A DNA stretch of 36,157 nt, from the NCBI GenBank assembly GCA_902796855.1, contig CADBQN010000013.1, forward strand, positions 1-36,157, written 5' to 3'. Source of the stretch: an uncultured Bacillota bacterium. Its GTDB lineage: Bacteria; Bacillota; Dehalobacteriia; UBA7702. The notes below the pieces were generated by a model. That model did no database searches. It saw only the letters and a list, made by a program, of their open reading frames with translations, and was not told the DNA's origin. Made by a program: the position numbers and the translations under genes. Of this stretch, positions 1 to 36,157 are shown one piece after another; within the stretch, counting starts at the first letter, position 1, and every line of letters begins with the position of its first letter.

Positions 1-85
1 AGGGCCTGACACCTGCTCAACACAGATACCAGACCCTTCAGGTCGCTTAATTAAATCTTTTGTCTAACTTTTGGGGTTCACTTCA
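1..85 (+). mobile_element. Right end of an IS3-family insertion sequence (cut by window edge)
   Basis: The first bases encode the closing residues of an IS3-family transposase (stop at 48-50). A short AT-rich stretch follows, then a terminal-repeat-like sequence at 61-85 that ends in CACTTCA. Read from the other strand this begins TGAAGTGAACCCC, a form typical of IS3-family inverted repeats, which start with TG and end with CA. The left part of the element lies outside the window, so the second repeat and the target duplication cannot be checked. The element ends 38 bp downstream of the stop codon of the histidine kinase, which is on the opposite strand. Confidence 0.75.
3..50 (+). CDS. IS3-family transposase (OrfB), C-terminal fragment
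   Basis: Only the last 15 codons and the stop are present. The peptide GLTPAQHRYQTLQVA matches the usual C-terminus of IS3-family OrfB integrases, typically KGLTPVQYRxQSL followed by a few residues. The DDE catalytic core lies to the left of the window, so it cannot be said whether the gene is intact. The match is short but characteristic, and it is supported by the terminal repeat just downstream. Confidence 0.7.
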   Translation, partial: GLTPAQHRYQTLQVA

Positions 86-123
86 TGTCGCGGACGGGGC
101 TTTTTCAGCTGTTTCGCAATGGT

Positions 124-1710
124 TCAGTTTTCGTTGCCGTCTCTCGGGTTTTGGCCGTTCGCCGGCGTTTCGTCAGCGGCGCCGTTTTCCGGAAGGTATA
201 ATTCTTCCGGTTCCTCTTCGGAACCGTTGTCGATGTCGAATTCCACCCAGAAATTCACGCCCCTGCCGTCTTCGTCGTTGAAGACGCCGCATTGATTGTT
301 GTGGGCTTCCATAATCGTTTTTACGATGGTCAAGCCGATTCCCGTGCCGCCGTATTTGCCGGAGCGGGCTTTGTTGCGCTTGTAAAAGCTGAGCCAGATT
401 TTATCGAGTTCATCTTCGGGGATGGTATCGCCTTCGTTGAAAACGTTGATGTGGAGTTTGCCGTCGATTTCCGTCGTGTCGATGCGGATGTGGCCGCCGG
501 GGGCGGTGTGATCCGCGGCGTTGGTGATGAGGTTGACGAGCACCTGACCGAGCATGTTGCTGTCGGCGTAGATCATGCAGGGTTCGGCGGCGCTCTCGAT
601 GGAGATTCTTTTCTCCTTGAACATCAGGCTGAATTTGCCGATGATGACGTCGATGTAGGAAGAAATCTCGAAAGACTCGATTTCCGGCGTGATTTTCCCA
701 AGTTCGAGCTGGGAAAGGCTGAGGATCTGCCGGACCAGTTTGTTCATGCGGTCCGCTTCCTCAATGATCACCGAGGTATAGAACTCCCGGTCTTCCGGGC
801 TTTCGCTGATGTTTTCCTTTAAACCTTCGGCGTAGCCCTGAATGATGGCGATGGGTGTTTTGAGGTCGTGAGAAACGTTGGCGATGAGATTCTGACGCAT
901 CTCGTCGATCTGCCGTTCCTTTTTGATTTCCTCTTCCAGCCGGGCGTTGGTCTTTTGAAGGTCGTCAATGGACTGTTCCAGCCGGTCGGAGAGAACGTTG
1001 ATGTTGTGACCGAGCTGGCTGATTTCGTCGGTGGTTTTGCCGCTGAATTTTTTGGAAAAATCCAGATTGGCCATGCCTTTGGTGATCTCGTTGATCTCTA
1101 AAATCGGCTTGACCCAATGGCGGGAAATGAGGAACGCGCCGATCAGCGAGAGAATCAGCGTAATCGCGCCGCTGATCAGAATAAAGACGCGGCTGTAGCC
1201 GATGTTCGCCTCGATGGAGGGAACGGAGACTTTCAGCACGACATAGAACAGGTCGCTGCCTAAGGGGATGCGGCCCAGAAGGGTCAGAAACCGCCCCTCG
1301 GCATAGCCGCCGTGCTGGGTGTAAATGACATAGCCCTCTTCGGCGATTTTCTTCGCGTGGGTCGATATCTCCTGTTCATAGACGTCGGCTTCGAGGGAAT
1401 CGGTGATTTTTTGACGAATGCTGCCGTCATCCTCGACGATGAAGCCGCTGAGGGTGTCGTAGTTGCTGTTTAAAAACAGGATCTGCATCCCCGACGCCGA
1501 CTCAAATTCCTGAATATTGCTGGAAAGATAGCCGTTGTTCTCAATGACCTCGCTGTAGATGGCGTGGTAGGAATCGGCCAGCATATTCTTATTTTGGGCC
1601 AGGGTATATTTCCCGTAAAAGAGGATGTGGGACGCGATCAGAAACGAGGAAAAGAAAATAATGATAAATCCCACCGTCAAAAAAAGTTTTGTCTGGATGG
1701 AAAATTTCAT
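124..1710 (-). CDS. Membrane sensor histidine kinase (two-component system)
   Basis: A 528-residue sensor kinase of the HAMP/HisKA/HATPase_c type. A membrane segment lies at about residues 9-32, followed by an extracytoplasmic sensor of about 135 residues, a second membrane segment at about 174-197 and a HAMP linker to about 250. The phosphoacceptor is His281 in the motif VSHDLKTP. The ATPase domain shows the N-box LVNLITNAADHT and the glycine-rich GKYGGTGIGL. The C-terminus is an acidic, low-complexity tail of about 30 residues. It starts 3 bp after the response regulator stop codon, so the two are surely co-transcribed and form a cognate pair. The sensed signal is unknown; the neighbouring carboxypeptidase-like gene suggests an envelope role, which is inference only. 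Confidence 0.93.
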   Translation of the reverse strand: MKFSIQTKLFLTVGFIIIFFSSFLIASHILFYGKYTLAQNKNMLADSYHAIYSEVIENNGYLSSNIQEFESASGMQILFLNSNYDTLSGFIVEDDGSIRQKITDSLEADVYEQEISTHAKKIAEEGYVIYTQHGGYAEGRFLTLLGRIPLGSDLFYVVLKVSVPSIEANIGYSRVFILISGAITLILSLIGAFLISRHWVKPILEINEITKGMANLDFSKKFSGKTTDEISQLGHNINVLSDRLEQSIDDLQKTNARLEEEIKKERQIDEMRQNLIANVSHDLKTPIAIIQGYAEGLKENISESPEDREFYTSVIIEEADRMNKLVRQILSLSQLELGKITPEIESFEISSYIDVIIGKFSLMFKEKRISIESAAEPCMIYADSNMLGQVLVNLITNAADHTAPGGHIRIDTTEIDGKLHINVFNEGDTIPEDELDKIWLSFYKRNKARSGKYGGTGIGLTIVKTIMEAHNNQCGVFNDEDGRGVNFWVEFDIDNGSEEEPEELYLPENGAADETPANGQNPRDGNEN

Positions 1711-1713
1711 GGA

Positions 1714-2385
1714 TCAGCCTTCAAAACGATAGCCGTACCCTCGAACGGTCTCAATGAGATTGCCTTTCTCCCCGAGCTTGGCCCGGAGCTTTTTGATATG
1801 CGTATCGACGGTGCGCAGATCGCCAAAGTAATCGTAGCCCCAGAGGGCGTTTAAAATCTGTTCCCGGCTTAACGCGACCTTCTGGTTGACGGCGAGATAG
1901 ACGAGGAGTTCGTATTCTTTGGGGCTGAGATCGATGCGCTTGCCGTCGATGGAGACGATGCGGGCGACTTCGTCGATGATCAGTCCGTCAAATTCCTTTG
2001 TCGGAGATGTCGTCGCTTCCGGCTGCTGCCGCAGCAGAAGCTTGATGCGGGCCATCAGAACGATGGGACTGAAGGGTTTTGTGATATAGTCGCTGGCGCC
2101 GAGCTCCAGCCCAAAGACTTCGTCGCTGTCTTCGGAACGGGCCGTCAGCATAATGACGGGGATGGAAGAATCGATTTTCCGAATGTGGCGCAGGACGCTC
2201 CAGCCGTCATAGTGCGGCATCATGACATCGAGGATTACGAGGCTCAGCTGGCCCAGTTTCGTTTCGATGATTTCCATGGCTTCCTGGCCGTCGGCGGCTT
2301 CCAGAACGGTGTAGCCTTCTTTGGTCAGAAAATCCTTGACCAGTCGTCTCATTCTTTCTTCATCTTCGGCGATTAGGATATTCAT
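1714..2385 (-). CDS. OmpR/PhoB-family response regulator
   Basis: A 223-residue DNA-binding response regulator. The receiver domain (about 1-118) has the acidic pair E7-D8, phosphoacceptor Asp53 in LVILDVMMP, the switch threonine in MLTARS, and the conserved lysine in YITKPF. The C-terminal winged helix (about 130-222) has the usual features SPKEYELLVYL, VDTHIKKLRAKLG and VRGYGYRF. The start is set by a GGAGG site 9 nt upstream of the ATG. The cognate kinase follows after 3 bp. The carboxypeptidase-like gene ends 156 bp upstream on the same strand; no strong promoter is evident in that gap, so read-through from its promoter is possible. Confidence 0.95.
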   Translation of the reverse strand: MNILIAEDEERMRRLVKDFLTKEGYTVLEAADGQEAMEIIETKLGQLSLVILDVMMPHYDGWSVLRHIRKIDSSIPVIMLTARSEDSDEVFGLELGASDYITKPFSPIVLMARIKLLLRQQPEATTSPTKEFDGLIIDEVARIVSIDGKRIDLSPKEYELLVYLAVNQKVALSREQILNALWGYDYFGDLRTVDTHIKKLRAKLGEKGNLIETVRGYGYRFEG

Positions 2386-2540
2386 AGGGCCATACCTCCA
2401 TTTTGATGTTTCGCTTTCCGCGGTTTTCTTCTTTCGCGCGGGCAGAGTGATTCATGGTATCAACACATGTTTTTACCATTATGAAAGAACGGCGTGAACG
2501 TTTTGTGTCTTTCGGGGCAATCTTTGGTTGGCGGTTGCTG
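2386..2540 (-). other. Intergenic gap between carboxypeptidase-like gene and response regulator
   Basis: This gap holds the response regulator ribosome binding site and a 6-bp inverted repeat (ATGGTA at 2454-2459, TACCAT at 2474-2479, 14-nt spacer) that could be an operator. I see no convincing rho-independent terminator and no clear sigma-A promoter here. Confidence 0.35.
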
Positions 2541-4244
2541 TTATCTTCGTTTCTTTCCGCCGTTGCCCCGTGCTCTTTTTGTTGTGCCCGACGCGTTTTT
2601 CCCTCCTGAGCTCCGCTGATCGGGATGAGGCTGACCGACGTGATAGTCGCCGCTTTCCCGGCCGGCGCCGCTGCCGCGCCGAGGGTTCTTTGTTGTTCCT
2701 CCCGGGGATCGCGTCGTTTTGTTTCGTGTCTTTTGTTTTTCTTTTTTCGCAGTTTTGCGGACGCGGTTCGCGAAGGCCTTCGCCTTATTCTTTTGCGGGC
2801 CGAAATTGCGGCGCAGAAGGAAAACGATGAGGACAATGACGGCGGCGAGGAGCAGGACAATGCCGATTTTCAGCAGCACGCCGCCGATGTTCCGCTCATT
2901 TTTTTCGTAAAAGGAGATGATGGTGACGGGCCCGGCATAAGAGACTTCTTCGGGAAGGGAGAGAGTCACGGTGCCGCTGAGGTACGTATTCTCCGTATAG
3001 GCGATGGCGGCGTCGAGGTCGTAGATGTCGTAGTCGTCGGGGAGGAGAATGTCAAAATTCCCCGTATAGGCCAGGTTTTCGCCGCCGCCGGCGATTTTAG
3101 ACGCTAAAAGGGCGTTGAGGTCGCTCTTCTTGATGGTTTCCTTGTGCCATTTATAGAACCCGAAATTCAGCAGTGCCTGGATGTCGTCGCTGACGATGTT
3201 CTCGTCGCCGTTCATCGCCACGGCGACGAGGGTGCGTTCCTCGTTCTCGGCGCACACCATCATATGGTATTTTTCCACATTGCTGTTATAGGCGTTGTAA
3301 CCGCCTTTGATGCCGGAGTAGAGAATGGAGCCGTCCAGCAGCTTGTTCGTCGTTTTAATGGTGGTTTTGGCTGTAACCGCCGCCGCGGCGGAAGTCGGTG
3401 TGGAGGCGGTGTCTTCCGTATCCTCCGTGTCTTCCTCAGCGTCGGGATCTTCCTCTGCTTCCTCCTCGTCCTCTTCAACGGCGGAGGTCTCCGCGGAGGT
3501 CCCCTGTTCCTTTTTCTTCATCTTGTCCTTGTAGTCGGCCTGGCGGCTGTTGATGTTGGCGGGATCGACGGCGATCACCTGTTCCCCGGAAGCGAGGAGC
3601 GCCCGAAAGGCCTTATTTTCGTAAAAATTCTGAATCAGGCGCGCCATATCCACAGGGCTGCACTGCTGTGTATCATAAAAATGGCCGTCGCTGTTGGTGG
3701 CTTTCATCGAGGAGGCGAGGAGCTTTGAGGCGGTGCCGTTCATCTTTTTGACGTAAGCCTCAATGGCGGCCTGGGTCTTTTTATAGTCGCTCATGGCGGC
3801 GTAATCCGCGGAGGTCGTGTCGAGGAGGAGCTGACCGAGATTTTCGGCGACGACATTGGCGGCGTCGTTGTAGCCGCCGAGGTATTCCGCGAAGAGCATA
3901 TCGTTAAGGGAGACGATCTGACCGGCCTTTAAGCCGAGATAGGGCGGATCGGGATTGGTCTTTAAAGCGTTGGCGGTGACGACAAGTTCTTCGGGAGCGT
4001 TGTCGAAATCCAGCGCCGTGACGATGTTCAGCATTTTGTCAAAGTCACCGCAGGGCGCCAGCGTATAGGGGCTTTTGCCGTAAAGGATCTGTCCCGTTTC
4101 CACGTCGATGACGACGGCGTAATCGCTGTTGATCTCAATGGCGGCCGACGCTTTGACCGGCATAAAAAAGAACGTCAGCAGCAGCACCGCGGTGACGGCG
4201 GTCAGTGTGTTTATGATCTTCCCTGATATGACGCTGTGATTCAT
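2541..4244 (-). CDS. Penicillin-binding-protein-5-like (S11) protein with degenerate active site and polybasic tail
   Basis: A 567-residue protein that follows the DacA/DacF-type carboxypeptidase plan. An N-terminal signal or anchor spans about 11-35. The fold signatures are DYAVVIDVETGQILYGK (41-57) and TTNKLLDGS (298-306) ahead of the KTG position. All three catalytic motifs look altered: SxxK reads D67-F-D-K70, SxN reads G124-Y-N126, and KTG reads K313-G-G315. An Asp/Glu-rich insert occupies about 255-280. A transmembrane helix at about 455-477 is followed by about 90 residues rich in Lys, Arg and Gly, presumably cytoplasmic. Normal family members end in an amphipathic membrane anchor instead. 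The family assignment is good; D-Ala-D-Ala carboxypeptidase activity is doubtful. A structural, sensory or ligand-binding role is inference. The neighbouring two-component system lies downstream on the same strand. Confidence 0.85.
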   Translation of the reverse strand: MNHSVISGKIINTLTAVTAVLLLTFFFMPVKASAAIEINSDYAVVIDVETGQILYGKSPYTLAPCGDFDKMLNIVTALDFDNAPEELVVTANALKTNPDPPYLGLKAGQIVSLNDMLFAEYLGGYNDAANVVAENLGQLLLDTTSADYAAMSDYKKTQAAIEAYVKKMNGTASKLLASSMKATNSDGHFYDTQQCSPVDMARLIQNFYENKAFRALLASGEQVIAVDPANINSRQADYKDKMKKKEQGTSAETSAVEEDEEEAEEDPDAEEDTEDTEDTASTPTSAAAAVTAKTTIKTTNKLLDGSILYSGIKGGYNAYNSNVEKYHMMVCAENEERTLVAVAMNGDENIVSDDIQALLNFGFYKWHKETIKKSDLNALLASKIAGGGENLAYTGNFDILLPDDYDIYDLDAAIAYTENTYLSGTVTLSLPEEVSYAGPVTIISFYEKNERNIGGVLLKIGIVLLLAAVIVLIVFLLRRNFGPQKNKAKAFANRVRKTAKKEKQKTRNKTTRSPGGTTKNPRRGSGAGRESGDYHVGQPHPDQRSSGGKNASGTTKRARGNGGKKRR

Positions 4245-4282
4245 GGAAATACCCCGATTTTTTCAAGTTAAAATACTATTAT

Positions 4283-4311
4283 AGTATAAACGAAAAAAGT
4301 CCGTTTGACAA
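4283..4311 (-). promoter_or_regulatory. Sigma-A-type promoter for the PBP5-like gene
   Basis: On the minus strand, TTGTCA (4306-4311) and TATACT (4283-4288) are separated by 17 bp, about 40 bp ahead of the ATG at 4244. An overlapping TATAAT is at 4278-4283, but its spacing to this -35 would be 22 bp. Confidence 0.6.
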
Positions 4312-4313
4312 AT

Positions 4314-4337
4314 AAAAAATCGCGGCGGCGATTTTTT
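4314..4337. repeat. Perfect 10-bp inverted repeat between divergent genes
   Basis: AAAAAATCGC (4314-4323) and GCGATTTTTT (4328-4337) are exact inverted repeats with a 4-base loop. This looks like a small bidirectional terminator, but it sits between the promoters of two divergent genes. It may insulate them or act as a binding site. The GC-paired core is only four base pairs. Confidence 0.5.
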
Positions 4338-4419
4338 CCCGCCGATTCCCGGCGAAAAGGAAGGAAATTCCCGTTGTTTTCTCGAATTTATATAAAAATG
4401 ATTTGCAAAGGAGCGACTT

Positions 4420-7400
4420 ATGACCTGTCAGCTGATCACCGGGCGAAGAAATACCGACCGCACTGCCGCGCTGTATGACTGCCTTTTTAACGGTCTCGAC
4501 AGCGGCAAAAGAGTTTTTTTGATTCTGCCGGAGCAGGCCACGTTCCTGCATGAACGGCAGATCGAGGAAAAAAGGAACGGGCGCAGTCTCTGGAATCTGG
4601 AAATCACCTCGTTTCGCCGTTTGGCGGAACGTTACGTGCTTTCGCCGTCCCTGGACGCTCTCGGCCGCTCCCTGCTGATCTACGGCATCCTCGCCGAGCG
4701 CCGCGATGATTTTTTGGCGCTGAAGCCGAAAGATATTTCCGTCGGTTTTGTGGAGGACATCGGCGCGGTGCTGAAAGAAGTCTCGATGAACGGTCTCTCC
4801 GCGGAATTTCTTCGGGAGCAGGCGGCTTTGTTCGAGAACGAGGAGACCGCCGGTGACCTCGGCGCCAAGCTCCGCGATATCGCTCTCCTGCGGGAGGCCA
4901 TGGACGAGCGGGGGCTCAGCGATGAGAACGGCAGGCTCTTCCTTTTTGCCGACCGTGTCCGTGAGGAAAAGCTCTTTGGCGACGCTCTCTTCTGTTTTGA
5001 CGATTTTTACGATTTCACGGCGGCGGAATACGAAGTGATCCGCGCCTTGGCGGAGCAGGGCGCTTCGTTTTCCTTTGCCTTTCTTTGTGACCGGAACGAA
5101 GCCGTCTTCGCCAAGACGGGCCGGGCGGTCTCAAGGCTCATCGCCATCGCCGGTGAATACGGCCTGCCGCTGGAACTGACGGCGCTGAAAGCGCCATTGG
5201 AAGAAACGGAAACGGCTCTGTCCTTTTTGGAACGGCGCTTTTTCCGCTATGACGGCTCCGTTTTTCGGGGCGATACCGACGAGATCGCCATCACCGCCGC
5301 GGAGAACCGCCGCGCCGAGATTCGCTTCATGGCCAGGACCATCTGCGATTTGCTGGACCAGGGGCACTCTTTTGATGATATCGGCGTCTGTTTTCGTGAT
5401 ATCTCCGGCTATGACCGGCAGATCGAAGAGATCTTCGCTTCCTACGGGATTCCCTGCTATGTCGATCATCCCGTTTCTCTGCTCCATCATCCGGTCTACC
5501 GTTTCGCCGTCGGTCTTCTTCGTCTCGCCGCGGAAAAATGGTCCTACGCCTCGTATTTCGCGCTGCTGAAAACGGGGCTGTTCCCCGTGGCCGAGGCGGA
5601 ATGCGATCTTTTGGAAAACTATTGCCTCGCGCACGCCATCAAAGGGCGTCGATTCTATCAGGACGCTCCCTGGACTTATCGGGACGAGCGGGAAAATGAG
5701 GATCCCGAAGCCGCGGACGCGATCCGCCGCCGCGTCCTTGAGATTCTGCTGCCGCTGACGGAGCGGATTCAAAAAAAGGATACCGTCAACGCTTACGCCG
5801 CGGTGATCTGGGATTTTCTGGAAGCCTGCCGGGTGGATCAGGTCGTCAACGACTGGCGGGAGCAGGAGGAAGAACGGGGGAACTTACGCAAAAGCGCCGA
5901 GCTTTCCGCCGGGATCACGGCCTTTGCCGAGATGCTGGATCAGGTCGCGGCGGCTTTCCCCGACCGGGAGTTCACGCTAAGCGAATATATGGAACTGCTC
6001 CGGATGGGCGCCGCCGCCGTAACGGTGCGGACGATTCCCGCCGAGCTGAATACCGTGGAAATCTCTGTTCTCGGCATCAGCCGCCCGGCCCGCCGCGATT
6101 TTGTGTTCCTCGGCGGCGTGAACGAGGGTGTTTTCCCCTCCGGCGTCAGTGACGGCGGCTTTCTGAACATCACCGACCGCGCCCTGCTGCGTGAAAAGAC
6201 GGAAAGCTGGATCCAGGACAAGGATTTCTATTACGAAAGCGAGGATATCCTCGTTTATCAGGCGCTGACGATGGCGAAAAAGAAGCTCTTCGTCTCCTGC
6301 GCTCTCCGCAGCGACGAGGGCAGGGCGTATCCTTCGCCGCTGATCTCGTTCCTGAAAAAGATGTTCCCCGCTGTTCGGGAAACGACCCTCCGCGACGATA
6401 TCGGCGGCGACGGTCTTTTCGGCTCCCTGGAGGAAGTCTTTGCCGCGCTGCCCCTGTCTCTGCGGGAAAACACTGTCGCCGGCTGGGACCGGATCAAAGA
6501 GCGGCTTCTGGCCGAAAAAGCCACGGCGGCACGGACGGAACGGCTTTTGACATCCCTGACGTATACGGGGCAGAGTGGCCCTCTTTCAGAGGCGCTGCTG
6601 GAAGAGTACCCGGGCCGGGATCTCTCCCTGAGCGTCAGCTCCATCGAGCTGTTCCGCCGCTGCCCCTTCTCCTACTTTGCCCGTTACGGTCTGAAACTGC
6701 GGGAACGGAAGCTCCTGCGCTTTGAGGCGCCGGATCTCGGCAATATCTACCACGATACGCTGCGGGAACTGATGGAAACGCTGAACGCGGAAAAGATCGC
6801 CTGGCCGTCGCTGTCCGCGGAAAAGGAACGCATCGACGGTCTGGTGGATAACATGGTCGCCGAAAAACTGCGCCGCCTTTCCGAGGAAAACCTCTTTCCC
6901 GAGGAGCACCTCGTTTTCATCAGTCACGTTCTGGCCGAGAATCTGAAATTCGTCATCGAGACCATGACGCGTCAGGCCGAAGCGGGGGATCTCTTTATCC
7001 CGGCTCTTTGGGAGGTTCCCTTTGGCGACAGAGAGCGGCTTCCCGCCTACGTGATCCCCGTGGACGGGGACGGTCGGCTGATCCGTCTCCGCGGCGTCAT
7101 CGACCGGGTCGACGTCGCCGAAAAGGACGGCGAGGTCTACGAACGGGTCGTCGATTACAAGAGCTCCGATAAAGCGCTTTCGATGGAAGATATCTATTAC
7201 GGCGTCATGCCCCAGCTCCTCATCTATATGATGGTCATGGAACAGCAGGGGAAGGGGAAGCCCGCCGGGATTTTCTATCAGTCGATGAAAGACGCGATGG
7301 TCCGGGAAGAGGGTGTACTCAGTGAGGAGGAACTCCGGAAAAAACTCGACGACGAAATGGCGATGAAGGGCTATATCATCGGCGACGGCGTCGGTGAGAC

Positions 7401-7683
7401 CTGTTTCGGCGCGGCGGAAAAGGCCAAAGTTCTTTCGGTAAAGCAATACGAATGGGTCCGGGACCACACCCGGCGGCTCATCACCCGGATCGGGCGGGAA
7501 ATCTTCGGCGGGCGGACGGAAATCCACCCCTATCTCCGTAAGAAGACCCGGAGCTGCGGTTTTTGTCCCTATGCCGCTGTCTGCGGCTATGAGCCGGAAG
7601 TGATGGGCAAAGAGGAACGCCTGCCGGATCTAAAAGAATCGGAAGCGATGTTCCGCATGGAAAAGGAGGGAGACGAGGCATGA
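4420..7683 (+). CDS. addB: AddB, helicase-exonuclease AddAB subunit B
   Basis: A 1087-residue AddB/RexB-type subunit, of usual length or slightly short. With AddA it forms the nuclease that processes double-strand DNA ends for RecA and responds to Chi. The C-terminal RecB-family nuclease is intact: GNIYHDTLREL, GVIDRVDV and VVDYKSS. The four iron-sulfur cysteines are present: C748 in FRRCPFSYF, then C1046, C1049 and C1055 in CGFCPYAAVC. The N-terminal Walker A site, usually GRxGSGKT, reads GRRNTDRT here, so the invariant lysine and glycines are gone. Start: AAAGGAG lies 6 nt ahead of the ATG. addA overlaps by 4 bp (ATGA), implying translational coupling. Confidence 0.93.
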   Translation: MTCQLITGRRNTDRTAALYDCLFNGLDSGKRVFLILPEQATFLHERQIEEKRNGRSLWNLEITSFRRLAERYVLSPSLDALGRSLLIYGILAERRDDFLALKPKDISVGFVEDIGAVLKEVSMNGLSAEFLREQAALFENEETAGDLGAKLRDIALLREAMDERGLSDENGRLFLFADRVREEKLFGDALFCFDDFYDFTAAEYEVIRALAEQGASFSFAFLCDRNEAVFAKTGRAVSRLIAIAGEYGLPLELTALKAPLEETETALSFLERRFFRYDGSVFRGDTDEIAITAAENRRAEIRFMARTICDLLDQGHSFDDIGVCFRDISGYDRQIEEIFASYGIPCYVDHPVSLLHHPVYRFAVGLLRLAAEKWSYASYFALLKTGLFPVAEAECDLLENYCLAHAIKGRRFYQDAPWTYRDERENEDPEAADAIRRRVLEILLPLTERIQKKDTVNAYAAVIWDFLEACRVDQVVNDWREQEEERGNLRKSAELSAGITAFAEMLDQVAAAFPDREFTLSEYMELLRMGAAAVTVRTIPAELNTVEISVLGISRPARRDFVFLGGVNEGVFPSGVSDGGFLNITDRALLREKTESWIQDKDFYYESEDILVYQALTMAKKKLFVSCALRSDEGRAYPSPLISFLKKMFPAVRETTLRDDIGGDGLFGSLEEVFAALPLSLRENTVAGWDRIKERLLAEKATAARTERLLTSLTYTGQSGPLSEALLEEYPGRDLSLSVSSIELFRRCPFSYFARYGLKLRERKLLRFEAPDLGNIYHDTLRELMETLNAEKIAWPSLSAEKERIDGLVDNMVAEKLRRLSEENLFPEEHLVFISHVLAENLKFVIETMTRQAEAGDLFIPALWEVPFGDRERLPAYVIPVDGDGRLIRLRGVIDRVDVAEKDGEVYERVVDYKSSDKALSMEDIYYGVMPQLLIYMMVMEQQGKGKPAGIFYQSMKDAMVREEGVLSEEELRKKLDDEMAMKGYIIGDGVGETCFGAAEKAKVLSVKQYEWVRDHTRRLITRIGREIFGGRTEIHPYLRKKTRSCGFCPYAAVCGYEPEVMGKEERLPDLKESEAMFRMEKEGDEA

Positions 7684-10600
7684 ATTTCACCAAAGATCAG
7701 CGCGACGCCATTGCGGTTCGCCGCTGCAACGTGCTTGTTTCCGCCGCCGCCGGCAGCGGCAAGACCGGCGTGCTCACCGAGCGGATCATATCACGTCTCC
7801 GGGAAGGAGAAGACATCGACGAACTTCTCGTTCTGACCTTTACCCGTGCCGCCGCCGGAGAGATGAAAAAGCGCGTCCGCGATAAAATCGCCCACGAGGC
7901 GGAAACGGACGACGAAAGCCGCCGCGCTTTTTGGCAGCGCCAGCTTTCTCTCATCGGCGACGCGCCGATCACGACGATTCACTCGTTCTGTCTGCGGCTT
8001 CTCCGCCGCCACTATCATCTGCTGCCGGGTCTCGACCCGAAATTCCGTATCACCAGTGAAAAGCGGTCGGCGATGCTCCGCGACGATCTGCTGGCGTCGT
8101 ATCTTGAGGAATGCTATACCCATCCGGACGAAACGCTTCGGAACCGTTATTTTGACCTGCTGCGTCTTTACGGTTCCCGTCTCAGCGATGACGGCCTGAA
8201 AAAAGAGATACTGAATCTGCTGGATTTCGGCAGCGCCCAAGGGGATCCCGTCGAATGGCTCGATTTTGCCTGCCGCCGTTTCGGCGATTTTGATTTCTGG
8301 TACGAAGCGGCGCTGACCGAGGCGCGAAACAGCGTGAGATCTCTTTTCGAGGAAACCGACGCTGACCTGGAGCGGATGATTCGTCTCGGCGGTTCCGACG
8401 GTTGTATCACAATGCTTCGGTCCGACCGTGAGCGGTTGGGTTCGCTTCTCGGCGGCGGCTGGGATGATTTTGCTCACGCCGACGTGTTCTGTGACAAGCC
8501 GAGAAGGAAAAAGGAGGATGATCCCGATCTCGACGCCTTTTGCGCGAACCGCCGGAACCGCCGGAAGGAGTATTTTAAAAGTCATATCGCTCCTTTGTTT
8601 GCCCGTCCGTTTTCCGTTTACGCCGGGGAGATCGCGGAACTTCTGCCCATGATGGAAACGCTTGCCGGGATGACAAAGGACTTCTACGAACGGTACCAGG
8701 CGGAAAAACTCAAAAAATCCGCTCTCGATTTCAGCGATCTGGAATATTACGCCCTGAAGCTGCTGACAGAGAACACGGCGCTCTCCGCGGAGTACCGGCA
8801 TCTGTTTAAGGAAGTCCTCGTCGATGAGTACCAGGACATCAACCCGCTGCAGAATCAGTTGCTTTCCCTCCTTGCCGGGGAAGACCGCTTTTTCGCCGTC
8901 GGCGATATCAAACAGAGCATCTACGGTTTTCGCCTCGCGGATCATCGGCTCTTTCGGGACCGCGCCCTGTCCTACGGAGAGGACGCTCCCAACGAGAACG
9001 GCCGTCTGATCCGTCTGAACATGAACTTCCGCTCCCGGAGGGAAGTGCTCTCCCTGACCAACGCGGTTTTTACGGCGCTGATGAACGAGGAACTGTCCGG
9101 CATCGGCTACGGGGAAAAAGAAGCGCTGCACTATGGCGCCGCCTATTATGAGGAAATGGAGGGCACCGAGGCGGAAATCGCCGTGATTGAACTTCCCGCC
9201 TCCGACACGGAAGGGGAATTCGACGCTTTGGCCTGTCAGGGACGGTTCATCGCCGCCGAGATTGAGAAGATGATGGGCGGCGGGTTCCTTGTGACGGATC
9301 AGGACGGGCCGCGCCCTCTGCGTTATGGTGATATCACGGTCCTGATGCGCTCCGCCAACCGTCACGGCGAGGAACTGGCCGATCCCCTAAAGGAACGGAA
9401 CATACCCGTCCGCACCCCCGCCGCCGAAGGGTTCCTTTCGGGCCGGGAGACAAAACTCCTCGCTTCCTTCCTCGCCGTTCTTGATAATCCGATGCAGGAT
9501 ATTCCTCTTGCCGCGGTGATGCGTTCGCCGCTGTTTGGCTTTGACGAGAACGAGCTGCTCCTTCTCTCCCTGGACCGCAAGGGGAAAAAACTCTGGGAAA
9601 TGGTTCTCGTCGCCGAAGAACTGGGCCGCGCCGATCTTGATGTGGAAAAGACCGCGTCTTTTCGGGAGACGATTCGTCTGTGGCGCCGGCGGTCGCGGAT
9701 TTATCCCGTCGGCGACCTCGTCGATGATTTTATAAAGACCTTTGACTACGCCGCTTTCTGGGGCGGGCTCCCCGGCGGGCGCCGCAGAATCGCCAACATC
9801 CGCCTCTTTGCCGAGGAAGCCATGAACTTTCAGATGGAAGACGGCGGCGGTCTCTTTGATTTTCTGCGCTATCTGGATCACCTTGAGAAGAACCGCGGCG
9901 ATGTTCCCGAATCCTTTGAGGACGACGAGGACTGCGTCCATATCATGAACATCCACCACAGCAAAGGGCTGGAATTTCCCGTTGTTTTTGTCGCCAGGAC
10001 GGAACAGTACTTCAACAAGAGAGATATGTCAAAACCGCTGCTCGTCGACGGCGATTACGGCTTTGGCCCCCAATACAAAGACGGAAAGCTACGTCAGATT
10101 TCCTCGTCTCTGCCGCGGCTCTTGATAAAAGAACGGAAGAACCGGGAGGAACTCGCCGAGGAGATGCGCGTCCTGTATGTCGCGCTGACCAGGGCGAAGG
10201 AAAAGCTGATCGTGATCGCTTCCGATAAGGCGACGGCAAAAACGACGATGGCGGAAAAAATCGCCGCCTTCGGGAACGAACGCCGCCTCGGCGCCGATAC
10301 GAAACTGCCGGCAACGGCTCTTCTTTCCGATTCCTCTTATTACCGCTGGCTGCTGCGATGTCTCGGCGGTGAGAGCGGGAGCGGGTATCAGATAAAGATC
10401 GTGCCGGCGATGGCGTCGCTGCCGCCGAAACCCGTCGTAAAACAGGAGCGGATTCTCCCCGCCGCCGATTTTGAGCGGCTGGCGAAAACCCTCTCCAGAT
10501 CGGAAACCAGGCGTCTGCCGGCGAAAGTCAGCGTAACGTCTCTGCTCCCCGAGGAGACGGGGGAGAGGGAAACGGCGCTTCTGCGCCGCCCCCGTTCGCT

Positions 10601-11135
10601 TTCGGGCGGTTCGCTGACGGCGGCGGAAAAGGGCACCGTTTTTCATCTCGTCATGGAAAAAATCCCGCTGGACGTGGTGTGGCGGGAGGAAAACCTTCGC
10701 TCCTATGTCGCTGCTTTGGCGGAAAAAGGCGTGCTGACCGAGACGATGACCGCGTCCCTGGATTTAGAGACGATCCTGTCCTTCTTTCACAGCCGCTGCG
10801 GCAAGGAACTTCTGAAGGCGTCCGTCGTTCGCCGGGAGCTTTCCTTCGTCGGCGGTTTTACGGCGGAAGAGCTTTTCCCCGAAGCCGCCGGGGACAAACG
10901 CCCTGTCATCCTGCAGGGGGCGGTGGATCTTCTCTACCAAAGGGAGGACGGCGGCTGGGTCTTGGTGGATTACAAGACCAATGATCTCCGCCGCCGGGGC
11001 GCTGACGCGTTCCTGGCGAAATACCGCCGTCAGATTGAGCTTTACACCGCGGCTTTGAGCCGCGTCTACCACATCGACGTGGATGAGAGCTTTTTTTACC
11101 TGACCGCCGAGCGCCGGTTTTTGCCCTGTAACTGA
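7680..11135 (+). CDS. addA: AddA, helicase-exonuclease AddAB subunit A
   Basis: An 1151-residue UvrD/Rep-family helicase fused to a RecB-type nuclease. Walker A is SAAAGSGKT (about 21-29). Other superfamily 1 motifs are LTFTRAAAGEM, TIHSFC, VDEYQDIN, VGDIKQSIYGFR, NIHHSKGLEFPVVF and EEMRVLYVALTRAKEKL. The C-terminal nuclease has GTVFHLVME, LQGAVDLLY and WVLVDYKTND (about 1078-1100). The motor and nuclease therefore look intact, unlike the ATP site of AddB. The start codon overlaps the addB stop, and an AGGGAGACGAGG stretch provides the ribosome binding site. It supplies 3'-5' helicase and nuclease activity in double-strand break repair. Confidence 0.97.
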   Translation: MNFTKDQRDAIAVRRCNVLVSAAAGSGKTGVLTERIISRLREGEDIDELLVLTFTRAAAGEMKKRVRDKIAHEAETDDESRRAFWQRQLSLIGDAPITTIHSFCLRLLRRHYHLLPGLDPKFRITSEKRSAMLRDDLLASYLEECYTHPDETLRNRYFDLLRLYGSRLSDDGLKKEILNLLDFGSAQGDPVEWLDFACRRFGDFDFWYEAALTEARNSVRSLFEETDADLERMIRLGGSDGCITMLRSDRERLGSLLGGGWDDFAHADVFCDKPRRKKEDDPDLDAFCANRRNRRKEYFKSHIAPLFARPFSVYAGEIAELLPMMETLAGMTKDFYERYQAEKLKKSALDFSDLEYYALKLLTENTALSAEYRHLFKEVLVDEYQDINPLQNQLLSLLAGEDRFFAVGDIKQSIYGFRLADHRLFRDRALSYGEDAPNENGRLIRLNMNFRSRREVLSLTNAVFTALMNEELSGIGYGEKEALHYGAAYYEEMEGTEAEIAVIELPASDTEGEFDALACQGRFIAAEIEKMMGGGFLVTDQDGPRPLRYGDITVLMRSANRHGEELADPLKERNIPVRTPAAEGFLSGRETKLLASFLAVLDNPMQDIPLAAVMRSPLFGFDENELLLLSLDRKGKKLWEMVLVAEELGRADLDVEKTASFRETIRLWRRRSRIYPVGDLVDDFIKTFDYAAFWGGLPGGRRRIANIRLFAEEAMNFQMEDGGGLFDFLRYLDHLEKNRGDVPESFEDDEDCVHIMNIHHSKGLEFPVVFVARTEQYFNKRDMSKPLLVDGDYGFGPQYKDGKLRQISSSLPRLLIKERKNREELAEEMRVLYVALTRAKEKLIVIASDKATAKTTMAEKIAAFGNERRLGADTKLPATALLSDSSYYRWLLRCLGGESGSGYQIKIVPAMASLPPKPVVKQERILPAADFERLAKTLSRSETRRLPAKVSVTSLLPEETGERETALLRRPRSLSGGSLTAAEKGTVFHLVMEKIPLDVVWREENLRSYVAALAEKGVLTETMTASLDLETILSFFHSRCGKELLKASVVRRELSFVGGFTAEELFPEAAGDKRPVILQGAVDLLYQREDGGWVLVDYKTNDLRRRGADAFLAKYRRQIELYTAALSRVYHIDVDESFFYLTAERRFLPCN

Positions 11136-11164
11136 AAGGTTTTTTCTGTCATGTTGAAAGAGAC

Positions 11165-11200
11165 CGCCTCATAAGATTTGGATAAAAAGCGCGTGAGGCG
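11165..11200 (+). promoter_or_regulatory. Hairpin that could cover the ribosome binding site of the small membrane gene
   Basis: CGCCTCA (11165-11171) and TGAGGCG (11194-11200) form a perfect 7-bp inverted repeat with a 22-base loop. The 3' arm contains the only Shine-Dalgarno-like GAGG ahead of the ATG at 11206, so folding would hide the start site. This is sequence-based; regulation is inference. Confidence 0.4.
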
Positions 11201-11205
11201 ATTAT

Positions 11206-11409
11206 ATGACAGGTCTGTTTGAAAAAATACGGAGAAAGTTCCCCGCGGCGGAAAGCGCCTTGCTGTTCTGCGGCTGCGGCCTCGTCCGGCTGATGATCAT
11301 CGCCAGCATTCTGCTGCTGCTCCTGTACAGCCTCGTTCTGCATCATTTCGTCATCATCTTTGTTCTGCTGCTTCAGGTTCTCGCGCTGATCGGGACTTTC
11401 TCCGAATAA
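11206..11409 (+). CDS. Small membrane protein of unknown function
   Basis: A 67-residue protein with a short basic N-terminus (FEKIRRKF) and one long or two tightly packed hydrophobic segments (about 27-43 and 45-63) joined near HHF. It lies 70 bp after addA and 20 bp before the UPF0173 hydrolase gene on the same strand, and is probably co-transcribed with them. GAGG lies 7 nt ahead of the ATG, which supports translation. I do not recognise a family. Small size makes this call less certain than for its neighbours. Confidence 0.6.
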   Translation: MTGLFEKIRRKFPAAESALLFCGCGLVRLMIIASILLLLLYSLVLHHFVIIFVLLLQVLALIGTFSE

Positions 11410-11429
11410 AAGACAAAGGAGAAAGCGAA

Positions 11430-12122
11430 ATGAAAATCAAGTTTTTAGGTCACAGCGCGTTCCTTGTGGAGGGCAGCAAGACACTGCTCTTCGATCCCTT
11501 CCTCACCGACAACCCCGTCGCCGCCGCGAAGCCCTATGATCTCCGTCCCGACTTCATTCTCGTCAGCCACGGCCACAGCGATCATTTCGGCGACGCCCTC
11601 GACATCGCGAAAGCCGCCGACGCCACCATCATCTCCGTCAATGAGCTGGCGCTCTACGCCATGCGCCGGGGCGCGAACGCTCACCCGATGCACATCGGAG
11701 GCAGACAGCGTTTCGCCGAAGATCTCACCGTCAAGCTGACGACGGCGCTGCACGGCAACGCCCTCATTGAGGATGGCCTCAGTCAGTATCTCGGCATGCC
11801 CTGCGGTTTCCTCGTGGAAATGGACGGTCTGACCCTTTATTTCGCCGGCGATACGGCGCTGACCTACGACATGAAGGCCGTCATCGGCGATCTCAACAAA
11901 ATCGACGTCGCGATGATCCCCATCGGCGACAATTACACGATGGGCCCCGAAGACGCCGTCAAAGCCGTGGAATGGCTCAATCCGCGCATCGTGATCCCGA
12001 TGCACTATAATACCTTTCCGCTTTTGGCGCAGGACGGCGGCGCCTTCGCCGCCAGAATCGAAACGGAACAGCCCGGGAAAAAGGTATTTCCTTTAAAGCC
12101 CGGCGAGACCCTGGAGCTTTAA
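11430..12122 (+). CDS. UPF0173-family metal-dependent hydrolase (metallo-beta-lactamase fold)
   Basis: A 230-residue protein with the family opening MKIKFLGHSAFLVEG and the metal-binding motif SHGHSDHFGD (HxHxDH, about residues 49-56). Later ligands are plausible in TALHGNA, FAGDTAL and IPMHYNTFP. Length and motif order match the UPF0173/YtkL group of soluble beta-lactamase-fold hydrolases, whose substrate is not established. Start: AAAGGAG lies 10 nt ahead of the ATG. A terminator follows 29 bp after the stop codon, so this closes the addB-addA transcription unit. Confidence 0.92.
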   Translation: MKIKFLGHSAFLVEGSKTLLFDPFLTDNPVAAAKPYDLRPDFILVSHGHSDHFGDALDIAKAADATIISVNELALYAMRRGANAHPMHIGGRQRFAEDLTVKLTTALHGNALIEDGLSQYLGMPCGFLVEMDGLTLYFAGDTALTYDMKAVIGDLNKIDVAMIPIGDNYTMGPEDAVKAVEWLNPRIVIPMHYNTFPLLAQDGGAFAARIETEQPGKKVFPLKPGETLEL

Positions 12123-12151
12123 GCGAAAATCGAATGATTGAAAAAAGCAAT

Positions 12152-12190
12152 CCGTGTCGGCGGAAGATCGAACCGACACGGACTTTTTTT
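12152..12190 (+). terminator. Rho-independent terminator after the UPF0173 gene
   Basis: CCGTGTCGG (12152-12160) pairs exactly with CCGACACGG (12173-12181) around a 12-base loop. The hairpin is followed by AC and seven T residues. Confidence 0.9.
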
Positions 12191-12234
12191 CGCCAAAAAA
12201 GCAATTTTCTTGTACCCGCTGAAAATATACAATG

Positions 12235-12263
12235 TTGAAAGAAGGCGGGAATTAAAGTATAAT
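12235..12263 (+). promoter_or_regulatory. Sigma-A promoter for prmA operon
   Basis: TTGAAA (12235-12240), a 17-bp spacer, then TATAAT (12258-12263). A second TATAAT overlaps at 12263-12268. It lies 39 bp ahead of the chosen prmA start and just after a terminator. Confidence 0.85.
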
Positions 12264-12301
12264 ATAATCAGTGCAGTATGTTTTTTAGGAGTCTTTTCTG
12301 T

Positions 12302-13237
12302 ATGTCCTACGTCATTTGCGAGATCAAAATCGATAAGGAATGGGAAGATCCCGTGGCGTCCCTGCTGGAAGCCGCCGGTGCCGACGGTGTTTCCGTGGAG
12401 GGCGCGCCCCTCGTCAGCGACGCCGTCAACGGGGGTTTGGCCGAAGCATGGGATGAGCGCCAGCTTTCCCTGGAAGACCGTACCCTGACGGTAAAAGGAT
12501 ATTTCGGCTCGGAAGGATTTGATGAGCGGGAAAAGGGGATCCGCGCGGCCATCGCCGTCTTTGAGACTTTGAACGACATCCGGTTGGAGACCGTTTTTTA
12601 TCAGCTGATGGATGAGGATTGGCAGGAACGCTGGAAGGAGTTTTACAAACCCTTCCGTGTCGGCCGCCGTCTTGTCGTCAAGCCCACCTGGGAACCGTAT
12701 GAAGCGGCGGAGGACGACATCGTCATCGAAGTCGATCCCGGTCTCGCTTTCGGCACGGGGAACCATCCCACCACCGCCGGGGCTTTGACGCTGCTGGAAA
12801 AATATATGACGCCCGGCGCCGCCGTCCTCGACTGCGGCTGCGGCAGCGGCATTTTGTCTGTGGCCGCGGCGCTCCTCGGCGCGGAGCGGGTCTGCGCCGT
12901 CGATATCGATCACGACGCCATTCTCGCCACCGTGAAGAATATTCGTGTCAACAACGTGCTCACAAAGGTGGAGGTCTTTCATGACGACGCGACCAAGCGA
13001 ACGTTCCCCCGTTTCGCGCCGTTTCAAACGGTCATCGCCAATATCGTCGCCGATGTGATTCTGCCGCTGCTGCCCACAATTGCGCCGTCGATGGAGCGCG
13101 GGAGCTTTTTCATTGCCGGAGGGATCATCTCTTCCCGCCGCGATGAGGTCCTCGCGGCCGTATCCGCCGCGGGCTTTGAGATCAGGGAAATCCTGACCGA
13201 AGGCGATTGGGTCACATTGGCCGCCGAAAGGATCTGA
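12302..13237 (+). CDS. prmA: Ribosomal protein L11 methyltransferase PrmA
   Basis: A 311-residue SAM-dependent methyltransferase that methylates ribosomal protein L11. The N-terminal substrate-binding domain is followed by DWQERWKEFYKPFRVG and the family signature DPGLAFGTGNHPTT. The SAM-binding motif VLDCGCGSGILS lies at about 174-185, the acidic VDIDHDA after it, and NIVADVI stands where the family has its NI(L/V) motif. An upstream in-frame ATG at 12278 exists, but the AGGAG at 12287-12291 lies inside that extension and 10 nt ahead of the 12302 ATG, so the shorter start is preferred. rsmE begins 3 bp after the stop codon. Confidence 0.95.
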   Translation: MSYVICEIKIDKEWEDPVASLLEAAGADGVSVEGAPLVSDAVNGGLAEAWDERQLSLEDRTLTVKGYFGSEGFDEREKGIRAAIAVFETLNDIRLETVFYQLMDEDWQERWKEFYKPFRVGRRLVVKPTWEPYEAAEDDIVIEVDPGLAFGTGNHPTTAGALTLLEKYMTPGAAVLDCGCGSGILSVAAALLGAERVCAVDIDHDAILATVKNIRVNNVLTKVEVFHDDATKRTFPRFAPFQTVIANIVADVILPLLPTIAPSMERGSFFIAGGIISSRRDEVLAAVSAAGFEIREILTEGDWVTLAAERI

Positions 13238-13239
13238 GG

Positions 13240-13992
13240 ATGCAGACATTTTACATTGAAAAGGAAAACCGTGACGGAGAGACGCTGCGCGTGACCGGCG
13301 ACGTCTGCCGCCACCTGACAAAGGCGCTGCGGATCAGAGTTGGTGAATCGCTCCGTTTTTCCGACGGTGAAAACTATTATGAGGGCGACGTCACCGAAAT
13401 CGCCAAAGACGCGGTCAGTGTTGCCGTCAGGAATCTATACGCCATTGATGACGAACCGAAAACCGAGGTGACGCTGATCCAATGTTTGCCCAGAGGCGAT
13501 AAAATGGACCAGATCCTGCAGAAAACGACGGAATTAGGCGTTTCTGCCGTTATCCCCGTGGAGAGCGATCATTCCCAGGTTCGTTTAAAGGGCAAGACCG
13601 CCGAAAAAAAGCGGCGCTGGCAGAAGATCGTCAATGCCGCCGCGGAACAGTGCGGCCGCGGCCGGATCCCCGAAGTGAAGGAACCGTGCTCCCTTCGGGA
13701 GGCGCTGGCGCTTCTGGACGCGGATACGGAAATCCTCTTCTGTCACGAGCGTGAGAAACAGCGCAGTTTTCGGGAAACGGCCCGGGAAATGAAAGCGCGT
13801 TCCTCAAAAATCGCCGTTCTCATCGGCCCCGAAGGCGGCTTTTCCGAAGGGGAGGCCGAACGGATCTTAAATGCCGGCGGGAAGCCGGTGACGATGGGTC
13901 GCCGCATCCTGCGGACGGAAACGGCGGGACCGACGGCGCTGGCCGTTTTGATGTATGAATTTGATGAATGGGAGGCGGCGCATGGAAATTAA
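13240..13992 (+). CDS. rsmE: 16S rRNA (uracil-1498-N3)-methyltransferase RsmE
   Basis: A 250-residue SPOUT-class methyltransferase acting on U1498 of 16S rRNA. The N-terminal PUA-like domain contains CRHLTKALRIRVGE. The C-terminal knotted domain shows KMDQILQKTTELGV, the SAM-binding IGPEGGFSEGEAE and RILRTETAGPTAL. Start: the ATG at 13240 is 3 bp after the prmA stop codon with AAAGGA upstream; a longer in-frame ATG at 13207 would overlap prmA and adds residues not typical of the family. The 3' end overlaps mtaB by 11 bp. Confidence 0.95.
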   Translation: MQTFYIEKENRDGETLRVTGDVCRHLTKALRIRVGESLRFSDGENYYEGDVTEIAKDAVSVAVRNLYAIDDEPKTEVTLIQCLPRGDKMDQILQKTTELGVSAVIPVESDHSQVRLKGKTAEKKRRWQKIVNAAAEQCGRGRIPEVKEPCSLREALALLDADTEILFCHEREKQRSFRETAREMKARSSKIAVLIGPEGGFSEGEAERILNAGGKPVTMGRRILRTETAGPTALAVLMYEFDEWEAAHGN

Positions 13993-15295
13993 AAAAGTTG
14001 CCATTGTAACTTTGGGCTGCCGTGTCAACCAGTATGAAAGCAACGCCATCGCCCACGATTTTGAGTCTCTCGGCTATGATGTCGTCCGCAACAAAAAGGA
14101 CGCCGATATCGTTATTGTCAATACCTGCTGCGTCACAAAGACCTCCGAGAGCAAATGCCGGCGCAGCATCCGCCATATCCATACCGAGAACCCCGGCGCG
14201 ATGATCGTCGTGACCGGCTGCTACGGACAGCGCGCCGGTCATGAGCTGCTGATGATTCCCGGTGTCGGTCTCGTTACCGGCAACGGGGAAAAGGAACGGC
14301 TGGCGGAGCTCGTTGACGGCCTGAACGAACGTCAGATGCCCAGCCTCGATGTGAGCAACATCATGCTCCGGCGGCACTTCCCGGCGGCTTCGATGAAGGA
14401 AAAGGAAACGACCCGCGTTCGGGAATATCTGAAGATTCAGGACGGCTGCGAACAGTTCTGCACCTACTGCATCGTTCCCTATGTCCGCGGCCCCGTTGTC
14501 AGCCGACCCTACGACAACATCATCGAGGAAGCCAAAAGCATCGAACAGCGCGGCTTTCAGGAGCTGGTCCTCACCGGCATCCATACCGGATTCTACGGAA
14601 AGGATCTCGCCGACGGCGTCGGCCTCATCGACGTTCTGGAAGGTCTTCTGAAAGAGACGTCGATCCCGCGGATCCGTTTGAGCTCGTTGGAATCGCGGGA
14701 AGTCAGCGACGAGCTCATCGCCCTGGTGGCGTCGGAGACCCGGCTCTGCAATCACTTCCATATCCCGCTGCAGAGCGGCGATAACGAGATATTGGAAAAG
14801 ATGGGACGTCCCTATACCCGGGAAGATTATCTCGCTTTGACAAAGCGGATCTATAAGGCCATCCCCTCGGCGGCCATCAGCGCCGACATCATCGTCGGTT
14901 TCCCCGGCGAAAGCGACGGCGCTTTTGAAAACACCATCGACGTCGTGACCAACGCGGAGTTCGCCTTTATCCACAGTTTCCCCTATTCCCCGCGGGAGGG
15001 GACAAAAGCGGCGATCCTGCCCCACCGTGTGCCCGGAGCGCTGAAAGAAAAACGGCAGAAGCTGCTGCTTTCCATCGGTGATTTCTATCAGTACCGCTTC
15101 GCGGAGCGCCATCTCTGGCAGTCCCTTGACGTGCTGGTGGAAACGAAAGATAAAAACGGATTCTATCAGGGGCATACCGATAATTTCCTGACGGTGCGCT
15201 TTCCGGCGGTTAGAAAAAGCCTCTGCGGCAAAATCGTCAAGGTAAAGGCCCTGAAAAACGAAGACGGCACCTTGATCGGAAAAGAAATCGTCTGA
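13982..15295 (+). CDS. mtaB: tRNA methylthiotransferase MtaB (ms2t6A37 synthesis)
   Basis: A 437-residue radical SAM methylthiotransferase of the MiaB/RimO/MtaB family, which adds a methylthio group to t6A37 of tRNA. The N-terminal domain carries three cluster-binding cysteines in TLGCRVNQYES, NTCCVTKTSE and VTGCYGQ. The radical SAM motif is C156-EQF-C160-TY-C163. SSLESREV, HIPLQSGDNEIL and DIIVGFPGE are characteristic, and a TRAM domain ends the protein. GCRVNQYES favours MtaB over MiaB. Start at 13982, preceded by GGGAGG; a longer in-frame start at 13955 would overlap rsmE further. It is the third gene of the prmA operon. Confidence 0.94.
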   Translation: MEIKKVAIVTLGCRVNQYESNAIAHDFESLGYDVVRNKKDADIVIVNTCCVTKTSESKCRRSIRHIHTENPGAMIVVTGCYGQRAGHELLMIPGVGLVTGNGEKERLAELVDGLNERQMPSLDVSNIMLRRHFPAASMKEKETTRVREYLKIQDGCEQFCTYCIVPYVRGPVVSRPYDNIIEEAKSIEQRGFQELVLTGIHTGFYGKDLADGVGLIDVLEGLLKETSIPRIRLSSLESREVSDELIALVASETRLCNHFHIPLQSGDNEILEKMGRPYTREDYLALTKRIYKAIPSAAISADIIVGFPGESDGAFENTIDVVTNAEFAFIHSFPYSPREGTKAAILPHRVPGALKEKRQKLLLSIGDFYQYRFAERHLWQSLDVLVETKDKNGFYQGHTDNFLTVRFPAVRKSLCGKIVKVKALKNEDGTLIGKEIV

Positions 15296-15322
15296 CGGTT
15301 TGATTTGAAAGGAGCGACCAAC

Positions 15323-15664
15323 ATGAGCGACTGTATTTTTTGCAAAATCATTGAAAGAGAAATTCCCTCCGCCATCGTGTATGAGGACGATGACATCATC
15401 GCCTTTGAGGATGTCAACCCCCTGGCGAAAGTGCACATTCTGCTGATCCCCAAAAAGCATATTGCCTCCGCCGCGGAACTCCGTGAGGAAGACGGCGCCG
15501 TGATCGGCAGGATCTACCTCGCCGCCAAGAAAATCGCCGAGGAAAAGGGTTTGGCGGAAGACGGCTACCGCATTGTCAATAATTGCGGGAAAAATGGCGG
15601 TCAGGAAGTTTTTCACATCCATTTCCACCTTTTGGGCGGAGAAAAACTGGGACTTTTTGTTTAA
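15323..15664 (+). CDS. HIT-family nucleotide-binding protein (HinT-like)
   Basis: A 113-residue histidine-triad protein. It opens with MSDCIFCKIIEREIPS, a zinc-binding-type start common in bacterial HinT proteins, and carries FHIHFHLLGG near the C-terminus, the HxHxH nucleotide hydrolase motif. Such proteins hydrolyse purine nucleoside phosphoramidates. GGAG lies 8 nt ahead of the ATG at 15323; a longer in-frame start at 15305 would place this site inside the gene. It follows mtaB by 27 bp and precedes rpsU, a common order in Bacillota. Confidence 0.95.
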   Translation: MSDCIFCKIIEREIPSAIVYEDDDIIAFEDVNPLAKVHILLIPKKHIASAAELREEDGAVIGRIYLAAKKIAEEKGLAEDGYRIVNNCGKNGGQEVFHIHFHLLGGEKLGLFV

Positions 15665-15689
15665 TCAATAAAAAATACTTTGTTGATTA

Positions 15690-15718
15690 TTGACGAAACC
15701 GATTTTATTTGGTATAAT
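15690..15718 (+). promoter_or_regulatory. Sigma-A promoter for rpsU
   Basis: TTGACG (15690-15695), a 17-bp spacer and TATAAT (15713-15718) make a near-consensus promoter. It gives rpsU a private transcript with a leader of roughly 125 nt. A 7-bp inverted repeat (15662-15668 with 15683-15689) abuts the -35 element. Confidence 0.88.
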
Positions 15719-15730
15719 ACCTTAGTACGT

Positions 15731-15850
15731 GATGATGACGACGATTCGCTTTGACAGGATTCGCTGAACCTCGGAAGAACGGATCGGAAACGTCGAAATC
15801 ATCATCGGCATATCACTCTATCGTTAAGGTAGCACCGGAGGGAGGGATAG
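15731..15850 (+). ncRNA. Structured 5' leader of rpsU, candidate autoregulatory RNA
   Basis: By eye the leader folds into a long helix. GATGATGA (15731-15738) pairs with TCATCATC (15799-15806), CGACG (15739-15743) with CGTCG (15791-15795) across a 3-nt bulge, and ATTCG (15744-15748) with CGGAT (15780-15784, one G-U). An apical hairpin pairs AGG-TTC (15756-15762) with GAA-CCT (15766-15771). A second helix, CTATC (15818-15822) with GATAG (15846-15850), would enclose the GGAGG of rpsU. Ribosomal protein genes are often controlled by such leaders; that S21 binds this one is inference. Confidence 0.5.
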
Positions 15851-15852
15851 GA

Positions 15853-16029
15853 ATGAGCGAAGTACGTGTTGGAAAAAATGAAAGCTTAGACAGTGCCCTG
15901 CGCCGTTTTAAACGGAGTTGCCAGAAAGCTGGGGTGATGGCTGATATAAGAAGACATGAACATTATGAAAAACCCAGCGTGAGACGGAAGAAAAAATCCG
16001 AGGCTGCGCGCAAACGCAAATGGAAATAA
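15853..16029 (+). CDS. rpsU: 30S ribosomal protein S21
   Basis: A 58-residue basic protein. [20 protein letters not shown] and the Lys/Arg-rich C-terminus [15 protein letters not shown] are the normal S21 sequence. The start is fixed by GGAGG (15841-15845) 7 nt ahead of the ATG. An in-frame extension upstream to 15751 is just the leader RNA read as codons. It has its own promoter and a strong terminator. Confidence 0.97.
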
Positions 16030-16041
16030 GTTTTGAGCATG

Positions 16042-16086
16042 AAAGCACTTGTATCGATGGAATTTTGATATAAGTGCTTTTTTTCT
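16042..16086 (+). terminator. Rho-independent terminator after rpsU
   Basis: A 14-bp stem is formed by 16042-16055 and 16067-16080 (AAAGCACTT pairing with AAGTGCTTT, continued inward with one G-U) around an 11-base loop. The T run extends through 16085. Confidence 0.92.
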
Positions 16087-16164
16087 AAGCGTTTCCCCTC
16101 CGATATGCCGAAGGGAGCGGGAAAGGAAACCGAAAAAGAAGCGAAAGGAGCTGAAAGGGGAAAG

Positions 16165-17991
16165 ATGGCGCTTCTTCCTTATAACAAAAGAACCATGGCG
16201 GAAAGAGGCTGGGAAGAGGTGGATTTTGTTCTCGTGACCGGCGACGCTTACATTGATCATCCCTCCTTCGGCGCGGCCATCATCGGCCGCGTGCTGGAAG
16301 ACAGGGGATTCCGCGTCGGTGTCCTCTCGCAGCCGGATTATAAAGACGCCGCTTCCTTTACGGTTTTCGGCCGTCCCGGGCTGGCGTTTCTCGTCACGTC
16401 GGGAAACCTTGACAGTATGGTGGCCCACTATACCGTCAATAAGCGCTATCGTTCCAATGATCCCTATTCCCCCGGCAATCGGAGCGGCAAACGTCCCGAC
16501 CGGGCGGTAACAGTTTATTGTAAAAAAATACGCGAGGCATACGGCGATATCCCCATCATCATCGGCGGTATTGAGGCCAGCCTGCGGCGGCTCGCCCATT
16601 ACGATTACTGGGACGACGCCGTTCGCCCCTCCATCCTGGAGGAGAGCGGCGCCGATCTTCTCGTATACGGCATGGGAGAACGGCCTGTCCGTGAAATCGC
16701 CCGTCGGCTCAACGAAGGGGAGCATGTCTCCGCCCTCGGCGATATCCGCGGCACCCTCTGCCGCTGTGAGGAGCTCGTTCTCCCCGAAAACGGCGTGATG
16801 CTCCCTTCCTTTGAGGAAGTCCGCCGCGATAAAAAAGCCTTTGCCGTAATGACGAAAAAAGCGCTGGAGAACGCCGATCACGTGACCGGCAGAATCCTGA
16901 TTCAGCGGGGGAGGGACGTTTATCTGATCCAGAATAAGCCGTCGCTCCCGCTGAACACCGCGGAGCTGGACGCGGTCTACGCTCTGCCCTATACCTATGG
17001 CTATCCGCCGGAATACGACAGCGCCGGCGGCGTCAAGGCCCTTTCCGAGGTGCGCTTTTCCCTGACGCATAACAGGGGCTGTTTCGGCGGCTGCAGCTTT
17101 TGTTCCATCGCCCTGCATCAGGGACGATACGTTGTGGCACGGAGCCACCGGTCGGTGATTGAGGAAGCGCGGCGAATGACCGCTTTCCCCGATTTTAGGG
17201 GGTACATTCACGACGTCGGCGGCGCCACGGCGAATTTCCGTGCTCCCGCCTGTAAAAAGCAGGAAAAGAGCGGTTTGTGCACCCATAAAAAATGCCTTTA
17301 TCCTTCGGTCTGTCCGTCGATCCGCGCCGACCACCGCGATTATCTGCGCCTGTTAAGGGAAATCCGTTCGCTGCCAAAGGTGAAGAAAGTCTTTATCCGC
17401 AGCGGCATCCGCTACGATTACCTTCTCGCCGATCCAAACAGGGAATTTCTTGATGAACTGGTGAAATATCACGTCAGCGGTCAGCTGCGTGTCGCGCCGG
17501 AGCACGTTTCCCCGGCGGTGCTGAAACGGATGTGTAAACCTTCTGTCAAAGAATATGAGCGCTTTTCCGAGGCCTTTTACAAGGCGACCCAAAAAGCGGG
17601 GAAGGAACAGTACGTGCTGCCTTATCTCATCAGCTCCCATCCCGGCTCCACGCTGGACGACGCTATTGCTTTGGCTCTGTGGCTGAAAAAGAACCGCCTT
17701 CGTCCCGAACAGGTCCAGGATTTTTATCCGACGCCGGCGACGGCCTCGACCTGTATGTACCATACCGGCATCGATCCCTATACGATGGAAACCGTGTATG
17801 TGCCCAAAAGCGCCGGGGAAAAACGGGCGCAGCGTGCGCTGATGCAGACCTTTAAACGGGAAAATGAGGCCGAGATCAGAAAAGCGCTGTTAAAAGCCGG
17901 GCGGAGCGATCTGCTGAGCGGGAAGGACTGTCTTTTGCCGCCGAAAGCGCCGCCGCGGAAAAACGGCGGACAGCGCCGGCGGCGCCGCTGA
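16165..17991 (+). CDS. YgiQ-family radical SAM protein
   Basis: A 608-residue protein of the YgiQ family (UPF0313). It opens LPYNKRTMAERGWEEVDFVL, followed by DHPSFGAAIIGRVLEDRGFR, a B12-binding-like N-terminal region. The radical SAM motif is C306-FGG-C310-SF-C313 in HNRGCFGGCSFC. A family-specific cysteine-rich stretch follows at roughly 375-400 (CKKQEKSGLC, KKCLYPSVC). The C-terminal tail is basic (PPRKNGGQRRRRR). The substrate is not known for the family. The start at 16165 is preceded by AAAGGGGAAAG; an upstream in-frame ATG at 16105 would add a 20-residue, charge-rich extension lacking in the family. Confidence 0.93.
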   Translation: MALLPYNKRTMAERGWEEVDFVLVTGDAYIDHPSFGAAIIGRVLEDRGFRVGVLSQPDYKDAASFTVFGRPGLAFLVTSGNLDSMVAHYTVNKRYRSNDPYSPGNRSGKRPDRAVTVYCKKIREAYGDIPIIIGGIEASLRRLAHYDYWDDAVRPSILEESGADLLVYGMGERPVREIARRLNEGEHVSALGDIRGTLCRCEELVLPENGVMLPSFEEVRRDKKAFAVMTKKALENADHVTGRILIQRGRDVYLIQNKPSLPLNTAELDAVYALPYTYGYPPEYDSAGGVKALSEVRFSLTHNRGCFGGCSFCSIALHQGRYVVARSHRSVIEEARRMTAFPDFRGYIHDVGGATANFRAPACKKQEKSGLCTHKKCLYPSVCPSIRADHRDYLRLLREIRSLPKVKKVFIRSGIRYDYLLADPNREFLDELVKYHVSGQLRVAPEHVSPAVLKRMCKPSVKEYERFSEAFYKATQKAGKEQYVLPYLISSHPGSTLDDAIALALWLKKNRLRPEQVQDFYPTPATASTCMYHTGIDPYTMETVYVPKSAGEKRAQRALMQTFKRENEAEIRKALLKAGRSDLLSGKDCLLPPKAPPRKNGGQRRRRR

Positions 17992-17995
17992 GTCA

Positions 17996-18024
17996 TTGCG
18001 CCGTGACCGCGGTTGTGGTATAAT
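17996..18024 (+). promoter_or_regulatory. Extended -10 promoter for nfeD-floA
   Basis: TTGCGC (17996-18001), a 17-bp spacer, then TATAAT (18019-18024) preceded by TGG, an extended -10 element. It lies 37 bp ahead of the nfeD start. Confidence 0.8.
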
Positions 18025-18060
18025 GAATACATTGTTTGAAACTGAGGGAAAATAGAGAAA

Positions 18061-18798
18061 ATGAAAAGAAAGATCCCGTCCTCCATCTTTGCCGTTCTGT
18101 GTATCCTGCTGACCGCGGCGCCGGTAACGGCGGCGGAAAGCGGGCTCGTCACGGTATCCGGCGTGATCTGCTCTCCGTGGATTTCCGGTGTTCTTTTCGC
18201 CGTGGCGTTCAGCTGTATTCTGATTGAGCTGATCACGACGGGATTCGGCTTTTTCGGAATCACCGGGCTGTTTCTTTTCTTCCTCTATTTTGGGGCTCAT
18301 ATCGCCCTCGATCGCTTTGCCCTCGTCGGCCTCGTTGTTTTCGCCGCGGGGATGGCTTTTCTGATGTTGGAAGCCTATGTCGTTTCCGGTTCCGGCTTCG
18401 CCGGCGTCCTCGGCATATGCGCGATTTTCGGCAGCGTATTCTTGCTTTCGTCCTCGCTTCAAACAGGCATTCTCACGGTGACTGTGGCCGTGATCCTGAC
18501 GATTTTAATTATGGTGGTGAGTTATCGCTTTATGGCTAAGAAAAAAATTATCCATCGCTTTGTTTTGAGAGACCGCACCGATACGGAAAGCGGCTACACT
18601 TCGCCGAATATGGACAATGAAAAGTATCTCGGCGCCGAAGGCGTCACGCTGACAAAACTCCGCCCCGCCGGGGAAATGCGCATCGGTGAGGAAAGAGTCG
18701 ACGTCGTCTCCGAGGGAGATTTCATCGACGCCGGTGTCAAGGTGCGCGTCATCGCCATTGACGGCACCCGCAATATCGTTCGTAAAATTGAGTTCTAA
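18061..18798 (+). CDS. NfeD-family membrane protein
   Basis: A 245-residue protein. A signal-like segment (about 6-26) ends in AAPVTAAES. Four to five hydrophobic helices follow (about 38-165), then a soluble domain from about 190 with GAEGVTLTKLRPAGEMRIGEERVDVVSEGDFI, the typical NfeD OB-fold. The N-terminal serine-protease domain of long NfeD proteins is absent, so this is the short form. It is paired with floA downstream, as in many Bacillota, where NfeD is thought to work with flotillin in membrane microdomains. GAGGGAAA lies upstream of the ATG. Confidence 0.9.
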   Translation: MKRKIPSSIFAVLCILLTAAPVTAAESGLVTVSGVICSPWISGVLFAVAFSCILIELITTGFGFFGITGLFLFFLYFGAHIALDRFALVGLVVFAAGMAFLMLEAYVVSGSGFAGVLGICAIFGSVFLLSSSLQTGILTVTVAVILTILIMVVSYRFMAKKKIIHRFVLRDRTDTESGYTSPNMDNEKYLGAEGVTLTKLRPAGEMRIGEERVDVVSEGDFIDAGVKVRVIAIDGTRNIVRKIEF

Positions 18799-18823
18799 AT
18801 AAGGAAAAACGTAGGAGGTATTT

Positions 18824-19795
18824 ATGTCGTTTATCATCAGTATGATTCCTCTGCTTCTGATCATCTTCGCGGTGATCCTGCTGCTGACCTTCGTTCCCGT
18901 CGGTCTTTGGATCTCCGCCCTGGCCGCCGGGGTAAAGGTCGGCATCTTCGATCTCATCGGGATGCGCCTGCGCCGCGTATCGCCGTCAAAGATCGTTAAT
19001 CCGCTGATCAAGGCCGAAAAAGCCGGTCTCGATGTCAGCGTTTCCAAATTGGAGGCGCACTATCTCGCCGGCGGGAACGTGGACCGCGTCATCGACGCCC
19101 TCATCGCCGCCGAACGCGCCAACATCCCCCTCGTTTTTGAACGTGCCTGCGCCATCGACCTCGCCGGCCGCAACGTTCTGGAAGCGGTGCAGATGAGCGT
19201 CAACCCGAAAGTCATCGAAACGCCCATCGTCGCCGCCGTCGCCAAAAACGGGATCGAAGTGAAGGTCAAAGCGAGAGTGACCGTCCGCGCCAACATTGAG
19301 CGCCTCGTCGGCGGCGCCGGTGAGGAAACGATTATCGCCCGCGTTGGTGAGGGGATCGTCACGACGGTCGGTTCCGCGGAAGCCCATAAAGACGTTCTGG
19401 AAAATCCCGATTTGATTTCCCGCACGGTGCTGAACAAAGGCCTTGACGCCGGCAGCGCTTTTGAGATTCTTTCCATCGATATCGCCGACGTGGATGTCGG
19501 CAGAAACATCGGCGCCCAGCTTCAGACCGATCAGGCCGAGGCCGATAAGCGGATCGCCCAGGCCAAAGCCGAGGAACGCCGCGCCATGGCCGTCGCCAAG
19601 GAACAGGAAATGAAGGCCGCCGTCGTCGAAATGAGAGCCAAGGTCGTGGAAAACGAAGCCGAAGTGCCCATCGCCATGGCCGACGCGTTCCGTGAAGGCA
19701 ATCTCGGCGTGATGGATTACTATAAAATGCAGAACATTGTTTCCGATACGAAAATGCGTGAAGGCATTGCTGGCGTCGGCAGGAAAGAAGACTGA
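18824..19795 (+). CDS. floA: Flotillin-like protein FloA
   Basis: A 323-residue flotillin. A membrane-inserted N-terminal hairpin (about 3-36) is followed by an SPFH/band-7 domain with [22 protein letters not shown] and [15 protein letters not shown], then an Ala/Glu/Lys-rich coiled coil ([19 protein letters not shown]) and the C-terminal [14 protein letters not shown], all as in bacterial FloA (formerly YqfA). It organises functional membrane microdomains. The ribosome binding site TAGGAGG is strong. It follows nfeD by 25 bp. Confidence 0.95.
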
Positions 19796-19800
19796 TTTTT

Positions 19801-20268
19801 ATGGAAACCATCATCAGCGCGATTTTTGACAATATCGGTTTTATCGTCGGTATGCTGATCATCATCGCCTCCATCGGTTTTTCTTCTCGAAAAAGACGGA
19901 ACGCGGGATCACGGCAGGGGACCGACCCTGCCGATACCGGTCAGAAAAGCTTTAAAGATCTGATGGCCGAAATCGAGACCCAGCTGGAACGGGAAGGCGA
20001 GGGCGGAAAGCCCTTTGCCGCGCCGGAAACATCGCCGGATCCCTATCGGCCGGAACCCGCGCCCCGCCGTCGGAAGCAGACAGGGAAGCCCTGGCGTGAA
20101 CGTGCTTCCGTTCCTCCGGAGTCCCAGAAGGCGGAGGCGGCGCCTGTCGCCGCCGAGGAACCGGTGAAGCCGGCGGAACCGGAGCGACAGACCGTCTTTT
20201 CCGGTGACGAGCTGGTGAACGCCGTCATCATGTCGGAAATTCTCGGCAAACCGAAGGCGATGCAATAA
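19801..20268 (+). CDS. Small membrane-anchored protein of unknown function, downstream of floA
   Basis: A 155-residue protein with one N-terminal hydrophobic segment (about 4-28), then a basic patch (SSRKRRNAGSRQ), then a long hydrophilic, Pro/Glu/Arg-rich and probably disordered cytoplasmic part. A short helix-prone motif SFKDLMAEIETQLE lies at about 50-63, and the C-terminus ELVNAVIMSEILGKPKA looks amphipathic and may be a binding peptide. It starts 5 bp after floA, so it is very likely translated from the same mRNA. No family recognised. A FloA/NfeD partner or adaptor is a plausible inference from position alone. Confidence 0.7.
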   Translation: METIISAIFDNIGFIVGMLIIIASIGFSSRKRRNAGSRQGTDPADTGQKSFKDLMAEIETQLEREGEGGKPFAAPETSPDPYRPEPAPRRRKQTGKPWRERASVPPESQKAEAAPVAAEEPVKPAEPERQTVFSGDELVNAVIMSEILGKPKAMQ

Positions 20269-20283
20269 TTGATTTGAACGTTG

Positions 20284-20365
20284 ACGCGGTGAAACGCGCC
20301 CGGCCGCGGCGGCTCGCTGTACGGAATGGTACGCGAATCGTCGGAGCGGGGCGGTTTCACCGCGT
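20284..20365. repeat. 82-bp elongated palindrome, possible structured RNA
   Basis: ACGCGGTGAAAC (20284-20295) is an exact inverted repeat of GTTTCACCGCGT (20354-20365). The helix continues inward with CGCCC (20297-20301) and GGGCG (20349-20353), possibly CCG/CGG (20304-20306 with 20342-20344), and an apical hairpin CGC-GTAC (20315-20322) with GTAC-GCG (20329-20335). No T run follows, so it is not a standard terminator. It fills much of the gap between 20269 and 20423. Confidence 0.6.
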
Positions 20366-20423
20366 ATCCGTTTTACGGCACTTTGAAGCGGCCGGAAGGA
20401 TCGTGCTTTTTAAGTGAATTTCA

Positions 20424-20452
20424 TTGGCAAAAACGTCAAAATATGATAGAAT
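20424..20452 (+). promoter_or_regulatory. Extended -10 promoter for the A2M-like operon
   Basis: TTGGCA (20424-20429), a 17-bp spacer and TAGAAT (20447-20452) preceded by TGA, an extended -10 element. It lies about 30 bp ahead of the ATG at 20482. Confidence 0.72.
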
Positions 20453-20481
20453 ATAATGAAAACTTGAAATAAGGGTTCATT

Positions 20482-23400
20482 ATGAAAGAGAAAACGGCAA
20501 AACTGAGCTCAAAAAAATACAGTACCTTCTTTTTCGCCGGAGCCTGCGTTATTTTCCTGGTCCTCGCGGCGCTGCTTTACTTTGCCTCCGGTGAGGAGAA
20601 CGGAGCGTATTATTACGAGGACGAAGAAGATCTCGCCCTCGTCTCCGCGTATCCCGCCGACATGGGCGGCGTTTCTCAGGATCAGACCATCATCTTGGAA
20701 TGGACGCATCCCGTTTCCGTCTCTGCCGCGGACGACGCGGTGATTCGCCCCTCGGTCCGGGGGAAATGGAGCGTCGCCGGGAACAAACTGATCTTTACGC
20801 CGCAAAAGCTCTCTCCCGGGACGTATTACACGGTGTCGATCCCCAAGGGCACGGTAATGAACGGCGACGGCGAGATCCTTCGCGATAACGTCTTTTTCGC
20901 TTTTGAGACAGAAAATCCCTCGCTGCGCTTCCCGAAATCCGAGGCCTTTTCCGTCGCGGGACGGAGCTTCGCCTTTACCGATCTGGACAGTGTTTCCATC
21001 CCCGTTTCCTATATTGGCGGGAAGGACGGTTCCGTCAATGTCCGGGTCTGTAAAGCCGAAAACAGCGACGCCTTTATCGACGCTTTCGCGAAGCTGTTCG
21101 CCTACCCGTCCTGGGCAAAGCTTTCCATTGCCCGTTTCCGTGCGCCGGAAAAGAATTTTCACGAGATCCTCGATACGGATCTGGCCGTGATCCGTGAAAA
21201 CGGCTCCGCCAGAGTCGATTTGGGCTCCCTCCCCGAAGGCCAGTACCTCGTAAAACTGATGGCGGCGGACAGTCTGTACGAAGCGGCGGTAACGGTCAGT
21301 CCTGTTGACGCCGCCGAATTCTTCGACCGGGGCAGTCTCGGTGTCTGGAGCCACAGCAACGGTTCCGCAAACGGCGGCGCTGAAGTGATTTCCGGAGATA
21401 AAAGCTATACCTGTGACGAAAACGGCTTTGTATCGGTGCCGTTCCGTTTTGAGCCGCGCCACATCAACGCCGATCCGACCTGTCTCGCGCTGAAGGTGAA
21501 GAACGGCGGTGACGAACTCGCACTGTTTATCCCCGCCGATGAGGTCGCCGAATCGTATCGGACGGAACTGTTTGTCAATAAGCCCCTCATCGATGTCGGC
21601 GAGACGATCCGCCTTTCCGGCTCCGTCTGCTCGGCGGCGGGAGCGCCGCTGGACGATACGGCGGAAGTGGCTTTCCGTTCCTCCGCCGGTCTTATCGACA
21701 GGACGAAAGTGAAAATCGAGAACGGTACCTTTACGCTGGAACGCGAGGATCTTTCCCTGGCTGACGGCGATTACCGTTTTGTGCTCCAATATAACGGCAG
21801 AAATCTCGGCGCGGTTTCTTTTCGCGTCGGTAAATCAAAGCACCCTCTGTTCCTGGACGTGGAAGTGTCCGAAGATCATCCGCTCAGCGGTGATTCGGTC
21901 CGGTATACCGCCGTTCTGACGGATCGCGGCGGCAATCCCGTCACCGTGGGCACCGTCGCCAAAGACGGCGGCGAGGGAATCCCCGTTGATGAAGAGGGGA
22001 AAGCCGTTTTTAAAGAGGTTGTTTACGCCGACGGGGAAAATGGCGCCGCCCTTCAAAGCGCCGTTTTTACCGCGGATTCTCCCTGCGGAACGGCGGAAAA
22101 AACGGTTTCTTCCGTTGTGATCGGGGGTTCGGAAGATCCAATCCCTCCGGCGGAGGATGAGCCGGAAACGGGTATTCGGGATGGCGAGGTTTTGGCCCTC
22201 GCCTATGACGGCGACGGTCTCCGCGCCGCCGGGGAGAATGACGATGTCCTGGCCCGTCTGGTCTATCAGGACGGTTTGTATACCGTGGATTCCTCCGAAA
22301 ACAAAGGCCGTTTTTCCGTAGTTGACGCCATCGAAGTGAGCGGCGGCGACACCATCGATCTTTCCGCCGCTTTGACCGGCGCTCCCTGCCGTGTTGCCGC
22401 GGTCTCGCTGTGCAAAGGCGAAATCGCCCCGCGGCTCTGCGGCGTGGATCGCCGCGGCGAGGGGCTGCGCGACCTCTGTCAGGGCGAAATCGAGGAAACA
22501 CAGGTCTTTTTCGGCACGAACCAGATCGACGCCGTTTTTTCGACCCTCAACCGGAACGGCACTTATTTTGTCCGTCTCGCTGCGGAAACAATGGGCGGCA
22601 GTGTCGTGACGCGCTATATCCCCGTGACGATTGACGGCGGCGCCCTCCGCTGCGCCGACGATTGGAATGTCGCCGCCGGAAAGACCTGGCCGCTTTCGTT
22701 CGCCGTCCGCTCGGAGGAACCTCTCGATTATATTGTCACCGTCGCCGACCAACGCCTTGACGGTGAGGGGGAAGGCGCTGTTTCCGTTGATGTCGAAGGT
22801 CTTGAACCGGGACTGTACAGCGGTAAAATCGATCTGTATAACGGTGATGATCTCATCGCGTCGAAAAAAATCAAAGTGACCGCCTACGAAAAGCCGATCG
22901 TCTTCGCTTCCGCGCAAACGGAAAAGACGGAACGCGCTTTCGCCGCTTACCAGGTGAAAGAAGAGTCCGCGGACACTTTTTCCGAACTGTTTGATATTCT
23001 ACTTCTCCCCGGTGACCAGATCCTTCAGCGTATGGGCTGCGTCCTGTTCTGCGGTACCATCGGCGAGGGCATTGGCTGGGACGCTTCTTATGAACGGAAT
23101 GATTTTCGTTCGCTCCAGGAATGGGACGGCGGTTTTGCCCGTCGGAAAGGCGGCAGCAGCGATCTGCTTCTCTCCGTTCTCGTGGCCGAGCGGGAAGAGT
23201 TCGAATGCGACCGCGGCTCCCTTCTCGCTTACATCAAATCGAGGCTCAGTTCCGCCGCGGATGAACAGACGGCGGCTTTGGCCTGTTGGGGTCTGTGCTG
23301 TTTTGATGTGGACTGTTCCGGCGTCATGGAGACGCTCCGGGAAAGTGACGGTCTCGACGACTACGCGTTGATGTATCTCACCGAGGCGTACTGCGCCGCG

Positions 23401-24054
23401 GGGGATAAAAAGACCGCTTCGGAGCTTTATCAAAAAGCCTACGGGCGCTTCGTCGGCGACGGCAGTATCCTTAAAAACAAAGGAGAGGCCGATCAGACCC
23501 GCATCATGGAGATCAGCTTCCTCCAGGATATCGCCTGGAAGCTTCAGCAGAAAAATGATGAGCAGATGATCGGTTTCCTGATGAACTGTGACATTCAGGC
23601 CCAGACCGTGCGTTACCTGCTGATGTCCGCTCTTCTGCGCACCGTGAGCGAGGAGGACATCGCTCCGCTTCGGGGAGACGCCGCTCCCGGTTATACGCCT
23701 CTCTATCTCAGCGAGAACAGCGTGGGCAAAACAGATACGCTGCCGGTCACCTCGGAATCGGAGGGAACGCTGAAGACGGGAGACGTCGTTAAAATGACGG
23801 TCTCCTGGTCCGGCGGGAAAAACAGCATTTATCTGGTCTGCGCCAAAAACACGAAAAACGCCTCGGTCCTTGAATCCTACGGTTTAAAAAGCGACCGCGG
23901 CCATTACGAACTGATTACCGACAGAAACGACGCGACGCTGGCGTTCCGCGCCGACGGCGAAGGCGAAAACGTCCTTCCAGAAATATATGTGTATGACCTG
24001 ACCCACGGTGAAATCGTCGGCGCTGCCGGCGGCGGATGGAAGGTGACGAAATGA
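20482..24054 (+). CDS. Membrane-anchored alpha-2-macroglobulin-like protein lacking the thioester
   Basis: A 1190-residue extracytoplasmic protein anchored by one N-terminal helix (about 15-36, no lipobox). An SbsA/Big_5-type Ig-like domain covers about 52-143. Macroglobulin-like domains follow, with FVNKPLIDVGETIRLSGSV (364-382), which resembles the MG2 start, and HPLSGDSVRYTAVLTDRGGN (466-485). An acidic linker lies at about 550-566. An all-helical region with LQEWDGGFARRKGGSSDLLL (878-897) matches the alpha/alpha toroid of A2M proteins. Where YPYGCxEQ is expected, the protein reads LLPGDQILQR (841-850), so the thioester Cys and Glu are missing. The C-terminal LKTGDVVKMTVSW fits the receptor-binding-like end domain. 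The protein is shorter than typical bacterial A2Ms. Family call is by motif order only; protease trapping by thioester is unlikely. Confidence 0.72.
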   Translation: MKEKTAKLSSKKYSTFFFAGACVIFLVLAALLYFASGEENGAYYYEDEEDLALVSAYPADMGGVSQDQTIILEWTHPVSVSAADDAVIRPSVRGKWSVAGNKLIFTPQKLSPGTYYTVSIPKGTVMNGDGEILRDNVFFAFETENPSLRFPKSEAFSVAGRSFAFTDLDSVSIPVSYIGGKDGSVNVRVCKAENSDAFIDAFAKLFAYPSWAKLSIARFRAPEKNFHEILDTDLAVIRENGSARVDLGSLPEGQYLVKLMAADSLYEAAVTVSPVDAAEFFDRGSLGVWSHSNGSANGGAEVISGDKSYTCDENGFVSVPFRFEPRHINADPTCLALKVKNGGDELALFIPADEVAESYRTELFVNKPLIDVGETIRLSGSVCSAAGAPLDDTAEVAFRSSAGLIDRTKVKIENGTFTLEREDLSLADGDYRFVLQYNGRNLGAVSFRVGKSKHPLFLDVEVSEDHPLSGDSVRYTAVLTDRGGNPVTVGTVAKDGGEGIPVDEEGKAVFKEVVYADGENGAALQSAVFTADSPCGTAEKTVSSVVIGGSEDPIPPAEDEPETGIRDGEVLALAYDGDGLRAAGENDDVLARLVYQDGLYTVDSSENKGRFSVVDAIEVSGGDTIDLSAALTGAPCRVAAVSLCKGEIAPRLCGVDRRGEGLRDLCQGEIEETQVFFGTNQIDAVFSTLNRNGTYFVRLAAETMGGSVVTRYIPVTIDGGALRCADDWNVAAGKTWPLSFAVRSEEPLDYIVTVADQRLDGEGEGAVSVDVEGLEPGLYSGKIDLYNGDDLIASKKIKVTAYEKPIVFASAQTEKTERAFAAYQVKEESADTFSELFDILLLPGDQILQRMGCVLFCGTIGEGIGWDASYERNDFRSLQEWDGGFARRKGGSSDLLLSVLVAEREEFECDRGSLLAYIKSRLSSAADEQTAALACWGLCCFDVDCSGVMETLRESDGLDDYALMYLTEAYCAAGDKKTASELYQKAYGRFVGDGSILKNKGEADQTRIMEISFLQDIAWKLQQKNDEQMIGFLMNCDIQAQTVRYLLMSALLRTVSEEDIAPLRGDAAPGYTPLYLSENSVGKTDTLPVTSESEGTLKTGDVVKMTVSWSGGKNSIYLVCAKNTKNASVLESYGLKSDRGHYELITDRNDATLAFRADGEGENVLPEIYVYDLTHGEIVGAAGGGWKVTK

Positions 24055-24893
24055 CAAAAACGCGTAAAATCTGCATTTTCCTCGCTTTCGCCGCGCTGTG
24101 TTGGATCGCGGTGGCGGGCTGGACTTTTGTGAACGGACGCCTCGGTTCCTCGGTGGATCCCATTTACGGCAACGTGTTCAACGCGACCCTTTTGGAACCT
24201 GACAGGACGTATGACTACACCGGGGAAACGGACGATCTCGATGACAGCACCATCGGGGCGATTCTGCCGTCGCCGGCGGCCAACAGCGCGCTGACGGCCC
24301 GGGCGATGGCCGCCCTTGCCGAGCGGTGGTCCGATAAAGTGATCCTCGTCGTCACCTTCGACCGTTTTACCGGTCCCAAAGCGGTCACGGCGTGGCAGGA
24401 CTGGCAGACGCCCTTCGGTATCGTTCAGGTCGACGGGAACAGCCTCGTCCATTTGCAGGAAGAGGGGGCGATCACGGATAACGCCGTCATGACAAACAAC
24501 GACGCCATCAACGGATTTATGCCCTATTTTTCCCGGTATTTTCCGGACAAGCGCGTCGTTCCCCTGATTTTTAATACCGCCGCCGGAATCGATTACGCCG
24601 CCTCGTACATGGACCGTCTCGCCGCCCGGCGCGACTATTTCCATGTCGTGATGGTGACGCCGCCGGAGGATGCGGCGCTGACCGTCACCGACACCGAAAA
24701 ACTCACCGCTCTCTTTGACGACGCGGAGCGAAGGGATCTTTCCGGCATCGTCTCGCCGCTGGACTGCTGTGAACTCCGGGCGATGAAGAAAATTCTTCAA
24801 TATGACGGCGCGGACGTCCTTTCGGTGATCGGTGAGGGCGGTTCCGGCGAGGCCTCCTTTGATGATTTCGCTGTTTTTTACGGGGTGAAGTAA
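24051..24893 (+). CDS. Membrane-anchored MEMO/AmmeMemoRadiSam-B-like protein with altered active site
   Basis: A 280-residue protein with one N-terminal membrane helix (about 6-24) and an extracytoplasmic domain. The domain follows the MEMO fold order: GAILPSPAANSA where the family has a V-P-H motif, KVILVVTFDRF where it has a second His-bearing motif, WQTPFGIVQVD (the family W-TP-G-VxVD signature), KRVVPLIF, DCCEL near the C-terminal cysteine site, and FAVFYGVK at the end. The metal-site histidines of MEMO proteins appear to be absent, and NNDAI stands in place of EHSI. Classical members are soluble and are linked to AMMECR1 and radical SAM genes, neither of which is adjacent. Start at 24051 overlaps the upstream stop codon (ATGA). 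An ATG at 24036 is a possible alternative. Homology is plausible, not proven. Confidence 0.6.
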   Translation: MTKTRKICIFLAFAALCWIAVAGWTFVNGRLGSSVDPIYGNVFNATLLEPDRTYDYTGETDDLDDSTIGAILPSPAANSALTARAMAALAERWSDKVILVVTFDRFTGPKAVTAWQDWQTPFGIVQVDGNSLVHLQEEGAITDNAVMTNNDAINGFMPYFSRYFPDKRVVPLIFNTAAGIDYAASYMDRLAARRDYFHVVMVTPPEDAALTVTDTEKLTALFDDAERRDLSGIVSPLDCCELRAMKKILQYDGADVLSVIGEGGSGEASFDDFAVFYGVK

Positions 24894-24894
24894 A

Positions 24895-25761
24895 ATGAAA
24901 CCTGATTTCAGAACGTTTTTAAAAGAAACCCGGCACATTCTGCACTGCGGCGCCACCGGTACGGAGCTGATGAAGATCGGCGGCGAGACGCCGGGGCCCG
25001 TCAACAACGCCACCCGGCCCGCGGATGTTCTGGCCATGCAGCGCCGGTACGCGGATCTCGGCTGTCAAATCGTCCTGGCCAATACCTTTGGCATGAACCC
25101 GCTTTTCGCCGCCGTTCATGCTGGACAGTATGACTGGCGGGAACTGAACCGCGCCGGCGTCGCCATCGCGAAAGAGGCCTCCGCCGGCCGATCCTATGTC
25201 CTCGGCAACATCGGCCCCGTTGGGGAAATGCTGGAGCCCTTCGGCACCCTGACGAGGGAAGCGGCTTACGACGCCTACCGCTCCCAGGCCGAGGTTCTGG
25301 CGGAATGCGGCATTGACGGTTTTTCCGTACAGACCTTTTTCCATTTGGAGGACATCAAATTGGCCGTCGCCGCTGTTCGGGACGTCAGTGATCTTCCCGT
25401 CTGCGCGCACCTCGTTTTTAACGCTCAGGGGGCGACGATGATGGGAGATACGCCGGAGCGCTGTTATGAGGAATTGCTGCCTTTGGGCATTGACGTATTT
25501 GGTCATAACTGCGGTGAGATCGACGCCCATACGCTGGGGGATCTTTTGGCGCCTGTGGCCGAAAAAGCGGAAATCCCGATCAGCGCTTTGCCCAACGCCG
25601 GGGTTCCGAGAACGGTTGACGGCGAGCTTGTCTACGATATGACGAATGAGGATTTTCGTTCGGGGACAGAATATCTGATGTCGAAAGGTGTTCGCGTCCT
25701 CGGCGGCTGCTGCGGCGTGAACGCCGGGCACATTGAGGCGATTGCCGATCTCTTTGGATGA
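24895..25761 (+). CDS. Homocysteine S-methyltransferase-domain protein
   Basis: A 288-residue single-domain protein like the N-terminal homocysteine-binding domain of MetH. It has GATGTELMKIGG, VLANTFGMNP, YVLGNIGPVGEMLEPFG and the zinc-binding cysteines in FGHNCGEID and LGGCCGVN. No B12, folate or activation domain is attached, so it would need a separate methyl donor, such as a corrinoid protein or S-methylmethionine. None is encoded nearby. It starts 1 bp after the MEMO-like gene and is presumably in its operon, although no functional link is obvious. It is cytosolic, with no signal peptide. Confidence 0.9.
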   Translation: MKPDFRTFLKETRHILHCGATGTELMKIGGETPGPVNNATRPADVLAMQRRYADLGCQIVLANTFGMNPLFAAVHAGQYDWRELNRAGVAIAKEASAGRSYVLGNIGPVGEMLEPFGTLTREAAYDAYRSQAEVLAECGIDGFSVQTFFHLEDIKLAVAAVRDVSDLPVCAHLVFNAQGATMMGDTPERCYEELLPLGIDVFGHNCGEIDAHTLGDLLAPVAEKAEIPISALPNAGVPRTVDGELVYDMTNEDFRSGTEYLMSKGVRVLGGCCGVNAGHIEAIADLFG

Positions 25762-25778
25762 GGAAGCGCCGAAGCGAT

Positions 25779-25800
25779 CCGCGTTTTCTTAAAAGCGCGG
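25779..25800. terminator. Possible bidirectional terminator between convergent genes
   Basis: CCGCG-TTTT (25779-25787) pairs with AAAA-CGCGG (25791-25800, one bulged G) around a short loop. It lies in the 27-bp gap between the methyltransferase gene and the minus-strand PRC-barrel gene, and overlaps the latter's stop codon. No clear T run follows on either strand, so confidence is low. Confidence 0.35.
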
Positions 25801-26064
25801 ATAGGGGCGGTCGATCATAAAATCGGGGATGTTCTGTCCGGTGCTCTCCACCAGGATGACATCGCACCCGATTTTTTTGATTTCATGCCACGGTACGCTC
25901 ATCGCTTCCCTGCGGCGGAAAACGCGACCCCGGTCCGCCGGGAGGACGATGCCCTGGACGCGGCCGCCTTCTGCGTCGATTTCAAAATCCCGTATCTGGC
26001 CCAGACTGCGGCCGTCGGCGCTGTTGATGACGTTTTTCAGCGTCATATCGGATAAACGGATCAT
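25789..26064 (-). CDS. YlmC/YmxH-family PRC-barrel protein
   Basis: A 91-residue PRC-barrel protein. MIRLSDMTLKNVINSADGRSLG and IRDFEIDAEGGRVQGIVLPADRG match the YlmC/YmxH group, which is annotated as sporulation-related in Bacillus and Clostridia but also occurs in non-sporulating Bacillota. WHEIKKIGCDVILVE closes the barrel. AAAGGAG precedes the ATG by about 12 nt on the minus strand. It is a single gene, divergent from the CoA-transferase gene. Function is unknown; PRC barrels generally bind RNA or protein partners. Confidence 0.88.
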   Translation of the reverse strand: MIRLSDMTLKNVINSADGRSLGQIRDFEIDAEGGRVQGIVLPADRGRVFRRREAMSVPWHEIKKIGCDVILVESTGQNIPDFMIDRPYPRF

Positions 26065-26134
26065 AAAAGAACCAACTCCTTTCCGTATGTTGGAGTATAT
26101 CGCCGTAAAAAATGAAAAAGAACAAGAATTTTAT

Positions 26135-26163
26135 TTGATTTATTTCTCGTTTCGTAGTAATAT
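26135..26163 (+). promoter_or_regulatory. Promoter for the CoA-transferase gene
   Basis: TTGATT (26135-26140), a 17-bp spacer and TAATAT (26158-26163) in an AT-rich divergent intergenic region, about 50 bp ahead of the TTG start at 26212. Confidence 0.6.
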
Positions 26164-26211
26164 TTATGTTATGTTTTGAATGAATTTAACGTAGGAAAGT
26201 AGGGATCCCTT

Positions 26212-27711
26212 TTGGAAGAACGAATTCTCTGTGAAGAACTGAAAGCGAAGATCATGAGTGCCGAGGATGCGGCGCTTCTTTTAAAAGACGGTATGACCGT
26301 GGCGGTCAGCGGTTTTACGCTGTCCTCCTATCCCAAGGCCGTGCCCGTCGCCCTGGCGAAACGGGTGGAAAACGGCGAAAAGATCAAACTGAGTCTTTAT
26401 TCCGGCGCTTCCACCGGCGATGAGCTCGACGGCATCTGGGCCGATAACGGCATTCTCAATCGCCGTCTGCCCTATCAGACCAACCGGAAAGTCCGGGCGG
26501 CAACCAACCGGGGCGAGCTGAATTTCAGCGACATTCACCTCGGCGTCTTTCCCCAGAATCTGATGTACGGATTTTATAAAAAGCCCGATATCGCCATCGT
26601 GGAAGCGGTCGGCATCACCAATGAGGGCAATATCATTCCCGCCAACTCCGTCGGCATCATTCCTCAGGCCGTCACCCTGGCCGATCAGGTCATCATCGAA
26701 ATCAACGCGGAAAACTCCATGGACTATTACGGCCTTCACGATGTCGCCATGCTGCCCAATCCGCCTCACCGCGGCGTGATCCCCATTCTCAACGTCCGGG
26801 ACCGCATCGGCAAGCCCTATGTGGACTGCCCCAAAGAGAAGATCGCCGCCATCGTCTTTACGGATCAGCCCGACGGTCACCGCAAAGCCATTCCCATTAC
26901 GGAAACGTACGCGAAAATGGCCGATCATCTTCTGGATTTCTTCGATTTTGAGGTCAAAAAGGGGAGACTGCCCGAAAACCTGCTGCCGCTCCAAAGCGGC
27001 GTCGGCACCGTATCCAACGCCGTGCTGGAGGGGATGCGCAAATCCGATTTTGAGAATTTGGAGTTCTTTACCGAAGTCATTCAGGAATCGGTGCTGAATC
27101 TCATCGACGACGGAAAAGTGGCTTACGCTTCCGGTACGTCGGTTTCGCCGACGCCGGACGGGATGATCCGTTTCCAGAAGGACGTCAATCGTTACAAGGA
27201 TTATATCGTTCTCCGTCCGCAGGAAATCAGCAACCACGTTGAACTCGTCCGCCGCCTCGGCGTCATCGCCATCAATACGCCGCTGGAAATCGATATATAC
27301 GGAAACGTCAACTCTACCCATCAGTTCGGCTCCGGCATTATGAACGGTATCGGCGGCAGCGGCGATTTTGCTCACAACGGTTATTACAGCATCTTCGCGA
27401 CGCCTTCCACGGCGAAGGACGGCGCCATTTCTTCTGTCGTTCCCATGGTCTCCCACGTCGACCATACGGAACACGATACAACGGTCTTCGTCACGGAATA
27501 CGGCTACGCCGACCTGAGAGGTCTTTCCCCGAAAGAACGGGCGGAGGTCATCATCGAAAAATGCGCTCATCCCGATTATAAAGAAATGCTTCGGGACTAT
27601 GTCAGGCGCGCCGCTCAGTCCTCGAAGCTCCAGACGCCGCATCTGCTGAAGGAGGCGCTTTCCTGGCATCAGAGGTTCCTCGATACGGGGTCGATGCTGC
27701 CGGATGAGTGA
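26212..27711 (+). CDS. Acetyl-CoA hydrolase / succinyl-CoA:acetate CoA-transferase family protein
   Basis: A 499-residue CoA-transferase of the class related to Cat1, AarC and Ach1. It moves CoA between acyl groups, probably acetate and succinate or a similar pair; the exact substrates cannot be read from sequence. Motifs are AEDAALLLKDGMTVAVSGFTLSSYPKAVP at the N-terminus (split here by reading), LEIDIYGNVNSTH with the likely catalytic Glu359, and GSGIMNGIGGSGDFAHNG with the oxyanion glycine region. The start is TTG, supported by AGTAGGG upstream and by family alignment at the N-terminus; the next ATG (26254) would remove conserved residues. Single-gene unit, fits fermentative metabolism. 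Confidence 0.93.
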   Translation: MEERILCEELKAKIMSAEDAALLLKDGMTVAVSGFTLSSYPKAVPVALAKRVENGEKIKLSLYSGASTGDELDGIWADNGILNRRLPYQTNRKVRAATNRGELNFSDIHLGVFPQNLMYGFYKKPDIAIVEAVGITNEGNIIPANSVGIIPQAVTLADQVIIEINAENSMDYYGLHDVAMLPNPPHRGVIPILNVRDRIGKPYVDCPKEKIAAIVFTDQPDGHRKAIPITETYAKMADHLLDFFDFEVKKGRLPENLLPLQSGVGTVSNAVLEGMRKSDFENLEFFTEVIQESVLNLIDDGKVAYASGTSVSPTPDGMIRFQKDVNRYKDYIVLRPQEISNHVELVRRLGVIAINTPLEIDIYGNVNSTHQFGSGIMNGIGGSGDFAHNGYYSIFATPSTAKDGAISSVVPMVSHVDHTEHDTTVFVTEYGYADLRGLSPKERAEVIIEKCAHPDYKEMLRDYVRRAAQSSKLQTPHLLKEALSWHQRFLDTGSMLPDE

Positions 27712-27766
27712 TCCGCCCTGTTTTTTGACCCAAAGCGATTCCTTTGTGGTTTTTTCACGTCGGATA

Positions 27767-27775
27767 TGATATAAT
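27767..27775 (+). promoter_or_regulatory. Extended -10 promoter for the 27806 gene
   Basis: TGATATAAT (27767-27775) is a full extended -10 element about 30 bp ahead of the ATG. No good -35 element lies at 16-18 bp spacing. Confidence 0.6.
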
Positions 27776-27805
27776 AAGATACAAGTTTTATAAGGGGGAA
27801 TTCAA

Positions 27806-28195
27806 ATGAGTACGTTACATTCTTTCGGCAGAAAAGCCGGACACGCCGCCGATCGGATCTTAAAGAAAAGCTCGGATATGTTGGAAGTCGGCAAAGTGAA
27901 ACTGACGGTCACCCGTGAAGAACACAAAATCGACGAAGCCTGCTATCGGATCGGCGCGAAGATTTTTGAACTCTACAAGGACAGCGACGACGCGCCGAAT
28001 GACATCGCCGCCGATATCGCCGAAATCAAGGAACGGAAGGCGCGCATCGATTACCTGACGACAAAAGTCAATGTGGAAGCCGAGGAAGAAACCGATGATT
28101 TCGGCGAGGAAGTCATCATCGACATCACCGAAGACGTTCCGGATGAGGAAAAAGCGGAAGCGGAAGAGAAAAAAGACGGCGCTGAATCGGAATAA
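27806..28195 (+). CDS. Small cytosolic coiled-coil-like protein, unknown function
   Basis: A 129-residue protein with a basic, helix-prone N-terminal half (GRKAGHAADRILKKSSDMLEVGKVKLTV, here read in parts) and a heptad-like stretch EHKIDEACYRIGAKIFELYKD and IAEIKERKARIDYLTTKV. The final 45 residues are strongly acidic (EAEEETDDFGEE, DEEKAEAEEKKDG). The layout resembles small Clostridia proteins that usually end in a zinc ribbon, but no cysteine pair is present here. GGGGG lies upstream of the ATG. It is a one-gene unit with its own promoter and a terminator. No function assigned. Confidence 0.75.
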   Translation: MSTLHSFGRKAGHAADRILKKSSDMLEVGKVKLTVTREEHKIDEACYRIGAKIFELYKDSDDAPNDIAADIAEIKERKARIDYLTTKVNVEAEEETDDFGEEVIIDITEDVPDEEKAEAEEKKDGAESE

Positions 28196-28202
28196 GACTC
28201 TT

Positions 28203-28235
28203 AAAAAAATCCCGTTTTTATGACGGGATTTTTTT
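28203..28235 (+). terminator. Rho-independent terminator after the 27806 gene
   Basis: AAAAAAATCCCG (28203-28214) pairs perfectly with CGGGATTTTTTT (28224-28235) around a 9-base loop. The A and T runs make it potentially bidirectional. Confidence 0.9.
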
Positions 28236-28275
28236 ACAAACGCTTTTCTTGGCGATTTTTCGCAATATATTATAC

Positions 28276-28304
28276 TTGTGCAAGTTTTATGTGTGAAGTA
28301 TAAT
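28276..28304 (+). promoter_or_regulatory. Sigma-A promoter for the OPT-S58-mutY unit
   Basis: TTGTGC (28276-28281), a 17-bp spacer, then TATAAT (28299-28304), 30 bp ahead of the OPT start. Confidence 0.8.
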
Positions 28305-28333
28305 AAAAAAAACTTATAATTAAGGTGAAAGAT

Positions 28334-30004
28334 ATGTCCGAAAAAGAGATTAAGTACGCGAAGAGTTTTAAAGAACAGCTGACGGTGCGGGGCATTGTGA
28401 TCGGCTGTATCGGCGCGATGATTTTGACGATGTCGTCGATGTATATCGCGCTGAAAGCGAGTTCTTTGCCGTGGCCCATTATCTTCGTCGCGCTGGTGTC
28501 GATGTTTTCCCTGAAAATCTGCGGGAAGACGAATATCAATGAAATCAACGTGACGCATACGATTATGAGCGCCGGTTCCATGGTCGCCGGCGGCATGGCC
28601 TTTACGATCCCCGGCATCTGGATGCTGGGACTCTCCACCGATGGTTCCCTGAAAATCTCCCTTGTCGTCGTCGCCGTTTCCGGCGTCATTTTAGGGATCA
28701 TTTTCACGGCGCTGCTCAGAAAGCACTTTATTGAGACGGAGAACCTGCCCTATCCGATGGGACAGGCCGCCGCCGACACGCTGATCGTCGGCGACCGGGG
28801 CGGCAAAAAAGCGGGGATCCTCTTCGGTTCCATGGCTTTTTCTGCGGCCTGGGCCGCGCTGCGCGACTGGTTCGGCAAAATCCCGGCGCTTCTCACCGGA
28901 GGGATCACTATCCCCGGCGGCGTCTTCGGTATCTATATGTCGCCGATGATGATGGCGGTCGGCTATATTTTGGGGCCGCTGCTCCTCATCGTTTGGTTCC
29001 TCGGCGGCGTCATCGGTAATTTCGGCATCGTCATGGGCGGCAGCGCCGCCGGCATCTGGGATGTCGATACCGCCGTGGGCATCAAAAACAGCCTCGGCAT
29101 CGGCGTCATGGTCGGCACCGGCTTCGGTATCATTTTAAAGGGGATCCTGCCGAAGGCGAAGGCGATTTTCTCCTCCATGTTCTCGAAAACGAGCCGGGGC
29201 GATTCCATCGTGGGCCTGCGCTGGGCGCCCATCGCCATGGTGTTGTTGGCTTTCGTTTTTACCTTCGTCCTTCATATGGGCGTTGTCTCCGCGATCCTGA
29301 CGATTTTGGGCGTCTGGCTGACGACTGCGATGTCCGCTCAGATCCTCGGTCAGACCGGGATCAACCCGATGGAAATTTTCGGCGTCATCGTGCTCCTGGC
29401 CTGCCGCGCCGTTTCTTCCATCGGTCAGCTGGAAGCGTTCTTTGTCGCCGCCGTCATCGCCGTGGCCTGCGGCCTCGTCGGCGACGTGATGAATGACTTC
29501 AAGGTCGGTCACATCGTTCATACCGACCCGAAAGCCCAGTGGATCGGCGAAGCCATCGGCGGCTGCATCGGCGCCGTGATCTCCGTTATCGTTCTGTTCA
29601 TTCTCCTCAATGCCTACGGCCCGGAAGCCTTTGGCGACCCTAACGTCTTTCCCGCGGCCCAGGCCGGTGTTGTCGCCGGTATGGTACAGGGGATCGCCTC
29701 GGTGCCGGCCTTTGTGATCGGCCTGGTCATCGGCGGCGCGCTCTATTGCCTGAATGTTCCCGTTATGACCCTTGGTCTCGGGATTTATCTTCCGTTCTAT
29801 CTGTCGCTGACGGCGTTTCTCGGCGGTATGGTCAAAGTCGTGATCGATCTCATTCAGAAAGCGGCGGCGAAAGGGAAGGAAAAAGAAGAAGTCAAAGAAG
29901 GCGGGAACGGTCTCATCATCGCTTCCGGTCTTCTCGGCGGTGAGGCCATCGCCGGTGTTGTGATCGCTTTGATTATGGTATGTCTTGGTTTGGGGGCGAT
30001 GTAA
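28334..30004 (+). CDS. OPT-family oligopeptide transporter
   Basis: A 556-residue, highly hydrophobic protein with about 14 or more membrane helices. ELTVRGIVIGxxGA-like LTVRGIVIGCIGAMILTMSS near the start, LPYPMGQAAADTLIV, AGILFGSMAF and NDFKVGHIVHTDPKAQW are typical of bacterial OPT transporters, which import di- to oligopeptides or metal chelates by proton coupling. Start: the GTG at 28325 is part of the ribosome binding site AAGGTGA, so the ATG at 28334 is preferred. The next gene encodes an aminopeptidase-like S58 protein, consistent with peptide uptake followed by cleavage (inference). Confidence 0.92.
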   Translation: MSEKEIKYAKSFKEQLTVRGIVIGCIGAMILTMSSMYIALKASSLPWPIIFVALVSMFSLKICGKTNINEINVTHTIMSAGSMVAGGMAFTIPGIWMLGLSTDGSLKISLVVVAVSGVILGIIFTALLRKHFIETENLPYPMGQAAADTLIVGDRGGKKAGILFGSMAFSAAWAALRDWFGKIPALLTGGITIPGGVFGIYMSPMMMAVGYILGPLLLIVWFLGGVIGNFGIVMGGSAAGIWDVDTAVGIKNSLGIGVMVGTGFGIILKGILPKAKAIFSSMFSKTSRGDSIVGLRWAPIAMVLLAFVFTFVLHMGVVSAILTILGVWLTTAMSAQILGQTGINPMEIFGVIVLLACRAVSSIGQLEAFFVAAVIAVACGLVGDVMNDFKVGHIVHTDPKAQWIGEAIGGCIGAVISVIVLFILLNAYGPEAFGDPNVFPAAQAGVVAGMVQGIASVPAFVIGLVIGGALYCLNVPVMTLGLGIYLPFYLSLTAFLGGMVKVVIDLIQKAAAKGKEKEEVKEGGNGLIIASGLLGGEAIAGVVIALIMVCLGLGAM

Positions 30005-30005
30005 C

Positions 30006-30962
30006 TTGAAAGAAATCGCGATTCAGGAACTCGACGGTTTTTATATCGGCAACGCCGAGGATCTCCAGGGCGGCACGGGCTGTACCGCCATTTATTGCCC
30101 GAAAGGCGCTGTCACCGGCGTGGATGTCCGCGGCGGCGGCCCCGCCACGAGGGAAACGGATCTCCTTGATCCCGTCAATATGGTGGAAACGGTGCACTGT
30201 GTCATGCTCAGCGGCGGTTCCGCTTATGGTCTCGCTGCCGCCGACGGCGCCATGGCCTATATGGAAGATCACGGCGTCGGTTTTGATGTCGGGATCGGCG
30301 TTGTTCCCATTGTACCTTCCGCCTGCCTCTTCGACCTCAACGTCGGGGAACCCGGCTGCCGGCCCGATAAATCCATGGGTTACAGGGCGCTGGTCAGCGC
30401 CGAGAAGAACGACGCCAAAGAGGGCATTCACGGCGCCGGTACCGGCGCGACCGTCGGCAAGCTCTGCGGCCCGGAACGTTCGATGAAATCCGGTCTCGGC
30501 ATCTATGCCGAACAGGCCGGGGAACTGAAAGTCGGCGCCGTCGTCGCCGTAAACGCCCTGGGCGACGTGATTCAGGAGGGGAGCAACAAACCCCTCGCCG
30601 GTCTGCTGAATGAGGAAAAGACCGCCGTCGCCTCGACGCTGACGGCATTGGAGACCATCGCTGACGAAGGGTTCAGCGTTTTTCGCGGCAACACGACGCT
30701 GGGATGCATCATCACCAACGCCGCCCTGACGAAAGCCCAGGCGAAAAAAGTTGCGATGATGGCGCACAACGGCTATGCCAGGGCCATTCATCCCGTACAT
30801 ACCTCCGCCGACGGCGATACGATCTTCGCCATGGCCCGGGGAGAAGTCGCCGCTCACATTGATGTGGTCGGCGCGATGGCGGCGGAAGTCATGGCCACGG
30901 CGATTCGCCGCGCCGTCCGGGTCCCTTCGGCTTACGGTTTTATCGGGAGCCTTGACTTATGA
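30006..30962 (+). CDS. Peptidase family S58 (DmpA/P1 aminopeptidase-like)
   Basis: A 318-residue protein of the self-cleaving S58 group (N-terminal-nucleophile-type fold). MLSGGSAYGLAAADGAM, GVGFDVGIGVVPIVPSACLFDL, GAGTGATVGKLCG and KSGLGIYA are family motifs. The expected autocleavage point is N229-T230 in RGNTTLGC, giving Thr230 as nucleophile, followed by ALTKAQAKKVA and HTSADGDTIFAMA. The start is taken as TTG at 30006, 2 nt after the transporter stop codon, with GGGGGCG upstream. An ATG at 29985 inside the transporter gene is the alternative. No signal peptide, so it is cytosolic and suited to cleave imported peptides. It overlaps mutY by 4 bp. Confidence 0.9.
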   Translation: MKEIAIQELDGFYIGNAEDLQGGTGCTAIYCPKGAVTGVDVRGGGPATRETDLLDPVNMVETVHCVMLSGGSAYGLAAADGAMAYMEDHGVGFDVGIGVVPIVPSACLFDLNVGEPGCRPDKSMGYRALVSAEKNDAKEGIHGAGTGATVGKLCGPERSMKSGLGIYAEQAGELKVGAVVAVNALGDVIQEGSNKPLAGLLNEEKTAVASTLTALETIADEGFSVFRGNTTLGCIITNAALTKAQAKKVAMMAHNGYARAIHPVHTSADGDTIFAMARGEVAAHIDVVGAMAAEVMATAIRRAVRVPSAYGFIGSLDL

Positions 30963-31972
30963 GCCTCCCGTCGGATATCGTTTCACCTTTGCTTGCTTGG
31001 TACGCGAAAGAGCGTCGGATCCTTCCCTGGCGGGAGGACCCGACGCCTTATCATGTCTGGGTTTCGGAAATCATGCTGCAGCAGACCCGGGTGGAAACGG
31101 TGATCGATTATTATCACCGCTTTTTGGAACGGTTCCCCGATGTCTTCTCCCTCGCCGCCGCCGACCGGGACGAGGTGCTGGCTTACTGGCAGGGGCTGGG
31201 ATACTACCGGCGCTGTGAGGCACTGCACCGCGGCGCCGCTGCCGTCGTTTCGGAATACGGCGGCGAGATCCCGGCGGATTTTGAGTCGCTGCTCTCTCTG
31301 CCGGGGATCGGCCGCTACACGGCGGCGGCCATTCTTTCCATCGGTTTCGGCATCGCCGCTCCCGCCGTCGACGGCAACGTGCTGCGCGTCGTGACGCGGC
31401 TCATGAACCGCGACGACTGCATCGATGACGAAAGAACGAAACGCGCCGTGGAAGGGGAGCTGAGGGAGATCATTCCCGAAAAGGAAGCGTCCGCCTTTAC
31501 CCAGGCTCTGATGGATCTCGGCGCCACGGTCTGTCTTCCCGGCGGCGCGCCGCTCTGTTCCCGCTGTCCCTGGGAGACCCTGTGCGCCGGGAAGGAACGC
31601 TGGGAAGAACTGCCGCGGCGAAAACAGAAGAAGTCCCGGGCTGTTGAGAAGCGCACCGTCCTTTTGCTGTGCCATGAAGGCGCCGTCGCCCTTCGCAAAC
31701 GCCCCGCCAAAGGCTTGTTGGCCAATTTATGGGAGTTTCCCAACGAAGAGGGGAATTTGACCGAAGCGGAGATTTCGGGCCGTTTTCGGGGCCCTGTGGC
31801 TTTTCTCGGTAAGGCGAAGCATGTCTTTACGCATAGAGAGTGGCACATGACCGCTTTCCGTGTCGACCTGGCGGAAAAAACGGAGGAGCCGGGTCTCCTC
31901 TGGGTCAAAAAAGAAGAAATCGCGGCTTACGCGATTCCTTCGGCGTTTTCGTTTATTAAAAAAGAGCTGTGA
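30959..31972 (+). CDS. mutY: A/G-specific adenine glycosylase MutY
   Basis: A 337-residue base-excision repair glycosylase that removes A opposite 8-oxoG. It has WVSEIMLQQTRVETVIDYY with the catalytic Glu, the helix-hairpin-helix LPGIGRYTAAAIL, the catalytic Asp in AVDGNVLRV, and an iron-sulfur cluster site in VCLPGGAPLCSRCPWETLC. The first cysteine gap holds seven residues where the usual spacing is six. The C-terminal NUDIX-like 8-oxoG-recognition domain (from about 225) contains KGLLANLWEFPNEEG. The start overlaps the S58 gene (ATGA). The 3' end overlaps the convergent DUF554 gene by 17 bp. Confidence 0.95.
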   Translation: MSLPSDIVSPLLAWYAKERRILPWREDPTPYHVWVSEIMLQQTRVETVIDYYHRFLERFPDVFSLAAADRDEVLAYWQGLGYYRRCEALHRGAAAVVSEYGGEIPADFESLLSLPGIGRYTAAAILSIGFGIAAPAVDGNVLRVVTRLMNRDDCIDDERTKRAVEGELREIIPEKEASAFTQALMDLGATVCLPGGAPLCSRCPWETLCAGKERWEELPRRKQKKSRAVEKRTVLLLCHEGAVALRKRPAKGLLANLWEFPNEEGNLTEAEISGRFRGPVAFLGKAKHVFTHREWHMTAFRVDLAEKTEEPGLLWVKKEEIAAYAIPSAFSFIKKEL

Positions 31973-32663
31973 GCCATTGAGCGAACGGCTGATACAGAAT
32001 GGGTAGGAACAATGCCGGAAGCATGTTTCCTACCTTTATTTTCTCTTTTCGCAGTTCCAGCATGTTGACGGCAATGCCGATCATCAGCACACCGCCGACG
32101 GCGGTCATTTCGGTGATGACGCTTTCCCCGAGATAAGGCGAGACCCAGATGGCGAGGAGTGTAATGGAGCCCTGATAGAGCAGGACGGAAATGCCGGAGA
32201 ACATGACGCCGATGCCGAGGGCCACAGCGAAAGAGAGGGCGGCGACGCTGTCGATGACCGTTTTGGAGAGGATGATCGTGGGATCCCCCGCCGTACCGGC
32301 CTGGAGAGAGCCGAGGATAGCCATAGGCCCGATGCAGAAAAGCAGGGACCCGGCGACAAAGCTTTGGGTAAACGTGTTTTCTTCCCCCGGTTTGGAAAAC
32401 CGCTTTTTCAGCCGGTCACCGAAGTTTTCCAGATGATCCTCGATGCGCAGGATCTCTCCGAGGAGGGTGCCCGCGGCGACGCAGATGATCATACCGAGGA
32501 CGTCTTCGGTGCCGATGGCGTAGGTGACGCCGAGGACGGCGACGATGATGGCCAGGCCGCAGAGGATGGCGGAAGTATAAGTCTTGTTGATCTTGTCTTT
32601 GAACAGAACGCCCAGAGCGGAAGCGGCGGCGACGGCGGCGGCGTTGATGAAGGTGGCGAACAT
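31956..32663 (-). CDS. DUF554 family membrane protein (YdfK/YqgA-like)
   Basis: A 235-residue protein with about six to seven membrane helices. FATFINAAAVAAASALGVLFKDKI, MIICVAAGTLLGEILRIE, NTFTQSFVAGSLLFCIGPMAILGSLQ and DSVAALSFAVALGIGVMFS are the recurrent DUF554 signatures. Function unknown; a transporter role has been suggested for the family. The ATG at 32663 is chosen because AAAGGAAC lies about 9 nt upstream and family members begin near the first helix; a longer frame reaches 32729. It is transcribed toward mutY and overlaps its end by 17 bp. Confidence 0.88.
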   Translation of the reverse strand: MFATFINAAAVAAASALGVLFKDKINKTYTSAILCGLAIIVAVLGVTYAIGTEDVLGMIICVAAGTLLGEILRIEDHLENFGDRLKKRFSKPGEENTFTQSFVAGSLLFCIGPMAILGSLQAGTAGDPTIILSKTVIDSVAALSFAVALGIGVMFSGISVLLYQGSITLLAIWVSPYLGESVITEMTAVGGVLMIGIAVNMLELRKEKIKVGNMLPALFLPILYQPFAQWLTALF

Positions 32664-32699
32664 AATGACACGGTTCCTTTGGCAAACGTATGATGTAAT

Positions 32700-32708
32700 A
32701 TTATACCA
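32700..32708 (-). promoter_or_regulatory. Extended -10 promoter for the DUF554 gene
   Basis: On the minus strand TGGTATAAT (32708 to 32700) is a full extended -10 element, about 40 bp ahead of the ATG. The -35 region is weak. Confidence 0.6.
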
Positions 32709-32763
32709 AAGAAAAGCGTGAAAAAGCAAATAAAAAACGGAGGATTTCCGAAAACGCGCCTTT

Positions 32764-32793
32764 CCGTTTCCGCGGGGAGCGCGGAGGAAACGG
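32764..32793 (-). terminator. Strong hairpin after the 32800-33267 gene, possible terminator
   Basis: CCGTTT (32764-32769) pairs with AAACGG (32788-32793), and inside it CCGCG (32770-32774) pairs with CGCGG (32780-32784), separated by a 3-nt bulge. On the minus strand it lies just past the stop codon. The nearest T run lies about 25 nt further on, after a second small hairpin, so termination is uncertain. Confidence 0.4.
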
Positions 32794-32799
32794 AGAAAG

Positions 32800-33267
32800 T
32801 CAGTATTTTGTCGCCGTCAGCGTCATTTTCTTTCCGTCGGTGGCGAGGACATAGCGGGTGTGATGGGTTTCCCATTGGATACAGGCGCCTTTTTCCTCGT
32901 ATCTTTCGTTGAAAGAGGGCTCACCGCATTCCTCGCTGATTCTGTTGGCGGCGTCATTCAGGGAGGCCCCGGCGGGAAAAGTGAACACGACTCTTGAGAT
33001 GATCTGATCGGACATAAAGAAATACTCGTTTTTCCCGTCGAACCCCAAGAGCGACAGCTCTTCCCGAAACGGCGGCGACTGGAGGTCCGTTTCGGTGACG
33101 GCGGAGATGTGGCGATCCAAAACACTGCTCCAGGCGGTCAGCTCACCGTGGGTGTAGCTTTCCCCGGCAACAAAACGTTTTGATTCCGGGTCGGGCAGGG
33201 CAAGGCAAAACAGAAAAATCAGCGTGAGGAAAATGATCGTGGCGGCGGATTTCTTTTTTAAGACAAT
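32800..33267 (-). CDS. Membrane-anchored protein of unknown function, apparent ATT start
   Basis: The open frame encodes up to 155 residues. It would begin (M)VLKKKSAATIIFL, a basic cap followed by a hydrophobic helix (about 8-24), then a soluble domain with VVFTFPAGASLNDAANRISEECG, here read in parts, and CIQWETHHTRYVLA. No ATG, GTG or TTG occurs in frame before the TTG at 33120, which would remove the helix and has no ribosome binding site. A strong AAAGGAG (33279-33285) lies 11 nt ahead of an in-frame ATT at 33267. Either this is a non-AUG start or there is a base error. No family recognised. It may be anchored at the membrane with the domain outside (inference). Confidence 0.55.
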   Translation of the reverse strand: MVLKKKSAATIIFLTLIFLFCLALPDPESKRFVAGESYTHGELTAWSSVLDRHISAVTETDLQSPPFREELSLLGFDGKNEYFFMSDQIISRVVFTFPAGASLNDAANRISEECGEPSFNERYEEKGACIQWETHHTRYVLATDGKKMTLTATKY

Positions 33268-33311
33268 TCTTTTTCCGACTCCTTTCTCTTTTCTTTTTTT
33301 TATAGATATGC

Positions 33312-33317
33312 TATAAT
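33312..33317 (+). promoter_or_regulatory. Candidate -10 element for rph
   Basis: TATAAT at 33312-33317 lies 35 bp ahead of the rph start. A pyrimidine-rich stretch (TTTTCT at 33289-33294) is the only -35 candidate at 17 bp, so the promoter is incompletely defined. Confidence 0.5.
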
Positions 33318-33351
33318 AGCCGAAAATAAACCAAGGAATAGGTGCGGGAAA

Positions 33352-34074
33352 ATGAATCGATATCGCGGCGAAAGGCCGTTAGACAGTCTCCGTCCCATAG
33401 AAATCAAAACGGGAATACAAAAGTACGCGGCAGCGTCCGTCCTTTGGACACAGGGTGAAACGACGGTTCTCGCCGCGCTGACCATTGAGGAGGAAGTGCC
33501 CGCTTTTCTTGAAGGCAGGAACAGCGGCTGGCTCACGGCGGAATACGCGCTTCTGCCTGCCTCGACCCTGACAAGGTGCGCCAGGGAAGCGGTGAAGGGA
33601 AAACAATCCGGAAGGACACTGGAGATTCAGCGTCTGATCGGACGCGGTCTGCGCCGCGCCGTCGATCTGAAGGCCATCCCCGGGAAAACGCTGAAAATTG
33701 ACTGTGAGGTCATCCAGGCCGACGGCGGAACGCGGACGGCCTCGGTCTGCGCCGCCTGGCTCTGTCTCGCTCTGGCGGTTAGAGCCGGAAAACTGCCTCA
33801 AAAGGCCCTCGCGGCGGAAATCGCCGCGGTCAGCGTCGGCATCGTTGGCGGCGACGTTTCCCTGGATCTTGAGTACAGCGAAGACAGCCGTGCCGATGTG
33901 GATATGAACGTCATCATGACCGGAGCCGGTCATTACGTGGAAGTGCAGGGCACCGGGGAGAACGGGGATTTTTCCGATTCGGACCTCACCCAAATGCTCT
34001 CTTACGCGAAGCGGGGCATTGAATCCATTTTCGATCTGGAAAGGGCTCTGCTGGAGGAAACGGAGCAGCTATGA
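33352..34074 (+). CDS. rph: Ribonuclease PH
   Basis: A 240-residue phosphorolytic 3'-5' exoribonuclease that trims tRNA 3' ends. RPIEIKTGIQKYAAASVLWTQGETTVLAAL, here split, is the normal N-terminal region. EYALLPASTLTR, GRTLEIQRLIGRGLRRAVDL, TLKIDCEVIQADGGTRTA, VSVGIVGGDVSLDLEYSED and GTGENGDFS complete the family profile, including the phosphate-binding Arg of IGRGLRRA. The start is the ATG after GGTGCGGGAAA. It overlaps the XTP/dITP pyrophosphatase by 4 bp, a frequent rph-rdgB pairing in Bacillota. Confidence 0.95.
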   Translation: MNRYRGERPLDSLRPIEIKTGIQKYAAASVLWTQGETTVLAALTIEEEVPAFLEGRNSGWLTAEYALLPASTLTRCAREAVKGKQSGRTLEIQRLIGRGLRRAVDLKAIPGKTLKIDCEVIQADGGTRTASVCAAWLCLALAVRAGKLPQKALAAEIAAVSVGIVGGDVSLDLEYSEDSRADVDMNVIMTGAGHYVEVQGTGENGDFSDSDLTQMLSYAKRGIESIFDLERALLEETEQL

Positions 34075-34673
34075 CAAAAGAGCTTTTATTTGCCACGGGC
34101 AATCAAAACAAAGTCAGGGAACTGGCTTCTTTAACGGCGGGCATGGACCTTCGCGTTCTTTCCCTGCGGGATTTTCCCGGTTTTACGCCTCCGCCGGAAA
34201 CGGGAGAGACGTTTCGGGAGAACGCCGCGATCAAAGCGAGGAGCGCTTGTGCGTATACGGGCATGGCGGCGCTGGCCGACGACAGCGGTTTGTGCGTAGC
34301 GGCGCTGAACGGAGCGCCCGGCGTCTTTTCCGCCCGTTACAGCGGTGAGGACGCTTCGGCGGAATCGAATAACGAAAAACTGCTGCGGGAAATGGCCGCC
34401 GTTCCCGATGGCGCGCGGGACGCTTACTTTGCCTGTGTCTTTTGTCTGTCGCTCCCCGACGGACATGATTTTTTCAGTGAAGGCCGCGTCGACGGTTCCA
34501 TTTTAAAAGAATACCGCGGCGAAAACGGTTTCGGCTACGATCCGCTCTTTTTTGTGACCGAAAAAGGGAAGGGAATGGCGGAAATGTCCCTTGCCGAAAA
34601 AAATTTAATCAGTCATCGAAGCAGGGCTTTTGAAGGGATAATTGCGGCTTTGAGCTCCCTCTTTGCAAAATAA
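34071..34673 (+). CDS. XTP/dITP pyrophosphatase (RdgB/HAM1 family)
   Basis: A 200-residue house-cleaning nucleotide pyrophosphatase that removes dITP, XTP and similar non-canonical purine nucleotides. LLFATGNQNKVRELASL opens the protein. ADDSGLCVAALNGAPGVFSARYSG, GFGYDPLFFV and ISHRSRAF are the signature motifs, with the catalytic Asp in DDSGL. The ATG overlaps the rph stop (ATGA), implying translational coupling. Confidence 0.95.
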   Translation: MTKELLFATGNQNKVRELASLTAGMDLRVLSLRDFPGFTPPPETGETFRENAAIKARSACAYTGMAALADDSGLCVAALNGAPGVFSARYSGEDASAESNNEKLLREMAAVPDGARDAYFACVFCLSLPDGHDFFSEGRVDGSILKEYRGENGFGYDPLFFVTEKGKGMAEMSLAEKNLISHRSRAFEGIIAALSSLFAK

Positions 34674-34676
34674 CGC

Positions 34677-34705
34677 TTGACTAATTATTTGTTTTGAGCT
34701 ATAAT
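34677..34705 (+). promoter_or_regulatory. Sigma-A promoter for tRNA-Gly
   Basis: TTGACT (34677-34682), a 17-bp spacer and TATAAT (34700-34705), 15 bp ahead of the tRNA. It is one of the closest to consensus in the window, as expected for a stable RNA gene. Confidence 0.9.
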
Positions 34706-34720
34706 TACAACAACGTGTTC

Positions 34721-34794
34721 GCGGGTGTAGCTCAATGGCAGAGCTCCAGCCTTCCAAGCTGGCAGCGTGGGTTCGATTCCCATCACCCGCTCCA
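34721..34794 (+). tRNA. tRNA-Gly, anticodon TCC, CCA encoded
   Basis: A complete cloverleaf. The acceptor stem GCGGGTG (34721-34727) pairs with CACCCGC (34784-34790), then discriminator T and encoded CCA (34792-34794). The D arm pairs GCTC with GAGC. The anticodon stem CCAGC/GCTGG flanks the loop CTTCCAA, giving anticodon TCC at 34753-34755. The T loop is GTTCGATTC type. It reads GGA and, by wobble, other glycine codons. Confidence 0.96.
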
Positions 34795-34945
34795 ACTTAA
34801 AATTTCATACCAAAATTGTTGCTAATGAAAACAACGGGGACGTCAACCCAGCGGCCGTGAAAACCGTTAAATTTGACTTTTCAAAACCACGATTGAAAGT
34901 CAGCTCCGCGTCTCCGAAAGGGTGTCGGAGCTAATTTATTAACAT
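34795..34945 (+). other. Non-coding spacer with two adjacent hairpins after tRNA-Gly
   Basis: No gene is visible. TGACTTT (34874-34880) pairs with AAAGTCA (34896-34902), and right next to it AGCTCCG (34902-34908) pairs with CGGAGCT (34926-34932). The second hairpin is followed by AATTTATT, a poor T run, so it may end the tRNA transcript. I recognise no riboswitch class. Confidence 0.45.
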
Positions 34946-34974
34946 TTGTCCATAACTTCACAATGATATATAAA
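34946..34974 (+). promoter_or_regulatory. Promoter for the SLH/3D-domain gene
   Basis: TTGTCC (34946-34951), a 17-bp spacer and TATAAA (34969-34974), about 35 bp ahead of the inferred ATC start at 35010. Confidence 0.65.
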
Positions 34975-35009
34975 ACAGAATAAAGAAAAAAGAAAAGGAG
35001 CGAAGTTTT

Positions 35010-36017
35010 ATCTATAAAAAAATCATTACTGTCACAATGGTACTGATGGTTTTCATCCTCGCGTCCAGCGCGGCGGTCTCGGCGAAATCTTTTGCCGATT
35101 CGGAAAACCATTGGGCAAAATACAGCATCGATTTTGTTACAGATGAAGGCTACTTCGTTGGGACGAGCGACCAGACTTTCTCGCCGAACGAGAAAATGAC
35201 GAGAGGCATGTTCATCGCCGTTCTCGCCAGAGTCAATGGGGCGGATCTTTCCTATTTTAACTATTCCGCTTTTTCCGATGTGCGCGCCACGGATTATTAT
35301 TCTTCGGCCGTCACATGGGCATACCAGAACGATATCGTCGCGGGAACGAGCAAAGAAACGTTTTCACCGTCTCAGCCTGTCACAAGGGAACAGATCTGTC
35401 TTATTCTCAGTAATTATCTCCATCATCTCAACAGTGGTGATGTCGCTGATGAAAGAGAGAATAAAACCTTCTACGATGATTACAAAATCAGCAAGTGGGC
35501 CAGGGATGCCGTCTATGAAATGCAGTCCTACGGTTATCTGGTAGGCGACAGCAACGGCTGTTTCCGTCCCACGGACAACACGACCAGAGCCGAAGCGGCG
35601 GTTGTTTTCTCCCGCCTCAGCGGTCAGTTCTTCGAAACGTACAAAGTCGTGCAGACCGAAACGACGGTCACTACCGATAAGGTGCCCAACCTCGACAAAG
35701 CCTCAAAAACGCTTTTGGGCAGCTATCGTCTGACCTGCTACTGCGCCGGATGCAATACGCCTTCCGGGAGCAGAGCGACGGCCTGCGGCGCTCTCGCCAC
35801 TGCCGGTGAGTTTGGCACGGTCGCCGTTTCCTCGGATCTTTACGCCTCGCTTGGCGCCGGAACGGTGCTTTACATCGAAGGCGTCGGTTACCGTACGATC
35901 CAGGACAAACACGGCAATACCGCCAACGTGATCGACGTATACACCGGCGACGGTCCCTGCACCTGCTGGACCAACGCGATGAGCGGCAAAATCTGTAACG
36001 TCTATGTTGTAAAATGA
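35010..36017 (+). CDS. Secreted S-layer-homology protein with C-terminal 3D (double-psi beta-barrel) domain; apparent ATC start
   Basis: The frame encodes 335 residues from 35010. Its N-terminus (M)YKKIITVTMVLMVFILA followed by SSAAVSA is a full signal peptide with cleavage likely before KSFAD. Three SLH repeats (about 27-200) contain FADSENHWAKYSIDFVTDEG, FSPNEKMTRGMF, FSDVRATDYY, TFSPSQPVTREQ and CFRPTDNTTRAEA; they normally bind cell-wall polymers. A linker leads to a 3D-like domain (about 236-330) with AGEFGTVAVSSDLYASLGAG, QDKHGN and NVIDVYTGD, related to MltA/RpfB-type wall-lytic domains. The first of the three conserved aspartates appears to be Ser. GGAG at 34997-35000 sits 9 nt before ATC at 35010. 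The first ATG (35037) lacks a binding site and would remove the charged part of the signal. Confidence 0.85.
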   Translation: MYKKIITVTMVLMVFILASSAAVSAKSFADSENHWAKYSIDFVTDEGYFVGTSDQTFSPNEKMTRGMFIAVLARVNGADLSYFNYSAFSDVRATDYYSSAVTWAYQNDIVAGTSKETFSPSQPVTREQICLILSNYLHHLNSGDVADERENKTFYDDYKISKWARDAVYEMQSYGYLVGDSNGCFRPTDNTTRAEAAVVFSRLSGQFFETYKVVQTETTVTTDKVPNLDKASKTLLGSYRLTCYCAGCNTPSGSRATACGALATAGEFGTVAVSSDLYASLGAGTVLYIEGVGYRTIQDKHGNTANVIDVYTGDGPCTCWTNAMSGKICNVYVVK

Positions 36018-36044
36018 GATCATCTTTTTCGATGACAACGAATG

Positions 36045-36076
36045 AACGCGGAGAGTGGCTTCACTCTCCGCGTTTT
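36045..36076 (+). terminator. Rho-independent terminator after the SLH/3D gene
   Basis: AACGCGGAGAGTG (36045-36057) pairs with CACTCTCCGCGTT (36062-36074) around a 4-base loop and runs into TTTT. Confidence 0.88.
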
Positions 36077-36113
36077 CAGCAAAAAAAAATTTGAAAAAAA
36101 TCAAGCAAAACAC

Positions 36114-36142
36114 TTGCAAAACAGAGAAAAGTGGTTTATAAT
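36114..36142 (+). promoter_or_regulatory. Sigma-A promoter for a gene beyond the right edge
   Basis: TTGCAA (36114-36119), a 17-bp spacer and TATAAT (36137-36142). It lies after a terminator and points out of the window, so its target is not visible. Confidence 0.75.
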
Positions 36143-36157
36143 ATACCAGTATTGCGC

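Follow-up and report, generated by a model that had tools for sequence, protein, structure and literature searches.

The window, a stretch of 36,157 nucleotides that covers positions 1 to 36,157 of contig CADBQN010000013.1 from an uncultured bacterium of the class Dehalobacteriia (Bacillota; assembly GCA_902796855.1), carries three tightly packed genes on its forward strand. The first (20482 to 24054) encodes a membrane-anchored, thioester-less protein of 1,190 residues with the predicted fold of alpha-2-macroglobulin (A2M), a protease trap, and has orthologues in the genomes G001 to G003. The second (24051 to 24893) encodes a membrane-anchored protein of 280 residues with the predicted fold of MEMO1, a metal-binding protein in humans, but without the metal-ligand histidines. 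The third (24895 to 25761) encodes a homocysteine S-methyltransferase of 288 residues (PF02574, E 5e-53). The A2M and MEMO genes share the four bases ATGA at 24051-24054, and a single base separates the MEMO stop codon (24893) from the methyltransferase ATG (24895). An alternative start of the MEMO gene is possible at 24036; the ATGA overlap requires the start at 24051. A gap of 213 bp lies between the upstream floA and NfeD genes (the floA operon) and the A2M gene, and the neighbors at this locus are the floA operon genes, MEMO, and the methyltransferase, with no adjoining PBP1C, AMMECR1, or AmmeMemo radical SAM gene. The overlap and the methyltransferase gene after one base, both described in the original prediction, were thus read directly in the sequence, and its remark that neither PBP1C nor AMMECR1 adjoins the pair was borne out, the AMMECR1 gene of this genome being on a different contig.

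A promoter-like site is present on the forward strand at 20424 to 20452, about 30 bp 5' of the A2M start, and consists of TTGGCA, 17 nt, and TAGAAT, with a TG before the -10 element. It matches the consensus at 10 of 12 positions, and the region gave 3 such sites against 2.0 expected; because consensus sites of this kind hardly exceed chance in the region, we consider it suggestive only. On the reverse strand, a small gene (25789-26064) is convergent to the methyltransferase gene, and a similar gene is found at the equivalent place in L048; its product presumably resembles a PRC-barrel protein of the YlmC/YmxH type.

Pfam and NCBIfam alone gave either Big_5 or nothing for the large protein (Big_5 was its single Pfam match), and its assignment therefore required family profiles and structure prediction. 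A model built with the family alignment was locally good and poor overall (pLDDT 70, pTM 0.41), and its best Foldseek matches were the A2Ms of E. coli (ECAM) and Salmonella (E 8e-33, prob 1.00). Profile-profile comparison by hhalign aligned residues 45 to 1184 with full-length A2Ms (prob 100, E 4e-42). The protein has the series of MG/Ig domains and the helical thioester-type domain that characterize the A2M superfamily, and we regard the predicted A2M fold as secure. Its N-terminal membrane helix (20527 to 20586, residues 16-35; helix 2-37 in the AlphaFold model) is preceded by a Lys-rich stretch and followed by a Big_5 Ig-like domain (20620 to 20910, residues 47-143), of which there is one here vs two in the full-length relatives checked. 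An all-helical domain (22960 to 23637, residues 827-1052), assigned from DSSP of the model and alignment to relatives, would be the equivalent of the thioester domain. The CxEQ thioester motif is absent from the protein, and the aligned position is occupied by GDQILQ (23011 to 23028, residues 844-849), in place of the thioester GCxEQ or the G-x-R-[VIL]-[ED]-Q of the clade.

The protein is also shorter than its relatives. The reference A2M at L049 has 1,615 residues, in which Pfam recognizes Big_5 twice, bMG3, MG2, the bait-region domain, and A2M. With respect to this protein, that of the window is missing the first 124 residues, which form the first Ig-like domain, and has a gap after residue 563 that corresponds to residues 677-836 of the L049 protein; what remains of the bait-region domain is reduced. 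In comparison to full-length A2Ms, approximately 170 residues are absent, including most of the bait-region domain, and the site of this loss is a segment of low confidence (22132 to 22647, residues 551-722, pLDDT under 50). The window locus had no match to the bait-domain profile PF07703, and no genome of the window's family had a match to PF00207. A weak bait-domain match on contig C83, considered as a second A2M of the same genome, proved not to be an A2M. In the family f3 of the class, shorter A2M paralogues of 1,090-1,371 residues with no adjoining MEMO were observed (L053, L055, L057, L058, and L059), and these have deletions near the same place.

The small protein has its N-terminal membrane helix at residues 7-26 (24069 to 24128; AlphaFold helix 3-31). 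It scored 25.3 bits with Pfam PF01875, below the cut-off of 27, and 28.1 bits with TIGR04336 (AmmeMemoRadiSam protein B; cut-off 26). A PDB sequence search with MEMO relatives gave no real match, and the connection was bridged via a canonical Patescibacteria MEMO. The model obtained with the family alignment (pLDDT 79) keeps the MEMO core, and the best PDB matches in Foldseek were the MEMO1 structures 7M8H and 7KQ8 (E 1e-8, prob 1.00); the MEMO fold predicted in this way is likewise secure. The original prediction had proposed a thioester-less A2M-like and a MEMO-like protein, each with a single N-terminal membrane helix, and named structure prediction as one check. Both folds were found, the thioester motif is indeed missing, and hydrophobicity and the AlphaFold helices agree on one helix per protein.

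The iron ligands of MEMO1 are H49, H81, and C244 (PMC11081632). At the positions equivalent to H49 and H81, both histidines are replaced in the window's protein, by Ser and Asp, respectively: ILPSPAANS (24261 to 24287) stands in place of the VxPHH motif with the first His ligand, and VVTFDRFTG (24348 to 24374) in place of the GPNH motif with the second. The Asp-x-x-His motif is also gone, whereas the clade motif WQTPFG (24402 to 24419) is retained. The complete metal motif (both His and Asp-x-x-His) was present in 39 of the 39 relatives outside the window's family and in none of the three within it. Two His plus a Cys or carboxylate are accordingly not found in G000, G001, and G003, nor does a conserved polar set take the place of the ligands in these genomes. 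Equating Cys244 of MEMO1 with the Asp that is invariant in the LDSP motif of the clade, which would give a possible 2-His-1-carboxylate site, looks attractive by eye but is an idea only, because neither hhalign nor MAFFT puts both residues in one column.

The same gene order is found in three other genomes of the window's family and in many other families, including the families f1, f2, f3, and f4 of the class, and the pair is therefore not due to chance. In an even set of 348 genomes of the phylum, 21 of the 22 strong MEMO matches (over 50 bits; rows not mutually independent) had an A2M bait-domain match about 3 kb upstream on the same contig and strand. The exception was G313, where the two matches are on separate contigs. 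This tally omits weak MEMO matches, many of which are frames of 450-500 residues that coincide with AMMECR1 matches. A scan of named genomes with the MEMO profile, which did not ask for an A2M, found Bacillota and Patescibacteria genomes and an upstream A2M at 65 of the 80 loci with a secreted MEMO (63 by HMM and 2 by tblastn), a proportion that is not a population estimate, since those genomes closest to the query are the ones retained by such a scan. Pair-bearing Bacillota include Tepidanaerobacter, Petroclostridium, Pseudobacteroides, Dethiosulfatibacter, and Formimonas warabiya, the class of which is Dehalobacteriia in GTDB. Among 145 Patescibacteria genomes, at least six pairs had both genes within 4 kb of each other on a single contig, and one further pair, the seventh, had the opposite gene order. 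MEMO usually follows the A2M with the same 4-base overlap. Our computational survey thus shows that adjacency and co-inheritance extend over a dozen or more families of Bacillota and several lineages of Patescibacteria. We refer to an A2M gene directly upstream of a gene for an extracytoplasmic MEMO, on the same strand, as the module, and the window's pair has this arrangement. As to the proposal that a neighborhood search would find the pair beyond this one genome, it occurs in many genera, and the open-access literature searched contained no description of this pairing, in line with the statement that no such system was known.

The pairwise distances of A2Ms and MEMOs were correlated (r = 0.80 for 67 distinct pairs, with 0 of 2,000 permutations as high), and for 53 main-clade (thioester-less) pairs outside the window's family r was 0.93. 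This correlation between protein distances shows shared inheritance rather than contact. A homocysteine methyltransferase gene is close 3' of the pair at three of the four f2 loci examined and is not a general part of the module. At the f2 loci L049:12663-15492, L050:4622-7436, and L051:9398-12005, the genes after the pair encode an ion-channel-like protein, an Amidohydro_2 protein, and a relative of the homocysteine methyltransferase, the identities of these downstream genes being derived from Pfam on L049 only. At L118:200-4909, tblastn revealed a full-length A2M relative to which no long reading frame corresponds under table 11, possibly because of frameshifts or a different genetic code.

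The A2Ms of the main clade are without CxEQ, and most carry G-x-R-[VIL]-[ED]-Q at the thioester position. Since the thioester Cys is missing across the main clade, its loss is older than the window's family. However, ten Patescibacteria A2Ms adjoining MEMO keep YPYGCxEQ (L124, L127, L128, L131, L135, L136, L142, L146, L158, and L167); in A2Ms of the same phylum with no adjoining MEMO, CxEQ is often retained. Because the motif is present in some MEMO-adjoining A2Ms and absent in others, the pairing is independent of the thioester. The view that both proteins have lost their catalytic residues and act as binding or scaffold parts thus stands for the window's family and fails for the module, in which 39 of 39 relatives retain the MEMO histidines and ten A2Ms have CxEQ; as far as sequences tell, it describes one derived branch.

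Clues to the function of the module come from gene neighborhoods and domain fusions. An ECF sigma factor gene is directly upstream of 12 of the 14 MEMO-adjoining A2Ms in which the membrane helix lies after residue 45, whereas this holds for none of the 51 with an early helix (Fisher p 2e-11; rows related). The ten upstream genes tested by Pfam encode proteins with sigma-70 regions 2 and 4. The sigma-linked A2Ms, which belong to Bacillota and Patescibacteria, have a cytoplasmic N-terminus of 50-130 residues. Such an extension, encoded beside a sigma gene, would suit a membrane anti-sigma factor whose ectodomain is an A2M, and these proteins are possible A2M-anti-sigma fusions; no anti-sigma family in Pfam matched the extensions. 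An ECF sigma gene 5' of the A2M was observed at L062:2328-7977, L063:3625-9184, L075:7721-13526, L079:2693-8465, L110, L120, L129, L150, and L173. In Patescibacteria, the extracytoplasmic MEMO is fused to PGA_cap (CapA-type) in eight proteins scanned, two of which adjoin an A2M. These fusions are at L146:7785-9662, L171:5862-7583, L159, L161, L163, L168, L177, and L178. In addition, one MEMO with no adjoining A2M is near a gene for a cell-wall hydrolase with LysM domains. Taken together, the sigma link, the PGA_cap fusions, and the hydrolase neighbor indicate the cell envelope.

In the MEMO tree, the window's family joins the f2 pairs with a support of 98-99. As f2 has the full metal motif, this motif disappeared along the branch leading to the window's family, which shares its MEMO branch with metal-competent relatives and no longer has their intact motif. 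The A2M tree does not place the family, and any placement of the window's A2M is unreliable because of long branches. According to the alignments, loss of the MEMO histidines, of the N-terminal Ig domain of the A2M, and of most of the bait domain is confined to the window's family. The pair evolves fast: identity to G001, within the genus, is 48% for the A2M and 54% for MEMO vs 90% for a downstream CoA-transferase-like gene. It is a fast-evolving, apparently catalytically dead branch of a pair that, by sequence comparison, is conserved across two phyla.

Such rates raise the question of decay, namely that after the loss of the MEMO active site the pair of this family came under relaxed selection and is turning into pseudogenes. 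The very long branches to the family in both trees, the fast evolution of the pair, and the loss of one Ig domain and about 170 residues around the bait domain would fit this scenario, as would a frameshift near MEMO codon 206 in the sister genome G002 (L047:7537-8420), where the C-terminal part runs on in another frame. That frameshift may, however, be real or an assembly error, the assembly having about 360 contigs. Moreover, open frames are seen for the A2M in four genomes (28-48% identity to that of the window) and for MEMO in three, with both frames open in G000, G001, and G003. For the window's pair, differences amount to 0.32 at second vs 0.60 at third codon positions for the A2M and to 0.26 vs 0.61 for MEMO, so that changes are roughly half as frequent at second as at third positions. 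We therefore judge decay to be rather unlikely.

A protease trap resembling MagD, with the A2M capturing proteases without a thioester and MEMO serving as a membrane-associated stabilizer, is quite unlikely. MagD does trap protease without a thioester and needs its operon partners (PMC5764988), and the full-length relatives keep the bait-region domain; in the window's protein, however, this domain is mostly missing and undetectable, and no mag-type partners are present. We consider it very unlikely that the pair is not dead but re-purposed, a new reaction being carried out by other residues in the MEMO pocket: the conserved MEMO core, the WQTPFG motif, and the selection that is still visible are consistent with this idea, but G000, G001, and G003 share no conserved polar residues in place of the ligands. 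That the MEMO gene encodes protein B of an AmmeMemoRadiSam system next to which the A2M lies incidentally is extremely improbable, since, despite a TIGR04336 score above the cut-off, the AMMECR1 of this genome is a 504-residue frame on contig C69, many other pair-bearing genomes have their listed AMMECR1 far off or on a different contig, canonical AmmB proteins (Patescibacteria examples) are without a membrane helix and beside a small gene with AMMECR1-like sequence, and an A2M adjoins 65 of the 80 secreted-MEMO loci.

The explanation that we favor, and hold to be fairly probable as a whole, is that the window's pair is a derived member of a conserved envelope A2M-MEMO module and now forms a non-catalytic, co-expressed binding complex. 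From co-transcription, co-inheritance, and shared topology, we infer a putative physical complex of the two proteins. The A2M would face outward as a large scaffold or conformational sensor, binding MEMO and positioning it at the cell surface; tethered to the membrane, the A2M of the module may sense damage or proteases. In most lineages, MEMO would be a metalloenzyme with a putative chemistry on a cell-surface substrate, and where an A2M with a cytoplasmic extension is encoded beside an ECF sigma gene, it may act as a membrane anti-sigma factor that relays its own state to transcription. For the window's family, where catalysis is predicted to be gone, a non-catalytic, co-expressed binding complex is the most likely role. 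More tentatively, A2M and extracytoplasmic MEMO could constitute an undescribed surface system of Bacillota and Patescibacteria, in which an A2M sensor is combined with a MEMO metalloenzyme, some members are ECF-linked A2M-anti-sigma fusions, and catalysis is absent in the window's family.

Among known systems, the type II A2M MagD/YfaS of Gram-negative bacteria (PMC5764988) has, like the window's pair, no thioester and an envelope location, and it works in complex with proteins of its own operon, a likeness that is predicted for the window's pair. MagD protects against peptidoglycan-targeting effectors (PMC12663445). By analogy, it would be the nearest experimental model for the window's pair. 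However, MagD possesses a bait region, is encoded in a six-gene mag operon, and lacks an intrinsic membrane helix, whereas the window's A2M carries such a helix, is paired with MEMO, and has almost no bait domain left; of the type II features, it thus shares the absence of CxEQ and has neither the bait region nor the six-gene operon. The type I A2M found with PBP1C (PMC3328433) has the same fold and domain series as the window's A2M. It keeps CxEQ and adjoins PBP1C, neither of which applies to the window's protein, although some MEMO-adjoining Patescibacteria A2Ms keep CxEQ. In the literature consulted, bacterial A2Ms are sorted into two types by thioester and gene neighbors, and a third, MEMO-linked type that crosses phyla and occurs with and without the thioester would alter this picture.

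To our knowledge, there is no agreed molecular function for MEMO1, and a secreted bacterial MEMO that has a constant large partner, is sometimes fused to PGA_cap, and in some lineages adjoins an ECF sigma gene would offer a handle on MEMO function. AmmeMemoRadiSam protein B and the MEMO family (TIGR04336, PF01875) share the MEMO fold with the window's protein, which passes the TIGR04336 cut-off. Unlike protein B, however, it is predicted to be membrane-anchored and extracytoplasmic, with no adjoining AMMECR1 and radical SAM genes and no ligand histidines, and the automatic name "AmmeMemoRadiSam protein B" would misplace the whole set of these proteins. Human MEMO1 (7KQ8, 7M8H; PMC11081632) has a fold in common with the window's MEMO (Foldseek prob 1.00), but is intracellular and binds iron via H49, H81, and C244 (PMC11081632), whereas in the window's protein Ser and Asp occupy the two His positions; its family would thus provide a natural "active-site-dead" comparison for MEMO.
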